Shown here one piece after another: positions 1 to 64,000 of a stretch of 64,000 nt of DNA. Numbering within the stretch: position 1 is the first letter of the stretch; each line of letters opens with the position of its first letter. The stretch covers positions 62,001-126,000 of the forward strand of contig NZ_JAOCCU010000014.1 in the NCBI RefSeq assembly GCF_029840635.1, in the 5' to 3' direction. The stretch is from Mitsuaria sp. GD03876. GTDB lineage: Bacteria > Pseudomonadota > Gammaproteobacteria > Burkholderiales > Burkholderiaceae_C. Made by a program: the position numbers and the translations under genes. The notes below the pieces were generated by a model, which was given only the letters and a program-made list of their open reading frames with translations, was not told the origin of the DNA and made no database searches.

Positions 1-296
1 CGCAGCAGGCGCTGCTCGTAGCGATCGAAGAACTCGTCGCGCAGCGCGGGGAACGCGGGCTGCGTCGGCGTGACGCCGAAGGCCACGCCCATCATGCCGC
101 GCGCGCCCGCGCCGACCATCGGCCGCAGGCGTTCGAACGGCACTTCGGGCAGGCCGCGGGCGACGAGCATCTCGTTGGTCGCGCCGGCCAGGTCGGGCGC
201 GCTGTCCACCAGCGTGCCGTCCAGGTCGAACAGCACCGTCCGGATGGCCGTGCGCACCGGCACGCCGACCGGCGAATTCAGCATCACCGTGCTCAT
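1..296 (-). CDS. gph: Phosphoglycolate phosphatase, 5' part only (runs off the window)
   Basis: HAD-superfamily phosphatase that hydrolyses 2-phosphoglycolate, a by-product of DNA repair and oxygenase side reactions. The first ~98 residues are present and the rest lies beyond base 1. Shortly after the start is the HAD motif I box [14 protein letters not shown], holding the nucleophile Asp and the acid/base Asp, followed by a cap-domain-like stretch. The ATG at 296 overlaps the ubiG stop by four bases (ATGA), so the two are probably translationally coupled. The ubiG-gph order is common in Burkholderiales and supports the gph name over other HAD phosphatases. Substrate specificity is inferred from family and context. 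Confidence 0.87.
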
Positions 297-994
297 GCGG
301 GGCGGCGGCAGGCCAGCAGGTAGTTCACGTCGGTGTCCGCGTTCAGCGCATAGCGCTGCGTGATCGGGTTGAAGGTCAGGCCCTTGGCGCCCTGCACTTC
401 CAGACCCGCGTCGCGGCACATCTGCGCCAGTTCCGACGGGCGGATGAAACGCGCGTACTCGTGCGTGCCGGCGGGCAGCATGCGCAGGACGTACTCCGCG
501 CCGACGATCGCGAACAGGAAGGACTTGGCGTTGCGGTTCAGCGTCGACAGGAACACCCAGCCGCCCGGCTTCACCAGTTGCCCCAACGCGGTCACCACGG
601 AGCCGGGATCGGGGACATGCTCCAGCATCTCCATGCAGGTCACCACGTCGAAGGACGCGGGCCGCTGCGCGGCGAGATCCTCGACGGCGATCTCCTGGTA
701 GGCGACGTTCTCGGTGCCGGCCTCCATCGCATGCAACTCGGCCACGCGCAGCGACTTCGTCGCCAGGTCGATGCCCAGGACGTTCGCGCCCTTGCGTGCC
801 ATCGCATCGGCCAGGATGCCGCCGCCGCAACCGACGTCCAGCGCCGTCTTGCCCTGCAGGCCGCATAAACCGTCGATCCAGTTCAACCGCAACGGATTGA
901 TCTGGTGCAGCGGCTTGAATTCACTTTCGGTATCCCACCAGCGGTGGGCCAGCTCGCTGAACTTCTCGAGCTCTTTCACGTCGACATTCGCCAT
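293..994 (-). CDS. ubiG: Ubiquinone biosynthesis O-methyltransferase UbiG (copy 1)
   Basis: SAM-dependent methyltransferase that performs both O-methylation steps of ubiquinone synthesis. The protein has 233 residues. The N-terminal helix ends in RWWD and is followed by a [14 protein letters not shown] segment typical of UbiG. The SAM-binding motif I is [11 protein letters not shown], with EMLEHVPDP further on. The reading frame stays open 57 codons upstream of the chosen ATG, but that extension is arginine/proline-rich and unlike the family, so the start at 994 ([12 protein letters not shown]) is preferred. Downstream gph overlaps by four bases. A second UbiG of nearly the same length lies at 39762-40466; this copy, in the conserved ubiG-gph context, is the likely housekeeping enzyme. 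Confidence 0.93.
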
Positions 995-1097
995 GGGGCG
1001 CAATGGTAGCCGAGCGAACCGGCCACAACGCCGATTCCATGGGGCCAAAATGCCGTCCCGAGCGTCCGGAAAGGTCGGCGAATCATGACCGCGCCAT

Positions 1098-1135
1098 GAA
1101 AAAACCCCGCGAGCCTGACGGCTGGCGGGGTTTGT
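1098..1135 (-). terminator. Intrinsic terminator of the OmpA-family gene
   Basis: Arms AAACCCCGC (1102-1110) and GCGGGGTTT (1125-1133) enclose a short inner AGCC/GGCT pairing. Read on the minus strand the hairpin is followed by a run of six T. It sits just after the OmpA-family stop codon and separates that gene from ubiG. Confidence 0.85.
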
Positions 1136-1168
1136 CGGACGGCGACCGAAGTCGCCGTTCGGCACCGA

Positions 1169-1816
1169 TTACTTGACGGCGCGGGTACCGACCACTTCGA
1201 TTTCGACGCGGCGGTTCTTGGCGCGGCCTTCCGCGGTCTTGTTGTCGGCGATGGGCTGCTTCTTGCCCTTGCCTTCGGTGTAGACGCGGTTCTTTTCCAG
1301 ACCCTTCGACACCAGATAGGCCTTCACGGCTTCAGCGCGGCGAACCGACAGCTTCTGGTTGTAGGCGTCCGTGCCGATGCTGTCGGTGTGGCCGACGGCG
1401 ATGATCACTTCCAGGTTGATGCCACCCGTCTTCGAGATCAGGTCGTCCAGCTTCGCCTTCGCTTCGGGCTTCAGGACCGACTTGTCGAAGTCGAAGAAGG
1501 CGTCAGCGGCGTAAGTGACCTTCTCGCTCGACGGCGTCACCACCGGCGGGGCCACCGGCGTCGGAGCCACCGTCGGCGGCGCCACGGGGGGCGCCACTTG
1601 CGGTTGCGCCTGGGCGACCGGCTTCAGCGCGCCGTCGCAGTCCTTGGCGGCGGTGGCCGGGGTCCAGAATGCATCGCGCCAGCACAGCTCGTTGGTGCCG
1701 TTCTTCCAAACGGTGCCATCCGTTGCGCGCCAGTTGTCCACGGATTGGGCCATTGCACCCGAGGTGGCCACGGCGGCGACAGCGAAGAGCGCTGCCACGC
1801 GGTTCAGTTTCTTCAT
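1169..1816 (-). CDS. OmpA-family outer-membrane / peptidoglycan-binding protein
   Basis: 215 residues. A cleavable signal peptide (MKKLNRVAALFAVAAVATSG, cut after AMAQ) is followed by a short N-terminal region with a Cys pair (LCWRD, KDCDG), a Pro/Val/Ala hinge of repeated PVAPP-type units (about residues 70-95), and a C-terminal OmpA domain (about 105-210). The OmpA domain shows FFDFDKSVLKPEA, the peptidoglycan-binding GHTDSIG and the RRAEAVKAYL helix, ending in NRRVEIEV. There is no long beta-barrel region, so it resembles the short Burkholderiales OmpA proteins more than E. coli OmpA. A clear ribosome-binding site (GAGAGGAGAAT) precedes the ATG. It is monocistronic, with its own terminator downstream and a divergent region shared with gyrA. 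Confidence 0.9.
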   Translation of the reverse strand: MKKLNRVAALFAVAAVATSGAMAQSVDNWRATDGTVWKNGTNELCWRDAFWTPATAAKDCDGALKPVAQAQPQVAPPVAPPTVAPTPVAPPVVTPSSEKVTYAADAFFDFDKSVLKPEAKAKLDDLISKTGGINLEVIIAVGHTDSIGTDAYNQKLSVRRAEAVKAYLVSKGLEKNRVYTEGKGKKQPIADNKTAEGRAKNRRVEIEVVGTRAVK

Positions 1817-2043
1817 GATTCTCCTCTCAAGGAAAGCCGCAGTTGCCCTGCGAAACGTCCAATGTCGGAACTAAAACCTCAGGAGTTCCCTGACCAAGGG
1901 TTTCTCCTAGGGACGAACCGATTGTGCCATAGGGCAACAGGACGCCTCCATTGTCGCGGCAGCCACTGCAACTGTTCATGAACCTGTTGCGCAAGCACGA
2001 CAAGCGGGCGCAATTAGAATCCTCGACTTCCGATCTCTCCAGA

Positions 2044-2067
2044 GGCCGCGCACGCGTGCGCGCGGCC
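2044..2067 (+). promoter_or_regulatory. GC-rich near-palindrome directly upstream of gyrA
   Basis: GGCCGCGC (2044-2051) and GCGCGGCC (2060-2067) flank a central GCACGCGTGC palindrome, ending nine bases before the preferred gyrA ATG at 2076. No Shine-Dalgarno sequence is visible between hairpin and start. In mRNA the hairpin would cover the usual ribosome-binding region. A regulatory role is inferred only from position. The 1817-2043 stretch is otherwise the divergent promoter region for the OmpA-family gene and gyrA, with no gene in it. Confidence 0.4.
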
Positions 2068-2075
2068 CGATGCGC

Positions 2076-4745
2076 ATGACCCAGTTCGCCAAGGAAACCC
2101 TGCCGATCAGCCTCGAAGAGGAGATGCGGCGCTCGTACTTGGATTACGCGATGAGCGTGATCGTCGGCCGCGCGCTGCCCGACGCGCGCGACGGCCTCAA
2201 GCCGGTGCATCGCCGCGTGCTGTTCGCGATGCACGAGCTGAACAACGACTGGAACCGCCCGTACAAGAAGTCCGCGCGTATCGTCGGCGACGTCATCGGT
2301 AAATACCACCCGCACGGCGACAGCGCCGTGTACGACACCATCGTCCGGATGGCGCAGGACTTCTCCATGCGCCACATGCTGGTCGACGGCCAGGGCAATT
2401 TCGGCTCGATCGACGGCGACAACGCCGCGGCGATGCGATACACCGAAATCCGCTTGTCGAAAATCTCCCACGAAATGCTGGCCGATATCGACAAGGAAAC
2501 CGTCGACTTCGGGCCCAACTACGACGGCTCGCTGAAAGAACCGCTGGTTTTGCCGACGCGGCTGCCCAGTTTGCTGGTCAACGGCTCGGCCGGTATCGCG
2601 GTCGGCATGGCCACGAATATCCCGCCGCACAACCTCAACGAGGTGGTCGACGCCTGCATGCATGCGCTGAAGAGCCCGGACTGCACGATCGACGAGCTGC
2701 TGGAGATCATCCCGGCGCCGGACTTCCCCACCGCCGGCATCATCTACGGCCTGTCGGGCGTGCGCGAGGGCTATCGCACCGGCCGCGGCAAGGTCGTGAT
2801 GCGGGCCAAGGTCCATTTCGAGGACATCGACCGCGGCGCGCGCCAGGCGATCATCGTCGACGAGATCCCGTACCAGGTGAACAAGAAGACGCTGCTGGAG
2901 CGGATCGCCGAGCTGGTGCAGGAAAAGAAGATCGAGGGCATCAGCCACATCCAGGACGAGTCGGACCGTTCCGGCATGCGCATCGTCATCGAGCTCAAGC
3001 GCGGCGAGGTGCCCGAGGTCGTCCTGAACAACCTCTACAAGCAGACGCAGCTGCAGGACAGCTTCGGCATGAACATGGTGGCGCTGATCGACGGTCAGCC
3101 CAAGCTGTGCAACCTGAAGGACCTGATCACGGTCTTCCTGGAGCACCGCCGCGAGGTCGTCACCCGCCGCACGATCTTCGAACTGCGCAAGGCCCGCGAG
3201 CGCGGCCACCTGCTCGAAGGCCTGGCCGTCGCGCTGGCCAACATCGACGACTTCATCGAGATCATCAAGCGCAGCCCGACGCCGCCGGTCGCCAAGGCCG
3301 AGCTGATGTCGCGCTCGTGGGACTCGTCGCTGGTGCGCGAGATGCTCGAGCGCGCCGAGGGCGAGGCCGCCGGCGGCCGCAACGCCTACCGTCCTGAAGG
3401 CCTGCCGGCCCAGTACGGCATGCAGGAGGACGGTCTGTACCGCCTCTCCGACGAGCAGGCCGGCGAGATCCTGCAGATGCGCCTGCAGCGCCTGACCGGC
3501 CTGGAGCAGGACAAGATCGTCGGCGAATACCGCGACGTGATGGCGCAGATCGCCGACCTGCTGGACATCCTGGCCAAGCCGGCCCGCGTGACGACGATCA
3601 TCGGCGAGGAGCTGGTGTCGCTGAAGCAGGAGTTCGGCCAGACCAAGCTGGGCGCGCGCCGCAGCGTGATCGAGCACAACGCGCAGGAACTGGGCACCGA
3701 GGACCTGATCACCCCGACCGACATGGTGGTGACGCTCTCGCACACCGGCTACATCAAGAGCCAGGCGCTGAGCGAGTACCGCGCGCAGCGCCGCGGCGGC
3801 CGCGGCAAGCAGGCCACCGCGACCAAGGACGACGACTGGATCGACCAGCTCTTCATCGCCAACACGCACGACTGGATGCTGTGCTTCAGCAACCGCGGCC
3901 GCGTCTACTGGCTCAAGGTCTGGGAAGTGCCGCAGGGCTCGCGCAACGCGCGCGGCAAGCCCATCGTCAACATGTTCCCGCTGCAGCCGGAAGAGAAGAT
4001 CAACGTCATCCTCCCGCTGACCGGCGAATTCCGCTCGTTCCCCGAGGACCACTTCATCTTCTTCGCCACCGCGCTGGGCACCGTCAAGAAGACCTCGCTG
4101 AAGGACTTCAGCAACCCGCGCAAGGCCGGCATCATCGCCGTCGACCTGGACGAGGGCGACTACCTGATCGGCGCCGCGCTGACCGACGGCCAGCATGACG
4201 TGATGCTGTTCTCCGACGGCGGCAAGGCGGTGCGCTTCGACGAGGACGACGTCCGCCCGATGGGCCGCCAGGCCCGCGGCGTGCGCGGCATGATGCTCGA
4301 GCCCGACCAGCGCCTGATCGCCATGCTGGTGGCCGAGGACGAGACGCAGAGCGTGCTGACCGCCACCGAGAACGGGTACGGCAAGCGCACCGGCATCGCC
4401 GAGTACACGCGCCACGGCCGCGGCACGAAGGGCATGATCGCCATCCAGCAGAGCGAGCGCAACGGCAAGGTCGTCGCCGCCACGCTGGTCCGTCCGGAGG
4501 ACGAGATCATGCTGATCACCGACACCGGCGTGCTGGTGCGCACGCGGGTTGCCGAGATCCGCGAACTGGGCCGCGCCACGCAGGGCGTCACGCTGATCTC
4601 GCTGGACGAGGGCGCGAAGCTGTCCGGCCTGCAGCGCATCGTGGAAAACGATGCGAACGAATCGACCGAGGCGGACGCCGCCGGTCCCGATGCCGGCGAC
4701 GCCACGGGCGACGCGGGCGACTCCACCCCCGACGTGAAGGAATGA
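2076..4745 (+). CDS. gyrA: DNA gyrase subunit A
   Basis: Type II topoisomerase subunit that breaks and rejoins DNA; it acts as A2B2 with GyrB to introduce negative supercoils. 889 residues from the ATG at 2076. An ATG two codons upstream (2070) is possible, but the 2076 start places the quinolone-region residues Ser83 and Asp87 ([11 protein letters not shown]) and the catalytic tyrosine at 122 (AAAMRYTE), exactly as in E. coli numbering. The GyrA box QRRGGRG is present, confirming gyrase rather than ParC. The C-terminal beta-pinwheel is followed by an acidic Ala/Gly/Asp tail. The quinolone region carries the susceptible residues. The stop overlaps the ATG of the next gene by four bases. Confidence 0.98.
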
Positions 4746-5353
4746 CCTTGTTGCTGAAGTCCATCCAAGCCGGCGCCATCGCCGCAACGCTGCTGGCGAG
4801 CCCTGTCGCTTTCGCGCAGAAGGCCGACAGCCCGCAGTCCAAGAAGGACCTGATCGCGAAGATCCTCAAGATCCAGCAGCCCGCGATCGAGGCGCTGACG
4901 ATGGGCGTGCTGAGCCGTCCGGTCAACGAACTGGCGCAGAAGGCGATGCCCGCGCTGCGCAACCTGCCCGAGGCCAAGCGCGAGCCGGTGGCCAAGCAGA
5001 TCGACGCCGACCTGCGCAAGTTCATGGAAGACAACGCCAAGCCGCTGGTCGACAAGGGCCTGAAGCTGGCGCCGTCGACGATGGGCGTGGCGCTGGACGA
5101 GAAGTTCACCGAGGACGAGCTCAAGCAGCTGCTGGCCTGGCTGGAATCGCCGGTGAGCAAGAAGTTCGCCGAGTCCTCGCAGGAACTGCAGACGCTCTAC
5201 ACGAAGAAGCTGATCGACGACAACGGCAAGCAGCTGGACGAGAAGTTCACCGCGCTGCAGCAGAACGTCGCCAAGCAGCTGGGCGTCGAGGCCGCTCCGG
5301 CCACGCCGGCGTCGGGCGCCAAGCCCGCGGCCAAGCCCGCGCCGAAGAAGTAA
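4742..5353 (+). CDS. DUF2059 domain-containing exported protein
   Basis: 203 residues. A signal peptide ([10 protein letters not shown]) is followed by an all-helical domain of the DUF2059 type, with the family pattern around [20 protein letters not shown] and ...SPVSKKFAE. The tail is low-complexity Ala/Pro/Lys ([15 protein letters not shown]). The ATG overlaps the gyrA stop (ATGA), so translation is probably coupled to gyrA. It lies between gyrA and serC. The molecular function of DUF2059 proteins is not established; a periplasmic location is inferred from the signal sequence. Confidence 0.75.
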
Positions 5354-5456
5354 GCCGCCGAACGCGGTCCGGCGGCGGTCCAGCGCCGCCGCGCCGCCCG
5401 GGAGGCCGCCCGGCCTTCCGCGGTTCCCGTCGCTCCCCGCCCAGATCGCCCCGCCC

Positions 5457-6584
5457 ATGCACGCCGCTCGCCCCTTCAACTTCTCCGCCGGTCCCGCCGC
5501 CCTCCCCCAGGAGGTCCTGAGCCAGGTGGCCGAGGAGATGCTGGACTGGCACGGCTCGGGGATGAGCGTCATGGAGATGAGCCACCGCGGCCGCGAGTTC
5601 ATCTCGATCTACGAAGCCGCCGAGGCCGACCTGCGCGAGCTGCTGCAGGTGCCGGCGAACTTCCGCATCCTGTTCATGCAGGGCGGCGGGCTCGGCGAGA
5701 ACGCGATCCTGCCGCTGAACCTGTCGCGCGGCGGCGCGGTCGACGTCGTGGTCACCGGCTCGTGGTCGAAGAAAAGCGCCGGCGAGGCCCGGCGCTACGC
5801 CGACGTGCGCATCGCCGCGGACGGCGGGGCGCTCGAGGGCGCCGGCGGCCGTTTCCTCGACATCCCCGATCCCGCGTCCTGGCAACTGCGCCGCGACGCC
5901 GCCTATGTCCACGTCTGCACCAACGAGACGATCGACGGCGTCGAGTTCCAGTCCCTGCCCGACCTGAAGGCGCTGGGCTGCGACGCGCCGCTGGCGATCG
6001 ACTTCTCGTCGCACGTGGTGTCGCGGCCGGTGGACTGGTCGCGCGTCGGCGTGGCCTTCGCCGGCGCGCAGAAGAACATCGGCCCGGCCGGCCTGACGCT
6101 GGTCGTCGTCCGCGAGGACCTGCTGGGCCACGCCCTGCCGATCTGCCCGTCCGCCTTCGACTACAAGACGGTGGCCGAGGCCCAGTCGATGTACAACACG
6201 CCGCCGACCTTCGGCATCTACGTCGCCGGCCTGGTGTTCCAGTGGCTCAAGCGCTTCGCCTACGGCGGCGCGACCGGCCTGGCGGCGATCGAGCGCCGCA
6301 ACATCGACAAGGCCGCGCTGCTGTATGCCGCGCTGGACGGCTCCTCCCTGTATGAGAACCGCGTGGCGGCGCATTGCCGCTCGCGGATGAACGTCCCGTT
6401 CTTCCTCCGCGACGAGCGTCTGAACGACGCCTTCCTGGCTGGCGCCAGGGAGCGGGGGCTGCTGCAACTCAAAGGCCACAAGTCGGTGGGCGGCATGCGG
6501 GCATCGATCTACAACGCGATGCCGCTGGAGGGCGTCCAAGCCCTGGTGAGCTACCTGAAGGACTTCGAGACCCGACATGGCTGA
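5457..6584 (+). CDS. serC: Phosphoserine aminotransferase
   Basis: PLP-dependent enzyme converting 3-phosphohydroxypyruvate plus glutamate to phosphoserine; it also serves pyridoxine synthesis. 375 residues, normal for SerC. It begins [13 protein letters not shown], the family hallmark, followed by [12 protein letters not shown]. The PLP lysine is in [12 protein letters not shown] (near residue 206), and the C-terminus has the [14 protein letters not shown] signature. It is separated from the DUF2059 gene by about 100 bp and overlaps pheA by eight bases, opening an amino-acid biosynthesis run serC-pheA-tyrA-aroA. Confidence 0.97.
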
Positions 6585-7716
6585 CACGCCGAAACCCGCC
6601 GATGCCGACGCCGCGATGCCGCCCGCGCCGGTGGCCGATCCCGAGCTGCTCGCGCTGCGCGACCAGATCGACGCCCTCGACAGCCAGCTGCTGTCGCTGC
6701 TGAACCAGCGCGCCCACGTCGCCGAGCAGGTCGGCGAGATCAAGCGCCGCGACGGCACGCCCTTCTTCCGCCCCGACCGCGTGGCGCAGGTCATCGCCAA
6801 GATCAAGGCGACGAACCCCGGGCCGCTCAAGGGCGAGCACGTCGCCGCGATCTGGCGCGAGATCATGTCCGCCTGCCTGGCGCTGGAGTCGCCGCAGCGC
6901 GTGGCCGTGCTGGGCCCCTTCGGCACCTTCTGCGAGCAGGCCGCGATCGAGTACTTCGGCGGCGCCGCCGACCTCATCTACTGCAACAGCTTCGACGAGG
7001 TCTTCCACGCGACCGCCTCGGGCAGCGCGCAGTACGGCGTCGTCGGCGTGGAGAACATGACCGAGGGCGTGGTGACGCGCTCGCTCGACCTGTTCCTGCA
7101 CACGCCCACGCATGTCGTCGGCGAGGTCAGCCTGCTGATCCGCCACAACCTGCTGCGCAAGGAGAACTCGCTGGAGGGCATCGAGGCGGTGCTGGCGCAT
7201 CCGCAGGCGCTGGCGCAGTGCCAGAACTGGCTCTCCAAGCACCTGCCCAACGCCGAGCGGCGCGCCGTCTCCAGCAATGCCGAGGGCGCCCGCCTGGCCG
7301 CCGAGAACCCGGCCCATGCCGCGATCGCCAGCGAGCGCGCGGCCACGCTGTTCGGCCTGCACATCACCGCGCATGCGGTGCAGGACGAGGCCTACAACCG
7401 GACCCGTTTCGCCGTGATCTGCCTGCCGCAGACCATGGCCACCCCCCCGGCCACGGGGCGCGACTGCACCAGCCTCATCGTCTCCGTGGCCAACCGCCCG
7501 GGCGCGATGCATGATCTGCTGGTCCCGTTGAAGAAACACGGCGTGTCGATGACCCGCCTGGAATCGCGCCCGGCCCGCACCGGTCAGTGGGAGTACTACT
7601 TCTACATCGACCTGGACGGCCACCCGTCGCAGCCGCACGTCTCGGCGGCGCTGGCGGAGCTGCGGGAGCTGTGCGCGTTCTACAAGGTCATCGGCGCTTA
7701 CCCGCTGAAGTCCTGA
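6577..7716 (+). CDS. pheA: Bifunctional chorismate mutase / prephenate dehydratase (P-protein)
   Basis: Converts chorismate to prephenate and then phenylpyruvate for phenylalanine synthesis. 379 residues in three parts: an AroQ-type mutase helix bundle (about residues 25-105, with [19 protein letters not shown]), a prephenate dehydratase domain (about 108-285, starting [15 protein letters not shown] and containing the catalytic NRTRF motif) and a C-terminal ACT domain with the phenylalanine-binding ESRP motif. Feedback inhibition by phenylalanine is expected from ESRP. The start overlaps the end of serC by eight bases. Confidence 0.97.
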
Positions 7717-7749
7717 CGCTGAAGTCTTGAGCGAAAGAGGTTCCTCGCG

Positions 7750-8637
7750 ATGTACAACCAACTCGGCGTGATCGGTTGCGGCCTGATGGGCGGCTCGTTC
7801 GCGCTGGCCATGAAGAAAGCCGGCCTCGTGCGCCGGGTGGTGGGCTACAGCAAGAGCCCGTCCACGACCGACACCGCCCGCCGCATGGGCGTGATCGACA
7901 TCGCCGCGGAGTCGGCGCTGCTGGCCGTGTCCGGCTCGGACATCGTGCTGGTGGCCGTGCCGGTGGCGGCCACCGAGTCCACGCTCAAGGCCATCCGCCA
8001 CCTGGTGCGCAGCGACGTGCTGCTGATGGACGTGGGCTCGACCAAGAGCGACGTCGTCGATGCCGCGCGGCGCGCGCTGGGCAAGCAGTTGCCCAGCTTC
8101 GTGCCCGCCCACCCGATCGCCGGCAAGGAAAGCGCCGGCGTGCAGCACGCCGACGCGACGCTCTACCAGGGCCGCCAGGTCATCCTGACGCCGCTGGAGC
8201 AGACCAAGCCCGAGATGGTGCAGAAGGCCACCGACCTCTGGTCGGCGCTGGGCTGCCAGGTGCTCAAGATGGCGCCTCATCATCACGACGAGGCCTTCGC
8301 CGCCGTCAGTCACCTGCCGCACCTGCTGGCCTATGCCTATTTCAGCTCGGTGGCCCGGCAGCCGTCGGGACGCGATTTCCTGAGCCTGGCGGGCCCCGGC
8401 TTCCGCGATTTCACGAGGATCGCGGCGAGCGACCCGGCCGTCTGGCGCGACGTGCTGATGGCCAACAAGCAGGACCTGCTGACGCAGTCGCAGCGCTTCA
8501 GAGAGGTGCTCGACCAGATGGAGCAGGCCATCCGCGACGGCGACCCGCAGGCGCTGGAGGCCATGATCCGCCAGGCCTCCGAGGGCCGCGCGCAATGGCA
8601 GCTCGGCGCCCCGGCGCCGTCGTCCAAGTCCAAGTAA
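7750..8637 (+). CDS. tyrA: Prephenate dehydrogenase
   Basis: NAD(P)-dependent oxidative decarboxylation of prephenate to 4-hydroxyphenylpyruvate, or of arogenate to tyrosine. 295 residues. The N-terminal Rossmann motif is [16 protein letters not shown], followed by [10 protein letters not shown] and the conserved HPIAGKE. The helical dimerisation domain carries [12 protein letters not shown] and the substrate-binding [13 protein letters not shown]. There is no fused chorismate mutase. It follows pheA by 33 bp. The hisC gene often found between pheA and tyrA in related genomes is absent here. Confidence 0.95.
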
Positions 8638-8677
8638 CCCCCTCCCCCACGGCGCGCCGCGCGCGCCGGACCGTGCC

Positions 8678-10699
8678 ATGTACAAGATCCCCTTCCTGGA
8701 CCTGCCTCCGCTGCGCGGTGCCGCGGGCACGGTGTCCCTGCCCGGCTCCAAGAGCATCTCCAACCGCGTGCTGCTGCTGGCGGGCCTGTCCGAGGGCGTG
8801 ACCCGGGTGCACGACCTGCTGGCCTCGGACGACACCAAGGTCATGCTGGCCGCGCTGCGCGAGCTGGGCTGCCAGCTGGAGCACGACGGCGAGGACGTCC
8901 TCGTGGTCACCGGCATCGGCGGCCGGCTGCGCGCGAAGGAGGCCAAGCTCTTCCTGGGCAACGCGGGCACGGCGATGCGCCCGTTGACCGCGGCGCTGGC
9001 GCTGCTGGCGGCGACGCAGGGCGGCGCGTTCGAGCTCTCCGGCGTGCCCCGCATGCACGAGCGCCCGATCGGCGACCTGGTCGACGCGCTGCGCGCGCTG
9101 GGCTGCCCGATCGACTGCCTCGGCCAGGAGGGCTATCCGCCGCTGCGGCTGAACGGCCCGGCCGCGCTGACGCTGGACGCGCCGGTGCGCGTGCGCGGCG
9201 ACGTGTCCAGCCAGTTCCTGACCGCGCTGCTGCTGGCCCTGCCGCTGGTCGCCGACCAGGACCTCGTCATCGAGGTCACCGGCGAGCTGATCTCCAAGCC
9301 CTACGTCCACATCACGCTGGAACTGCTGGCGCGCTTCGGCGTCCAGGTCCGGCGCGACGACGACTGGCAGCGCTTCGTGATCCCCGCCGGCAGCCGCTAC
9401 CGCTCGCCCGGCGAGGTGCACGTCGAGGGCGACGCGTCCTCGGCCTCGTACTTCGTGGCGCTCGGCGCGATCGCCGCGACCGACGCGCCGGTGCGCATCG
9501 AGGGCGTCGGCTCGACCTCCGTCCAGGGCGACGTCCGCTTCGTCGAGGCGGCGCAGGCGATGGGCGCCCGGGTCGACGTCGGCCCGAACTGGCTGGAGGT
9601 CCGCCGCGGCGCCTGGCCGCTGAAGGCGCTGGACCTGGACTGCAACCACATCCCCGACGCCGCGATGACGCTGGCCGTGATGGCGCTGTATGCCGACGGC
9701 CCGACGACGCTGCGCAACATCGCCTCGTGGCGGGTCAAGGAAACCGACCGCATCGCCGCGATGGCGACCGAGCTGCGCAAGCTCGGCGCGCAGGTCGAGG
9801 AAGGCCCGGACTGGCTGCGCGTGCATCCGCTCAAGGCCTGGAAGCCGGCGGCCATCCACACCTACGACGACCACCGCGTCGCGATGTGTTTCTCGCTGGC
9901 GGCCTTCAACGGCCTGCAGGACGACCGCCAGGGCGAGGCGGTGCCGGTGCGCATCCTCGATCCGCAATGCGTCGCCAAGACCTTCCCGGACTACTTCGAG
10001 ACGCTGTTTGGCGTCGTGCGCGCCGCGGCCGAGGACATCCCCGTGATCACCATCGACGGCCCGACCGCCTCCGGCAAGGGCACGCTGACCGACGAGGTGG
10101 CCCAGGCGCTGGGCTACGACGTGCTGGACTCCGGCGCGCTGTACCGCGTGACCGGGCTGGCCGCCTCGCGCCGGGGCATCGACCTGGGCGACGGCGAGGC
10201 GGTGGCAGCGCTGGTGCCGACGCTGGACCTGAAGTTCGAATCGGGCCGGGTGCTGCTCGACGACGAGGACGTCTCCGCCGAGCTGCGCCACGAAGCGACC
10301 GGGCTGATGGCCTCGCAGGTTGGCGCCCACGCGGCGGTGCGCCACGCGCTGCATCAGCTGCAGCTGGACTTCCGCCGCCTGCCCGGCCTGGTGGCCGACG
10401 GCCGGGACATGGGCACGGCGATCTTTCCCGCCGCGCCGCTGAAGGTCTTCCTGACCGCGAGCGCCGCGACGCGGGCGGAACGCCGCTACAAGCAATTGAT
10501 TTCCAAGGGCATTTCGGCTAATATCGAAAGCTTGCGCGCTGATCTTGAAGCGCGGGACGCACGCGACAAAGGCCGCAGCGCGTCCCCGCTGCAGGCCGCC
10601 GCGGACGCGATCGAGCTGGACAACTCGCAGCAGACCATCGGGGAATCCCGTGACCTGGTGTTGAGCTGGTGGCAGGAGCGCCGTCCGTTCCGGGCCTGA
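8678..10699 (+). CDS. aroA/cmk: Fused EPSP synthase / cytidylate kinase
   Basis: 673 residues joining two enzymes that are usually separate neighbours. Residues 1 to about 445 are 5-enolpyruvylshikimate-3-phosphate synthase: [52 protein letters not shown] and [13 protein letters not shown]. From about residue 453 comes cytidylate kinase: [15 protein letters not shown] (Walker A), [19 protein letters not shown] and a C-terminal RSASPLQAA. No stop or internal start-like junction lies between them, and the reading frame is continuous, so this is a true fusion in this sequence. The first half serves the shikimate pathway, the second phosphorylates CMP/dCMP. rpsA follows, as cmk-rpsA does in most proteobacteria. 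Confidence 0.95.
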
Positions 10700-10720
10700 A
10701 GGCCAGGACGCAACCAGGAG

Positions 10721-10761
10721 CGTCACCCCTCCCTCCGGACGCCAGTCCACTGGGGGTGACG
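10721..10761 (+). promoter_or_regulatory. Stem-loop in the aroA/cmk-rpsA intergenic region (candidate rpsA leader element)
   Basis: CGTCACCCC (10721-10729) pairs perfectly with GGGGTGACG (10753-10761); inside, GGAC (10737-10740) can pair with GTCC (10745-10748). No T-run follows, so it does not look like a terminator. It lies 115 bases upstream of the rpsA start codon. A role in S1 autoregulation or mRNA processing is conjecture. Confidence 0.4.
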
Positions 10762-10875
10762 TGTTCTACAACCTAACCCGCAAGTCCGCTTGCAACACAA
10801 GCCCGCGCACCTCTCGGATCAGGCCGCTTGACGCATCAAGCGCCGGACGCTCTGTGCCTGGCAAGGAAATCTCAC

Positions 10876-12570
10876 ATGTCCCAAATGGAATCTTTCGCCG
10901 CCCTGTTCGAGGAATCGCTGCAGAAGTCGAACATGCGCGCCGGCGAGGTCATCTCGGCTGAAGTCGTCCGCATCGAGCACAACTTCGTGGTCGTCAATGC
11001 CGGCCTGAAGTCCGAAGCCTACGTGCCGGTCGACGAGTTCAAGAACGACCAGGGCGAAGTCGAAGTCCAAGTCGGTGATTTCATCTCGGTGGCGATCGAT
11101 GCCATCGAAAACGGCTACGGCGACACCATCCTGTCGCGCGACAAGGCCAAGCGCCTGGCCTCGTGGCTGTCGCTGGAAACCGCCCTGGAATCGGGCGATT
11201 TCGTGACCGGCACCGTCTCCGGCAAGGTCAAGGGCGGCCTGACCGTCCTGGTCAACGGCATCCGCGCCTTCCTGCCCGGTTCGCTGCTCGACACCCGCCC
11301 GGTGAAGGACATGAGCCCGTTCGAGGGCAAGACCATGGAGTTCAAGGTCATCAAGCTGGACCGCAAGCGCAACAACGTTGTGCTGTCGCGTCGCGCGGTG
11401 GTCGAGGCTTCGATGGGTGAAGAGCGCGCCAAGCTGCTGGAGACGCTGACCGAAGGCGCCATCGTCAACGGCGTGGTCAAGAACATCACCGAATACGGTG
11501 CGTTCGTGGACCTGGGCGGCATCGACGGCCTGCTGCACATCACCGACATGGCCTGGCGCCGTGTCCGTCACCCGAGCGAAGTGGTGACGGTCGGTCAAGA
11601 GCTGACCGCCAAGGTCCTGAAGTTCGACGCCGAGAAGAACCGTGTCTCGCTGGGCCTGAAGCAGCTGGGCGACGATCCGTGGTTCGGCGTGTCGCGCCGC
11701 TACCCGGCCAACACCCGCCTGTTCGGCAAGGTCACCAACATCGCCGACTACGGCGCGTTCGTCGAGATCGAGCCGGGCATCGAAGGCCTGGTGCACGTCT
11801 CCGAAATGGACTGGACCAACAAGAACGTGGCGCCCTCGAAGGTCGTCTCGCTGGGCGACGAAGTGGAAGTCATGGTCCTGGAGATCGACGAAGACAAGCG
11901 TCGCATCTCGCTGGGCATGAAGCAGTGCCGCGCCAACCCGTGGGAAGAGTTCGCCGAGAACGTCAAGCGTGGCGACCGCGTCAAGGGCCCGATCAAGTCG
12001 ATCACCGACTTCGGCGTGTTCGTGGGCCTGGCCCAGGGCATCGACGGCCTGGTGCACCTGTCCGACCTGTCGTGGAACGAGCCGGGTGAAACCGCCGTCC
12101 GCAACTACAAGAAGGGCCAGGAAGTCGACGCGATCGTGCTGGCCGTGGACGTCGAGCGCGAGCGCATCTCGCTGGGCATCAAGCAGCTGGACGGCGACCC
12201 GTTCACCACCTACGTCTCGGTCAACGACCGTGGCATGTCGGTGACCGGCAAGGTCAAGACCGTCGACCCGCGCGGCGCCGAGATCGAGCTGGCCGACGAC
12301 GTCACCGGCTACCTGCGCGCTTCGGAAATCTCGCGCGACCGCGTGGAAGACGCCCGCAACGTGCTGAAGGAAGGCGACGAGGTCACGGCCGTGATCATCA
12401 ACGTCGACCGCAAGTCGCGTGGCATCCAGCTGTCGATCAAGGCCAAGGACAACGCCGACGAGCAGCAAGCCATGCAGCGCCTGTCGCAGTCCAACGAGCG
12501 CGAGAACGCCGGCACGACCAGCCTGGGCGCCCTGCTGCGCGCCAAGCTGGACAACCAGAACAACGGCTGA
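10876..12570 (+). CDS. rpsA: 30S ribosomal protein S1
   Basis: mRNA-binding ribosomal protein needed for initiation on most messages. 564 residues from the ATG at 10876, which has an AAGGAAAT Shine-Dalgarno six bases upstream; the frame is open further upstream, but the extension (ALCLARK) is not S1-like. It contains six S1/OB repeats. The first two are the ribosome-binding pair, and the later ones show the repeated [32 protein letters not shown] and [19 protein letters not shown] pattern. The C-terminal tail is short. S1 commonly represses its own translation; the stem-loop at 10721-10761 is a candidate for this. A strong terminator follows at 12691-12722. Confidence 0.98.
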
Positions 12571-12690
12571 TCCTGATGTCCGGGCGCTGCGCGCAGCGCC
12601 CGGCCTCAAGACAATCCCTTGTTCTGGTCGGCGGCGGGCTGGGTTAGCCTGCCTGCCGCAGATCCGCTCAACGACGCGACACGCGTTTCG

Positions 12691-12722
12691 ACAGGCTCGC
12701 TCCGCAGCGAGCCTGTTTTTCT
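12691..12722 (+). terminator. Strong intrinsic terminator after rpsA
   Basis: An 11-bp perfect stem (12691-12701 with 12706-12716) has a CCGC loop and is followed by TTTTTCTT. A second perfect hairpin without a T-run lies just after the rpsA stop (CCGGGCGCTG / CAGCGCCCGG, 12580-12603). The terminator ends only 16 bases before the preferred ihfB start. Confidence 0.85.
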
Positions 12723-12738
12723 TCAGATGCCGACGACC

Positions 12739-13056
12739 ATGACCCGATCCGACCTGGTGGCCCACTTGTCCGAGCGCTTCGGCCAGCTCACGCAGCGAGA
12801 CACCGAGTTCGCGGTCAAGACCATCCTGGACGCGATGTCCGACGCGCTGGCCCGGGGCCACCGCATCGAGATCCGCGGTTTCGGGAGCTTCTCGATCAAC
12901 CGCCGCCCGCCGCGCATGGGCCGCAACCCGCGCAGCGGCGAGCAGGTGCTGATCCCCGAGAAGCTGGTGCCGCACTTCAAGCCGGGCAAGGCCCTGCGCG
13001 AGGCGGTGGACGCCCAGTTGCCGGTCCTGGAGGACGACGACCAGCAGGCCGCGTGA
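12739..13056 (+). CDS. ihfB: Integration host factor subunit beta
   Basis: DNA-bending nucleoid protein that pairs with IhfA. 105 residues from the ATG at 12739 ([10 protein letters not shown], the usual family start); an in-frame ATG four codons upstream (12727) would add MPTT. The DNA-binding arm has [21 protein letters not shown], and the intercalating-proline segment GRNPRSGE is present, then [14 protein letters not shown]. The C-terminal tail is longer and more acidic than in E. coli. No obvious Shine-Dalgarno precedes either ATG, and a strong terminator sits immediately upstream, so expression must use readthrough or a promoter within that terminator region. Its own terminator follows. 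Confidence 0.95.
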
Positions 13057-13078
13057 GGCCCGCCTCGCCCCTGCCGAC

Positions 13079-13108
13079 GAGCGCCGCGATCCGCGGCGCT
13101 TTTTTTTC
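13079..13108 (+). terminator. Intrinsic terminator after ihfB
   Basis: GCGCCGCG (13081-13088) pairs with CGCGGCGC (13092-13099), followed by a run of eight T. It ends the rpsA/ihfB block. Confidence 0.9.
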
Positions 13109-13201
13109 GTCCGCGCGGTCCGGAGCATCCGGAAGGATCCTCCCTGCCGAACGTCACGGCTTGGGCGAACCGTACCCCGCACGCGCCTAGAATCGCCCCC
13201 C

Positions 13202-13501
13202 ATGCGAATCCTGGTCTGGCTCTTCCGAGCATTCCTGTTCTTCTGCCTGTTCGCCTTCGCGCTGAACAACAGCCAGGAGGTCGTCGTGCACTGGTTCTTC
13301 GGCCAGGCCTGGCGTTCTCCGCTGGTGATCGTGGTGCTGCTGACCTTCGGGCTCGGCTGCGCCTTCGGCGTGCTGGCGATGGTTCCGGCCTGGTGGCGCC
13401 ACAAACGTGCCGCCGCGCGCTCGCTCCCTCCGGCGGACGACGTCCCGCCGACGGCCGCGGCGTCTTCCGCCACCGACCCCAAGATCCCCGATGGAATTTG
13501 A
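13202..13501 (+). CDS. lapA: LapA-family inner-membrane protein (lipopolysaccharide assembly protein A)
   Basis: 99 residues with two membrane segments: WLFRAFLFFCLFAFAL, and LVIVVLLTFGLGCAFGVLAM after the LapA-typical NNSQEVVVHWFFG loop. The cytoplasmic tail is Ala/Pro/Ser-rich. In enterobacteria LapA acts with LapB in controlling LPS assembly and LpxC turnover. The gene overlaps lapB by eleven bases, and this context makes the assignment firm. The tail beyond residue 70 is low in complexity and not conserved in the family. Confidence 0.85.
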   Translation: MRILVWLFRAFLFFCLFAFALNNSQEVVVHWFFGQAWRSPLVIVVLLTFGLGCAFGVLAMVPAWWRHKRAAARSLPPADDVPPTAAASSATDPKIPDGI

Positions 13502-14648
13502 TCTCAGCTGGCTGCTGATCGGCATCCCCCTGGTCTTCGGCCTGGGCTGGCTCGCCTCGAAGCTGGACTCGCGCCAGTGGAAGCGCGAGCAGCGCGACGC
13601 GCCGCGCGCCTACTTCAAGGGCCTCAACCTGCTGCTCAACGAACAGCAGGACAAGGCGATCGACGCCTTCATCGAGGCGGTGCAGGCCGACCCCGACACC
13701 TCGGAGCTGCACTTCGCGCTGGGCAACCTGTTCCGCCGCCGCGGCGAGTATGAACGCGCAGTGCGGGTGCACCAGCACCTGCTCTCGCGCGGCGACCTGC
13801 CCAAGTCCGAGCGCGACCGCGCCCAGTACGCGCTGGCGCAGGACTTCTTCAAGGCCGGGCTGTTCGACCGCGCCGAAACCGCCTACGAGGCGCTCAAGGG
13901 CACGGCCTTCGACCACGACGCGGCGCTGGCGCTGCTGTCGCTGTACGAGCGCTCGCGCGAGTGGGCCAAGGCGGCGGAGGTGTCCGAGCAGCTCGAGGCC
14001 GCCGGCACCGGCAGCTTCGCGGGCCGCATCGCCAACTACTGGTGCGAGCTGGCGCTGGAGGCGCAGGCCCACCAGGACGAGGCGCAGGCGCGCCGCTGGC
14101 TGGACCAGGCGCGCGAGCGCGCGCCGCAGTCGGCCCGGGCCTACGTGCTGCTGGGCCAGATGCTGGCGCGCCAGGGCGACCAGTCCGGCGCGATGGCGAT
14201 CTACGGCGAGCTGCTGAAGGCCAATCCGGACGCGTTCAACCTGGTCGCGCGCGACTATGCCCAGGCCGCGCAGGCCACCGGCACCGTCGCGCAGGCGCAG
14301 GCGCTGATCGAGGCCCAGTACCGCCGCCATCCGAGCATGGCGCTGCTGCAGGCGATCGCGCTGCTGGAGCCCGCGCCCGAGTCGCAGCGCCGCCGGCTGG
14401 CCGAGCACCTGCGCGTCGAGCCGGCGCTGTCGGCCGCGACGCAGCTGCTGCAGCAGAGCCAGGCGCGCCAGCAGCCGCTCAACGAGGACGAGGCGCAACT
14501 GGTCGGCACCGCGCTGCAGCGCGCCGTGCGGCCGTTGCAGCGCTACCGCTGCGCCGCCTGCGGCTTCGAGTCCCAGCACTATTTCTGGCAATGCCCGGGC
14601 TGCCTCAGCTGGGACAGCTATCCCCCGCGTCACGTCGAAGAGCTCTGA
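13491..14648 (+). CDS. lapB: Lipopolysaccharide assembly protein LapB (TPR protein)
   Basis: 385 residues. An N-terminal membrane anchor (LSWLLIGIPLVFGLGWLASKLD) is followed by a cytoplasmic TPR array starting at AYFKGLNLLLNEQQDKAIDAFIEAV and running to about residue 340. The C-terminal rubredoxin-like metal site has the paired cysteines YRCAACGF and WQCPGCLSWDS. This architecture matches LapB (YciM), which couples LPS synthesis to FtsH-mediated LpxC degradation. The ATG at 13491 lies inside the end of lapA. The glycosyltransferase genes that follow fit an LPS/polysaccharide role for the whole block. Confidence 0.93.
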   Translation: MEFDLSWLLIGIPLVFGLGWLASKLDSRQWKREQRDAPRAYFKGLNLLLNEQQDKAIDAFIEAVQADPDTSELHFALGNLFRRRGEYERAVRVHQHLLSRGDLPKSERDRAQYALAQDFFKAGLFDRAETAYEALKGTAFDHDAALALLSLYERSREWAKAAEVSEQLEAAGTGSFAGRIANYWCELALEAQAHQDEAQARRWLDQARERAPQSARAYVLLGQMLARQGDQSGAMAIYGELLKANPDAFNLVARDYAQAAQATGTVAQAQALIEAQYRRHPSMALLQAIALLEPAPESQRRRLAEHLRVEPALSAATQLLQQSQARQQPLNEDEAQLVGTALQRAVRPLQRYRCAACGFESQHYFWQCPGCLSWDSYPPRHVEEL

Positions 14649-14658
14649 TCCCGTCCCG

Positions 14659-15429
14659 ATGAATACCCCGATGAGCCCCGCCCCGACGGCCGCGAGCGAC
14701 CGCGTGATCCTCTGCATGAAGTGGGGGACCAAGTACGGCCCCGAGTACGTCAACCGCCTCTACGCGATGGTGCGCCGGCACCTGCGCGGCGACTTCCGCT
14801 TCGTCTGCCTGACCGATCGCGGCGACGGCGTGCGGCCGGAGGTCGAATGCCTGCCGATCCCGCCGCTGGACCTGCCGCCCGGCAGCCCCGAGCGCGGCTG
14901 GACCAAGCTGACCACCTTCAGCGACGACCTGGTCGACAAGTACGGCCTGCGCGGCACCGCCCTCTTCCTGGACCTGGACGTGGTGATCGTCGACGACATC
15001 ACGCCCTTCTTCGAGGTGCCCGGCGAGTTCCTCATCATTCACGACTGGAAGCGCCCGTGGCGCATCACCGGCAACTCGTCGGTCTACCGCTTCACGCTGG
15101 GCGCGCATCCGGAGGTGCTGGCCAAGTTCCGGCGCGAGTTCGACGCGATCCGCCGGCAGTTCCGCAACGAGCAGGCCTACCTCTCCGACGAGATGCACAA
15201 GAAGGGCCTGCTGACCTACTGGGACGCGCGCTGGTGCGCGAGCTTCAAGTACCACAGCATCCCGCGCTGGCCGCTGAACTACTTCCAGGCGCCCTTCATC
15301 CCCGACGGCGCCCGCATCCTGATCTTCCACGGCGTCATGAACCCGCCCGACGCGCTGGCCGGCCGCAGCAACGGCAACTGGCGCCGTCCCAAGCCGGCGC
15401 CCTGGATCGCCGACCATTGGCACGAGTGA
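14659..15429 (+). CDS. Putative glycosyltransferase (GT-A-like, DxD-type)
   Basis: 256 residues, soluble. The N-terminal part reads VILCMKWGTKYGPEYVNRLY, then a strand leading to ALFLDLDVVIVDDI, a DxD-like metal/nucleotide-sugar motif, followed by an acceptor-side region rich in W and D (HDWKRPWRITGNSSVYRF). This pattern resembles GT8/GT32-like enzymes, but I cannot place it in a family with certainty. It begins ten bases after lapB and ends ten bases before a GT2 gene, so it is probably in one operon with them and involved in envelope glycan assembly. The donor sugar is unknown. Confidence 0.6.
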   Translation: MNTPMSPAPTAASDRVILCMKWGTKYGPEYVNRLYAMVRRHLRGDFRFVCLTDRGDGVRPEVECLPIPPLDLPPGSPERGWTKLTTFSDDLVDKYGLRGTALFLDLDVVIVDDITPFFEVPGEFLIIHDWKRPWRITGNSSVYRFTLGAHPEVLAKFRREFDAIRRQFRNEQAYLSDEMHKKGLLTYWDARWCASFKYHSIPRWPLNYFQAPFIPDGARILIFHGVMNPPDALAGRSNGNWRRPKPAPWIADHWHE

Positions 15430-15439
15430 GGGCCCCGCG

Positions 15440-16489
15440 ATGAACGCCCCCATCGAGACATCCGGCCGCGGCCCCTGGCTGTCGGTGCTGATCCCGGTCC
15501 ACAACGTCAAGGACTACCTGCGCGAATGCCTCGCGTCGGTGCTCGCGCAAGCGGATGCCGGCGTCGAGGTGCTGATGGTCGACGACTGCTCCACCGACGG
15601 CTCCGACGCGCTGGTGCGCGCGCTGGTGGCGGAGCACGCGCAGGGCCCGGTGCGGGTGCACGGCCTGTTCCATGCGCAGAACCTGGGCCTGTCCGGCGCC
15701 CGCAACACGATGCTGCAGGCCGCGCGCGGCGACTACGTCTGGTTCCTCGACTCCGACGACTACCTCATGCCCGGCGCGATCCCGCGCCTGCGCGAGATCG
15801 TCCAGGCGCACGCGCCCGCGCTGGTGCTGTGCGACTTCTTCATGCTGCGCGAGCGGATGAAGCTCAAGCACCGGCTGCGCGGCGAGCTGCACCGCCGCAC
15901 CTTCACCGGCCCGGCGCGCCAGCTGCTGCGCGACCCGTCGTTGCTGATGCGCGGACTGTTCGAAGGCGGCCAGATGCACAGCTGGTCCAAGATCGCGCGG
16001 CGCAGCGTCTGGGGCGAGCAACTGCGCTTCCCGGTCGGCCGCTACTTCGAGGACATGGCCACGACGCCCTTCCTCGCGTTGCTGGCCGACAGCGCCTGGT
16101 ACGAGCCGGCGGTGTGGGTCGCCTACCGGCAGCGCGCGGGCTCCATCCTGGCCACGCCCAACCTGACCAAGGCCGAGCACCTGGCCCATGCGCTGGCCAA
16201 CCTGCGCGAGGCCGCGGCGGGCACGGCGCTCGAGGAGGACACGCTGTTCGCCTGGGCCCATTTCGCGGCGCGCAACTTCATCGGGGCGTCCCGCATGGCC
16301 GACAAGGCCTTGCCCGACGGCTGCGCCGACGCGGTCGCGATGTTCCGCGACGCGTTCGAGGAAGCGTCCCCGATCCCGCTGAACGAGCTGGACCGCGCCT
16401 ACAAGCGCCGCGGCTGGTGGGTCCGCGCGATGCGGCTGCGCCACTGGCTGCGACGCGCCGAAGGCCGGACCACGGCGGCGGCGACCTGA
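15440..16489 (+). CDS. Glycosyltransferase family 2
   Basis: 349 residues. The N-terminal GT2 fold has WLSVLIPVHNVKDYLRECLASVL, then EVLMVDDCSTDGSD (nucleotide-sugar site), NLGLSGARNTML and YVWFLDSDDYLMP with the DSDD metal motif. The C-terminal ~130 residues are helical and Arg-rich, without an obvious transmembrane segment. It is co-directional with, and ten bases behind, the preceding glycosyltransferase-like gene. Likely job: transfer of a sugar in LPS core or O-antigen synthesis; specificity cannot be read from the sequence. A terminator follows. Confidence 0.85.
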   Translation: MNAPIETSGRGPWLSVLIPVHNVKDYLRECLASVLAQADAGVEVLMVDDCSTDGSDALVRALVAEHAQGPVRVHGLFHAQNLGLSGARNTMLQAARGDYVWFLDSDDYLMPGAIPRLREIVQAHAPALVLCDFFMLRERMKLKHRLRGELHRRTFTGPARQLLRDPSLLMRGLFEGGQMHSWSKIARRSVWGEQLRFPVGRYFEDMATTPFLALLADSAWYEPAVWVAYRQRAGSILATPNLTKAEHLAHALANLREAAAGTALEEDTLFAWAHFAARNFIGASRMADKALPDGCADAVAMFRDAFEEASPIPLNELDRAYKRRGWWVRAMRLRHWLRRAEGRTTAAAT

Positions 16490-16506
16490 CGCCCCGCCCC
16501 TCGAAC

Positions 16507-16532
16507 GAACGCCGGCTCACGCCGGCGTTTTC
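16507..16532 (+). terminator. Terminator between convergent glycosyltransferase genes
   Basis: AACGCCGGC (16508-16516), loop TCAC, GCCGGCGTT (16521-16529), then TT. It closes the lapA-GT2 run; it may also act for the minus-strand gene ending at 16584, though that side lacks a good T-run. Confidence 0.65.
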
Positions 16533-16583
16533 ATGTCGGAACCGCGCCTTCGGAACGATCGGCGCCGATGGAACCGACGGCGC

Positions 16584-17720
16584 TCAGAGCGCCAGCAGCA
16601 TGGCCTCGTAGCGCCGCATCATGAGGTCGACGCCGTGCTCCTCGATCGCCCGCGCGCGCGCCGCGGCACCCAGCCGCGCGGCCAGCGCCGGATCGCGCAG
16701 CAGGCGTTCCAGCGCGCCGGCCAGCGCCTCGGGATCGGCCTCCGGCACCAGCAAGCCGGTGCGTCCGTCCTCCAGCACGCCCTCCACGCCAGGCACCAGC
16801 GACGCGACGCAGGCGCAGCCGGCAGCCATCGCCTCCAGCAGCGCCAGCGGCATGCCTTCCCAATGCGTGGACAGCACGAAGATCCGCTGGCTCATCAGCA
16901 GGCCGGGGATGTCGCCGTGATGGCCGAGGAAGCGCACCTGGTCGTCCAGGCCCAGTTGACGGGTCAGCCGCTCGGTGGCCCGGCGATAGGCCTCCTTGCC
17001 GCCGCCCGCGAGGTACAGCGGTGGCCGCAGGCCGCGCTCGCGCAGCAGCGCCAGCGCCCGCACCAGCGTGCGCGGATCCTTCTGCCGCGCGAAGCGGGCC
17101 GACATCACGATGCCGGCTTCGCGCGTGTCGGCCGGGTGCTGGTCCGCGGCCGCGAATCGATCCAGACGGATGCCGTTGGGAATCGCCAGCGTCTTGTCCT
17201 CGGGCATGCCCAGGTCCACCAGCCGCCGCCGCACGCCCTCGGACACGCCGACCAGCCGCGCGCTCGACGCGCTGAGCCGGCGCGCCTGCGCGCGCTTGCA
17301 GCGGGTGTAGCGCTCGCGGGAGTTGTGCTCGACCTGCACCAGCGCCGGCACCCCGGCCAGGCGTCCGGCGCGACGGCCGAGCAGGTGCTCGGGGAAGCCA
17401 TGGGCCATCACGACGTCGGGGCGCAACTGCTCGCACAGCCGGCGCAGCGACCAGATCGTGGCCAGGTGCGCCCAGCCCGGCACGACATGCACCGGCAGCC
17501 CCTGCTCGCGCAGCGCCGCGATGCGGGCGAGCTTGGTCGGGTTCTCGGTCCGCATCTTGCGGCGCAGCACCAGGATGGGCTCGATGGTCTCGCTGCGGAG
17601 CTGGGCCAGGCAGAGGTCGACGGCCACCTGCGTGGCCCCCGAGAAGCCGCCGGTGACGAAGTGCAGCACCCGTCGGCGAGGGGCCTGTTGACTCGGGGCG
17701 CTGGGGGGAGACAGGGACAT
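16584..17720 (-). CDS. Glycosyltransferase family 4 (GT-B fold)
   Basis: 378 residues from the ATG at 17720; a GTG 54 bases upstream would extend it, but its Shine-Dalgarno spacing is poor. The N-terminal half has HFVTGGFSGATQVAVDLCLAQ, typical of GT4 acceptor domains. The C-terminal donor domain has VMSARFARQKDPRTLVRAL, LYLAGGGKE, VRFLGHHGDIPGLL and the EX7E-like HWEGMPLALLEAMAAG. It is transcribed away from glf across a 168-bp divergent region and converges on the GT2 gene. The substrate is unknown; surface polysaccharide assembly is inferred from neighbours. Confidence 0.88.
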   Translation of the reverse strand: MSLSPPSAPSQQAPRRRVLHFVTGGFSGATQVAVDLCLAQLRSETIEPILVLRRKMRTENPTKLARIAALREQGLPVHVVPGWAHLATIWSLRRLCEQLRPDVVMAHGFPEHLLGRRAGRLAGVPALVQVEHNSRERYTRCKRAQARRLSASSARLVGVSEGVRRRLVDLGMPEDKTLAIPNGIRLDRFAAADQHPADTREAGIVMSARFARQKDPRTLVRALALLRERGLRPPLYLAGGGKEAYRRATERLTRQLGLDDQVRFLGHHGDIPGLLMSQRIFVLSTHWEGMPLALLEAMAAGCACVASLVPGVEGVLEDGRTGLLVPEADPEALAGALERLLRDPALAARLGAAARARAIEEHGVDLMMRRYEAMLLAL

Positions 17721-17888
17721 CGGGGCAGTGTATGCGGGGCACGTTCGGTTACCGGCGAGGAACGGGCCGGGCACGTCCCCTGCTTTGAAAACCCCCGGTA
17801 AAGCCGGGTTGTTTCCGGCAACCTCGCCGGAGCACGGCGTTCACAATCCGTTCACTCGAGAGCAGGAGGCCGCCCGCCGGGCGCCATC

Positions 17889-18992
17889 ATGAAGACTGAT
17901 TACCTGATCGTGGGCGCCGGATTCGCCGGCTCGGTGTGCGCCCGGGTGCTGGCCGACGCCGGCAAGACCGTCCACCTGATCGACAAGCGGCCGCACATCG
18001 GCGGCAACGCCTACGACGAACGCGACGCCCACGGCGTGCTGATCCATCCGTACGGGCCGCACATCTTCCACACGAACGCGAAGAAGGTCTTCGAATACCT
18101 CTCGCGCTTCACCACCTGGCGCTTCTACGAGCATCGCGTGCTCGCCAAGGTGGGCGAGCAGCTGCTGCCGATCCCGATCAACCGCACCACGATCAACACG
18201 CTCTACGGCCTGTCGCTGACCGAGGACGAGGTGCAGGGCTACCTGGAGACGGTGCGCGAGCCCCGCGACCCGATCCAGACCAGCGAGGACGTGGTGCTGA
18301 ACTCGGTCGGCCGCGACCTGTGCGACAAGTTCTTCCGCGGCTACACCCGCAAGCAGTGGGGGCTGGACCTGTCGCAGCTGTCGGCGGGCGTGGCGGCGCG
18401 CATCCCGACGCGCAGCAACGACGACGACCGCTACTTCGGCGACACCTTCCAGTTCATGCCGGCCGACGGCTACACCGCGATGTTCGAGCGGATGCTGGAC
18501 CACCCGGCGATCACGGTGCGCACCGGCGTCGACTTCCAGGCGGTGCGCGCCGAGTTCCCCGGCGTGCACATCATCTACACCGGTCCGATCGACGCCTTCT
18601 TCGACCACTGCCACGGCCACCTGCCCTACCGCAGCCTGCGCTTCGACCACGAGCACCTGCCGGCGACGGCGCAGATCCAGCCCGTGGGCACGGTGAACTA
18701 CCCGAACGACCACGAGTACACCCGCATCACCGAGTTCAAGCACCTGACCGGCGAGACCCATCCGGGGACCTCGATCGTGCGCGAGTACCCGCAGGCCGAA
18801 GGCGACCCGTACTACCCGGTGCCGCGGCCCGAGAACGAGGCGCTCTACAAGCAGTACGCGGCGATGGCGGAGCGGGCCGAGGGCGTGACCTTCGTCGGCC
18901 GGCTGGCGCAGTACCGCTACTACAACATGGACCAGATCGTGGCGGCCGCGCTGAAGACGGCGCAGGACCTGCTGGAGCCGTCCGAGGGCTGA
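17889..18992 (+). CDS. glf: UDP-galactopyranose mutase
   Basis: FAD-dependent ring contraction of UDP-galactopyranose to UDP-galactofuranose, the donor for galactofuranose in surface glycans. 367 residues. The FAD-binding N-terminus reads YLIVGAGFAGSVCARVLADAG, followed by RPHIGGNAYDE and YGPHIFHTNAKKVFEYL; RKQWGLDLSQLS and the substrate-site TGPIDAFFDH complete the family pattern. A GCAGGAGG sequence lies about 17 bases before the ATG, separated by a foldable GC-rich stretch, so the effective spacing may be shorter in the mRNA. Its presence predicts galactofuranose in this organism's polysaccharide. Confidence 0.96.
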   Translation: MKTDYLIVGAGFAGSVCARVLADAGKTVHLIDKRPHIGGNAYDERDAHGVLIHPYGPHIFHTNAKKVFEYLSRFTTWRFYEHRVLAKVGEQLLPIPINRTTINTLYGLSLTEDEVQGYLETVREPRDPIQTSEDVVLNSVGRDLCDKFFRGYTRKQWGLDLSQLSAGVAARIPTRSNDDDRYFGDTFQFMPADGYTAMFERMLDHPAITVRTGVDFQAVRAEFPGVHIIYTGPIDAFFDHCHGHLPYRSLRFDHEHLPATAQIQPVGTVNYPNDHEYTRITEFKHLTGETHPGTSIVREYPQAEGDPYYPVPRPENEALYKQYAAMAERAEGVTFVGRLAQYRYYNMDQIVAAALKTAQDLLEPSEG

Positions 18993-19022
18993 ACCGCCGT
19001 CCCACCGAGGCATGATGGCGGG

Positions 19023-19895
19023 ATGAGCGTTTATTCCGAAGACCGGCCGCGCGACGCGGTCCGGCGCCCCGCCGTGCTGGTGTCCTGGGACGGCGAGAGC
19101 CTGCCCCTGGCGCTGGTGCACCAGGACGCGGCGCCCGAATTCGACTGGATCCTGTTCGACTACACCGGCCGCCAGGCTCCCGGCGCGCGGGTGCTGCGCG
19201 ACCAGCCCACGGTCGTGCTGTCCGCGAAGACCGAGTGCAAGGGCGAGATCTTCAAGCACCTGTCCGACCACCTCGCCGCGACCGCCGCGGACCCGGTGGC
19301 CGGTCCCTGGCCCGAGTACATCGGCGTGATCGACGACGACATCCTGATCTCGGTCGGCCAGATCAACGCCGCGCTGCACCTGGCGCGCTGCGAGCGGCTG
19401 GACATCTTCTCGCCCTCGCTGAGCCACGACAGCCCGTACTCCCACCACTGGATGCGGCACCAGCCCAACCGGATCTACCGCGAGGTCGACTGGGTCGAGG
19501 TCATGATGCCCTTCTACCGCGGCGACCTGTTCATGGCCGCGCGGGAGCACTACCAGGACAACATCTCGTCCTGGGGGCTGGACCGCTTCATGATCCCGGC
19601 GCTGCAGCAGCTGCGCGGCCAGACCCGCACGGCGTTGCTGGACGCGGTCATGGCCAGCCACCGGCGTCCGGTCACCAGCGGCGAGAAGGTCTACCGCAAC
19701 GGCCGCACCGCCTGGCAGGAGCGCCAGATCCTGCGCCAGGCCAGCATCGAGCTGATCCAGCGCGAGGCGCCCGAGCTGGTCCGCAGCCCGTGGTACCACC
19801 GCACCTTCGTGGCGCGCGAGACGCCCAACAAGTGGATCCGCTGGAAGCGCCGCACGGCGCGCGTGATCGCCGACTGGCTCGACTCGTCGAGCTGA
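19023..19895 (+). CDS. Uncharacterised DUF707-like protein, possible glycosyltransferase
   Basis: 290 residues, soluble, no signal peptide. Visible motifs are PAVLVSWDGESLPLAL near the N-terminus, YIGVIDDDILISVGQIN (a DDD stretch like a metal/nucleotide-sugar site) and SSWGLDRFMIPAL, with a basic C-terminus. The DDD plus WGLD pattern recalls DUF707-type proteins, which have a glycosyltransferase-like fold, but the match is from memory and loose. The gene starts 30 bp after glf and precedes msbA, so a role in modifying or building the surface polysaccharide is the best guess. Confidence 0.5.
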   Translation: MSVYSEDRPRDAVRRPAVLVSWDGESLPLALVHQDAAPEFDWILFDYTGRQAPGARVLRDQPTVVLSAKTECKGEIFKHLSDHLAATAADPVAGPWPEYIGVIDDDILISVGQINAALHLARCERLDIFSPSLSHDSPYSHHWMRHQPNRIYREVDWVEVMMPFYRGDLFMAAREHYQDNISSWGLDRFMIPALQQLRGQTRTALLDAVMASHRRPVTSGEKVYRNGRTAWQERQILRQASIELIQREAPELVRSPWYHRTFVARETPNKWIRWKRRTARVIADWLDSSS

Positions 19896-20019
19896 ACCCC
19901 GCGGCACGCGCCGGCGCCCGGCGGTGCCGGCGCGGGGCGCGACTCCGGCACAATCGCCGCTTCCTCCCTTCGATCTCCTGGCTGGATGCGGCGCCCCGCG
20001 CGCGGCGCCGGCCTGCGCC

Positions 20020-21849
20020 ATGACCGACAAAGCCCCCGTCAAAGACCTCGAACCGCTGGCGCCGACCGCCAGCCGCCTCTGGCGTTTCATGAAGCCGCAC
20101 CGTTGGGGGTTGCTGCTGTCGGTGATCTCCTTCGTGCTGGTGGCGGCGACCGAGCCGCTCATCCCGCAACTGCTCGGATTCGCGCTCGGCGAGGGCTTCC
20201 ATGCCAAGGGCGCGTCGGCGGCCGCGGCGGCGCCGGCCGCGTCCAGCGCGCTGCCCGGCGGCGTCAGCATGCCGTCGGTGCACCTCGAGTACAGCTTCCC
20301 GATCTGGATGGTGCCGATCGTGCTGATCGGGTTGTTCGCGATCCGCGGGCTGTTCACCTTCTGCGGCCAGTACATGCTGAACTGGACCATCTCGCGCACG
20401 GTGATGGACATCCGCACCGCGCTGCTGCAGGTGCTGCTGCGCGCGGACGCGCGGGTCTACACCAGCCTGCAGCCGGCCACCGCGGTCACCAAGGTCGTCA
20501 ACGACCCGCAGCATGTGGTCACGCTGATCGCCGGTTCGCTGGTGACGATCCTGCGCGACGGGCTGCCGGCGCTGGCGCTGATGGGTTACCTGTTCGTCCT
20601 GAACTGGAAGCTGACGCTGCTCTCGCTGGTCACGGTGCCGGGGCTGGCCTTCGTCGTGCGCAAGGTCAACAAGCGGGTGCGCCGCATGGGGACCTGGGCC
20701 TACGACGCGCAGCTGCGGCTGGTCTCGGTGGTCGAGGACGTCACCCGGGCCTGGCGCGTGGTGCGCAGCTTCGACGCGGCCGACTACGAGCGCCGCCGTT
20801 TCGCCGAGCGTGCCCGCGAGGTGCAGCGCAGCACGCTCAAGACGGCGGCGTCCAACGCGATGGCGCAGCCGCTGTCGCAGGTGATGGCCAGCGTGGGCAT
20901 CTCGATCATCGTCAGCCTGGCGCTGTACCAGTCGCGGGTGAACGGCACCGGCGTGGGCGAGTTCGCGTCCTTCGTCGCCGCGCTGCTGTTCATGAGCTCG
21001 CGGCTGCGGCACCTGAGCGACGTGATGCAGCCGATCACCAATGCGCTGGTCGTGGCGCGCGGCTGCATCGGGCTGCTGGACACGCCGGCGGAGCCGGACA
21101 CCGGCACGCGTGAGCTCAAGGACGTGCGGGGCGACATCGCGCTGCAGCAGGTCACGTTGCGGTATCCGGGCGCGAATCGCGACGCGCTGGCCGCGATGGA
21201 CCTGCACATCCCGTCGGGCAAGACGACGGCGCTGGTGGGCAGTTCGGGCGCGGGCAAGACCTCGGTGATCAACCTGCTGCTGGGGTTCGAGCGTCCCGAC
21301 AGTGGCCGCATCCTGCTGGACGGCGTGCCGATCGACGAGCTGACGAAGGCCAACCTGCGCCGGCAGTTCGCGGTCGTGTCGCAGGACATCGTGCTGTTCG
21401 ACCTCTCGGTCGCGGACAACATCGCCTACGCGCAGGAGCGTGACGACGCCAAGCTGGAGCAGGTCTTGCGCGCCGCGGCGTTGTGGGACTTCGTGCAGGG
21501 ATTGCCGGAGGGGCTGGACACGACGGTCGGGGCCAACGGCAGCAAGTTGTCGGGCGGTCAGCGGCAGCGGCTGGCGATCGCGCGGGCGTTGTACAAGGAC
21601 GCGCCGGTGTGGATCTTCGACGAGGCCACGTCGGCGCTGGACACGGAGAGCGAGCGCGCGGTGCAGCAGGCGCTGGAGCAATGGCAGGGTCGCAAGACGC
21701 TGATCGTGATCGCGCACCGTCTCTCGACGATCCGTCGTGCCGACTGCATCCAGGTGCTGGCGGATGGCCAGGTCGTCGAGTCAGGCGACCACGACAGCCT
21801 GATCGCCCAGGACGGCGCCTACGCCGGCATGGTGAAGGTCCAGCACTGA
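20020..21849 (+). CDS. msbA: Lipid A / LPS-type ABC exporter MsbA
   Basis: Half-transporter that flips lipid A-core across the inner membrane. 609 residues. The N-terminal transmembrane domain has six segments, beginning WGLLLSVISFVLVAATEPL. An unusual Ala-rich periplasmic loop (KGASAAAAAPAASSA) lies between the first two segments. The C-terminal nucleotide-binding domain has Walker A VGSSGAGKTS, signature LSGGQRQRLAIARAL, Walker B VWIFDEATSALD and the switch histidine in IAHRLST. The start at 20020 (MTDKAP) is preferred over an upstream non-ATG extension. Position after glf and the glycosyltransferases fits LPS export, although other lipid-linked substrates cannot be excluded. Confidence 0.88.
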   Translation: MTDKAPVKDLEPLAPTASRLWRFMKPHRWGLLLSVISFVLVAATEPLIPQLLGFALGEGFHAKGASAAAAAPAASSALPGGVSMPSVHLEYSFPIWMVPIVLIGLFAIRGLFTFCGQYMLNWTISRTVMDIRTALLQVLLRADARVYTSLQPATAVTKVVNDPQHVVTLIAGSLVTILRDGLPALALMGYLFVLNWKLTLLSLVTVPGLAFVVRKVNKRVRRMGTWAYDAQLRLVSVVEDVTRAWRVVRSFDAADYERRRFAERAREVQRSTLKTAASNAMAQPLSQVMASVGISIIVSLALYQSRVNGTGVGEFASFVAALLFMSSRLRHLSDVMQPITNALVVARGCIGLLDTPAEPDTGTRELKDVRGDIALQQVTLRYPGANRDALAAMDLHIPSGKTTALVGSSGAGKTSVINLLLGFERPDSGRILLDGVPIDELTKANLRRQFAVVSQDIVLFDLSVADNIAYAQERDDAKLEQVLRAAALWDFVQGLPEGLDTTVGANGSKLSGGQRQRLAIARALYKDAPVWIFDEATSALDTESERAVQQALEQWQGRKTLIVIAHRLSTIRRADCIQVLADGQVVESGDHDSLIAQDGAYAGMVKVQH

Positions 21850-21895
21850 CGAAAAGGCCCGAACGAATTGCAGCGCCCCGGCTCGGTGATTCGGA

Positions 21896-21996
21896 GCAAC
21901 CCGACCGGGGGCCCTTTTCGGAAGTATTAGGGGGAATTCGTTACCCGGTAGGGTAACGAAGGAGGACATGGAGAAAAGGGCCCCCGGTTGGGTTGC
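21896..21996. repeat. 101-bp inverted-repeat element with an inner palindrome
   Basis: Outer arms of 24 bases (21896-21919 and 21973-21996) are complementary except for one G/T position. Inside lies a perfect 10-bp palindrome, TTCGTTACCC / GGGTAACGAA with loop GGTA (21937-21960). A small further hairpin GTGTCA/TGACAC follows at 22006-22021. It occupies most of the 237-bp gap between msbA and the dioxygenase gene. No T-run flanks the arms, so it is not a standard terminator, and it codes for nothing I can support. It could be a structured RNA, a cruciform-forming protein target or a small miniature element. Confidence 0.75.
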
Positions 21997-22086
21997 GAGC
22001 GCTCGGTGTCAGCCTTGACACAAAGACGATAAGCCCCCGACAACCGACGTCGATCCAATGCGAGACATCCCCTTCAGGAGTTCCGC

Positions 22087-22992
22087 ATGCAGCCTCATCG
22101 CCACGCTTCCGAGTCCCATCACGATCATGACCAGGGTCTGGCCCACGACCTGGCCGTGTTGCAGCAGCGCCGCCGCGCGTTGGGTTTGCTGGCCGGTTTC
22201 GCCGGCTTGGGCGGACTGTCTCTGATGGGTTGCGGCGGTGGCGGCAGCGATGCCGGTACCAGCACCGTGGGCACGGGCACCACGAGTTCCTCCGGATCGA
22301 CCGGATCGACGGGCTCCACCGGATCAACGGGCTCGACCTCGAGCTGCTCGGTGATCCCCGAGGAGACCGCCGGCCCCTATCCCGGCGACGGTTCCAACAG
22401 CAACGGCAGCGGCATCGCCAATGCACTGGCGCTCAGTGGCATCGTGCGCAGCGACATCCGCTCCAGCATCGGCACCGCGAGCGGCACCGCCGGCGGCGTG
22501 CCGCTGACGCTCACGCTGAAGCTGGTCAGCACGAGCAGCAGCTGCGCCAGCCTGGCCGGTTATGCGATCTACCTGTGGCACTGCGACCGCGAAGGCCGCT
22601 ACTCGCTGTACAGCTCGAGCATCGTCAACGAGAACTACCTGCGCGGCGTGCAGGTCACCGGCAGCGACGGCACGGTGACCTTCACGACGATTTTCCCGGG
22701 CTGCTACGACGGCCGCATGCCCCACATGCATTTCGAGGTCTACCAGAGCGCCAGCGCCGCGACCTCCTACGCCAACAAGATCAAGACCTCGCAGATCGCC
22801 TTCCCGACGGATGTCTGCACGACGGTCTACAGCACCGCGTCGGGCTACAGCAGCAGCCTGACCAACTTCAACCGGATCAGTTTCGCCTCCGACAACGTCT
22901 TCAGCGACGGCTACACGACGCAGCTGGCCACGCTCAGCGGCGATGTCACCAACGGCTACGCGGCGACGTTGACGGTGGGCATCGCCGCATGA
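22087..22992 (+). CDS. Exported intradiol ring-cleavage dioxygenase-like protein (Tat/lipoprotein signal)
   Basis: 301 residues. The His-rich start is followed by QQRRRALGLLAGFAGLGGLS and LMGC: a twin-arginine-like signal whose end is also a lipobox, so the protein is probably membrane-anchored outside the cytoplasm. A GST-repeat linker follows (about residues 70-84). The catalytic domain shows PEETAGPYPGDG, GYAIYLWHCDREGRYS, NYLRGVQVT and FPGCYDGRMPHMHFEVY, the last holding the Tyr and HxH iron ligands of protocatechuate/catechol-type dioxygenases. Exported members of this family are known, but their natural substrates are poorly defined. The stop codon overlaps an ATG in the frame of the downstream response regulator, suggesting a shared transcript. 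Confidence 0.82.
   Translation: MQPHRHASESHHDHDQGLAHDLAVLQQRRRALGLLAGFAGLGGLSLMGCGGGGSDAGTSTVGTGTTSSSGSTGSTGSTGSTGSTSSCSVIPEETAGPYPGDGSNSNGSGIANALALSGIVRSDIRSSIGTASGTAGGVPLTLTLKLVSTSSSCASLAGYAIYLWHCDREGRYSLYSSSIVNENYLRGVQVTGSDGTVTFTTIFPGCYDGRMPHMHFEVYQSASAATSYANKIKTSQIAFPTDVCTTVYSTASGYSSSLTNFNRISFASDNVFSDGYTTQLATLSGDVTNGYAATLTVGIAA
22293..22338 (+). repeat. In-frame 9-bp-type tandem repeat encoding a GST linker
   Basis: Degenerate GGATCGACC/GGCTCCACC units encode five Gly-Ser-Thr triplets between the lipobox and the catalytic domain of the dioxygenase-like protein. Period 9 keeps the frame if copies are gained or lost. It acts as a flexible tether. Confidence 0.8.
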
Positions 22993-23075
22993 CGATCGTC
23001 CCGCGCGCCGACGCCGGAAACGGCGGTGTATCGTCCGACGCGGGGTCGAAGCCGGCCTCGGTGGTGGAGGTGCGA

Positions 23076-23780
23076 ATGACGCGGTGTCTGGTGGTCGACG
23101 ACGATGCGGAGATCCGACGCTCGCTCGACGAATATTTGCGGAAGTTCGGCGTGACCGTCGGCACGGCGGCCGATGGGCGCGAGATGCGCCGGCAGATGAC
23201 GACGCAGGTGTTCGACGTCGTCGTGCTGGACCTGATGCTGCCGGACGAGAACGGCCTGACCCTGTGCCAGTGGATCCAGCAGCACCACCCATTGGTGCCG
23301 GTGATCATGCTGACCGCCCATGGCGATCCGATCAGCCGCGTGCTGGGGCTGGAGATGGGCGCCGACGACTACCTGTCCAAGCCCTTCGAGCCTCGCGAGC
23401 TGGTGGCCCGCATCCATGCGATCCGGCGTCGCGCGCGACGCGGCGAGCATGAAGTCCAGACGCGCCGCGAGTTCCGCTTCGAGGGCTGGAGCTTCGACCG
23501 GCTGCTGCGCCAGCTGGTGTCGCCGCAGCAGGTGGTGGTGCCCTTGTCGAGCGCCGAGTTCCGCATGCTCAGCGCGCTGGTCGAGCGCCCCGGCCGCGTG
23601 CTCAGCCGCGAGCAGCTGATCGAGCTGACGCGCGCGCCCGGTGTCGAGGTCAACGACCGCAGCGTCGACCTGACGATCTCGCGGCTGCGGCAGAAGCTGG
23701 GCGACTCGCCCAAGGAACCGCGCCTGATCCGCACGATGCGCGGCGAGGGTTACCTGTTCGACGCCCAGGTGCAGGCTTGA
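23076..23780 (+). CDS. OmpR/PhoB-family response regulator
   Basis: 234 residues. The receiver domain has the acidic pocket DDD (residues 8-10), the phospho-acceptor Asp52 in [12 protein letters not shown], and the [12 protein letters not shown] lysine region. The C-terminal winged helix contains [35 protein letters not shown], typical of OmpR-type DNA binding. The ATG at 23076 is chosen because GGAGG lies five bases upstream. The frame is open back to an ATG at 22989 overlapping the dioxygenase stop, which would add 29 low-complexity residues. The partner kinase follows with a four-base overlap. Targets are unknown; the upstream dioxygenase-like gene is a candidate. Confidence 0.93.
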
Positions 23781-25177
23781 ATGGCGTCGACGGACTTCGA
23801 CGCCTTGCGCGCCGAGCGCGCGAGGGTTTCGGCCGCGCGTTCGGCGACACGCTGGCGCGGCGGATCTTCCTGCTGCTGTGGGTGACGCTGGTGGCCGCGC
23901 AAGCGCTGGCCATCGGCGTCGTGACCTGGGTGCGGGGCGATTTCGCCGTCGCGCGCATGCCGGTGGCGCCGACGCTGCCGCCGATGCCCGGGCTGATCCG
24001 CGGGCCGCAGTCGCCAGGCCCGCAGGGGCCGCAAGGGCCGCGGGACGCGCAAGGTTCCCAGGGACCGCAAGGACCGCAAGGACCGCAAGGTCCGGAAGGT
24101 CCGCAAGGTCCGCGATTTGGCCCTGAGTCGCACGACGTGCCGTCGCTGCCCGGCGATCTGCCGCCACCGGAGGACTTCCGACGCTTCCCCGAAGGCAGAC
24201 AACCGCCGGACTTGGGCCACGACGCGCCACCCGGGCAGCCGGCCGACGCGCGCGCCGAGACGCGCCCTCCGCAGTGGCGCGGCCCGTTCCGCGCGCTGAC
24301 CGCCTGGGAACTGACGCTCGACTACGGCATCCGGCTCCTGGTGACCGGCCTGGCCGCGTGGGTCGCGTCGCGCTGGCTGTCGCGGCCGATGCGCGACCTG
24401 GTGCGCGCGTCGCAGGCGCTGGGCCAGTCGCTGCACAAGCAGGAGCGGCTGCCCTTACTTGACGAGCAGCGCGGCACGCTGGAGGTGCGCGAGAGCGCGC
24501 AGGTCTTCAACGCGATGGCGCGCCAGCTGCGCCGCCAGTTCAACGAACGCGGCCTGATGGTGGCCGCGATCTCGCATGACCTGCGCACGCCGCTGACGCG
24601 GTTGCGGATGCGGCTGGAGACCCTGGACATCGACGAGCTGCAGCGCCAGCGCTCCGTCGAGGACATCCGCGAGATGAATGCGCTGGTGGACGCGGTGATG
24701 GAGCTGTTCCGCGGCGACGGCCCCGGCGCGGCCGAGCCGCTGCAGGACCTGGACCTCGGCGCGCTGGCGCAGGCGCTGGCGGACGACCTGGTCGAGCAGG
24801 CGATGCCGGTGGTCTTCGAAGGCGGCGACACGCCGGTGCTCGCCAAGGGCCAGCCGATGGCGCTGCGGCGCGTGCTGGGCAACCTGATCGGCAACGCGCT
24901 GCGCTACGGCGGCAGCGCCGAGGTCCGCGTCGGCCGCGACGCGCAGGGGGCTTGGGTGCGGGTCACCGATTCAGGCCCGGGCATCCCGCCCGAGCAACTG
25001 GAGGCGGTCTTCGAGCCGTTCTACCGGCTGGAGGACTCGCGCAACCGGCACACCGGCGGCGCGGGCCTGGGCCTCTACATCGCGCGGGAACTGGTGTTGC
25101 GCCAGCGCGGATCGCTGACGCTGTCGAATCGTCCGGAAGGCGGCCTGATGGCGGAGGTCCGGCTGACGCCGGTCTGA
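23777..25177 (+). CDS. Sensor histidine kinase with collagen-like periplasmic segment
   Basis: 466 residues. The only suitable start is TTG at 23777, overlapping the regulator's stop; the nearby ATG (23781) is out of frame. Membrane segment 1 is about residues 30-51. The periplasmic region (about 52-180) contains Gly-X-Y repeats, mostly GPQ, at about residues 76-114, followed by a Pro/Asp-rich stretch. Segment 2 is about 182-200, then a HAMP-like linker ([16 protein letters not shown]), the H-box [14 protein letters not shown] with His267, and the ATPase domain with [28 protein letters not shown] and [13 protein letters not shown] collagen-like element in a kinase sensor is not standard. It probably phosphorylates the regulator encoded just upstream. 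Confidence 0.9.
24001..24114 (+). repeat. Tandem 9-bp repeats coding for a collagen-like tract
   Basis: GGACCGCAA / GGTCCGCAA-type units encode a run of Gly-Pro-Gln triplets in the periplasmic part of the histidine kinase; the cleanest copies are at 24062-24114. The period is a multiple of three, so slippage would change the tract length without breaking the frame. Confidence 0.85.
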
Positions 25178-25228
25178 GCTCAAGTTCAACCGACGCCGGC
25201 CTGGATCAGGCGCCCGGCGCTCCGCCGT

Positions 25229-26527
25229 TCAGGCGACCAGCCGCGGCGGTCCCGGCGGATTCGGCGGCACCTGCAGCGCGAAGCCGCCGGCGCGCTTGCG
25301 CATCGTCGCGGGGTCGACCTGTGGCGCCTGGGCCGGCCAGTCGAAGAACTTCTGGATCTCGCTGCGCCGCGCCAGCGTGTCGGCCATGCCCAGCGTGATC
25401 AGCTCGCTGGTGTATTCGGGTTCGAACAGCAGGTAGCTGACCAGCGCCGAGCCGCTGGCGTTGGCGCCCTCCCCCGACACGCCGACGCCGCGCAGCAGGC
25501 CGCGGATCGGCGGCGGCAGCGCGCCCTGGTGCTCGGCGGCCAGGCTGTCCAGCGGCCGGCTCGGCGCGATGACCAGCGCCTCGATCGGCTTGAGCGGCGT
25601 GTTGCGCTGCGCCTCCGGCGGCAGCAGCGCCAGCGTGCTGTTGATGCGCTTGAGGCGCTCGATGTCGACCGCGAGCGCGTCCAGGAAGATGTTGGACAGC
25701 GCATGGCCCGCGATCTGCGCCAGGCTCGGGTGGCCGGTGGGCGTGGGCCCGTGCTGGCCTTCGCCGCCGGCCTCGTGCATGCGGCCGGCGCCGATGACCA
25801 GCACCTTCTCCGCGCCCAGGTGGACGGCGGGCGAGATTGGCGCGGTCTGGCGCATCGAGCCGTCGCCGAACCATTCGACCTCGCCGGCGAGGTCCAGCGG
25901 CTCGGCCGGGAAGATGAACGGGATCGCGGAGGACGCGACCAGGTGCTCGATGGACAGGCGCGGGATGCGCGTGGCCAGGCGCTGGGTGCGGATCCAGGGA
26001 TCGCGCTGCTGGTGCGTCTGATAGAAGGTGACGTGGTGGCCGGAGGTGTAGCTCGAGCCGGTCACCGCGAGCGCGTCGATGTGGCCTTGGGCGAGCATGT
26101 CGTCCAGCCGTTCCATCTTGATCCACTGGGCCAGCAGGCCGCGCAGCGGGGTGTTGTCGAGCAGGCTGCGGGGCCGGGTGCGGCGCCAGCGGTTCAGCGC
26201 CCAGCCCAGGCTGACCATGGTGAGCCACTTCGCGCCGGAGCGGATGACGCCGAGGGAGTCGGCGGCGTAGACCTGCTCGACGTGGATGTTCTGCCAGATG
26301 TACATCAGGCCGTCGACGGCGGAGCAGAAGTCGTCGGCCTGGCAGGCGAGCGTGGCGGCGTTGATGGCGCCGGCGGAGGTGCCGGCGATGACCTGGAAGG
26401 GGTTGTCGCCGGTGGTGCAGGCATCGCGGCGCAGCTGCGCGATGGCGGCCAGCACGCCGACCTGGTAGGCGGCACGGGCTCCTCCTCCGGTGAGGATCAG
26501 GCCAGTCTTGGGCTTGGCGTCCTGCAT
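25229..26527 (-). CDS. Patatin-like phospholipase
   Basis: Serine lipid acyl hydrolase with a Ser-Asp dyad. 432 residues from the ATG at 26527. The oxyanion-hole glycines are in LTGGGARAAYQVGVLAAI, the nucleophile in VIAGTSAGAINAA (GxSxG) and the catalytic Asp in WFGDGSMRQ. An insertion after the GxSxG block carries YIWQNIHVEQVY, seen in several proteobacterial patatins. No signal peptide is visible, so it is probably cytoplasmic or peripheral to the inner membrane. The C-terminus is Pro-rich. It is transcribed in the same direction as the XRE regulator upstream (88-bp gap), but a functional link is not evident. Confidence 0.9.
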   Translation of the reverse strand: MQDAKPKTGLILTGGGARAAYQVGVLAAIAQLRRDACTTGDNPFQVIAGTSAGAINAATLACQADDFCSAVDGLMYIWQNIHVEQVYAADSLGVIRSGAKWLTMVSLGWALNRWRRTRPRSLLDNTPLRGLLAQWIKMERLDDMLAQGHIDALAVTGSSYTSGHHVTFYQTHQQRDPWIRTQRLATRIPRLSIEHLVASSAIPFIFPAEPLDLAGEVEWFGDGSMRQTAPISPAVHLGAEKVLVIGAGRMHEAGGEGQHGPTPTGHPSLAQIAGHALSNIFLDALAVDIERLKRINSTLALLPPEAQRNTPLKPIEALVIAPSRPLDSLAAEHQGALPPPIRGLLRGVGVSGEGANASGSALVSYLLFEPEYTSELITLGMADTLARRSEIQKFFDWPAQAPQVDPATMRKRAGGFALQVPPNPPGPPRLVA

Positions 26528-26615
26528 GGGCGCGAGCTTACGCCTGACGCCCCCGGGCGGTGTCGCCGGTTTACCCGGCAAATGGGGGGATGGCTGCCCA
26601 AACAGGCGTGCCCAC

Positions 26616-26936
26616 TCATCGCGGGCGCCGCTTGTGTCGCACCCTCAACGGCACCGAGTCCGTCATCAGTTCGGACAACTCCCTGTCGGATCCCAGCCGG
26701 GACAGCGTGTCGAAAGTACCCTCCAAACCGAGCGCCCACAACGCCATCAGCACGGAGCCAATTTGGACGGTAGGGGTTCCCTTCTCGATCGCAAGCACGG
26801 TACTCAAGCCGATCCCGGCCTTGGCCGCAAGATCCGGCTGGGTCAACCGCCGAGCCCTTCGCGCAAGCGATATCCGCGCGCCGAGGTCGATCAGCGAGTC
26901 TTCCACTATGAAGGGATAGGTCTTCAAACTCTTCAT
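26616..26936 (-). CDS. XRE-family helix-turn-helix regulator, HipB-like, without a HipA partner
   Basis: 106 residues from the ATG at 26936. The helix-turn-helix occupies about residues 18-75: LGARISLARRARRLTQPDLA, then GIGLSTVLAIEKGTPTVQIG, and LMALWALGLEGTFDTLS. This is the pattern of HipB-type antitoxins that normally sit directly upstream of hipA. Here the next gene is a patatin phospholipase, so the toxin half is missing or this is a solitary regulator. The C-terminus is basic (VRHKRRPR). A palindrome lies just upstream of the start codon (26951-26969), as expected for autorepression. Confidence 0.82.
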   Translation of the reverse strand: MKSLKTYPFIVEDSLIDLGARISLARRARRLTQPDLAAKAGIGLSTVLAIEKGTPTVQIGSVLMALWALGLEGTFDTLSRLGSDRELSELMTDSVPLRVRHKRRPR

Positions 26937-26969
26937 GGGACAAGAGTTGTGGGACAAGACTCTTGCCCC
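26937..26969 (-). promoter_or_regulatory. Candidate operator of the HipB-like regulator
   Basis: A near-perfect palindrome GGGACAAGA-C-TCTTGCCCC lies at 26951-26969, plus an extra half-site GGGACAAGA at 26937-26945 touching the start codon. Position and symmetry suggest autoregulation, and the region is shared with the divergent CdiI-type gene at 27029. Confidence 0.6.
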
Positions 26970-27028
26970 AGCACCATTAAGCAGAATCGCGTGTACTTCA
27001 TCCTCACCGCCTATCCCAAGCCCTGACC

Positions 27029-27349
27029 ATGTCGAGCCCGAACGCCGCCGGCCGCCCCGAGTACCCCGACCTCGCCGACTTCATGAGCGGCTGGTTCCAT
27101 CAGGACTTCGACATCAACGGCGACACGCTGGAAGAGGTCGTCCAGGCCTTTCGGCGCGACGTCGACGCGCGCTACGCCTCGCGGCTGGTCCAGGACATCG
27201 ACCGCTTCCTTGCCTCGCAAGCCGGCTCCCTGGACGAATCGTTCATCGATTGCTTCCAACCGGATGTCATCCCGACAGCCTTCCGTCCCACGACGCGCGA
27301 GTTCCTCGAGGCGATCCGGCAGGCGCTGGCGGACGCGCCCGCCACCTGA
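27029..27349 (+). CDS. CdiI-type contact-dependent inhibition immunity protein (orphan)
   Basis: 106 residues, acidic, soluble. The N-terminal YPDLADFMSGWFHQDFDINGDTLEEVV closely follows the pattern of a CdiI immunity family (YPxLxxFxxxxFHQDWDxxG). These proteins bind and neutralise a toxin delivered by neighbouring cells. No cdiA/cdiB, toxin fragment or other CDI component is visible nearby: the neighbours are the HipB-like regulator (divergent) and dnaE (convergent, 12 bp away). It is therefore an orphan immunity gene. No clear Shine-Dalgarno precedes the ATG. Confidence 0.72.
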   Translation: MSSPNAAGRPEYPDLADFMSGWFHQDFDINGDTLEEVVQAFRRDVDARYASRLVQDIDRFLASQAGSLDESFIDCFQPDVIPTAFRPTTREFLEAIRQALADAPAT

Positions 27350-27361
27350 GGCGAGCCGCCC

Positions 27362-30300
27362 TCACCCGCCTTCGGAATACACGATCTCCGCCGGCTTGAG
27401 CTTCTCCAGCGCCTCGTCGCTGGGCCAGAACTTGCCCGCGCCGCCCAGGCCGAGCTCGGCCATCGCGCCATCGCGCTTGATCGGGATGCGCAGCTCCAGC
27501 CCCTGGCTCAGCACGCCCTGCTCCGTCTCCACGCGCTTGGCCGGCCAGCTCTTCACCAGCTCCAGCACCGCCGACGCCGGCAGGTTCGGCGCGGTGCGCA
27601 GGTAGCGGCCGAACCGCGCCCGCGCCGCCGCCAGGCTGAACACCTGCTGCACGTTCATCCGCAGCCCGCCCGAGAACCGGTCGTTCTGCACCTTGCCCAC
27701 CGCGATGATCAGCTCGTCCTCGGCCAGCAGCTCCTTGTTGGCGTTGAGCAGCTCCTCGTTGGCCACCGCCTCGATCGCATCGGTCTTGTCGTCGATCTTG
27801 AAGATGGCCACCCGGCCGCGCTGGCCGTTGATCACGCGCATGTCGGACACGATGCCCGCCACCGTCGTCGGCTCCCGGCTGTCCTGCAGGTCCACGATCC
27901 GGCGCTTGACCATCCGGCGCAGCTCCGTCTCCGCCTGGTCGAACAGGTGGCCCGACAGGTAGAAGCCGATCGCCGTCTTCTCCAGGCTCAGCCGCTCCTT
28001 GATGCCCCACTCGGGCGCCTCGACGAAGTCCGGCTCCGCCGTCGACGAGCCGTGCGTGCCGTCGAAGTCGAACAGCCCGCCCTGGTTGGCGTTCTGCTGC
28101 AGGTTGTCCGCGTAGGTGTAGCCCAGCGCCACGCTGGCCAGCAGCCGCGAGCGCTGCGGATGCAGCGCGTCGAAGGCGCCGGCCTTGATCAGCGCCTCCA
28201 CCACCCGCTTGTTGACCGCCTTGCGGTCCACCCGCGCGCAGAAGTCGAAGAAGCTGGTGAACGGGCCGCCTTCCTCGCGGGCGCGCACGATCGCCTCGAT
28301 CGCGCCGGCGCCGGTGCCCTTGATCGCGCCCAGGCTGTAGTTGATCTTGCGGGACTTGGGCGTGACCGTCTTGCCGTCCTTGGTCGTCGACGCGACGCCG
28401 ACCGGCGTCATCGGCTCGAACCGGCCCACGCCGAGGTTGATGTTGGGCGGCTCGAACTCGATGCCGAACAGCTTGGCGTCGTTCATGAGCACCTTGAGCT
28501 TGTCCGTGTCGTCCGATTCGATCGTCATGTTCGCGGCGAAGAACTCCGCCGTGAAATGCACCTTCAGCCAGCCCGTGTGATACGCCAGCAGCGAGTAGGC
28601 GGCCGCATGCGACTTGTTGAAGCCGTAGCCCGCGAACTTCTCCATCAGGTCGAAGACCTCGTCGGCCTTGTTCTGATCGATGCCCTTCTCGGCCGCGCCC
28701 TTTCGGAACAGGTCGCGGTGCATGGCCATCTCTTCGGCCTTCTTCTTGCCCATCGCGCGGCGCAGCATGTCCGCGCCGCCGAGCGAGTAGCCGCCCAGCA
28801 CCTGGGCGGTCTGCATCACCTGCTCCTGGTAGACCATGATCCCGTAGGTCTCGGACAGCACCGGCTCCACCAGCGGGTGCGGGTACTCGACCACTTCCTT
28901 GCCGTGCTTGCGCGCGACGAAGCTCGGGATCAGGTCCATCGGACCCGGCCGGTACAGCGCGTTCAGCGCGATCAGGTCCTCCAGCCGCGACGGCTTGGCG
29001 TCCTTGAGCATGCGCTGCATGCCGCTCGATTCGAACTGGAACACCGACTCGGTCAGGCCGTCGGAGAACAGCTTGTAGGTCCGCTTGTCGTCCAGCGGGA
29101 TGGTCTCGAACGCGAAGTCCGCGTGCTCCGGATAGCGGCCGACGATGAAGTCCTTGGCCAGTTCCAGGATGGTCAGCGTCGCCAGGCCCAGGAAGTCGAA
29201 CTTCACCAGGCCGATGGCCTCGACGTCGTCCTTGTCGTACTGGCTGACCGCCGAGGTCGAGCCCGGCTGCTGGTACTGCGGGCAGAAGTCGGTGATCCGC
29301 CCCGGCGCGATCAGCACGCCCCCGGCGTGCATGCCGATGGAGCGCACCGTGCCCTCGACCCGGGCCGCCATTTCCAGCAGCCCGGCGACTTCCTCGTCCT
29401 GCGCCTCGCGCTCGCCGATCTCCGGCGACTCGTGGCGGGCGTAGACCATCTTGGCCTTGTCCGGGTCGAAGTCCGGCGGCAGCTGGGCCAGCGTCACCGT
29501 CTTGCCGGGCGGGGCCGGCACCAGCTTGGCGATCGAGTCCACGTGGCCGAAGCCCATGCCCAGCACGCGGCCGATGTCGCGCAGCGCGCCCTTGGCCGCC
29601 ATCGTGCCGAAGGTGGCGATCTGGCTGACCGCCGGACGACCGTACTTGTCCTTCACGTACTCGATGACGCGGTCGCGGTTGCCCTGGCAGAAGTCGATGT
29701 CGAAGTCGGGCATCGACACCCGCTCCGGGTTCAGGAATCGCTCGAACAGCAGGTTGTACTGCAGCGGGTCCAGGTCGGTGATCAACAGCACGTACGCGAC
29801 CAGCGAGCCCGCGCCCGAGCCCCGGCCCGGGCCCACCGGGCAGCCGTTGTTCTTCGCCCAGCGGATGAAGTCACCCACGATGAGGAAGTAGCCGGGGAAG
29901 CCCATCTTGATGATGGTCGCGAGCTCGAATTCCAGCCGGTCGACGTAGCGCGGGCGCACCGCCTCGCGCTTGGCCTCGTCCGGGTAGAGCAGCTTGAGCC
30001 GGTCCTCCAGGCCCTCGTACGAGAGCATGCGGAAGTACTGCTCCATCGGCATCGGCGTGCCGTCGGCCTGGATCGGCGTCGGGAAGTCGGGCAGCTGCGG
30101 CTTGCCCAGCACCAGGCTCAGGCTGCAGCGCCGCGCGATCTCCACCGTGTTGGCGATCGCGCTGGGCAGGTCGGCGAACAGCCGCTCCATGTCGGCCTGC
30201 GACTTGAAGTGCTGGCTCGGCAGGAAGCGCTTGATCCGCTTCGGGTTGGCCAGCGTCTCGCCGTCGGCGATGCACACGCGGGCCTCGTGGGCCTCGAAGT

Positions 30301-30916
30301 CCTCCTCGCCGAGGAACTGGATCGGATGCGTCGCCACGACCGGCAGGCCGGCCTTGGCCGCCAGCGGCACCAGTTGGCGCAGCAGCGCCTCCTGGCCCGG
30401 CAGCCCGGCGCGCTGCAGCTCGATGTAGAAGCGGTCCGGATAGATCGCCGCCAGCCGCCGGGCCCAGTCCAGCGCCTTGGCCTCGTCGCCGGCGACCAGC
30501 GCCTGGCCGACCGGGCCGAACTGCATGCCGCCCAGGCAGATCAGGCCCTCGTGCAGTTCCTGCATCCATTCCAGCTTCAGCAGCGCCTGGTTGCGCTGCA
30601 CGTTCTGGATCCAGGCGCGCGACAGCAGCTCGCTCAGGTTCAGGTAGCCCTGGAAGTTCTGCACCAGCAGCAGCACGCGGCTGGGCGGCTTGTCGGCGGC
30701 GTCGGGCTCGAGCCAGACGTCCGCGCCGAGGATGGGCTTGACGCCCTTCTTGCGGCAGGCGTTGTAGAACTTCACTCCGCCGAACAGGTTGGCCAGGTCG
30801 GTCAGTCCGAGGGCGACCTGCCCGTCCTTGGCCGCCGCGGCGGCGGCGTCGTCGATGCGCAGCGTGCCGTCGACGACTGAAAACTCGGTGTGGATGCGGA
30901 GGTGAACGAAAGCCAT
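27362..30916 (-). CDS. dnaE: DNA polymerase III subunit alpha
   Basis: Replicative polymerase catalytic subunit. 1,184 residues, normal for DnaE1. The N-terminal PHP domain begins FVHLRIHTEFSVVDGTLRI. The polymerase core has GPGRGSGAGSLVAYVL and the catalytic aspartates in SMPDFDIDFCQGNRDRVIEY; YQEQVMQTAQVLGGYSLGGAD and GFNKSHAAAYSLLAY mark the fingers. The helix-hairpin-helix and OB-fold regions lie toward the C-terminus (VAGIVSDMRVINGQRGRVAIF). It starts at the ATG at 30916, divergent from the cyclophilin gene by 60 bp, and converges with the CdiI-type gene without a visible terminator. Confidence 0.98.
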   Translation of the reverse strand: MAFVHLRIHTEFSVVDGTLRIDDAAAAAAKDGQVALGLTDLANLFGGVKFYNACRKKGVKPILGADVWLEPDAADKPPSRVLLLVQNFQGYLNLSELLSRAWIQNVQRNQALLKLEWMQELHEGLICLGGMQFGPVGQALVAGDEAKALDWARRLAAIYPDRFYIELQRAGLPGQEALLRQLVPLAAKAGLPVVATHPIQFLGEEDFEAHEARVCIADGETLANPKRIKRFLPSQHFKSQADMERLFADLPSAIANTVEIARRCSLSLVLGKPQLPDFPTPIQADGTPMPMEQYFRMLSYEGLEDRLKLLYPDEAKREAVRPRYVDRLEFELATIIKMGFPGYFLIVGDFIRWAKNNGCPVGPGRGSGAGSLVAYVLLITDLDPLQYNLLFERFLNPERVSMPDFDIDFCQGNRDRVIEYVKDKYGRPAVSQIATFGTMAAKGALRDIGRVLGMGFGHVDSIAKLVPAPPGKTVTLAQLPPDFDPDKAKMVYARHESPEIGEREAQDEEVAGLLEMAARVEGTVRSIGMHAGGVLIAPGRITDFCPQYQQPGSTSAVSQYDKDDVEAIGLVKFDFLGLATLTILELAKDFIVGRYPEHADFAFETIPLDDKRTYKLFSDGLTESVFQFESSGMQRMLKDAKPSRLEDLIALNALYRPGPMDLIPSFVARKHGKEVVEYPHPLVEPVLSETYGIMVYQEQVMQTAQVLGGYSLGGADMLRRAMGKKKAEEMAMHRDLFRKGAAEKGIDQNKADEVFDLMEKFAGYGFNKSHAAAYSLLAYHTGWLKVHFTAEFFAANMTIESDDTDKLKVLMNDAKLFGIEFEPPNINLGVGRFEPMTPVGVASTTKDGKTVTPKSRKINYSLGAIKGTGAGAIEAIVRAREEGGPFTSFFDFCARVDRKAVNKRVVEALIKAGAFDALHPQRSRLLASVALGYTYADNLQQNANQGGLFDFDGTHGSSTAEPDFVEAPEWGIKERLSLEKTAIGFYLSGHLFDQAETELRRMVKRRIVDLQDSREPTTVAGIVSDMRVINGQRGRVAIFKIDDKTDAIEAVANEELLNANKELLAEDELIIAVGKVQNDRFSGGLRMNVQQVFSLAAARARFGRYLRTAPNLPASAVLELVKSWPAKRVETEQGVLSQGLELRIPIKRDGAMAELGLGGAGKFWPSDEALEKLKPAEIVYSEGG

Positions 30917-30975
30917 CGGCGGATTGTAAGAAGGCTATGCTCGCCCCCCATCGAACACGCCCACGGAGCGCCCCG

Positions 30976-32028
30976 ATGACGATGTCGCCCTCGCCGACCC
31001 TGCTCGCCCTGATGACCGCGCTGGCCCTGGCCACCGCCCAGCCCGCGAGCGCCGCGGCGCCGGCCAAGGCCATCGAGAAGGCGGCGCCGAAGCCGGCCGC
31101 CCAGCCGGCCGCCGCGCCGGCCAAGCCGGCCCGGAGCAGCGCCGACATCCTGGCCACCGCGCCGGCGGCCGACTGGCGCGACGTCGACCCGGACAACCTG
31201 CTGGTCATGACGCTGCCGCAGGGCCAGGTCTTCATCGAGCTGGCGCCGCGCTTCGCGCCGGCCCACGTCGACAACATCCGCGCGCTGGCCCGCGGCGGCT
31301 ACTACGACGGCCTGGCGATCGTGCGGGTGCAGGACAACTTCGTCACCCAATGGGGCGACCCCAACGCGGACGACGAGGAGGCCGGCATCAAGGGCAAGGC
31401 CAAGCCCTTCCCCACGGGCGCGAAATCGCACCTGCCGGCCGAGTTCTCGATCCCCCTCAAGGGCGTGCCGATGACGGTGCTGCCGGATGCCGAGGGCTGG
31501 GCGCCGCGCGCCGGCCAGGTGGATGGTTTCCCGGTGGCGGCGGATCCGAAGACCGGCCGGGCCTGGCTGGCGCACTGCTACGGCAGCGTCGGCGCGGGAC
31601 GCGGCAACGCGGTCGATTCCAGCACCGGCGCCGAGCTCTACGCGGTCATCGGCCATGCGCCGCGGGGGCTGGACCTGAACATCACGGTCGTGGGCCGGGT
31701 GCTGAAGGGGATGGAGTTCCTGTCCTCGCTGCCGCGCGGCGGCGCGACGATGGGTTTCTACGACAAGCCCGAGCAGCGCCTGGGCATCGAGCGGGTGGCG
31801 CTGGCGGCGGCGCTGCCGCCGGAGCAGCGTCCGGCGCTGCAGGTGCTGCGCACCGACACGCCGACCTGGCAGGAGCTGCTGAACGCGCGCCGCCATCGCA
31901 GTGGCTGGTTCGTGCACAGCCCGGGCTACACCGACCTGTGCGGTGCCGCGGTGCCGGTGCGCGCGAAGCCGGCCTCCGGCCCCGACGTGAAGCTCAACGA
32001 GCCCAAGTCCCCCGCGACCCAACGCTGA
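30976..32028 (+). CDS. Exported cyclophilin-type peptidyl-prolyl isomerase
   Basis: 350 residues from the ATG at 30976, chosen for the GGAG eight bases upstream. The signal peptide (LLALMTALALATAQPASAAA) is followed by an Ala/Pro/Lys linker (about residues 25-55) and a cyclophilin domain: MTLPQGQVFIELAPRFAP, HVDNIRALARGGYYDGLAIVRVQDNFVTQWGDP, and the late AVIGHAPRGLDLNITVVGRV. A ~60-residue insertion separates the usual cyclophilin halves. It probably assists folding of envelope proteins in the periplasm. It is divergent from dnaE. After it, 247 bp without a gene precede trhO. Confidence 0.88.
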   Translation: MTMSPSPTLLALMTALALATAQPASAAAPAKAIEKAAPKPAAQPAAAPAKPARSSADILATAPAADWRDVDPDNLLVMTLPQGQVFIELAPRFAPAHVDNIRALARGGYYDGLAIVRVQDNFVTQWGDPNADDEEAGIKGKAKPFPTGAKSHLPAEFSIPLKGVPMTVLPDAEGWAPRAGQVDGFPVAADPKTGRAWLAHCYGSVGAGRGNAVDSSTGAELYAVIGHAPRGLDLNITVVGRVLKGMEFLSSLPRGGATMGFYDKPEQRLGIERVALAAALPPEQRPALQVLRTDTPTWQELLNARRHRSGWFVHSPGYTDLCGAAVPVRAKPASGPDVKLNEPKSPATQR

Positions 32029-32052
32029 TCGCCCCAAGGGACGCCCCCGGCA

Positions 32053-32122
32053 CGCGCCGGCAAGGCCACCGAGCACCCGGGCAGCCCCCGACCGGCGCTG
32101 CGCGCCGGCAAGGTCAGCGAGC
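32053..32122 (+). repeat. Imperfect 22-bp direct repeat
   Basis: The sequence CGCGCCGGCAAGG, then CCACCGAGC or TCAGCGAGC, occurs at 32053-32074 and 32101-32122 in the gap between the cyclophilin gene and trhO. Function unknown; the gap also holds an ATGGGGC/GCCCCAT inverted pair around 32139-32170. Confidence 0.5.
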
Positions 32123-32275
32123 GCGGGTGGGGCCGGAATGGGGCTTGGGGTTCCCGGAGGGAGGCCCCATGCCCCGTGAAGCGCCCGCGCCTGGCCTCCC
32201 GAAGTCCCTCTCCCCTGCCCGCCTACAATCCCGCGTTTTGCTGATCCAGCGTGGGTGTGAACCCACCGCGCCGGC

Positions 32276-33067
32276 ATGACCACCGCCGTACCGCCTGACT
32301 CCCAAGCCGTTCTCAACATCTCCTGCTACCTCTTCGTCGCCATTGAAGCGCCGGAGGCCCTGCGGGACGCGCTGCACGAGCGCGCGATGGCCTTGGGCCT
32401 GAAGGGCACGGTCCTGATCGCGGAAGAAGGCATCAACCTGTTCCTGGCCGGCGAGCCCGACGCGGTGCACGCGTGGGTGGCGGCGCTCAGAAGCGATGCG
32501 CGATTCGCCCCGCTGGCCCCCAAGGAAAGCTGGAGCGACGCGGTCCCGTTCCGCAAGCTGCTGGTGAAGGTGAAGCCCGAGATCATCCGGATGAATCATC
32601 CGACGATCCGTCCGGACCAGGCGCCGCGCGCGCCCGCGCTGCCGGCGGCGACCTTGCGTCGCTGGCTGGATCAGGGTCATGACGACGAAGGCCGCCCGGT
32701 GGTCACGCTGGACACGCGCAATGCCTTCGAGGTCGATGTCGGCGCCTTCGACGGCGCGATCGACTGGCGCATCTCGAAGTTCAGCGAGTTCCCCGACGCG
32801 GTGCAAGCACACCGTGACGAGCTGGCCGGCAAGACGGTGGTGAGCTACTGCACCGGCGGCATCCGCTGCGAGAAGGCCGCGCTCTACCTGGAGCAGGAGA
32901 CCGTGAGCCACGGACTGGACGCGAAGGTGTACCAGCTCGAAGGCGGCATCCTGAAGTACTTCGAGGAAGTCGGCGGGGCGCATTACCACGGCGACTGCTT
33001 CGTCTTCGACGAGCGCCGCGCGGTCGATCCCGAACTGGCGCCCTCGCCCGACTCCGTCGTCGAATGA
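32276..33067 (+). CDS. trhO: tRNA uridine(34) hydroxylase / rhodanese-domain protein TrhO
   Basis: Oxygen-dependent formation of 5-hydroxyuridine at tRNA wobble position 34. 263 residues. The N-terminal acylphosphatase-like domain has [19 protein letters not shown] and [16 protein letters not shown]. The rhodanese domain has the active cysteine in [18 protein letters not shown], followed by [15 protein letters not shown]. This is the YceA/TrhO pattern. The C-terminal zinc-cysteine extension seen in some members is reduced to one Cys ([13 protein letters not shown]). Its stop overlaps the next start by four bases. Confidence 0.92.
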
Positions 33068-34038
33068 CCGAGCGTCCCACCTTCGGCGCGCGGCTGATGA
33101 AGCTGCTGGGCCTGGCCGTGCTGGCGACTGCGTTGCTGGCGATGGCCTTCCGGGCGCCGGACCGGCCGCTGGAAAGCCTGATCGCGCGCTGGGCGCCGCC
33201 GCCGTCGGACTTTCTCGAACTGAAGCTGCCGGATGGACAGACCCAGTTGGTCCATTTCCGCGACGAGGGCCCGCGCTCCGACACCACGCCCATCGTGCTG
33301 CTGCACGGCACCGCGGCGAGCCTGCACACGTGGGAGGGCTGGGCGAAGTCGCTCAGCGCGACGCGTCGCGTGATCACGCTGGACCTGCCCGGCTTCGGCC
33401 TGACGGGGCCGTCTCCTCTAGGCGATTACAGCGACGACGCCTATGACTCGTTCCTGTTGTCGTTTTTCCGGCAGTTGCAAATTGGCCGCATGGTGCTCGG
33501 CGGCAACTCGATGGGCGGCGGCCTGGCCTGGCAGTACGCGGCGCGCCACCCCGAGCAGATCGCCGCGCTGGTGCTGGTCGACGCGGGCGGCCTCGAGATC
33601 CGCGGCGACGCGATGCCCGCCGGGCTGCGGGTGCCCGAGTGGCGCGTGCTGCACTGGCTGGCCGGCGTGTTCCTGCCGCGGCCGCTGGTGGATCGTGGCG
33701 TGCGCGAGGTCTACGGCGACCCGTCCAAGGTGACCGCGGCGCTGGTGGACCGCTACTTCGAGCTCACGTTGCGCGAGGGCAACCGCGAGGCGCTGACGCA
33801 GCGGCTGGCGCAGCGCGAGCCCGGCCGCCACGCCGAGCTGCTGGCGCGCGTGCAGGCGCCGACGCTGATCCTGTGGGGCGGCCAGGACCGCCTGATCCCG
33901 CCCGCCGCGGCCGAGGTCTTCCACCGCGCCATCAAGAACAGCCAGGTGCGGGTCTTCCCCGACCTGGGGCATGTCCCCCAGGAGGAGGACCCGGCGTCCA
34001 CCGTCCAGGCCATTCACACGTTTTTGCACTCTCCTTAA
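33064..34038 (+). CDS. Alpha/beta-fold hydrolase, membrane-anchored
   Basis: 324 residues. A non-cleaved N-terminal hydrophobic segment ([16 protein letters not shown]) is followed by an alpha/beta-hydrolase core: oxyanion region [16 protein letters not shown], nucleophile elbow [11 protein letters not shown], acid-containing strand [12 protein letters not shown], and the late catalytic His in [10 protein letters not shown] cap region lies between about residues 175 and 245. The four-base overlap with trhO indicates co-translation. The substrate is unknown; esterase, lipase and haloperoxidase-like activities all fit. Confidence 0.85.
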
Positions 34039-34177
34039 CCCTGATGGCCGCCACGCGTGCGGCATTGCAACAATCCCCCCCATTCCGGAACCGCCTCCCC
34101 CGAGGCGGGCTCGAACCGCCCCGAAGGCGGAACCGGAAGTCCATTCCACGATGCCTGCTCAATCTCAAGGAGCCTTC

Positions 34178-34972
34178 ATGCAACGACGACAACTGATCGC
34201 CCGCGCCGCCCTGGCCGCGTGCGCCCTGCTGGCCACCGCCGGCGCGCACGCCCAGGCCCCTGACTGGAAGAAGATCCGCATCGGCGTCGAAGGCGCCTAT
34301 CCCCCGTTCTCCGAAGTCGGCGCCGACGGCAAGCTCAAGGGCTTCGAGATCGACCTGGCCTACGCGCTGTGCGCCGAGATGAAGGCCGAGTGCACGCTGG
34401 TCCAGCAGGACTTCGACGGCCTGATCCCCGCGCTGCAGGCGCGCAAGGTGGACGCGATCATTGCCTCGGTGTCGATCACCGACGAACGCAAGAAGGTCAT
34501 CGCCTTCTCCAACCCGTACTACAACACCCCGGCCCGCTTCACCGCGAAGGCGGACGCCAAGTTCGACTTCTCGCCCGCCGGCCTGAAGGGCAAGAAGATC
34601 GGCGTGCAGCGCGCGACGATCCATGAGAAGTTCGCCGCCGACACCTTCAAGCAGAGCGAGATCGTCCGCTACGCGACGCAGGACCAGGCCTTCCTGGACC
34701 TGAAGTCGGGCCGCGTCGACCTGACGCTGGCGGACATGGTGGCGGCCGACGTGGGCTTCATCAAGACCCCGGCCGGCAAGGGCTTCGGCTTCGTCGGCCC
34801 GAGCTACAGCGACGTGAAGTACTTCGGCGTCGGCAGCGGCGTCGGTCTGCGCAAGGCCGACGAGAAGACGCTGGGCAAGAAGTTCAACGACGCGATCGCC
34901 GCGGTCAAGGCCAACGGCTCGTTCAAGAAGCTCAACGACAAGTACTTCGAGTACGACATCTCGGCCAAGTGA
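34178..34972 (+). CDS. Polar amino-acid ABC transporter, periplasmic binding protein
   Basis: 264 residues from the ATG at 34178, which has AAGGAG five bases upstream. The signal peptide ends ATAGAHAQA. The mature protein begins WKKIRIGVEGAYPPFSEVG, with GFEIDLAYALCAEM, CTLVQQDFDGLIPALQARKVDAI and SITDERKKVIAFS, the classical family-3 solute-binding signature of Lys/Arg/Orn- and His-binding proteins (ArgT/HisJ/AotJ type). Two permeases, a desuccinylase-like enzyme and the ATPase follow in the same direction. A basic amino acid, possibly arginine or a derivative, is the likely ligand; this is an inference. Confidence 0.93.
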   Translation: MQRRQLIARAALAACALLATAGAHAQAPDWKKIRIGVEGAYPPFSEVGADGKLKGFEIDLAYALCAEMKAECTLVQQDFDGLIPALQARKVDAIIASVSITDERKKVIAFSNPYYNTPARFTAKADAKFDFSPAGLKGKKIGVQRATIHEKFAADTFKQSEIVRYATQDQAFLDLKSGRVDLTLADMVAADVGFIKTPAGKGFGFVGPSYSDVKYFGVGSGVGLRKADEKTLGKKFNDAIAAVKANGSFKKLNDKYFEYDISAK

Positions 34973-35117
34973 TCGGCCTCGGGGTCCGGCGCCGCGCCGG
35001 GCCCCGCTCCCCGCCCCGATCCCCGATCCTCTCCCCCTTCCCCCTCTCCGGTGCCGCGATCGCCCCTTCCCGGGCGGCCCGCGTGCCGGGCGCATGCGAA
35101 CGAACAAGGACCATCGA

Positions 35118-35810
35118 ATGATCCTGCACGGCTTTCTGCCCAGCCTGCTCGAGGGCGCCGTACTGACCCTGGGCGTGGCGCTCGGCTCGATGGCGCTGGC
35201 CATGGTGCTGGGCCTGCTCGGCGCGATGGCCAAGCTGTCGAAGTTCCGCGTCGCCAAGGGCGTCGCGACGGTCTACACGACGCTGATCCGCGGCGTTCCC
35301 GACCTGGTGCTGATGCTGCTGATCTTCTTCGGCGGCCAGGTCGCGGTGAACGCGATCGCGCTGCAGCTCGGTCACGACGACTACATCGACATCAACCCGT
35401 TCATCGCTGGCGTGGTCACGATCGCCTTCATCTTCGGCGCCTACCTGACCGAGGCCTTCCGCGGCGCGTTCCTGGCGGTGCCGCCGGGGCAGCGCGAGGC
35501 CGGCCTGGCCTTCGGCATGAGCCCCGGGCAGGTGGTCTGGCGCATCACGCTGCCGCAGATGATCCGGCATGCGCTGCCGGGCCTGTCCAACAACTGGCTG
35601 GTGCTGATCAAGAGCACCGCCATCGTGTCGGTCATCGGGCTGCACGACCTGATGATGCGCGGCTCGCAGGCGGCCGCGGCGACGCGCGAGCCGTTCTCGT
35701 TCTACCTGGCGGTCGCGCTGATTTACCTGGGCTTCACCTCGCTGTCGGAGCTGCTGTTCGACCAGCTCCAGAAGCGCCTGTCCGTGGGCGTGCGGCGCCA
35801 CTCGCTGTAA
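35118..35810 (+). CDS. Polar amino-acid ABC transporter permease (HisQ-type)
   Basis: 230 residues, about five membrane segments. It begins MILHGFLPSLLEGAVLTLGVAL, with TTLIRGVPDLVLMLLIFFGG, and the EAA loop EAGLAFGMSPGQVVWRITLPQ that contacts the ATPase. The start at 35118 is chosen because it matches family N-termini; the frame is open to 35094. It is the second gene of the operon, 145 bp after the binding protein, a gap with no gene. Confidence 0.92.
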   Translation: MILHGFLPSLLEGAVLTLGVALGSMALAMVLGLLGAMAKLSKFRVAKGVATVYTTLIRGVPDLVLMLLIFFGGQVAVNAIALQLGHDDYIDINPFIAGVVTIAFIFGAYLTEAFRGAFLAVPPGQREAGLAFGMSPGQVVWRITLPQMIRHALPGLSNNWLVLIKSTAIVSVIGLHDLMMRGSQAAAATREPFSFYLAVALIYLGFTSLSELLFDQLQKRLSVGVRRHSL

Positions 35811-35898
35811 CCGCCGACACCGCCATCGACGCCCGCGTCGCGCTCCCCCGCCGTCCGCGACCGACGCCCCCTCCGACACCGACCGAACGACACCTCCC

Positions 35899-36585
35899 AT
35901 GAACCTGGACGCCATCGTCGAGAACCTCCCGCGCTACTTCGAGGGCGCGCTGGTCACGGCCGAACTGCTGATCGTCTCGCTGCTGATCGGCCTGGCCTGC
36001 GCCGTCCCGCTGGCGATCCTGCGCACGCTGCCCAACAAGCTGCTGTCGCGCGCGGTCTGGGTCTACACCTACGTGTTCCGCGGCACGCCGATGCTGGTGC
36101 AGCTGTTCCTCATCTACTACGGCCTGGGCCAGTTCGAGTGGATGCAGCAGAGCGCGCTGTGGCCGCTGTTCAGCTCGGCGTGGTTCTGCGCCTGCCTGAC
36201 CTTCGTGCTCAACACCTGCGCCTACACGACCGAGATCATCGCGGGCTCGATCCGGTCGCTGCCGCACGGCGAGATCGAGGCGGCCAAGTCGCTGGGCATG
36301 AGCCGCGGCGTGATGCTGCGCCGCATCGTGCTGCCGCATGCGCTGCGCCGCGCGCTGCCCGCCTACAGCAACGAGGCGATCTTCATGCTGCACGGCACGG
36401 CGCTGGCCAGCGTGGTGACCATCATGGACATCACCGGCATCGCCCGCGACATCAACGCCACCTACTACATCCCGTTCGAGGCCTTCATCACCGCCGCGCT
36501 CTTCTACTTCGCGATGACGCTGGTGCTGGTGGGGCTGTTCCACCAGGCCGAGAAGCGCTGGCTCAAACCGCTGATGCCGCGCTGA
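35899..36585 (+). CDS. Polar amino-acid ABC transporter permease (HisM-type)
   Basis: 228 residues, about five membrane segments. YFEGALVTAELLIVSLLIGL opens the first, YVFRGTPMLVQLFLIYYGLG is the conserved cytoplasmic-loop region, and IEAAKSLGMSRGVMLRRIVLP is the EAA motif. It pairs with the HisQ-type permease 88 bp upstream to form the translocation pore. It ends 25 bp before the desuccinylase-like gene. Confidence 0.92.
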   Translation: MNLDAIVENLPRYFEGALVTAELLIVSLLIGLACAVPLAILRTLPNKLLSRAVWVYTYVFRGTPMLVQLFLIYYGLGQFEWMQQSALWPLFSSAWFCACLTFVLNTCAYTTEIIAGSIRSLPHGEIEAAKSLGMSRGVMLRRIVLPHALRRALPAYSNEAIFMLHGTALASVVTIMDITGIARDINATYYIPFEAFITAALFYFAMTLVLVGLFHQAEKRWLKPLMPR

Positions 36586-36610
36586 TCCGGCCCGGCCGCT
36601 GGAGATTCCC

Positions 36611-37737
36611 ATGCAACTCAGACAACACCCGCTCCCGAGCCCGACGCCGGGCACCCAGCGCGAGCTGGTCTCGCTGCACTACGGCCAGCCCGGCCAGGGC
36701 CAGAAGGCCTACATCCAGGCCTCGCTGCATGCCGACGAGCTGCCCGGCATGCTGACCGCGTGGCACCTGCGCCGCCACCTGGACGCGCTGGAGGCCGCGG
36801 GCCGGCTGCGCGGCGAGGTGATCCTGGTGCCGATGGCCAATCCGATCGGCCTGTCGCAGTGGTGGCTGCAGTCGCACCTGGGCCGTTTCGATGGCCTGTC
36901 GGGCGAGAACTTCAACCGCCACTACCCCGAGTACATCGAGTCCGCCGCCCGCCACGCCGAGCCGCGCCTGGGCGCCGATCCGGCGCACAACGTCGCGGTG
37001 CTGCGCGCCGCGCTGAAGACCGAGGTCCAGGCCTCGCCGGCCGACACCGAGCTCAAGGCGCTGCGCAAGGCGCTGTTCCTGATGGCCTGCGACGCCGACG
37101 TCGTGCTGGACCTGCACTGCGACGCGCAGGCGGTGATGCACCTCTACACCGAGACGCCGTGCTGGCCGCAGTGCGAGCCGCTGGCGGCCTTCCTGGGCGC
37201 CGGCGTGACGCTGCTGGCCACCGACTCCGGCGACAACCCGTTCGACGAGGCCTGCTCGCAGGTCTGGTGGAAATGGGCGAAGCATTTCGGCGACCGCTTC
37301 CCGATCCCGCAGGCCTGCCTGTCGGTGACGGTGGAGCTGCGCGGCCAGCAGGACGTGCACCACGACCTGGCGGCCAAGGACGCGCAGGCGATCGTCGATT
37401 TCCTGATCCATCGCGGCCTCGTCGCCGCGGACGGCCCGGCGCCCCGGGTGCCGGCGCCGGTGGGCGACGCGCGGCCGCTGGCGGGGTCGATCCCGATCCC
37501 GTCGCCGGTCGGCGGCGTGCTGACCTTCCTGCGCGAGGTCGGCGAGACGGTGGCCGCGGGCGACGTGATCGCCCAGGTCATCGACCCGATCACCGCGTCG
37601 GTGACCGATCTGAGGAGCCCGGTGGACGGGCTGCTGTTCGCACGCGACACGCTGCGCCTGGTCACCGCCGGGGCACGTGTGGCGAAAGTCGCGGGCCGCG
37701 AGGCGACCCGCACCGGAAAACTGTTGGGAGCCCGTTG

Positions 37738-37738
<1 letters not shown>
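36611..37738 (+). CDS. Succinylglutamate desuccinylase / aspartoacylase-family metallohydrolase
   Basis: 375 residues. The zinc site follows the AstE/AspA pattern HxxE...[19 protein letters not shown] (His40, Glu43) and [26 protein letters not shown] and [11 protein letters not shown] are also typical. The C-terminal ~100 residues form a biotinyl/barrel-like domain ([38 protein letters not shown]), as in several family members. It sits between permease and ATPase genes of an amino-acid transporter and overlaps the ATPase start by one base (TGATG), so it probably deacylates the imported compound. The exact substrate is unknown. Confidence 0.85.
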
Positions 37739-38508
<770 letters not shown>

Positions 38509-38618
38509 GGCCCCGCGCGCGCGCCGGGTAACGCCCGTCGCGCGCCGCCCCAGGCGGCGGTAAGCTCGCGCGCCGGCATTCGCCGTCCTTTCCTTCGACA
38601 CGCAGACAAGGAGACGAG

Positions 38619-39416
38619 ATGAGCTCACGCTTCTGGTTGGCGCTCCACGTGGGTGCGCTGCTTTCGCTGTCGGCCGCGGCCCAGGAGGTCACGCTGACGC
38701 GCCTGGAATGCGGCAACGGGACCAACGACCCGCGCCGCTTCAGCGACACCTACGCCTACACCGAGACCTCCAAGCCCTTCACCTTCAGCTGCTACGTCAT
38801 CCGGCATGGCGCGGACGTGATGGTGTGGGACACCGGCTACCTGCCCGGCTCCGCCCCGAGCGCGACCAACAAGCCGCTGGCCGACCTGCTGCGCCAGATC
38901 AAGGTCGATCCCGCCGAGGTGAAGTTCGTCGGCATCAGCCATTTCCATGCGGACCACACCGGGCAGCTCGGCCCGCTGAAGAACGCGACGCTGCTGATCG
39001 GCAAGGGCGACTGGGAAGGCATCAACGCGACGCCGCCGATGGGCGGCGCCAACGCCAAGGGCTTCGCCGAGTGGATCGCGGAGAAGCGCAAGGTGGAGAC
39101 GCTGACCGCGGACAAGGACGTGTTCGGCGACGGCTCCGTGATGGTGCTGCGCGCGCCGGGCCACACGCCCGGGCACAGCATGCTGCTGGTGCGGCTCAAG
39201 GAGATGGGCCCGGTGCTGCTGAGCGGCGACGCGGTCCACTTCCATGAGAACTACGAGCACGAGGGCGTGCCCGGCTTCAACGACGACCGCGCGCAGACGA
39301 TCGCGTCGATCCAGCGGATGAAGCAGATCGAGAAGAACCTGAAGGCCACGGTCATCATCCAGCACGACCCGCGCGACATCGGCAAGCTGCCCGCCTTCCC
39401 GGCCGCGGCGAAGTAG
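38619..39416 (+). CDS. Exported metallo-beta-lactamase-fold hydrolase (AHL-lactonase-like subgroup)
   Basis: 265 residues. A signal peptide (WLALHVGALLSLSAAAQ) is followed by VMVWDTGYLPG, the dinuclear zinc motif ISHFHADHTGQLG, RAPGHTPGHSMLLV and LLSGDAVHFHENY, with a last His in IIQHDPRDIG. The arrangement resembles the N-acyl-homoserine-lactonase family of the fold, but the export signal and the lack of close family markers leave the substrate open. It is monocistronic, converging on the VF530-type gene. Confidence 0.85.
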   Translation: MSSRFWLALHVGALLSLSAAAQEVTLTRLECGNGTNDPRRFSDTYAYTETSKPFTFSCYVIRHGADVMVWDTGYLPGSAPSATNKPLADLLRQIKVDPAEVKFVGISHFHADHTGQLGPLKNATLLIGKGDWEGINATPPMGGANAKGFAEWIAEKRKVETLTADKDVFGDGSVMVLRAPGHTPGHSMLLVRLKEMGPVLLSGDAVHFHENYEHEGVPGFNDDRAQTIASIQRMKQIEKNLKATVIIQHDPRDIGKLPAFPAAAK

Positions 39417-39482
39417 CGGCGGCGCGGCGCCTCGACCCGGTATCCCGAAGACCGCGGCGCCCACGGGGCCGCGGCCAGAGGA

Positions 39483-39737
39483 CTAGGCGTTGCGGCGCCG
39501 CTCCCGCAACATGAAGAGGTAGAGGCCCTCGACCTTCTCGCGAGCCCACGGCGTCTTGCGCAGGAACTTCAGGCTGGACTTGATACTGGGCTCGAAGGCG
39601 AAGCAGCGCAGCGGGATGCGGTCGTCGAGGCCCTCCCAGCCGTACTCCTCCACCAGCGCGGTGACGATGGCCTCCAGGGTCATCCCGTGCAGCGGGTTGC
39701 GGGGTTGGGCGGGAGGCGGCGGGACGGCGTCGGTCAT
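39483..39737 (-). CDS. VF530-family (DUF2132) small DNA-binding-type protein
   Basis: 84 residues. [24 protein letters not shown] and [34 protein letters not shown] match the VF530/DUF2132 family almost throughout. Family members have a compact helical fold proposed to bind DNA; no cellular role is established. It follows the second ubiG by 24 bp in the same direction, so it may be the third gene of the DCC-ubiG2 operon. Confidence 0.88.
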
Positions 39738-39761
39738 CCGCGGATTGTCGCCGCCCTGCCC

Positions 39762-40466
39762 TCAGGCCTTCTGCAGGGCGAGCAGGTAGTTCACCCCCAT
39801 CCAGCCGTTGAGGCTGAAGCTCCTGGCCGTCGGGTGATAACGCAGCCCCTTCTGGTCGCGCAGGACCAGCCCCGCCGACGCGGCCATCGCCTTGAGCTCC
39901 CGGGGTCGGATGAACTTCGCGAAGTCATGCGAGCCCCGCGGTAGCACCTTCAACACGCGCTCGGCGCCGACGATGGCGACCAGCCAACTGAGCGGCGACC
40001 GGTTGATGGTGGAGAAGAACACCCATCCGCCTGGCTTCACCAGCGTCGCGCAGGCGGCCACCACCTGCGCCGGATCGGGCACGTGCTCGAGCATCTCCAT
40101 GCAGGTCACCACGTCGAAAGCGCCGGGCGCTTCGCGGGCCAGGTCCTCGGCCGCGATGTGGCGATAGGCGACGCGGGCCTGGCTCCGCGCCGCGTGGATC
40201 GTGGCCACCTTCAGGCCCTTGTCCGCCAGGTCGATGCCCAGCACGTCGGCGCCGCGATGCGCCATCGACTCGGCCAGGATGCCGCCGCCGCAGCCGACGT
40301 CCAGGACACGCTGGCCCCGCAGCGAGACCAGTTGGTCGATCCAGTCGAGGCGATGCGGATTGATCGCGTGCAGCGGCCAGAACTCCGACCCGGCGTCCCA
40401 CCAGCGGGCGGACAGCGCCTGGAACTTGTCGAGTTCGGCGGCATCGAAATTGGTGTGCGTGGTCAT
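39762..40466 (-). CDS. ubiG: Second UbiG-type O-methyltransferase (paralog)
   Basis: 234 residues from the ATG at 40466, with AAGGAAA upstream. Motifs match copy 1: [56 protein letters not shown] and VFFSTINRSP. It diverges from the copy at 293-994 in many positions, so it is not a recent duplicate. It lies behind a DCC-family gene and opposite an ArsR regulator, suggesting conditional expression. Possible roles are a backup ubiquinone methyltransferase under a specific stress or a related quinone/aromatic methylation. Function beyond family membership is inferred. Confidence 0.85.
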   Translation of the reverse strand: MTTHTNFDAAELDKFQALSARWWDAGSEFWPLHAINPHRLDWIDQLVSLRGQRVLDVGCGGGILAESMAHRGADVLGIDLADKGLKVATIHAARSQARVAYRHIAAEDLAREAPGAFDVVTCMEMLEHVPDPAQVVAACATLVKPGGWVFFSTINRSPLSWLVAIVGAERVLKVLPRGSHDFAKFIRPRELKAMAASAGLVLRDQKGLRYHPTARSFSLNGWMGVNYLLALQKA

Positions 40467-40489
40467 GTCGTTTCCTTGTCTCGAGTGAA

Positions 40490-40900
40490 TCACCAGCGAC
40501 CCTGGCGACGGTTCCAGCGATAGAGCAGCCGGGCGAAGGCGATGTAGGCCCAGGAGGTCAGGCGTCGCAGGCCGGGCAGGCCCAGCGGCTTGAGCAGCCA
40601 TCCCCAGCGCGGCTGCAACGACCAGGTGGTGAGGAGCGCGTCCGCGCCGATTTGCAGCTGGCCCTTGGTATCGACGAGGTGCAGCCGTTCGCGCACGTCT
40701 TCCAGTTCGAGCCCCAGCGCGGCCAGGCGCTCGGGGTGGCGATGCACGTCCACCCATTCGACGTCGTCCTCGGCGATGCGCGCCTTCATGGCGCACACGC
40801 CGGCATCGCAGACGGGACAGGCGCTGTTGTAGTAGACGGTGTGATGCGGGGCGGCCGTCTCGGCGGCGGGGGGCCCGGAGGGACTCGGATCGGCGGACAT
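40490..40900 (-). CDS. DCC-family (DUF393) thiol-disulfide oxidoreductase-like protein
   Basis: 136 residues from the ATG at 40900, with CAGGAG upstream. VYYNSACPVCDAGVCAMKAR carries the CxxC of the DCC family, and the later WLLKPLGLPGLRRLTSWAYIAFARLLYRWNRR is the usual amphipathic or membrane-associated C-terminus. The family is predicted to have a thioredoxin-like fold; substrates are unknown. It is the first gene of a short minus-strand operon with ubiG2, divergent from the ArsR gene across a 96-bp palindrome-rich region. Confidence 0.85.
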   Translation of the reverse strand: MSADPSPSGPPAAETAAPHHTVYYNSACPVCDAGVCAMKARIAEDDVEWVDVHRHPERLAALGLELEDVRERLHLVDTKGQLQIGADALLTTWSLQPRWGWLLKPLGLPGLRRLTSWAYIAFARLLYRWNRRQGRW

Positions 40901-40935
40901 GCGGACTCCTGATGTGGAACGGAGCATACAGCATG

Positions 40936-40965
40936 ATTAGCTAAATGGCTAACTAGCTAATTAGC
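40936..40965. promoter_or_regulatory. Palindromic operator cluster between the DCC-ubiG2 operon and arsR-type gene
   Basis: Within 30 bases lie TTAGCTAA (40937-40944), GGCTAA (40947-40952) and the palindrome GCTAATTAGC (40956-40965), all variants of a TTAGC/GCTAA half-site. This AT-rich block stands out in GC-rich surroundings and lies between the divergent starts at 40900 and 40997, fitting a binding site for the adjacent ArsR-family protein controlling both directions. Confidence 0.65.
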
Positions 40966-40996
40966 AGATTCGCTTCAGGCGATCTAAGATGCGGGG

Positions 40997-41317
40997 ATGG
41001 ACAAGATCTTCGAAGCACTGGCCTCGACACCGCGGCGCATGATCCTGGCGTATCTCTCCGAGACGGAGCTCTCGGCGGGCGACATCGCGAGCCGCTTCGA
41101 GATGACGAAGCCGTCGCTGTCCAAGCACCTGAAGATCCTGGAGGGCGCCGGCCTGGTGAAGGCCGAGAAGCGCGGCCAGTTCGTCTTCTACAGCCTGCAG
41201 CGGGAGAGCCTGGCCAACACGCTGACCGGCTTCGTGCAGCAGGTCTGCCCGGTGTCGACGAAGCTGCGCAAGGAAAGCAAGGGGATCGCCGCGGCCAAGA
41301 CCTCGCGGGCCCGCTGA
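40997..41317 (+). CDS. ArsR-family winged-helix regulator (SdpR-like, no metal site evident)
   Basis: 106 residues. DKIFEALASTPRRMILAYLSE and the recognition helix SRFEMTKPSLSKHLKILEGAGLV are typical of ArsR proteins; the wing is EKRGQFVFYSLQ. The ELCV-type metal-binding cysteines on the recognition helix are absent, and the single Cys (QQVCPVS) is in the C-terminal helix, so it belongs to the non-metal, SdpR-like group. The likely target is the palindrome cluster at 40936-40965, controlling itself and DCC-ubiG2. Confidence 0.88.
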   Translation: MDKIFEALASTPRRMILAYLSETELSAGDIASRFEMTKPSLSKHLKILEGAGLVKAEKRGQFVFYSLQRESLANTLTGFVQQVCPVSTKLRKESKGIAAAKTSRAR

Positions 41318-41340
41318 GGTCGGCGCCCTCGGCGCACCCT

Positions 41341-42348
41341 TCAGCCCCGCGTCGCCGGCTTGCGCTTCACGGCCGATGGCTGAGGCGTGACGACCTCCTC
41401 CGCGAAGCGTTTGCGGTAGTCGTTCGGAGCCACGCCGACCCGGCGCAGGAACGCGCGCCGGAATCCATCGGCATTCGCATAACCGACGAGATCCGCCAGA
41501 CGCTTCAGCGGCACGGCGGAGTCCTCCAGCAATCGACGCGCAGCATCCACGCGCGCGGACTCGACGAAATCGGCGGGCGTCACCCCGGTGTCCGCGCGGA
41601 ACACGCGCGAGAAGTTGCGGTCGCTCATGCCCGCGCGAGCGGCCAGCGCGGGCACCGACAGGTCGGCGCGCAGGTTGGCCAGCACGTGGTCCTGCAGGTC
41701 CCGGATGCCGGAGCGCTGCGCCGTCTGCGCCGCCAGGTGCGCGCTGAACTGGGACTGCCCGCCCGGGCGCTTGAGGAACATCACCAGCTCGCGCGCCACG
41801 CGCAGCGCCAGGTCGCGGCCGTGGTCTTCCTCGACCATCGCCAACGCCAGGTCCATGCAGGCCGTCACGCCGGCGGAGGTGTAGGTATTGCCGTCCTTGA
41901 CGTAGATGCTGTCGGGGTCGACCTGCGCCTGCGGGTACTCCCGCGCCAGCCGGTCGGCGGAATTCCAATGCGTCGTGACGCGCTTGCCGTCGAGCAGGCC
42001 GGCGGCCGCCATCACGAAGGCCCCGCTGCACACCGAGCCGATGCGCCGGACGGTTTTCGCCTGCCGCCGCAACCAGGCGCTCAGTTCAGGATTTCCCGTG
42101 ATCGCCTCCGCGTGCGGACTGCCGGCCACCAGCAGCGTGTCCAGGGTCCCGCGGTGCGTGGCCACCGTGGCATCGGCCATCAGCCGCAAGCCGCTGCTGC
42201 ACTTGAGCGCGCCCTCCTCCGTGCCGATGACCTGCACCCGATAGGCGCGCGGGTCGCCGAGCTGGCGTGCCGCTTCGGCGAAGACGTCGGCCGGGCCGGC
42301 GACATCGAGCAACTGCACGCGGGGGAAGGCGAGGATGGCGATCTTCAT
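41341..42348 (-). CDS. GlxA-type transcriptional regulator (GATase1-like plus AraC HTH)
   Basis: 335 residues from the ATG at 42348. The N-terminal DJ-1/PfpI-like domain has IAILAFPRVQLLDVAGPADVF and the cysteine elbow IGSVCSGAFVMAAAGLLDGK. The C-terminal AraC domain carries two helix-turn-helix units (LSVPALAARAGMSDRNFSRVF and VPLKRLADLVGYANADGFRRAF). It is divergent from the TehA-type transporter with a 111-bp gap, which is the likeliest regulated target. The effector is unknown. Confidence 0.9.
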   Translation of the reverse strand: MKIAILAFPRVQLLDVAGPADVFAEAARQLGDPRAYRVQVIGTEEGALKCSSGLRLMADATVATHRGTLDTLLVAGSPHAEAITGNPELSAWLRRQAKTVRRIGSVCSGAFVMAAAGLLDGKRVTTHWNSADRLAREYPQAQVDPDSIYVKDGNTYTSAGVTACMDLALAMVEEDHGRDLALRVARELVMFLKRPGGQSQFSAHLAAQTAQRSGIRDLQDHVLANLRADLSVPALAARAGMSDRNFSRVFRADTGVTPADFVESARVDAARRLLEDSAVPLKRLADLVGYANADGFRRAFLRRVGVAPNDYRKRFAEEVVTPQPSAVKRKPATRG

Positions 42349-42459
42349 TGGCTGGGTTGGCTGGGGATTTGGCGGAATACGTCGTCCATGGGCGGGGCGC
42401 TTTGTCGGCACGTGGCCGAAAATATCCATACCGTCAAATTCAGCCAATCGGGGTCAATC

Positions 42460-43464
42460 ATGGAACACGCCACGACCATCGTCAATCCGCAGCCCGCGTC
42501 AAACCCGTCGCGAGGCGGCACCGCGTCCATCCGGAACCTTCCGGTGAACCTCTTCGGCTCGGTGATGGGCCTGTCGGGCCTGGCGATGGCCTGGCGCCTC
42601 GCACCCGCGACCTTCGGCGTCAGTCCCTGGGTCGGGGAAGCCATCGGCGCGCTGGCGGTGGGCGTCTTTCTGCTGCTCGCGGCCGGCTACCTGGCCAAGT
42701 TCGCCAAGCACCGCGACGCCGTGCTCGACGAGTTCCGCCACCCCGTGGCCGGGAACTTCTTCGGCACCATCGCGATCGCGATCCTGCTGCTCTCCGCCGT
42801 GATCGGCCCCTACAGCGAAGCGCTGGGCCAGTGGATCTGGACGGTCGGCACGATCGTCACGTTCGCCTTGAGCGTCGTGGTGGTGGGTCGACTGCTCAAC
42901 GGCCAGGTGAGCACGGCCCTCGCGGTGCCGGCCTGGCTCATTCCCGGCGTCGCCACCCTGGACATCGCCGTCACCGGCGGGCGGATGCCGATGGCGTGGG
43001 CCGCGGAAGTGAACCTGGCGGCCCTGGCGGTGGGCACCGTGATGGCGCTGGTGCTCTATGTCCTGATCCTCAGCCGCCTGGTGCACCAGGAGCCCCTGGC
43101 CAAGGGCATGGTGCCGACGCTGGTGGTGCTGGTGGCGCCCTTCGCGGTGGGTTTCCTGGCGTACGGCAATGTGTTCGGCATCGACCGGTTCGGCGCGCTG
43201 CTCTTCTACTTCGGCCTGTTCGTCTTCATCGTGGTGGCGCCGAAGGTATTCCGGCGCGAGGTGCCGTTCGCGCCGAGCTGGTGGGCCATCAGTTTCCCGA
43301 TGGCGGCGCTGAGCAATGCGGCGCTGAAATACGCGGCGACGCAGGACGCGCCGGCGCTGAAGGCGGTGGCCCTGGTGTTGCTCGTGATCCTGACCGTCGC
43401 CGTGGCGATGCTGGGCTGGCGCACGGCGCGCATCGCGCTGAACGGCAAATTGCTGTCCGCTTGA
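42460..43464 (+). CDS. TehA/SLAC1-family (TDT) membrane transporter
   Basis: 334 residues, about ten hydrophobic segments. It begins after a 25-residue cytoplasmic N-terminus with LPVNLFGSVMGLSGLAMAWR, the TehA/SLAC1 first-helix signature, then HPVAGNFFGTIAIAILLLS. Family members are anion channels or C4-dicarboxylate/tellurite-linked transporters. It is divergent from the GlxA-type regulator. A hairpin (43568-43594) about 100 bases downstream may terminate it. The substrate cannot be assigned from sequence alone. Confidence 0.85.
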   Translation: MEHATTIVNPQPASNPSRGGTASIRNLPVNLFGSVMGLSGLAMAWRLAPATFGVSPWVGEAIGALAVGVFLLLAAGYLAKFAKHRDAVLDEFRHPVAGNFFGTIAIAILLLSAVIGPYSEALGQWIWTVGTIVTFALSVVVVGRLLNGQVSTALAVPAWLIPGVATLDIAVTGGRMPMAWAAEVNLAALAVGTVMALVLYVLILSRLVHQEPLAKGMVPTLVVLVAPFAVGFLAYGNVFGIDRFGALLFYFGLFVFIVVAPKVFRREVPFAPSWWAISFPMAALSNAALKYAATQDAPALKAVALVLLVILTVAVAMLGWRTARIALNGKLLSA

Positions 43465-43567
43465 CGTCGCAACTGGAGCCGTCTCCTGGGCCATGCTGAA
43501 TGCGCTGAGCGCAGGCGCGGAAATCATCCGAAAGGAACTCGCGGCCTGAATCCGGGGTATCGGAAAT

Positions 43568-43594
43568 GCAAAACGCCCGGCTGGCCGGGCGGTT
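43568..43594 (+). terminator. Hairpin related to the DUF4148-array terminators
   Basis: CGCCCGG / CCGGGCG (43574-43580, 43585-43591) is preceded by GAAATGCAAAA, the same word that precedes the array terminator at 44342. It is not followed by a good T-run and no DUF4148 gene converges on it. It marks the left edge of the accessory array. Confidence 0.5.
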
Positions 43595-43682
43595 CATATG
43601 CGCTGAGGTCCGCTCAAGTTTCCCGCGCCACGCAGACGCGCGAGGTCGACAATGCGGGCACTTTCCTTCGACCTTGCGCTTC

Positions 43683-44297
43683 ATGCTGACTTGGCAACTC
43701 GAGGACCCCACGGACATCGCGGCGGCCAACAAATACGCCTTCTACAAGCCGTCGCCGGAGGTTCTCTCCAAGGTCGCGGTCGGCGAAGTCGTGAAGCTGA
43801 TTTTCCGAGGGGAAGGTGCCGACGCGAACGAGGTGCATGTCGAGCGCATGTGGGTGATCGTGGATGCCATCCATCCTGCCAATCGCTTCGAGGGTCGACT
43901 GGACAACGACCCTTACGAGATTCGCGGCCTGCAAGCTGGCGATCCGGTGAGCTTCGAGGCGCGGCACATCATCGATACCGCGCACCACGACCCCCACGAC
44001 CTCACTGCCAAGTACGTCAAGCGCGCCTTCGTCACTCATCGAATTCTTCGCGACGGGAAGGCCATCCGTTTCCTCTATCGCGAGGCGCCGGACGACGAGC
44101 AGGACAGCGGTTGGCGATTCACCGCTGGCGACGAGACCGACGAGTACATGGACGACGCGAACAACATCGGCTACGTGTCTCTCGGAATCGTGCTGTCGAA
44201 GGATGATTCGGTGCTTCACCTCCTGGACGAGGGTGAGGGTTCCGCGTTCAAGCGCGATGAGGCATCGGGGTGCTTCGTTCCGGATTTGCGCGGCTGA
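43683..44297 (+). CDS. DUF2314 + Imm33-type (DUF2185) immunity-like protein
   Basis: 204 residues from the ATG at 43683. The N-terminal half has ERMWVIVDAIHPANRFEGRLDNDPYEIRGLQAGDPVSF, a DUF2314-like pattern. The C-terminal half has DSGWRFTAGDETDEYMDDANNIGYVSLGIVLSKDDSVL, close to the DUF2185/Imm33 pattern in proteins encoded beside polymorphic toxins. No toxin is visible here. The gene converges on a DUF4148 gene across a bidirectional terminator, the layout repeated through this region. Immunity function is inferred from family association. Confidence 0.75.
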   Translation: MLTWQLEDPTDIAAANKYAFYKPSPEVLSKVAVGEVVKLIFRGEGADANEVHVERMWVIVDAIHPANRFEGRLDNDPYEIRGLQAGDPVSFEARHIIDTAHHDPHDLTAKYVKRAFVTHRILRDGKAIRFLYREAPDDEQDSGWRFTAGDETDEYMDDANNIGYVSLGIVLSKDDSVLHLLDEGEGSAFKRDEASGCFVPDLRG

Positions 44298-44341
44298 GTT
44301 TTCTCGCGCGGTTTCTGATCTGAGGCGCGCGTCAGAAATGC

Positions 44342-44372
44342 AAAACGCCCGGCAAGCCGGGCGTTCTGTTTG
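44342..44372. terminator. Bidirectional terminator between Imm33-like gene and DUF4148 copy A1
   Basis: AACGCCCGG-CAAG-CCGGGCGTT stem (44344-44365) flanked by A- and T-rich sides (CAAAA left, CTGTTTG right), so it can stop both convergent transcripts. Closely similar copies lie at 46425, 48367, 50451, 52393 and 61801. Confidence 0.8.
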
Positions 44373-44387
44373 GAGCGATCGAATCGA

Positions 44388-44720
44388 TCAGCGAGCGGCA
44401 ACCCCTTCGGTCATCGCGCCCTTGCCTTCCTTGGCGGCGAATTTCTGAACCAGCGCGGCGTACTTCGGCGAGGCCTTCAGCTCGGCATACCGAGCTTCAG
44501 CCTTGGCGCGTTGGCCAACGTTCAGCGCGAAGTCTTCGGTGCGGTCCGCCGCGGCTAGGCCGGACTCGCGATAGATCTCCAAGTCGGCCAGCACTTCAGC
44601 GCGGGACTTCTGGCTCGCGGTGATCGGGTCGAGGTGGCTGTAGCTCTGCGCGAAGGCCGACGAGCCCACGGCGGAAACAGCGATCAGGGCGGCGGCGATC
44701 AGGGTCTTGGTGGCGGTCAT
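44388..44720 (-). CDS. DUF4148 domain-containing exported protein, copy A1
   Basis: 110 residues. The signal peptide (TLIAAALIAVSAVGSSAFAQ) is followed by SYSHLDP, then the DUF4148 pattern SRAEVLADLEIYRESGLAAADR and ARYAELKASPKYAALV. The C-terminus reads GAMTEGVAAR. The Shine-Dalgarno is AAGGGAA. Small periplasmic proteins of this family are abundant in Burkholderiales and their function is unknown. In this window the family occurs five times intact plus one remnant, always on the minus strand and next to the same terminator. A1 differs from A2/A3 by one residue (Met for Val near the end) and by silent changes confined to its 3' two-thirds. Confidence 0.88.
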   Translation of the reverse strand: MTATKTLIAAALIAVSAVGSSAFAQSYSHLDPITASQKSRAEVLADLEIYRESGLAAADRTEDFALNVGQRAKAEARYAELKASPKYAALVQKFAAKEGKGAMTEGVAAR

Positions 44721-45025
44721 GATGGGTTCCCTTGAGAGAGCGGTTGAGGTCGGTGTCTGGTGTCGAGGGCGGTTTCGTTTGCCCATGTCGAAACAATAGA
44801 CGTCGACCTCATCCGCATAAATGCAGCCACCGCGAATGCGCCGTTGCTGGCGGAACCACAATCAGGGAATCCCTCGCGGATCCGCTTCGGAACGATTGCG
44901 GTCGTTCATCAGAACGGTGCCGATGGACCGCTCTCGGCCAGGAGTGGCCGGTCAACGAGGACTGCTTTGCTCCAGTTCAGCGCTTCTTTCTGGTTTGCTG
45001 ATCTCATGCTCAAATCCCGACCCAA
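44721..45025 (-). promoter_or_regulatory. Promoter/leader region of DUF4148 copy A1, shared among copies
   Basis: 305 bp without a supported gene. The ~100 bases next to the DUF4148 start are almost the same upstream of the type-A and type-B copies (also 46804-46905, 48747-48848, 50830-50931). They include the 5' leader and a TATTGT-like -10 near the TCGACGTCTATTGTTTCGAC block on the minus strand. Copy A3 keeps this leader but differs in its middle. The rest of the gap presumably holds the promoter of the divergent gene at 45026. Confidence 0.5.
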
Positions 45026-45412
45026 ATGAAAGACCGCATCAACTTCGTCGACGAGATTCTTGGCTTCATGTTCGAGCAAGGATTTGCTCGCAAATTCGAA
45101 GAGGTTGGGTCTCCCCCGAACGACCTCGATGTATGGTTTCGGAATGCACAGGTCTTCAGAACAGTGACAACCGAGAGGATGATCTCTAACGAGCAGCGTA
45201 TTCGCCTCTTGGTACTCATTGAGGCGATCCGCCTCGACGCTATGTACGGAGCGTTGCCTGGCGAACCGCAGGAGTTTGATCTGACCGCTTACGAGTTCTC
45301 AGAGGATCTGCTGCTCTACAAGGAGCGAGTGATTGAGGAGGTCTTGCGTCAAGAATCAGTCCGTTCGTCAAAGATTGACCCGTACCCGTCGGAAGGTACG
45401 CCACGCCATTGA
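45026..45412 (+). CDS. Unrecognised 128-residue protein, copy 1
   Basis: No family recognised. The protein is acidic, soluble and predicted mostly helical: INFVDEILGFMFEQGFARKF, DVWFRNAQVFRTV, ISNEQRIRLLVLIEAIRLDAMYG and FSEDLLLYKERVIEEVL. No signal peptide or membrane segment. Base composition is lower in GC than the housekeeping genes, suggesting acquisition. It starts opposite DUF4148 copy A1 and precedes a GNAT gene. Size, acidity and setting beside an Imm33-like gene would fit an immunity-type protein, but this is a guess. An identical copy lies at 49052. Confidence 0.6.
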   Translation: MKDRINFVDEILGFMFEQGFARKFEEVGSPPNDLDVWFRNAQVFRTVTTERMISNEQRIRLLVLIEAIRLDAMYGALPGEPQEFDLTAYEFSEDLLLYKERVIEEVLRQESVRSSKIDPYPSEGTPRH

Positions 45413-45547
45413 CTTGATGACCACACTCGTCACGCCGAATATCACCATCGTTTGTCTGCTGCTGGTTAACAGTGGACATCGACGAGCGGCTGGTTTCGAG
45501 TAGGCGATCTGCAGGTGTTTGAGGACGCGCCTTAGGTCCGGCTCCAG

Positions 45548-45580
45548 CCTGAAGCGGCGGCAGCATCGCAGCGAGAGCGG
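45548..45580 (+). repeat. Dispersed repeat, CCTGAAGCGGCGGCA type
   Basis: CCTGAAGCGGCGGCA-CATCGCAGCG followed by AGAGCGG occurs here and, with three differences, at 61739-61771 just after tetR; a shorter form (AGCCTGAAGCGGCTGC) lies at 46400-46415. All lie beside the DUF4148/terminator modules. The tandem copy is at 49574-49606. Confidence 0.6.
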
Positions 45581-45663
45581 CCCTGCCCTCGCTTGTCGAA
45601 AGCTCAATACTGTCAGCTCGAGCGCTCTCTATGATCGAGGCATCAGCGTAGTTTGAGGTGTTG

Positions 45664-46299
45664 ATGGCAGTTAGAAAGGTTGATCTTCCGCTCCTCAACG
45701 CATGGCTGTCCGCGCGGTCAATTGCGCGGCATCTGCCCCTACCGGTTTTCGATCACGGAGGACTGCGCGTCGATGTCAACTCGGAATCGGAGACCTCGCG
45801 GTGGGTGTTCACCGAGGTTGGATGCGGACTTCGACAATTGGCGCGAGCCATCGACCGACCACGCTACTTCCTCAAACTTTGTGGCACGTCCGCTGACCTG
45901 AGAGCTGCGCTGCCGGCAGGTTGGGAGATTCAGTCCCCTGGATACTTCATGCATGCGGACAAGCAGATGCCTGTGCGATCTCTGCCGTTGGGATATAGCG
46001 TCAAAGTCGTCCGCGAAGACTCTGTGCTGCGCGCCCGGATCACGACGCGGACGGGTGAGCTCGCCGCCAGCGGCTATGCCGTCGAAACGTCGGAGGTGTT
46101 CATCTACGATCGAATCGTGACCGAGGCGAAACATCGCCGTCGAGGGCTAGGGGCGTGTCTGATGCAGTCGCTCCAGGGCGCGCGGAAGAATGTCGCCATA
46201 CCCGAACTGCTCGTTGCAACTGAAGATGGCAGAGCCCTCTATTTGACGCTCGGTTGGGAGACCGTTTCCCCTTACACCACGGCGACGATTGCGCCGTAG
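45664..46299 (+). CDS. GNAT-family N-acetyltransferase, copy 1
   Basis: 211 residues from the ATG at 45664, preceded by TTTGAGG. The C-terminal half has the acetyl-CoA-binding pattern: VFIYDRIVTEAKHRRRGLG (the RRxGxG/A loop) followed by CLMQSLQ, and LLVATEDGRALYLTLGWE, the usual end of the fold. The N-terminal ~100 residues do not match a family I know (WLSARSIARHLPLPV, LAGWEI-like region). The substrate is unknown. GNAT proteins in such arrays can be toxins or detoxifiers, but neither is shown here. It ends at a bidirectional terminator shared with DUF4148 copy B1; identical copy at 49690. Confidence 0.78.
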   Translation: MAVRKVDLPLLNAWLSARSIARHLPLPVFDHGGLRVDVNSESETSRWVFTEVGCGLRQLARAIDRPRYFLKLCGTSADLRAALPAGWEIQSPGYFMHADKQMPVRSLPLGYSVKVVREDSVLRARITTRTGELAASGYAVETSEVFIYDRIVTEAKHRRRGLGACLMQSLQGARKNVAIPELLVATEDGRALYLTLGWETVSPYTTATIAP

Positions 46300-46424
46300 C
46301 TACCACGGGAACGTCGGCATCGAGCGTTTTCCATCGCGGTCCGCTGGCGGCGTGGGGTCCAAGCAGCGACCGAAGTCGAGTGAGCCGACTTCCGCTCCCA
46401 GCCTGAAGCGGCTGCCTCAAACGC

Positions 46425-46455
46425 AAAACGCCCGTCAAGCCGGGCGTTTTGTTTG
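46425..46455. terminator. Bidirectional terminator between GNAT and DUF4148 copy B1
   Basis: Perfect 10-bp stem AAAACGCCCG (46425-46434) / CGGGCGTTTT (46441-46450), loop TCAAGC, followed by GTTTG. It works in both directions by symmetry. Confidence 0.85.
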
Positions 46456-46470
46456 CAGCGATCGAATCGA

Positions 46471-46803
46471 TCAGCGGGCGGCAACCCCTTCGGTCATCGC
46501 GCCCTTGCCTTCCTTGGCTGCGAATTTCTGAACCAGCGCCGCGTACCTCGGCGAGGCCTTCAGCTCGGCATACCGGGCTTCGGCCTTGACGCGCTGATTG
46601 ATCTCGAGCGACGAATCTTCCGTGCGATCCACCGCGGCCAGGCCGGACTCGCGATAGATCTCCAGATCAGCCAGCACTTCGGCGCGGGACTTCTGGCTCG
46701 GGGTGATCGGGTCCAGGTGGCTGTAGCTCTGCGCGAAGGTCGACGTGCCCACGGCGGAAACAGCGATCAGGGCGGCGGCGATCAGGGTCTTGGTGGCGGT
46801 CAT
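46471..46803 (-). CDS. DUF4148 domain-containing exported protein, copy B1
   Basis: 110 residues, type B. The signal peptide differs slightly from type A (SAVGTSTFAQ), and the mature part has PITPSQKSRAEVLADLEIYR, TEDSSLEINQRVKAEARY and ASPRYAALVQ. It shares most residues with type A, including the C-terminal GAMTEGVAAR of A1, so A and B are older paralogs, unlike the identical B1/B2 pair. It converges on the GNAT gene and diverges from the 186-residue protein. Confidence 0.88.
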   Translation of the reverse strand: MTATKTLIAAALIAVSAVGTSTFAQSYSHLDPITPSQKSRAEVLADLEIYRESGLAAVDRTEDSSLEINQRVKAEARYAELKASPRYAALVQKFAAKEGKGAMTEGVAAR

Positions 46804-47060
46804 GATGGGTGCCTTTGAGAGAGCGGTTGAGGTCGGTGTCTGGTGTCGAGGGCGGTGTCGTTTGCCCATGTCGGAACAATAGATGTCGACCTCATCCGCA
46901 TAAATGGGCCGCCAGCGAATGCGCTGTTCCCAGAGAATCAACAATCCAAGCACCGAGCGCCGCTTCACCAGAATCGACGTCTCTTCAATCGAATGGCACC
47001 CATGCGAAATGCAAGAACGCCCGGCACGCAGGTCGATCTGGAATCGAAGGAATGCTGCCC

Positions 47061-47621
47061 ATGAGCGTCACATCACCGATCACTCCATGGCCTCTCACAC
47101 GCCTCGACGGCGCGTTCATCACGGGATGGTCGGGACTGGAGATGGCGCTCGATGGCGGAAATGCCGTGGTGACGGACGAGACTGCGGTCACCGGTTTCTT
47201 CGGCGATACCCCGGTCGTCTGGGAGCATCCAGACGTCCCGTACCGACAGTTCGTGAGCCTTGAAATCGAAGTGGACTCCGGAGTTCGCTTTCAGCTGTTT
47301 GGCGACGATTCGATCGACGGGTCGAGCGGCTTGCTCCTCATGGAGGTGGTCCGTGAGCCGGTCCGTATCCCGGAAACGGTTGGCGAGATTTATCGGACTC
47401 GGACTTTGGGCTGCCTGCCGACAGGGACGGCAACGCTCACCGTGCTTGGGCAGAGCACGACCGGGGCCATCACGGATGTTGCGTTGAACTTCGAGGGGCA
47501 GGTATTGCGCCTGATAGCCGGCGAGGTACATCCACGCCAGGATGGCACCTTCCACATCGCGATTCCAGACGAGTCGGTACTTGTTCAACTGAATGGTGCA
47601 CGACCCGACCCCGCCAGTTGA
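47061..47621 (+). CDS. Unrecognised 186-residue protein, copy 1
   Basis: No family recognised. The start at 47061 is set by AAGGA nine bases upstream; an in-frame ATG at 47052 is too close to that site. The protein is soluble, acidic and predicted mostly beta (FITGWSGLEMALDGGNAVVT, RFQLFGDDSID, TLTVLGQSTTGAITDVALNF, RQDGTFHIAIPDESVLVQLNG). No export signal. Its length, fold type and partner gene would suit an immunity-like protein; this is inference. The following gene begins 103 bp downstream in the same direction. Identical copy at 51087. Confidence 0.6.
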   Translation: MSVTSPITPWPLTRLDGAFITGWSGLEMALDGGNAVVTDETAVTGFFGDTPVVWEHPDVPYRQFVSLEIEVDSGVRFQLFGDDSIDGSSGLLLMEVVREPVRIPETVGEIYRTRTLGCLPTGTATLTVLGQSTTGAITDVALNFEGQVLRLIAGEVHPRQDGTFHIAIPDESVLVQLNGARPDPAS

Positions 47622-47724
47622 TTCGAGGCGGCCGGATGCTGGGCAGTGGCTTTCTTGGATCTCTGTAAGAACACCTTCGATCGCGAGCTTCGCGACGCAT
47701 GGATAACTGAACCCTGGGGGGAAC

Positions 47725-48342
47725 ATGGGACTGGCTTTGCAAGTTGGCGGTTTCGACGACGAGGACCAGGAGATCTTCGATCCGCTGTCCGCGGCGTTGG
47801 TCGAAGCAGGACTTCCGCCGTATGAGGAACCGCGAAGTCCTGGCGCCGAGGCGGTTTATTCCTGCGGCATGTGGGGCTACTCCGGCCTGCACACGCTGAG
47901 GAGAGTGGCGGCCTATCTTGGCGAGGGCTTGCCAATTCCCGGACCTTCTCGAGAGCATGCGGCTTCCGACCCCGTCCTGGAGGGCTTCTACGACCTGATG
48001 GCCCCGGGATTCGAGCATCTGGTGCTGCACAGCGACTGCGAAGGCTTCTACGCGCCGATCCGCTTTGAAGAAGTCATTTTCCCAAGCGACGAACTCAAGG
48101 TTCCGGGTGGCATGGTGGGATCCGCCGTGAAACTGCTGGAAGAGTGCCTGCGCCTGGCCCAGTGGTTGGAACTGCCGACAGACATCGACGCTGAAGGCGA
48201 CGAAGTCTGGGCGGCGGCGGAAACGCCGGTGACCGAAGGTCCGAAGTGGAAACGTTATGGCGTGGAATCCTTCACCTGCATCCGGCTTATTCGAGCCTGC
48301 GAGGCCTCCATCAAGAGCGGCGCGGCGCTGGTGTTCTGCTGA
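47725..48342 (+). CDS. Unrecognised 205-residue protein, copy 1
   Basis: No named family recalled with confidence. It begins MGLALQVGGFDDEDQEIFDP; the middle has GMWGYSGLHTLRRVAAYL and HLVLHSDCEGFYAPIRFEEV, and the end has GSAVKLLEECLRLAQWLELP. No signal peptide or membrane segment. The HSDCEGFY segment with a GS...LLEE helix recalls small proteins encoded beside polymorphic toxins, but I cannot name one. It converges on DUF4148 copy A2 at a bidirectional terminator. Identical copy at 51751. Confidence 0.62.
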   Translation: MGLALQVGGFDDEDQEIFDPLSAALVEAGLPPYEEPRSPGAEAVYSCGMWGYSGLHTLRRVAAYLGEGLPIPGPSREHAASDPVLEGFYDLMAPGFEHLVLHSDCEGFYAPIRFEEVIFPSDELKVPGGMVGSAVKLLEECLRLAQWLELPTDIDAEGDEVWAAAETPVTEGPKWKRYGVESFTCIRLIRACEASIKSGAALVFC

Positions 48343-48366
48343 AGTCGTTGACGCAAAGGGGGAACG

Positions 48367-48397
48367 CAAAACGCCCGGCAAGCCGGGCGTTCTGTTT
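48367..48397. terminator. Bidirectional terminator between 205-residue gene and DUF4148 copy A2
   Basis: AACGCCCGG-CAAG-CCGGGCGTT stem (48370-48391) with CTGTTTG on the right and GCAAA on the left; identical copy at 52393. Confidence 0.8.
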
Positions 48398-48413
48398 GGG
48401 GCGATCGAATCGA

Positions 48414-48746
48414 TCAGCGGGCGGCGACGCCTTCGGTCACGGCGCCCTTGCCTTCCTTGGCGGCGAATTTCTGAACCAGCGCCGCGTACTTCGGCGAGGC
48501 CTTCAGCTCGGCATACCGCGCTTCGGCCTTGGCGCGTTGGCCAACGTTCAGCGCGAAGTCTTCGGTGCGGTCCGCCGCCGCCAGGCCGGATTCGCGATAG
48601 ATCTCCAGATCAGCCAGCACTTCAGCGCGGGACTTCTGGCTCGCGGTGATCGGGTCGAGGTGGCTGTAGCTCTGCGCGAAGGCCGACGAGCCCACGGCGG
48701 AAACAGCGATCAGGGCGGCGGCGATCAGGGTCTTGGTGGCGGTCAT
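48414..48746 (-). CDS. DUF4148 domain-containing exported protein, copy A2 (chimeric copy)
   Basis: 110 residues, same product as A3 (C-terminal GAVTEGVAAR). Its 3' part (48414-48612) matches copy A3 base for base where compared, while its 5' part and leader match copy A1. The switch lies in the 144-bp block common to all three A copies (48613-48756). This is the expected product of unequal crossing-over between A1 and A3. Signal peptide and DUF4148 motifs are intact, so it is probably functional. Confidence 0.9.
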   Translation of the reverse strand: MTATKTLIAAALIAVSAVGSSAFAQSYSHLDPITASQKSRAEVLADLEIYRESGLAAADRTEDFALNVGQRAKAEARYAELKASPKYAALVQKFAAKEGKGAVTEGVAAR

Positions 48747-49051
48747 GATGGGTTCCCTTGAGAGAGCGGTTGAGGTCGGTGTCTGGTGTCGAGGGCGGTT
48801 TCGTTTGCCCATGTCGAAACAATAGACGTCGACCTCATCCGCATAAATGCAGCCACCGCGAATGCGCCGTTGCTGGCGGAACCACAATCAGGGAATCCCT
48901 CGCGGATCCGCTTCGGAACGATTGCGGTCGTTCATCAGAACGGTGCCGATGGACCGCTCTCGGCCAGGAGTGGCCGGTCAACGAGGACTGCTTTGCTCCA
49001 GTTCAGCGCTTCTTTCTGGTTTGCTGATCTCATGCTCAAATCCCGACCCAA

Positions 49052-49438
49052 ATGAAAGACCGCATCAACTTCGTCGACGAGATTCTTGGCTTCATGTTCG
49101 AGCAAGGATTTGCTCGCAAATTCGAAGAGGTTGGGTCTCCCCCGAACGACCTCGATGTATGGTTTCGGAATGCACAGGTCTTCAGAACAGTGACAACCGA
49201 GAGGATGATCTCTAACGAGCAGCGTATTCGCCTCTTGGTACTCATTGAGGCGATCCGCCTCGACGCTATGTACGGAGCGTTGCCTGGCGAACCGCAGGAG
49301 TTTGATCTGACCGCTTACGAGTTCTCAGAGGATCTGCTGCTCTACAAGGAGCGAGTGATTGAGGAGGTCTTGCGTCAAGAATCAGTCCGTTCGTCAAAGA
49401 TTGACCCGTACCCGTCGGAAGGTACGCCACGCCATTGA
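49052..49438 (+). CDS. Unrecognised 128-residue protein, copy 2
   Basis: Product identical to the protein at 45026-45412: an acidic, helical, soluble protein of unknown family. The upstream 305-bp gap (48747-49051) is also the same, so expression signals are duplicated with the gene. Confidence 0.6.
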   Translation: MKDRINFVDEILGFMFEQGFARKFEEVGSPPNDLDVWFRNAQVFRTVTTERMISNEQRIRLLVLIEAIRLDAMYGALPGEPQEFDLTAYEFSEDLLLYKERVIEEVLRQESVRSSKIDPYPSEGTPRH

Positions 49439-49689
49439 CTTGATGACCACACTCGTCACGCCGAATATCACCATCGTTTGTCTGCTGCTGGTTAACAGTG
49501 GACATCGACGAGCGGCTGGTTTCGAGTAGGCGATCTGCAGGTGTTTGAGGACGCGCCTTAGGTCCGGCTCCAGCCTGAAGCGGCGGCAGCATCGCAGCGA
49601 GAGCGGCCCTGCCCTCGCTTGTCGAAAGCTCAATACTGTCAGCTCGAGCGCTCTCTATGATCGAGGCATCAGCGTAGTTTGAGGTGTTG

Positions 49690-50325
49690 ATGGCAGTTAG
49701 AAAGGTTGATCTTCCGCTCCTCAACGCATGGCTGTCCGCGCGGTCAATTGCGCGGCATCTGCCCCTACCGGTTTTCGATCACGGAGGACTGCGCGTCGAT
49801 GTCAACTCGGAATCGGAGACCTCGCGGTGGGTGTTCACCGAGGTTGGATGCGGACTTCGACAATTGGCGCGAGCCATCGACCGACCACGCTACTTCCTCA
49901 AACTTTGTGGCACGTCCGCTGACCTGAGAGCTGCGCTGCCGGCAGGTTGGGAGATTCAGTCCCCTGGATACTTCATGCATGCGGACAAGCAGATGCCTGT
50001 GCGATCTCTGCCGTTGGGATATAGCGTCAAAGTCGTCCGCGAAGACTCTGTGCTGCGCGCCCGGATCACGACGCGGACGGGTGAGCTCGCCGCCAGCGGC
50101 TATGCCGTCGAAACGTCGGAGGTGTTCATCTACGATCGAATCGTGACCGAGGCGAAACATCGCCGTCGAGGGCTAGGGGCGTGTCTGATGCAGTCGCTCC
50201 AGGGCGCGCGGAAGAATGTCGCCATACCCGAACTGCTCGTTGCAACTGAAGATGGCAGAGCCCTCTATTTGACGCTCGGTTGGGAGACCGTTTCCCCTTA
50301 CACCACGGCGACGATTGCGCCGTAG
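49690..50325 (+). CDS. GNAT-family N-acetyltransferase, copy 2
   Basis: Product identical to the GNAT at 45664-46299, including the HRRRGLG acetyl-CoA loop. The duplicate also keeps the same start context and downstream terminator, so the gene dosage is two in this window. Confidence 0.78.
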   Translation: MAVRKVDLPLLNAWLSARSIARHLPLPVFDHGGLRVDVNSESETSRWVFTEVGCGLRQLARAIDRPRYFLKLCGTSADLRAALPAGWEIQSPGYFMHADKQMPVRSLPLGYSVKVVREDSVLRARITTRTGELAASGYAVETSEVFIYDRIVTEAKHRRRGLGACLMQSLQGARKNVAIPELLVATEDGRALYLTLGWETVSPYTTATIAP

Positions 50326-50450
50326 CTACCACGGGAACGTCGGCATCGAGCGTTTTCCATCGCGGTCCGCTGGCGGCGTGGGGTCCAAGCAGCGACCGAA
50401 GTCGAGTGAGCCGACTTCCGCTCCCAGCCTGAAGCGGCTGCCTCAAACGC

Positions 50451-50481
50451 AAAACGCCCGTCAAGCCGGGCGTTTTGTTTG
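50451..50481. terminator. Bidirectional terminator between GNAT copy 2 and DUF4148 copy B2
   Basis: Same 10-bp AAAACGCCCG/CGGGCGTTTT hairpin as at 46425-46455. Confidence 0.85.
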
Positions 50482-50496
50482 CAGCGATCGAATCGA

Positions 50497-50829
50497 TCAG
50501 CGGGCGGCAACCCCTTCGGTCATCGCGCCCTTGCCTTCCTTGGCTGCGAATTTCTGAACCAGCGCCGCGTACCTCGGCGAGGCCTTCAGCTCGGCATACC
50601 GGGCTTCGGCCTTGACGCGCTGATTGATCTCGAGCGACGAATCTTCCGTGCGATCCACCGCGGCCAGGCCGGACTCGCGATAGATCTCCAGATCAGCCAG
50701 CACTTCGGCGCGGGACTTCTGGCTCGGGGTGATCGGGTCCAGGTGGCTGTAGCTCTGCGCGAAGGTCGACGTGCCCACGGCGGAAACAGCGATCAGGGCG
50801 GCGGCGATCAGGGTCTTGGTGGCGGTCAT
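50497..50829 (-). CDS. DUF4148 domain-containing exported protein, copy B2
   Basis: Identical in product to copy B1 (46471-46803): type-B signal peptide and TEDSSLEINQRVKAEARY. It lies wholly inside the second repeat unit. Confidence 0.88.
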   Translation of the reverse strand: MTATKTLIAAALIAVSAVGTSTFAQSYSHLDPITPSQKSRAEVLADLEIYRESGLAAVDRTEDSSLEINQRVKAEARYAELKASPRYAALVQKFAAKEGKGAMTEGVAAR

Positions 50830-51086
50830 GATGGGTGCCTTTGAGAGAGCGGTTGAGGTCGGTGTCTGGTGTCGAGGGCGGTGTCGTTTGCCCATGTCGG
50901 AACAATAGATGTCGACCTCATCCGCATAAATGGGCCGCCAGCGAATGCGCTGTTCCCAGAGAATCAACAATCCAAGCACCGAGCGCCGCTTCACCAGAAT
51001 CGACGTCTCTTCAATCGAATGGCACCCATGCGAAATGCAAGAACGCCCGGCACGCAGGTCGATCTGGAATCGAAGGAATGCTGCCC

Positions 51087-51647
51087 ATGAGCGTCACATC
51101 ACCGATCACTCCATGGCCTCTCACACGCCTCGACGGCGCGTTCATCACGGGATGGTCGGGACTGGAGATGGCGCTCGATGGCGGAAATGCCGTGGTGACG
51201 GACGAGACTGCGGTCACCGGTTTCTTCGGCGATACCCCGGTCGTCTGGGAGCATCCAGACGTCCCGTACCGACAGTTCGTGAGCCTTGAAATCGAAGTGG
51301 ACTCCGGAGTTCGCTTTCAGCTGTTTGGCGACGATTCGATCGACGGGTCGAGCGGCTTGCTCCTCATGGAGGTGGTCCGTGAGCCGGTCCGTATCCCGGA
51401 AACGGTTGGCGAGATTTATCGGACTCGGACTTTGGGCTGCCTGCCGACAGGGACGGCAACGCTCACCGTGCTTGGGCAGAGCACGACCGGGGCCATCACG
51501 GATGTTGCGTTGAACTTCGAGGGGCAGGTATTGCGCCTGATAGCCGGCGAGGTACATCCACGCCAGGATGGCACCTTCCACATCGCGATTCCAGACGAGT
51601 CGGTACTTGTTCAACTGAATGGTGCACGACCCGACCCCGCCAGTTGA
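51087..51647 (+). CDS. Unrecognised 186-residue protein, copy 2
   Basis: Identical in product to 47061-47621: a beta-rich soluble protein of unknown family, with the same Shine-Dalgarno spacing. The second member of each repeat unit's downstream gene pair follows at 51751. Confidence 0.6.
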   Translation: MSVTSPITPWPLTRLDGAFITGWSGLEMALDGGNAVVTDETAVTGFFGDTPVVWEHPDVPYRQFVSLEIEVDSGVRFQLFGDDSIDGSSGLLLMEVVREPVRIPETVGEIYRTRTLGCLPTGTATLTVLGQSTTGAITDVALNFEGQVLRLIAGEVHPRQDGTFHIAIPDESVLVQLNGARPDPAS

Positions 51648-51750
51648 TTCGAGGCGGCCGGATGCTGGGCAGTGGCTTTCTTGGATCTCTGTAAGAACAC
51701 CTTCGATCGCGAGCTTCGCGACGCATGGATAACTGAACCCTGGGGGGAAC

Positions 51751-52368
51751 ATGGGACTGGCTTTGCAAGTTGGCGGTTTCGACGACGAGGACCAGGAGAT
51801 CTTCGATCCGCTGTCCGCGGCGTTGGTCGAAGCAGGACTTCCGCCGTATGAGGAACCGCGAAGTCCTGGCGCCGAGGCGGTTTATTCCTGCGGCATGTGG
51901 GGCTACTCCGGCCTGCACACGCTGAGGAGAGTGGCGGCCTATCTTGGCGAGGGCTTGCCAATTCCCGGACCTTCTCGAGAGCATGCGGCTTCCGACCCCG
52001 TCCTGGAGGGCTTCTACGACCTGATGGCCCCGGGATTCGAGCATCTGGTGCTGCACAGCGACTGCGAAGGCTTCTACGCGCCGATCCGCTTTGAAGAAGT
52101 CATTTTCCCAAGCGACGAACTCAAGGTTCCGGGTGGCATGGTGGGATCCGCCGTGAAACTGCTGGAAGAGTGCCTGCGCCTGGCCCAGTGGTTGGAACTG
52201 CCGACAGACATCGACGCTGAAGGCGACGAAGTCTGGGCGGCGGCGGAAACGCCGGTGACCGAAGGTCCGAAGTGGAAACGTTATGGCGTGGAATCCTTCA
52301 CCTGCATCCGGCTTATTCGAGCCTGCGAGGCCTCCATCAAGAGCGGCGCGGCGCTGGTGTTCTGCTGA
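51751..52368 (+). CDS. Unrecognised 205-residue protein, copy 2
   Basis: Identical in product to 47725-48342 (HSDCEGFY-containing protein of unknown family). It converges on DUF4148 copy A3. Confidence 0.62.
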   Translation: MGLALQVGGFDDEDQEIFDPLSAALVEAGLPPYEEPRSPGAEAVYSCGMWGYSGLHTLRRVAAYLGEGLPIPGPSREHAASDPVLEGFYDLMAPGFEHLVLHSDCEGFYAPIRFEEVIFPSDELKVPGGMVGSAVKLLEECLRLAQWLELPTDIDAEGDEVWAAAETPVTEGPKWKRYGVESFTCIRLIRACEASIKSGAALVFC

Positions 52369-52392
52369 AGTCGTTGACGCAAAGGGGGAACG

Positions 52393-52423
52393 CAAAACGC
52401 CCGGCAAGCCGGGCGTTCTGTTT
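52393..52423. terminator. Bidirectional terminator between 205-residue gene copy 2 and DUF4148 copy A3
   Basis: Same hairpin as at 48367-48397. Confidence 0.8.
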
Positions 52424-52439
52424 GGGGCGATCGAATCGA

Positions 52440-52772
52440 TCAGCGGGCGGCGACGCCTTCGGTCACGGCGCCCTTGCCTTCCTTGGCGGCGAATTTCTGA
52501 ACCAGCGCCGCGTACTTCGGCGAGGCCTTCAGCTCGGCATACCGCGCTTCGGCCTTGGCGCGTTGGCCAACGTTCAGCGCGAAGTCTTCGGTGCGGTCCG
52601 CCGCCGCCAGGCCGGATTCGCGATAGATCTCCAGATCAGCCAGCACTTCAGCGCGGGACTTCTGGCTCGCGGTGATCGGGTCGAGGTGGCTGTAGCTCTG
52701 CGCGAAGGCCGACGAGCCCACGGCGGAAACAGCGATCAGGGCGGCGGCGATCAGGGTCTTGGTGGCGGTCAT
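52440..52772 (-). CDS. DUF4148 domain-containing exported protein, copy A3
   Basis: 110 residues, identical to A2 in product. Its upstream leader is related to, but not the same as, that of A1/A2: CCTTTGAG instead of CCCTTGAG, and a replaced block around 52812-52836. A3 is therefore the original right-hand copy, with its own flanking sequence. Homology to the A1 upstream region fades near 52945. Confidence 0.88.
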   Translation of the reverse strand: MTATKTLIAAALIAVSAVGSSAFAQSYSHLDPITASQKSRAEVLADLEIYRESGLAAADRTEDFALNVGQRAKAEARYAELKASPKYAALVQKFAAKEGKGAVTEGVAAR

Positions 52773-53084
52773 GATGGGTTCCTTTGAGAGAGCGGTTGAG
52801 GTCGGTGTCTGGGTTCGTTGCCGGCTTCGTTTGCCGTTGTCGAAACAATAGACGTCGACCCCATCCGCATAAATGCAGCCACCGCGAATGCGCTGTTGCT
52901 GGCGGAACAACAATCAGGGAATCCCTCGCAGATCCGCTGCGCAGCGACAGCGGATGCCTGGCTACGATTCGAATCTCGGCTTTGAATGCATCGGATGTAT
53001 CCCGCCCCTAGCGAGATCGAGCTGTCATTCATCGAGCGTGCATACGCTCGCTTGGGCAACGCCTCGCATTGGCTGGGCCCGAGC
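52773..53084. other. Gap between DUF4148 A3 and the small lipoprotein gene
   Basis: About 170 bases are the A3 leader and decaying homology to the A1 upstream region. The remainder (about 52945-53084) holds no supported gene; an ATG at 52986 opens a frame beginning MHRMYPAPSEIEL, but the frame runs antisense through the lipoprotein gene and looks accidental, or is the stub of a lost gene. Confidence 0.5.
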
Positions 53085-53231
53085 TCAGGAGGTCTGCTCA
53101 CAACCCGAAGGCGCGTAGCCGAGCTCTCTCTGAATCTGAGGCGGATCGCAAGACTTCTTGTCTGCCGGTGCGGCACAGCCGGCAAGCGCGACGAGCGCTG
53201 CCAGGAGAAAAATGGATGGGTACGTCCTCAT
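53085..53231 (-). CDS. Small lipoprotein, 48 residues
   Basis: Too short for routine ORF calling. The ATG at 53231 has an excellent AAGGAG seven bases upstream. The product starts MRTYPSIFLLAALVALAGC, a complete lipoprotein signal with lipobox LAGC; the mature part is CAAPADKKSCDPPQIQRELG followed by YAPSGCEQTS, with two further cysteines that could form a disulfide. No homologue recognised. It stands alone between DUF4148 A3 and the SDR gene on the same strand. The DNA between its stop and the DUF4148 gene shows no other gene. Confidence 0.65.
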   Translation of the reverse strand: MRTYPSIFLLAALVALAGCAAPADKKSCDPPQIQRELGYAPSGCEQTS

Positions 53232-53312
53232 GGGTGAGCTCCTTCAAGGTCTGGTCGCGATGGGGCGTCGTACGGCAATGACTTGCCGAAGCGTGTCCGT
53301 ACCGGCTTGGGC

Positions 53313-54119
53313 TCAGCCCAGGCCGAGCTGCTTGCGCAGGCTCTTGTCGACCGGGCCGGAGGGCATGAAGCGGCGCAGCTTGCTCAGCAGGCTGGCCTGG
53401 CCCGGGGGCGTGCGTCGCATCCGCCAGGTCCCGAACGCCGCATCGACGATGGTGAGGGCGACGACCGTCGGGTCATCGCCGCGATTGACATTGGCGGAGA
53501 ACGACTGCGTAACCCGCTGGCGTTCCTTGTCGTAGGCATTGATCAACGCGGCCACGTGAGGCGAGTTGGCATCGAGGCTGGTCTTCGTGTACGAAGGCTG
53601 GACCAGGGTCACGCGGATGCCGAACTGGCGCACCTCGTGATCCAACGATTCCGACAGCCCTTCGATGGCGTGCTTGGATGCCGCGTAGAGACCCATGTAG
53701 GGTCCCGGCAGGAAACCCAGCACGGAGCTGATGTTGATGATCCTGCCCTGCCGCCGCTCTCGCATGTGCGGCAACACCGCCTGCGAGACTCTGAGAACAC
53801 CCAGCACGTTGGTATCGAACAGGGCGGCCGCCTCGGCAGGCATGGTCTCCTCCACCGCACCCATCATGTTGACGCCGGCGCTGTTGACGAGGACATCGAC
53901 CCGCCCAGCGCGGCTGATCACTGTCTGAACGCCAGCAAGCACCGAGGTATCGCTGCGAACGTCCATCTCGACCAGTTCGACGCCGGCGACTGGGGTGGCT
54001 TTCTGGAGGTTGCGCACGGTGCCGAAGACGCGGCTGCCGCGCGAGAGGAACTTCTTGGCTGTCGCCAGCCCAATGCCGGAGGACACGCCGGTGATCAGGA
54101 CAACAGGTTGATTCGTCAT
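53313..54119 (-). CDS. Short-chain dehydrogenase/reductase (classical SDR)
   Basis: 268 residues from the ATG at 54119. The cofactor motif is [20 protein letters not shown], with NSAGVNM in place of the usual NNAG. The catalytic residues are in [11 protein letters not shown] (Ser) and [19 protein letters not shown] (YxxxK). The C-terminus is basic. It is the last gene of the block behind the RND pump, 184 bp after the FAD oxidoreductase, so it may be transcribed with it. The substrate is unknown. Confidence 0.88.
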
Positions 54120-54303
54120 GGAGATCTCGGAATGGTCAGGGGTACGAGGGCAAAGCGCCGCCCAACGCGTGCCCATGCACGCGTGACACCTCGTCTTGGG
54201 GTCGCCGCTGACGGCGCGACCAAGGCAACTCTTTGGATCGCGTCCTCGCGCGGATCGCCCTTCTTGCGGCAGCCCGTGGCCACCGCGGAAGGGATCGGTG
54301 CGC

Positions 54304-55197
54304 TCAGGTCAGCATCGACTGCTGGGCGAAGATGCCCGCCATCGCGCCCTGCCAAGTTGCCTGGGTGACCGAGGGCAGGAACGGTGTGGCGAGATCGCCG
54401 GCGGCGTAGACGCCGGGCATGCTGGTCTGGCGGCGTTCGTCGACCTTGAGGGCGATGCCGACGGGCGTATCGACCGTGGCAAGGCCGAGGGACGCGTGCA
54501 GGTTCGCGGAAGGTCTGTTGCGCGGATGTGCGAACAGGACGTCGATCGCGACATTACGGCGGGACTCGAGATTGACAGTGGTGATATGGCCCTCGTGATG
54601 GGCGATCTCGATGATGCGGCCATCGACGACTGGAATCTTGCGGCGCGCCAGGTCGGCCTGGATATCGGGGGCGATGTCGTGACCATCGGCGAACACCGTC
54701 AACTTGTCAGTCCAATCGAGAAACAGCCTGGCGGATTGGTGCGACTGCGGGCTGGACCAGACGAGGCCCCAATGCCGGCCGGCGACCTCGAAGCCGTCGC
54801 AATAGGGGCAGGGCACGATGGACGTGCCCCAGCTTTCGGCAAAGCCCGGCACATCGGGCATCTGGTCGGTGACGCCATAGCTCAGGATCACGCGGCGTGC
54901 CCCCAGGCTTTGGCCATCGCCGGTGAGGACAGTGAAATTGTCGATGACACCCGAGACGCTCTCGGCGCGGGCATTGACCGTTCTGATCGCGGGATACCGC
55001 TCCAGCTGCCGCCGCGCCTCGGCCAGGATGTCCAGCGGTGGCTTGTGATCGTGGCCGAGCAGTCCATGCGAGTGTCCGGCGAAGCGATTGCGCGGGAGTC
55101 CGGTATCGAGGACGGTGACCTTGCGGCCGGCCCGGCCGAGCTGCAAGGCGGCGGCGAGACCGGCAAAGCTGCCGCCAATGATGATGACGTCATCCAT
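54304..55197 (-). CDS. NAD(P)/FAD-dependent oxidoreductase, thioredoxin-reductase-like
   Basis: 297 residues from the ATG at 55197, which has GGAG upstream; an ATG at 55275 would add 26 poorly structured residues. The FAD site is [22 protein letters not shown]. The redox-type CPYC lies in [19 protein letters not shown], and the second FAD contact is in [13 protein letters not shown]. It resembles the small thioredoxin-reductase-like flavoproteins often paired with regulators or transporters rather than TrxB itself. It lies 70 bp after the RND permease in the same direction. Confidence 0.88.
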
Positions 55198-55267
55198 GGT
55201 GATGGGCTCCGTGTTGTGGATGGAAGGGGTCGGTTGGAAAGACTGCGCAGGCGCGGCGTCTGCGTGC

Positions 55268-58200
55268 TCAGGCATGAGACCCTCCGTCCGCAAGTCGCAC
55301 GCCGAGCGCCGACGTCGCTTCCGCGGGCCCCTGTGCGGCACTGTCGCGTCGGATGCGGAACCAGGCGGCGTACAGCGCCGGGACGAAGACGAGGGTCAGC
55401 GCCGTGGCCACCAGCAGGCCGCCCATGATCGCAATGGCCATCGGCCCCCAGAAGACGCTGTGCGTGAGCGGGATCATGGCCAGCACCGCCGCCGCGGCGG
55501 TCAGCACAACCGGACGCGAGCGCCGGACCGTGGCCTCGACGATCGCGGCCCAGGGCGCGATGCCGCGGGCGATGTCCTGGTCTATCTGGTCGACCAGGAT
55601 GATCGAGTTGCGCATGATCATGCCGCTCAAAGCGATCACGCCCAGCAGCGCGACGAAGCCAAAGGGTGCGTTGAAGAGCAGGAGCGCCGGCACCACGCCG
55701 ATCAGCGCCAGCGGTGCCGTCATGAACACCATGAACAAGCGCGAGAAGCTCTGCAGCTGGATCATCAGCAGCGTCAGCATCACCGCGAACATCGCGGGGA
55801 ACACGGCGAACAAGGCCACGTTGGCCTTGTCGCTCTCCTCGATCGCTCCGCCTTCCTCGATGCGGTAGCCCGCCGGCAAGCTGTCGATGATCGGCTGGAG
55901 CGACGGCCGGATCCTGGTCGTGGCGTCGGGACCTTGGACGCCATCGACCACGTCGCTGCGAACGGTAAGTGCCATGTCGCGGTTGCGCCGCCACAGCACC
56001 GGCTCTTCGAAGCCCGGTTCGACGCGGGCCACCTGCGACAGCGGCACGGTGTCGCCACCGCGCGTGAACAGTTGCAGGTCCCCCAACTGGCCGATGTGCT
56101 TGCGCTCTTCGGGCGACGCCCGCACCACCACGTCGATGAGTTCCTCGTCGCGACGGATCTGCGTCACCGGCGCGCCGTCCAGCACGGTCTGCACCAGACC
56201 TTGGATGTCCGCCGTGGACAGGCCCAGCAGCCGTGCCTTGTCCTGGTCGACATGGACCTGCATCGAGCGGACCTGCTCGTTCCAGTCCAGCTGCGTGTCG
56301 CGCACCAGCGCGCTCTGACGCATCGTGTCGCGCACGCGGTAGGCGATCTCGCGCACCTGCGCCTTGTCCGGGCCGATGACGCGGAATTGCACCGGGAAGC
56401 CCACCGGCGGTCCGAACTCCAGACGCGTGACCCGCGCGTTGACGTCAGGGAATGCCTCGTCCTTGTCGAACAGGGTCATGAGGCGCACGCGCACGCGTTC
56501 GCGCTGCTCGGTACCCGCCGTCTTGATGACGAACTGGGCGAATCCAGGGTTTGGCAGTTCCGGTTGGATCGACAGGTAGAAGCGCGGCGTGCCGCCACCG
56601 GTGTAGGCGGTAAAGAACTCGATGTCGGGGTCCTTCGCGAGCCGAGCCTCGAGCAGCTTCACCTGGGCGGACGTGGCGGCGAACGACGCCCCTTCGCGCA
56701 AGCGAAGGTCGACCAGCAGTTCTGGCCGCGAGGCGGTGGGGAAGAACTGCTGCTGCACCGCCAGCATGCCGGCACCGGACATGGCGAAGACCAGCACCGT
56801 GATGGCGAGCACCCAGGCCCGGCGATGCACCGCCCAGTCGACGATGCCGCGCAGCCGCCGGTAGACGGGACGGTCGTACGGGTCATGGTGGGGGCCGTGG
56901 CCGTGTCGGATGGCCAGGTTCTTCGGCAGCAGCAGCACGCCAAGGTAAGGTGTGAAAACGACCGCCACCAGCCAGGACAGGATCAGCGCCGTTCCGACGA
57001 CCCAGAAGATGCCACCCGCGTACTGGCCGGCAATCGACTTCGCGAAGCCCACCGGCATGAACCCGGCTGCCGTGACCAGCGTGCCGGTCAGCATCGGAAA
57101 CGCGGTGGACGTGTAGGCGTAAGTAGCCGCGCGCAGGCGGTCCCAGCCCTCCTCCAGCTTCACCACCATCATCTCGACGGCGATGATGGCGTCGTCCACC
57201 AGCAGCCCCAGCGCGATGATCAGCGCCCCGAGCGAAATGCGGTCGAGGTTCCAGCCGGCGGCGTGCATCACGGCCGCCACCAGCGCGAGCACCAGCGGCA
57301 CCGATGCAGCGACCACGACGCCGGTACGCCAGCCCAGGAACAGGAAGGACACCGCCAGCACGATCGCCAGAGCCTCCAGGAAGGAGCGCTCGAACTCCCA
57401 GACCGACTCCGCCACCACGCGCGGTTGGTCGGCGTACTGCTGGATTTCGACCCCGGCCGGGATCTCTTGCTTGATCTCGACGAGCCGCTGCTGCAGCGCC
57501 TTGCCGAAGTCCAGCACATTGCCGTTCTTCTGCATGGTCACGCCGATGGCCAGCACCGGCACGCCGTTGTGACGAATGCTGAAGCTGGGCGGGTCCTCGT
57601 ATCCGCCACGCACGGTCGCGATGTCCGCCATGCGCAGCACCCGGCCGCCGACTTCCAGCGTGACGTTGGCGACGTCCGCGGCGCTCTTGAGCCCACCGTC
57701 CACCCGCACGTGCACACGGTCGTGCGTGGCGTCCGCCGAACCGGCGGGCGTCACGAGGTTCTGGCGCGCCAGCGCGTCGAACACGGCCGTCGGCGGGATA
57801 CCAAGGGAGGCTAGACGCCGGGTCGAGAGCTCCACGTACACCCGCTCGGCCTGCTTGCCCAGCACGTCGACCTTGGCGGCGCCAGGCACGCTCTGGAGGC
57901 GGCGCTTCACGTCCTCGGTGAGCGTCAGCAGTTCGGCCATCGACAGGTCCGGGGCGCTCAATGCATACAGCACGCTGTAACGGTCGTTGTACTCGTCGTT
58001 GAAGAACGGCCCGCGTACGCCTTCGGGGAGCTCCTGGCGCATGTCGCCGATCTTCTTGCGCACTTGGTACCACGCGTTCTCAAGTTCCTCCTTGCTGCTG
58101 CCGCCCTTCATCCATAGCGTGATGCCGCCATATCCCTGGCGCGCGAAGCTGCGCACGTAATCGAAGTGGTCCAGCTCCTGCAGGCGGCGCTCGATGCGGT

Positions 58201-58402
58201 TGAGCACCTGGTCCTGCACGTCCTGCGCCGTGGCGCCGGGCCAGGCGACGATGGCCGTCATCTGCGGCACGTCGAAATTCGGGTCCTCGAGCCGACCCAG
58301 TCGGCTGAAGGAGATGCTGCCGACGATGAGCGTCAGGATGATCAGGAACAGCACCATCGGCCGATGCGTGACCGCCCACTCGGAGAGATTGAAGCGTTTC
58401 AT
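55268..58402 (-). CDS. RND efflux pump permease subunit
   Basis: Proton-driven inner-membrane exporter of the AcrB/HAE1 type. 1,044 residues with the typical 12-segment topology: one segment near the N-terminus (MVLFLIILTLIVGSISFSRL), a large periplasmic loop, and a central group with LGLLVDDAIIAVEMM (transmembrane-4 acidic pair). A second large loop follows, and the last group contains LIGVVPALLLFNAPFGFVALLGVIA. The start MKRFNLSEWAVTH at 58402 overlaps the adaptor stop by four bases. Substrates are unknown; drugs, solvents or metabolites are all possible. Confidence 0.95.
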   Translation of the reverse strand: MKRFNLSEWAVTHRPMVLFLIILTLIVGSISFSRLGRLEDPNFDVPQMTAIVAWPGATAQDVQDQVLNRIERRLQELDHFDYVRSFARQGYGGITLWMKGGSSKEELENAWYQVRKKIGDMRQELPEGVRGPFFNDEYNDRYSVLYALSAPDLSMAELLTLTEDVKRRLQSVPGAAKVDVLGKQAERVYVELSTRRLASLGIPPTAVFDALARQNLVTPAGSADATHDRVHVRVDGGLKSAADVANVTLEVGGRVLRMADIATVRGGYEDPPSFSIRHNGVPVLAIGVTMQKNGNVLDFGKALQQRLVEIKQEIPAGVEIQQYADQPRVVAESVWEFERSFLEALAIVLAVSFLFLGWRTGVVVAASVPLVLALVAAVMHAAGWNLDRISLGALIIALGLLVDDAIIAVEMMVVKLEEGWDRLRAATYAYTSTAFPMLTGTLVTAAGFMPVGFAKSIAGQYAGGIFWVVGTALILSWLVAVVFTPYLGVLLLPKNLAIRHGHGPHHDPYDRPVYRRLRGIVDWAVHRRAWVLAITVLVFAMSGAGMLAVQQQFFPTASRPELLVDLRLREGASFAATSAQVKLLEARLAKDPDIEFFTAYTGGGTPRFYLSIQPELPNPGFAQFVIKTAGTEQRERVRVRLMTLFDKDEAFPDVNARVTRLEFGPPVGFPVQFRVIGPDKAQVREIAYRVRDTMRQSALVRDTQLDWNEQVRSMQVHVDQDKARLLGLSTADIQGLVQTVLDGAPVTQIRRDEELIDVVVRASPEERKHIGQLGDLQLFTRGGDTVPLSQVARVEPGFEEPVLWRRNRDMALTVRSDVVDGVQGPDATTRIRPSLQPIIDSLPAGYRIEEGGAIEESDKANVALFAVFPAMFAVMLTLLMIQLQSFSRLFMVFMTAPLALIGVVPALLLFNAPFGFVALLGVIALSGMIMRNSIILVDQIDQDIARGIAPWAAIVEATVRRSRPVVLTAAAAVLAMIPLTHSVFWGPMAIAIMGGLLVATALTLVFVPALYAAWFRIRRDSAAQGPAEATSALGVRLADGGSHA

Positions 58403-59532
58403 GAGCTGCTCTTGGCGACGGAGGCGGTTGCGGCATCGGGGGCCCGCTCGATGGCGCGCACGGCTGTGCCCGCATCGAGCTTCTGGGCGCCCACGCTGAC
58501 GACCTTGCTGCCCGAGGCGAGGCCCGTGACCTGAACCGTGGCGTCGTCGTTGGCCACCACCTGGACCGGTGTGAAGACGAGGCCGGAACCCTTGGCGTTC
58601 ACGGTCCACACGCCCGCGGGTCCGCTGCCCTTGACCAAGGCACTCACGGGCAGCAACGCGGTCGCGGGGCCCGTGTGCGGGGCCGACAGCGTCAACTGCA
58701 TCGTGCTGCCCAGCGGCAGCGCTGCCACGGGCTCGCGAGAGGCGGGGGCGGCCGAGTAGCGGGCGCGGTAGGTCCGGCCTTGCGCGCTGGCCTGAGGCGA
58801 GAGCTCGCGCAGCACGAGGCGGACCTGCGATGTCGGATCGTTCCAGGCGGTCGCCGTGGCGACCAGGCTCCGTGCTCGGAGGACCCAGTCCTCGGGCAGC
58901 TCCGCGACGATCTCGCGGTCACCGTCACGGGCGAGCGACAGCACCGGTTGCCCTTCCGCAACCACCTGGCCGCGCTCGAAGCGCAGCGTCGTGACGACGC
59001 CTGCGTAAGGGGCGACCAGCGCCGCGTAGCCCTCGCGATTGCGCGCGAGCTCAAGCTGACGCTTCGCCTGGTCCAGGCGCGCTGCAGCGGCGTCGGCGCG
59101 GGCCTTCTGGCGCTCGTGGTCCGCGGCGCCGACCGATCCGTCCGCCAGCAATCGGCTGAAGCGCGCCTCGTCGGAGGCGGCCTGCTGCGCGTCGACGGAG
59201 GCGGCCTGCATCTGGTCCGCTGCGGCCTTCACCGCCAGCTGGTAGTCGGCCGGATCCAGCCGCGCCAGCACCTGGCCCGCCTTGACGCTGTCGCCGACTT
59301 CGATGAGCCGCTCGACCACTTTGCCGCCGGTCCGAAAGCCGAGTTCGGTCTCCACGCGGGCGCGAACCACCGACGTGAAGCTGCGAGTCTGTTTGGCGTT
59401 GGCCGTGGCCACGGTCGTCACGAAGACCGGCTTGACGGCGGCGCCCGGTGCCGGCCGTTCGCTGCAGGCCGTCAGCAGCAGGCCGGCGACGGCGAGGCCT
59501 GAAAGAAGGAGGGAGGAGAAGATCCTGTTCAC
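58399..59532 (-). CDS. RND efflux periplasmic adaptor (membrane fusion lipoprotein)
   Basis: 377 residues. The lipoprotein signal has lipobox LLTAC. The two lipoyl half-motifs are GGKVVERLIEVGDSVKAGQVLARLD and YAALVAPYAGVVTTLRFERGQVV, separated by a helical hairpin (about residues 105-170). The beta-barrel and membrane-proximal domains follow. It links the permease to the outer-membrane factor. It overlaps both neighbours by four bases (ATGA), making a tightly coupled operon. Confidence 0.93.
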   Translation of the reverse strand: MNRIFSSLLLSGLAVAGLLLTACSERPAPGAAVKPVFVTTVATANAKQTRSFTSVVRARVETELGFRTGGKVVERLIEVGDSVKAGQVLARLDPADYQLAVKAAADQMQAASVDAQQAASDEARFSRLLADGSVGAADHERQKARADAAAARLDQAKRQLELARNREGYAALVAPYAGVVTTLRFERGQVVAEGQPVLSLARDGDREIVAELPEDWVLRARSLVATATAWNDPTSQVRLVLRELSPQASAQGRTYRARYSAAPASREPVAALPLGSTMQLTLSAPHTGPATALLPVSALVKGSGPAGVWTVNAKGSGLVFTPVQVVANDDATVQVTGLASGSKVVSVGAQKLDAGTAVRAIERAPDAATASVAKSSS

Positions 59533-61016
59533 TGAGGCATCCTTGCGGCAAGTGAAGTCATGTCGGTGTCGGGCAAGGTCGTGGGGAACCCACCGCCCAG
59601 GGCTTTGTAGAGCTGCACGTCGGCCAACGCCTGCTGCAGGCGGCTCTCGGACAGGGCCAGCTCGCTGGCCAGCACGGAGCGCTGCACGTCCAGAAGAACC
59701 AGCAGGTCAATCTGTCCTTCTCGCCGCAGCGACTCGGCACGTTGCAGCGAGCGACGACGGTGCTCGACGGTGAGCGCGAGGGCCTCGTGGCGCTGAACCT
59801 CCTGCGAGCGCACGAGCAGGCTGTCCTCGACTTCCTGGACGGCCACCAGCACCGCCTTCTGCCAGCCCAGCAAGGCCTCGTCGGCGCGCGCGGACTGCAC
59901 GCGCACGCCGGCATCGATCCGACCGGCGTTGAAGACGGGCATCGCGAAGGCCAGCGCGATGTTGGAGAAATGCGCCGGCGCGAGATCGAGCGCGTTGAGC
60001 CGCAAGTCTTGGCGGCCCACCAAGGCGTTCAGGAACAGCTTGGGCCACCACTGGGCGCGGGCCTCGGCCGTGCGCAGCGCCTCGGCCCCGACACGCGCCT
60101 CGGCTGCGACCAGGTCGGGGCGGCGCCTCAGCAGCTCGCTGGGCTGGCCCGCCGCGATGGCGCGCGCCGCTGGCCAGGCGAAGCCACTGTCCGCGTCGAC
60201 GACACGCGCCGACGGATTGCGGCCCAGCAAGACGGCCAGTTGGGTCTGCGTGGTGCCGACCAGCATGCGCAGCGCCGGCACCTGAGCGTCCAGTGCGTCC
60301 GCTTCGGCGCGCGCGCGGTCATGGTCGAACGCGCTGGCCTGGCCTTCGCGCAACCGGCTTTCGACCCGGCTCGCGGTGTCCCGTTGCGCCTTCGCCAGGG
60401 CCTCGACGAGGCGCAACCTCTCATCGGCGCTGCGCAGCACGAAGTAATGGCGCGCGACCTCGCTGGCGACAAGCAGGCGGGCGCCTTGCACGCCTGCCGC
60501 TGCCGCCCTGGAGTCGGCCTGCGCTGCGTCACGCGCAGCCCGAACGCCCCCGGCCAGGTCGATCTCCCAGGACACGTCGATGCCGGCGCGCAGCGCGCGC
60601 GTGTCGGGCATCCCCTGCTTCACCGGTTCAGGCAAGCCGCTGCTGCTGCGCGAGGCGGAAGCCTGCACGCCCACCGTCGGCCACAGGCGGGAAGCCTGGG
60701 CATCCGCGCCCGCCCGGGCCTGGGCGACGCGCTGGAGCGCGATGGCGATGTCCTGGTTGGCGCCCAGTGCTTCCTCCACCAGCGCGGTGAGAGCGGGATC
60801 TCCCCAGTCGGCCCACCACGCAGTGCCCGCGGCTGCGGCTGCGGCTTGCGCCTGCGTCCCATTGGCGTTGGCAAAGATCGCCGCAAGGGGCACCGAGAAC
60901 GGGGGGGCCTGCACGGCTGGTGTCGAGCACGCCGACAACGCGACCCCTGCCGCGAGCGACAGGAGGCGGGTTGCCGCGGGGGCCGATCTGCGGTTGCGCC
61001 GGGAGGAGGAGGTCAT
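59529..61016 (-). CDS. RND efflux outer-membrane factor (NodT family)
   Basis: 495 residues from the ATG at 61016; an in-frame ATG at 61028 is an alternative. The Arg-rich start leads to a lipobox (GVALSACS). Two repeated OMF halves follow: WWADWGDPALTALVEEALGANQDI, and later QPSELLRRRPDLVAAEARV, ALAFAMPVFNAGRIDAGV and QEVEDSLLVRSQE. It is the first gene of the pump operon, facing tetR across a 78-bp promoter/operator region. It forms the trimeric TolC-like exit channel. Confidence 0.93.
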   Translation of the reverse strand: MTSSSRRNRRSAPAATRLLSLAAGVALSACSTPAVQAPPFSVPLAAIFANANGTQAQAAAAAAGTAWWADWGDPALTALVEEALGANQDIAIALQRVAQARAGADAQASRLWPTVGVQASASRSSSGLPEPVKQGMPDTRALRAGIDVSWEIDLAGGVRAARDAAQADSRAAAAGVQGARLLVASEVARHYFVLRSADERLRLVEALAKAQRDTASRVESRLREGQASAFDHDRARAEADALDAQVPALRMLVGTTQTQLAVLLGRNPSARVVDADSGFAWPAARAIAAGQPSELLRRRPDLVAAEARVGAEALRTAEARAQWWPKLFLNALVGRQDLRLNALDLAPAHFSNIALAFAMPVFNAGRIDAGVRVQSARADEALLGWQKAVLVAVQEVEDSLLVRSQEVQRHEALALTVEHRRRSLQRAESLRREGQIDLLVLLDVQRSVLASELALSESRLQQALADVQLYKALGGGFPTTLPDTDMTSLAARMPQ

Positions 61017-61039
61017 GGGCCTATTCATTACTGGACTCA

Positions 61040-61085
61040 TTGGTACAGTAATGTGGTGCAGATATAGTGAACTGTCAAGTACACT
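61040..61085. promoter_or_regulatory. tetR promoter overlapped by a candidate TetR operator
   Basis: On the plus strand TTGGTA (61040-61045), a 17-base spacer and TATAGT (61063-61068) make a good sigma-70 promoter for tetR. An inverted repeat AGTGAACT-GTCA-AGTACACT (61066-61085, one mismatch) covers the -10 end and start point. A minus-strand TTGACA (61078-61073) lies inside the same repeat and could be the -35 of the pump operon, though its -10 is weak. One bound repressor could shut both directions. Confidence 0.65.
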
Positions 61086-61094
61086 AAATTTGCC

Positions 61095-61736
61095 ATGCCC
61101 GACCAGCCCGTTCCTGCTCCCAAGCCCCAGCGCGGGCGCCCGCGCGATCCCGAGCGCTGCAGGCGCATCCTGGAAGCGGCGCGAAGGCACTTCAACGAGC
61201 ATGGCCTGGAGCGCGCCAGCGTGGATGCCATCGCCGCGGAGGCCGGTGTGTCCAAGATGACCGTCTACAGCAACTTCGGCTCCAAGGAGAGGCTGTTCCA
61301 GGCGGTCGTGCACGAGAAGACAGCGACCACCGTGACTGGCAGCGAAGGCGCTGAATCTCTGGACCCGGACCAGCCTGAGAAGGCGCTGCTGGCGATCGGT
61401 GCGCGGTTTCTTGAATTGACCCGCGGGGACGACGCCCTGGGCACGTTGCGCTCTGTCTACGGCGTCGCAGGGGCGCAGCCGGAGGTTTGCCGTGAGTTCT
61501 ACAAGGACGGCCCCGAGCGATTTAACGGCGAGCTGGCGGCATACCTTCGCCGTGCCCACACGGCGGGGACGCTGAAGGTGCGCAACCCACTTCAGGCAGC
61601 GGACCTGTTCCTGTCGATGTTTCTGGGTGCGGGGCATTTCCGCGGCCTGCTGAAACTCGAGAAGCCGGCCGCCCGGGAGGACAGCGCCCTTCTACGCGAG
61701 GCTGTACGGGTATTCATGGCAGCCTACGGCGCGTAG
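61095..61736 (+). CDS. TetR-family repressor of the RND pump
   Basis: 213 residues. The N-terminal helix-turn-helix reads RILEAARRHFNEHGLERASV, then IAAEAGVSKMTVYSNFGSKERLF. The C-terminal ligand domain contains SVYGVAGAQPEVCREFYKDGPERF and resembles the AcrR/TetR_C group. It is divergent from the nodT-adaptor-permease operon with an overlapping promoter/operator, so it is the likely local repressor. A DUF4148-type terminator follows its stop. Confidence 0.9.
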   Translation: MPDQPVPAPKPQRGRPRDPERCRRILEAARRHFNEHGLERASVDAIAAEAGVSKMTVYSNFGSKERLFQAVVHEKTATTVTGSEGAESLDPDQPEKALLAIGARFLELTRGDDALGTLRSVYGVAGAQPEVCREFYKDGPERFNGELAAYLRRAHTAGTLKVRNPLQAADLFLSMFLGAGHFRGLLKLEKPAAREDSALLREAVRVFMAAYGA

Positions 61737-61800
61737 GCCCTGAAGCGGCGGCAACATCGCAGCGGAAGCGGACATCGGTCCCTGTCAGTCTGTTTTCTCA

Positions 61801-61832
61801 GCAAAACGCCCGGCAAGCCGGGCGTTCTGTTT
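61801..61832. terminator. DUF4148-type bidirectional terminator after tetR
   Basis: The same GCAAAACGCCCGGCAAGCC-type hairpin and CTGTTTGGAGCGATCGAAT context as the array terminators, nine kilobases from copy A3. It can stop tetR on the plus strand and belongs to the DUF4148 remnant that follows. Confidence 0.8.
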
Positions 61833-61848
61833 GGAGCGATCGAATCGA

Positions 61849-61926
61849 TCAGCGGGCGGCGACGCCTTCGGTCACTGCGGCCTTGGCGCGTTGGCCGCCA
61901 TTCAGCGAGAAGTCTTCGGTGCGATC
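61849..61926 (-). pseudogene. DUF4148 gene remnant with in-frame internal deletion
   Basis: Reading the minus strand gives GDRTEDFSLNGGQRAKA joined directly to AVTEGVAAR and stop. Relative to A2 this lacks the 23-residue block from EARYAEL to KEGKG, and everything 5' of GDRTED (signal peptide and first repeat) is absent. The frame is kept across the deletion. An ATG 27 bases upstream is in frame but gives only a ~35-residue peptide without export signal, so I call it a pseudogene. It is the sixth DUF4148 sequence in the window. Confidence 0.8.
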
Positions 61927-61954
61927 GCCAGGCAATCGCCTCCAGCCCGGCCCC

Positions 61955-61980
61955 ATCGTCGGCCGCTGACGGCCGACGAT
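61955..61980 (-). terminator. Perfect 11-bp hairpin downstream of the GH12 gene
   Basis: ATCGTCGGCCG (61955-61965), loop CTGA, CGGCCGACGAT (61970-61980). It lies 26 bases after the GH12 stop on its strand. There is no T-run, so termination would be weak or factor-assisted. Confidence 0.45.
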
Positions 61981-62005
61981 CACCTCCCATCAAATCACCT
62001 CCGGT

Positions 62006-62782
62006 TCACTTCACATTGACCGTGAAGTTCTTCGCGCCAAAGTTCATGCCGCCCGACGAGGACGTGATTTCAAAACCGTACTGGACGTCCCCCACGACCA
62101 GGTCGCCCATCCAGCCCAGGTTCTTCAGGTAGTTGAGGATGGCGCGCACGTCGACCGTCGTGTTGTTGGTCTTCGTGGTGCGCAGGAACGAATACACCAT
62201 GTTGTTGCCGTTGTTCCCGCGGTAGACATTCCAGGTGGAGCCGCCCACCGAGACGTTGGTGTAGACCGGAATGGCGCAGCCGGCGGAGGTCCAGTTGTAG
62301 GAGATCGGCTTGACGTTGCCGCAGCCGCCCGCCGTGCCGGTGTAGTTCAGCCAGAGCATGATCTCGTGGGCGTTGTTGCCCACCCAGATGTCGTAGGTGG
62401 ACTCCCACGCACCACCGGACGGCGTGGTCGCGCTGACGGTCGAGGTCAGGGTGGCCAGCGAGCTGATCGTGCGGTTCACCGTATAGCCAACGTGCGGATA
62501 GGACTTGATCCCGCCGGTGTTGGGCTGATCGGACCAGACGCCCCAGTCGGCATTGGAGTTGGCCCAGATGGTCTGAGCACCGGCGGCCAGGCCGCTGCAA
62601 GGCGACCAGACGTCGTTGTTGAAGCCGTAGCTGCCGTAGCTCCAGGTGGCGAACAGGTTGGCCGCCGAGCACGACGAGGTCGCCGGCGAGGAAGCGGCCC
62701 AGGTGGCGGCCTGCGCGCCCGAAGAGGCACAGGCCAGGGTGACAAGGGTTGCCGCGAGCAGGTGGCGATGGGTTGAATTCAT
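62006..62782 (-). CDS. Secreted glycoside hydrolase family 12 (endoglucanase/xyloglucanase-type)
   Basis: 258 residues from the ATG at 62782. The signal peptide ends SSGAQAATWA. The mature part shows WGVWSDQPNTGGIKSYPHVGY, DIWVGNNAHEIMLWLNYTG (the nucleophile Glu region), PISYNWTSAG, NMVYSFLRTT and the acid/base Glu in VQYGFEITSSSGGM, which together are the GH12 pattern. It probably hydrolyses beta-1,4-glucans such as cellulose or xyloglucan outside the cell, fitting a plant- or soil-associated life. It is monocistronic, and the subfamily cannot be told by eye. Confidence 0.85.
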   Translation of the reverse strand: MNSTHRHLLAATLVTLACASSGAQAATWAASSPATSSCSAANLFATWSYGSYGFNNDVWSPCSGLAAGAQTIWANSNADWGVWSDQPNTGGIKSYPHVGYTVNRTISSLATLTSTVSATTPSGGAWESTYDIWVGNNAHEIMLWLNYTGTAGGCGNVKPISYNWTSAGCAIPVYTNVSVGGSTWNVYRGNNGNNMVYSFLRTTKTNNTTVDVRAILNYLKNLGWMGDLVVGDVQYGFEITSSSGGMNFGAKNFTVNVK

Positions 62783-62910
62783 GGTCTCCGTGTCCTTGTT
62801 GAGGGCGCCGTGCCATCTGCCCCGGATGGGTGGCAATCGGCGAATTAATTCGAGCGCTCAACAATTAGTTCAACCATCGGGCTTACCCGGCGTTCACCCC
62901 TGCTCCCTCA

Positions 62911-63150
62911 TCACGGCCAGTTCAGGTCAATGCCGAGCATCTCGCCCAGGCCGAAGGTCAGAAGCAACAAGACCGCGAGCAACACGACGAAGACCACGAC
63001 CACGGTCACGCCCGCGCGGAGCACCGCGCGCTGCTTCGCCGCACCGTTCTCCTTCCTCGCCTGGTCGTAATGCCACTTGATGGCGAAGAACATGCCAATG
63101 GCCAGCACCGTGCCCTTGAACACGATGAAGACTGTGGGGACCCATTCCAT
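62911..63150 (-). CDS. Small two-segment membrane protein
   Basis: 79 residues from the ATG at 63150. Two hydrophobic segments, EWVPTVFIVFKGTVLAIGMFFAI without its first residue or two, and VTVVVVFVVLLAVLLLLTFGLG, flank a basic loop (KWHYDQARKENGAAKQRA). No family recognised. The Shine-Dalgarno is weak (AGAAGG, rather far). It lies between the GH12 gene and a divergent MocR-type regulator; no operon partner is evident. Confidence 0.6.
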   Translation of the reverse strand: MEWVPTVFIVFKGTVLAIGMFFAIKWHYDQARKENGAAKQRAVLRAGVTVVVVFVVLLAVLLLLTFGLGEMLGIDLNWP

Positions 63151-63330
63151 GATTCGTGATGGCCTTCTCTGTCGAGCCGCCACTGTGCGCTCGGCGGCCC
63201 AGAAAATACAGATTCAGATTCTTCCAAAAACACCAGATCAGATGGGCATCTGAGAGGGAATCCACAGTGAGCGGACTGTTGCCCATACAGTGCGATCGTT
63301 CCACGCACGGGCCATATCAGCCTCCCTCTC

Positions 63331-64000
63331 ATGAAGCGCTACGAAGTCCTCGCCGACGACTTGGCGGCGTCCATCGCCGCGGGGCAGCTGCGCCCCGGAG
63401 ACCGTCTCCCCTCGGTCCGCGAAGCGAGCAAGGACCGCGGCGTCAGCCCCTCCACCGTCTTCGAGGCCTACTACCTGCTCGAGGCCCGCGGCCTGATCGA
63501 GGCGCGGCCGCGGTCCGGCTACTTCGTGAGCCAGGCCGCGATCCCGCACCCAGAGCCCCACGCCTCGGACCCGCTGGCCGAGGAGCGCAGCGTCGAGGTG
63601 TCGGAACTCGTGTTCCAGGTGCTTGGGCTGTCGCGCAACCGGGCCGTCGTGCCGCTGGGCTCGGCCTTCCCGAGCCCGACCTTGTTCCCTCTGGACAAGC
63701 TGGCCCTGGCGCTTGGCAAGGCCGCGCGCGGGCTGGACCCGTGGCGCACGGTCGAAGACCTGTCGCCCGGCAGCGCCGAGCTGCGGCGCCAGATCGGCCT
63801 GCGCTACCTCGGCGCCGGATGCAAGGTCGACGCGGACGAGATCGTCGTGACCAACGGCGCGATGGAGGCCCTGAACCTGTGCCTGGAGGCGGTCACGAAG
63901 CCCGGCGACCTCGTCGCCATCGAGTCGCCGACCTTCTACGGTGCCTTGCAGGCGCTGGAGCGACGCGGGCTCAAGGCGGTCGAGGTGGCCACCCATGCGC
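63331..64000 (+). CDS. MocR-type regulator: GntR winged helix fused to aminotransferase fold (3' end beyond window)
   Basis: At least 223 residues; the gene runs off base 64000. The N-terminal GntR helix-turn-helix reads LAASIAAGQLRPGDRLPSVREASKDRGVS followed by TVFEAYYLLEARGLIEARPRSGYFV. From about residue 100 begins the fold-type I aminotransferase domain (LGSAFPSPTLFPLDKLALAL, YLGAGCKVDADEIVVTNGAMEALNLCLEAV). It resembles PdxR/YdcR-type MocR proteins, which use PLP as cofactor or effector. An ACTGT/ACAGT inverted pair (63275-63291) lies upstream in the divergent region. The target is unknown. Confidence 0.88.
   Translation, partial: MKRYEVLADDLAASIAAGQLRPGDRLPSVREASKDRGVSPSTVFEAYYLLEARGLIEARPRSGYFVSQAAIPHPEPHASDPLAEERSVEVSELVFQVLGLSRNRAVVPLGSAFPSPTLFPLDKLALALGKAARGLDPWRTVEDLSPGSAELRRQIGLRYLGAGCKVDADEIVVTNGAMEALNLCLEAVTKPGDLVAIESPTFYGALQALERRGLKAVEVATHA

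What the first reader, a model, noticed from the sequence alone, without database searches (positions are those of the whole stretch)
44587..52782. Recent 4,026-bp direct tandem duplication generated inside DUF4148 genes
44587-48756 reappears as 48613-52782 with no difference in any stretch I compared, and every gene product in both units is identical. The boundaries fall inside type-A DUF4148 genes. The middle copy (A2) matches A3 on its left and A1 on its right, with the switch in a 144-bp block common to all three. That is the signature of unequal crossing-over between A1 and an ancestral A3, without any mobile element. Six genes, including a GNAT and two unknown families, are thereby doubled.
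Basis: partly seen in the sequence, partly recalled or inferred. Interest (0 to 1): 0.78.

Follow-up and report, generated by a model that had tools for sequence, protein, structure and literature searches.

The report
Tandem gene duplication in soil bacterium
A 4-kb stretch of six small genes appears twice in a row in this draft Roseateles-type genome, most likely by ordinary recombination between two copies of a small gene that flank it, though the draft sequence alone cannot prove that there are two copies.

Summary
44587-48756 and 48613-52782 are identical over 4,170 bp (0 mismatches, offset 4,026), and the next base differs on both sides. A2 equals A3 left of a 144-bp block shared by A1, A2 and A3, and equals A1 right of it: the expected product of unequal homologous exchange between two DUF4148 genes. 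Among 18 window genes scanned around it, none is a transposase or integrase. Plasmid and phage collections gave no match.

One caution is new. One-unit and two-unit versions of the locus have identical k-mers at the eight tested sizes from 31 to 145. The genome is a 94-contig draft with a single 16S gene, in a 5.7-kb contig. Copy number therefore rests on depth or linking data that I could not see. A 1.16-kb exact tuf repeat was placed twice, so some linking information probably existed.

The unit lies in a low-GC island of rare genes beside an Imm33 gene. Three related species also carry DUF4148 genes in pairs with other genes between them.

The mechanism is textbook: new member of a known kind, low interest. 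A modest lead: DUF4148 genes may anchor a variable gene array.

The parts
43683..44297 (+). Imm33 + DUF2314 domain protein (204 aa), left neighbour of the array, outside the duplicated unit
   Evidence: Pfam Imm33 99.3 bits (cut-off 25.4), DUF2314 24.4 (cut-off 22); start
44388..44720 (-). DUF4148 gene A1 (110 aa; signal-peptide-like start, by eye)
   Evidence: Pfam PF13663 29.7 bits, cut-off 27; 14 of 333 nt differ from A3
44587..48612 (.). unit 1 of the tandem duplication (4,026 bp)
45026..45412 (+). 128-aa ORF, GC 0.527; ORFan, may not be a gene
   Evidence: found in 1 of 299 family genomes (own only); GC; not called by the codon-usage gene caller
45664..46299 (+). GNAT-like protein (211 aa)
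   Evidence: Acetyltransf_7 23.5 bits, below its cut-off of 27; relatives in 12 of 299 family genomes incl. own; not called
46471..46803 (-). DUF4148 gene B1 (110 aa)
   Evidence: Pfam 29.5 bits; 32 of 333 nt differ from A1
47061..47621 (+). 186-aa protein of unknown family; a relative forms the C-terminal half of a protein with an AAA_33 N-terminal half in G256
   Evidence: 3 of 299 family genomes incl. own; not called
47725..48342 (+). 205-aa protein of unknown family; relatives in three genomes of one other genus lie 79-90 bp downstream of an alpha-2-macroglobulin gene or a close homologue of one
   Evidence: 5 of 299 family genomes incl. own; called only its last 114 residues
48414..48746 (-). 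DUF4148 gene A2, hybrid: A3-like left part, A1-like right part
48613..48756 (.). 144-bp block identical in A1, A2 and A3: inferred exchange tract
48613..52638 (.). unit 2 of the tandem duplication (4,026 bp)
49052..49438 (+). second copy of 128-aa ORF
49690..50325 (+). second copy of GNAT
50497..50829 (-). DUF4148 gene B2, identical to B1
51087..51647 (+). second copy of 186-aa gene
51751..52368 (+). second copy of 205-aa gene
52440..52772 (-). DUF4148 gene A3
44344..44365 (.). palindrome AACGCCCGGC-NN-GCCGGGCGTT at the 3' end of A1, terminator-like by eye; also at 46427 (1 mismatch), 48370, 50453 (1 mismatch), 52396, and without a full DUF4148 gene at 43572 (1 mismatch) and 61805
   Evidence: 7 matches with up to 2 mismatches, mean 0.00 in shuffles. 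Against the terminator name: the scan over 43500-53400 found 4 terminator-like sites (8.2 expected) and, of these palindromes, only the copy at 43574-43591
61801..61926 (-). decayed DUF4148 remnant about 9 kb right of the array

Best explanation
A real tandem duplication made by homologous recombination. In the ancestor one block (A1 - 128 aa - GNAT - B - 186 aa - 205 aa - A3) lay between two DUF4148 copies with a 144-bp identical stretch. Misaligned pairing of A3 on one sister chromosome with A1 on the other, followed by exchange inside that stretch, gave a second block and a hybrid A2. Shown: exact repeat, hybrid A2, bounded exchange tract, no transposase or integrase among the flanking genes scanned. 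Inferred: that the exchange was RecA-type and that the second unit exists in cells. The unit could be lost, or amplified further, by recombination anywhere in its 4.17 kb of identity. Any effect would be gene dosage; no selected function is shown.
For: Exact 4,170-bp repeat. A2 is A3-like left and A1-like right of a 144-bp block common to all. A1 and A3 are older, diverged duplicates (14 of 333 nt differ). No transposase or integrase family among 18 window genes between 39.8 and 62.8 kb scanned with Pfam. No match in plasmids or phages. The four own DUF4148 copies put in the tree (A1, A3, B1, C9) form one group, support 95/100, so this subtype multiplied in this lineage. Two tuf genes with a 1,163-bp exact match are both placed inside contig C4, so the assembly probably bridged repeats of more than 1 kb. 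Precedents: RecA-dependent tandem duplication between IS copies in B. thailandensis (PMC9946442, passages); esaG expansions and mosaics (PMC9484751, abstract and passages).
Against: The two-unit and one-unit versions have the same k-mer set at all eight tested sizes from 31 to 145, and the only 16S gene found sits in a 5,689-bp contig, so two units are not proven. No sister strain of the same species was available. No read depth could be seen. The gene caller did not call three of the cargo reading frames, so 'six genes doubled' is an upper count.
Confidence: 0.68

Rival explanations
1. Assembly artefact. The chromosome has one unit; the assembler walked the loop created by the 144-bp A1/A3 identity twice. 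The hybrid A2 then exists only in the assembly.
For: k-mer sets of the one- and two-unit versions are identical at the eight tested sizes from 31 to 145. 94 contigs, with the only 16S gene in one 5,689-bp contig. Zero differences in 4,170 bp.
Against: A 1,163-bp exact tuf repeat was placed twice, so linking information longer than 1 kb was probably used. Paired reads across 144 bp would normally prevent a false second pass (general knowledge).
Confidence: 0.2
2. Real duplication, but made at a replication fork (template switch or fork repair) or through an excised circle that reinserted, instead of by exchange between sister chromosomes.
For: These would give the same hybrid junction (inference). 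A contig of a relative carrying a DUF4148 gene has identical 83-bp ends (L036), which would fit a circle or a tandem repeat.
Against: Nothing in the sequence needs it; L036 may be a binning contaminant (its DUF4148 region is 76-84% identical over the long matches in that genome's other loci).
Confidence: 0.08
3. More than two units exist and the assembly shows two. The locus would then be an amplified array.
For: The k-mer argument should apply to any number of units (inference; only one and two were compared).
Against: No direct evidence.
Confidence: 0.04

Closest known systems
esaG / tipC immunity-gene arrays (PMC9484751; abstract and passages seen)
   Same: Tandem paralogues with shared homology blocks recombine, giving expansion, loss and mosaic genes
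   Different: Here the recombining paralogues are DUF4148 genes, not immunity genes, and unrelated orphan genes lie between them
RecA-dependent 208.6-kb duplication between two IS copies in Burkholderia thailandensis (PMC9946442; passages seen)
   Same: Directly oriented tandem duplication by homologous recombination between direct repeats, with a unique junction
   Different: There the repeats are IS elements (1,336 bp of homology) and the duplication is experimentally shown; here the repeats are host genes (144 bp identical) and nothing has been tested in cells
Gene duplication by unequal exchange between direct repeats in bacteria generally (recalled textbook knowledge)
   Same: Anatomy of repeat - unit - hybrid repeat - unit - repeat
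   Different: No difference in kind

Membership tests
Tandem duplication by homologous recombination between direct repeats | Direct repeats flank the unit, with a tract identical between them | tested here: met
   A1 and A3 share 144 bp exactly
Tandem duplication by homologous recombination between direct repeats | Middle repeat is a hybrid with exchanged flanking markers | tested here: met
   22 A1/A2 differences left of the block (44330-44586) and none right; 0 A2/A3 differences left and 12 in the next 130 bp right
Tandem duplication by homologous recombination between direct repeats | No transposase, integrase or element end at the boundaries | tested here: met
   0 of 18 window genes with such a Pfam family (19 scans, one gene scanned out of frame and again); no PHROG hit for 6 proteins. 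Not every ORF was scanned
Tandem duplication by homologous recombination between direct repeats | Junction seen in reads, or doubled depth | not testable with these tools
   No reads; one search shows that the first k-mer specific to two units appears at 146
Tandem duplication by homologous recombination between direct repeats | Dependence on RecA | not testable with these tools
   Needs an experiment
DUF4148 (PF13663) | Score over Pfam gathering cut-off (27 bits) | tested here: met
   A 29.7, B 29.5
Immunity-gene array of the esaG type | The repeated genes are immunity genes paired with a toxin family | tested here: not met
   Repeated genes are DUF4148; the four cargo proteins have no immunity-family hit; only the neighbour outside the unit is Imm33
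Composite transposon or integron cassette array | Transposase/integrase gene in or next to the array | tested here: not met
   (18 genes); attachment sites were not modelled

The most novel reading that the evidence does not exclude
In Roseateles-type bacteria the DUF4148 gene with its palindromic 3' end acts as a homology anchor for a variable gene array: rare, low-GC genes, at times beside immunity-type genes, sit between DUF4148 copies and are gained, lost and multiplied by recombination between the copies, without an integrase or transposase. The present duplication would be one such event caught in the act.
Probability: 0.15. Interest if true: 0.5.

Novelty: new member of a known kind. 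Interest (0 to 1): 0.22.

Why it matters
If real, it is a clean example of host genes, not mobile elements, serving as the repeats for a bacterial duplication, in a locus where copy number may differ between cells. It also gives a caution: an exact tandem repeat joined by a short shared block in a draft genome can have a copy number that the assembly graph cannot determine. The wider lead, DUF4148 genes as anchors of variable gene arrays, could be tested in strains of one species.

Tried and rejected
Structure prediction of the 186-aa and 205-aa proteins from single sequences failed (mean pLDDT 35.5 and 39.3); no fold search was made. GNAT against solved structures gave only weak GNAT-domain hits (8 at E up to 0.1, best 0.0027). 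Weak NCBIfam hits to aminoglycoside acetyltransferases are far below cut-off (18.8 of 200 bits), so no resistance claim is made. Rfam gave nothing at gathering scores and PADLOC nothing for 7 proteins. A pattern search for the 205-aa protein in genome contigs confirmed no relative, although the whole-genome search later found relatives in four other genomes.

Both flanks were searched in the 16 genomes of the genus (own included). I fetched and read only three of the places found: G002 (L113), G006 (L114) and G008 (L115). The SDR lies next to an efflux-pump-like gene in G002 and G006 (by eye). tblastn with the five DUF4148 proteins gave no hit at E up to 1 in L114 and L115, and one weak hit in L113 (37% over 82 aa, E 0.013) inside another called gene, probably chance. 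So no array was seen in those three; the other places were not read.

The idea that the cargo is a set of immunity genes was not upheld: only the neighbour outside the unit is Imm33. Around the ten relatives whose surroundings were listed (read by eye), no recognised toxin gene was seen, except that one 186-aa relative is fused to an AAA_33 half with a sub-threshold Zeta_toxin hit (13.4 of 22.3 bits). That DUF4148 genes in general sit beside low-GC genes is only weakly supported: of 16 DUF4148 genes outside the array, flank GC is at least 0.03 below the locus mean for 3 (values in the full report).
Full report
Observation. Window 44587-48756 and 48613-52782 are identical at all 4,170 positions, offset 4,026, and the match ends at a differing base on both sides. 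The repeat search shows one family of five 300-nt copies, all in the DUF4148 genes, spaced 2,083 and 1,943 bp alternately. The order is Imm33 - A1 - 128 aa - GNAT - B1 - 186 aa - 205 aa - A2 - 128 aa - GNAT - B2 - 186 aa - 205 aa - A3 - SDR. The DUF4148 genes read leftwards, the others in the array rightwards. A and B both pass the PF13663 cut-off. A simple codon-usage gene caller found the five DUF4148 genes but not the 128-aa, GNAT and 186-aa frames, and only the last 114 residues of the 205-aa frame. These frames are atypical for this genome. GNAT, 186 aa and 205 aa have relatives elsewhere and are probably genes; the 128-aa frame is uncertain.

Hybrid copy. In A1 coordinates, A1 and A2 differ at 22 positions in 44330-44586 and nowhere in the compared stretch to the right. 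A2 and A3 do not differ from 44330 to 44730, then differ at 12 positions in 44731-44860 and at 50 of the next 100. The switch lies in the 144 bp common to all three. A1 and A3 differ at 14 of 333 coding positions and A and B at 31-32, so the A1-B-A3 arrangement is older than the exact duplication.

Mobile elements. Of 18 window genes scanned with Pfam between 39.8 and 62.8 kb (19 scans), none belongs to a transposase, integrase or phage family. Six proteins have no PHROG hit. The 4,026-bp unit has no match in 72,556 plasmid and 50,697 phage records with blastn at E up to 1e-5. The only tRNA found in the window is at 63718.

Can the assembly be trusted? The genome is 6.36 Mb in 94 contigs. A single 16S gene was found, in a 5,689-bp contig, which reads as a collapsed rRNA operon and a short-read-type assembly (inference). 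That contig's first 220 bp matched nowhere else in the genome, so this end shows no k-mer overlap that would help identify the assembler. The two tuf genes, with a 1,163-bp exact match, are both placed inside contig C4, so linking information of more than 1 kb was probably used. I removed one unit from the window's own sequence and compared k-mer sets. At k = 31, 55, 77, 99, 127, 141, 144 and 145 the one-unit and two-unit versions are indistinguishable; at k = 146 one k-mer differs, and at 250, 105 differ. So the 144-bp block makes a loop in an assembly graph of such k whether the cell has one unit or more, and the number of units must come from depth or linking data. I put the chance of an artefact at about one in five.

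Which organism. The closest named loci of this DUF4148 subtype are in Roseateles noduli, R. chitinivorans, two Mitsuaria genomes and a Rubrivivax MAG (14 loci in all). Contig lengths shared between tie these to G005, G011, G006, G004 and G010. The window is therefore from a Roseateles/Mitsuaria-type bacterium (inference).

Where the cargo comes from. In a 104-kb stretch of contig C6, 17 of 205 windows of 2 kb have GC below 0.63, and all 17 start between window 43501 and 51501. Within unit 1 and A2 the DUF4148 genes have GC 0.655-0.673 and the cargo 0.527-0.620. In 299 genomes drawn from the family (own included), relatives were found in 1 genome for the 128-aa protein, 12 for GNAT, 3 for the 186-aa protein and 5 for the 205-aa protein (E up to 0.001). 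These are rare, presumably acquired genes. Three of the 205-aa relatives, all in genus g147, lie 79-90 bp downstream of a very long gene on the same strand. That of L076 is a bacterial alpha-2-macroglobulin (bMG3, bMG10, A2M_BRD, MG2 and A2M over cut-off), and those of L075 and L077 match it at 90-91% identity.

DUF4148 arrays elsewhere. Three relatives carry DUF4148 genes of this subtype in pairs: G005 (L029, L030), G008 (L031, L032) and G010 (L034), in all five loci with copies of an 83-aa gene; the one copy tested has no Pfam family. One locus can be compared across species by its neighbours: G010 has a single DUF4148 gene there (L035), while G005 and G008 have two, with an 83-aa gene and an acetyltransferase frame between them (L030 Acetyltransf_3 54.0 bits; L031 a shorter frame, 26.8 bits, cut-off 25.4; that the loci correspond was judged by eye from neighbours). 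That is what gain or loss of cargo by exchange between copies would look like, though other histories fit. In L034 the frames between copies differ again (HEAT_2 43.1 bits, DUF3658 27.8 bits, both over cut-off, and one without a family). A tree of 19 DUF4148 genes (A2 and B2 left out as identical to A3 and B1; more distant family members such as those in L040, L042, L044 and L048 left out) puts the four own copies in one group (95/100) and G005 L030a/b together (99/96). Two sets of positional counterparts from G005, G008 and G010 group at 88/87 and 82/99, below the starred level; 9 of 16 inner branches are open. So DUF4148 genes of this subtype multiplied separately in this lineage. By Pfam the own genome has further DUF4148 genes on contigs C34, C12, C14 and C10.

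Against a general rule. Flank GC (1.5 kb each side) minus locus GC for the 16 DUF4148 genes outside the array is: L029 -0.002 and +0.007, L030 -0.003 and -0.009, L031 -0.017 and -0.017, L032 -0.009 and -0.034, L034 -0.044 and -0.027, L035 -0.004, L036 +0.001 (low throughout, 0.628), L037 +0.012, L038 -0.021, L039 -0.014, L041 -0.039. So 3 of 16 are at least 0.03 below their locus: L032 second copy, L034 first copy, L041. Low-GC cargo beside DUF4148 is clear here and in L034, and not general.

Literature. 'DUF4148' occurs in 9 papers of the library (listing with abstract starts only), one of them on a Burkholderia pseudomallei virulence factor; 0 papers hold it together with 'gene duplication' and 'Burkholderia'. 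The mechanism has direct precedents: PMC9484751 (abstract and passages) and PMC9946442 (passages). The searches (10 of 16 papers listed) showed no paper on DUF4148-mediated duplication; that is a statement about those listings only. Searches were wider searches of which 12 of 62, 12 of 49 and 8 of 80 papers were listed.

Verdict. The sequence observation is exact and the exchange between A1 and A3 is the best reading, conditional on two units being real. The mechanism is well known, so the interest is low. The lead worth keeping is the DUF4148-anchored variable array.

Noticed in passing
L036:1-83 and 5729-5811: A 5,811-bp contig of a Rubrivivax MAG (SEFA01000152.1) has identical 83-bp ends and carries a DUF4148 gene, the 83-aa gene and low-GC frames: either a second tandem duplication of a DUF4148 unit (5,728 bp) or a circle, possibly a binning contaminant.
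   Followed up: partly
L029, L030, L031, L032, L034, L036: An 83-aa protein family of unknown function (no Pfam hit for the one tested) accompanies DUF4148 genes in three relatives; in the ten own stretches searched by tblastn the best hit is weak (L042, 31% identity, E 0.004).
   Followed up: partly
61801-61926, and contig C6:126773-126848 just beyond the window: Decayed DUF4148 remnants right of the array, the first with the palindromic 3' end still intact.
   Followed up: partly
43572-43593: Palindrome of the DUF4148 3' end (1 mismatch) without a DUF4148 gene, between the SLAC1-family gene and the Imm33 gene; possibly the scar of a lost copy.
   Followed up: no
45545-45558, 46399-46412 and their second copies: A 14-bp motif CAGCCTGAAGCGGC occurs 4 times in the window, all in the array (0.12 expected with up to 1 mismatch); stretches of 29-43 bp around the first one have similar matches in G003, G011 and G014.
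   Followed up: partly
L079:8384-9415: A relative of the 186-aa protein forms the C-terminal half of a 343-aa protein whose N-terminal half matches AAA_33 (49.7 bits) and, below cut-off, Zeta_toxin.
   Followed up: partly
L075, L076, L077: Relatives of the 205-aa protein lie directly downstream of an alpha-2-macroglobulin gene or its close homologue in three genomes of one genus, a possible functional link.
   Followed up: partly
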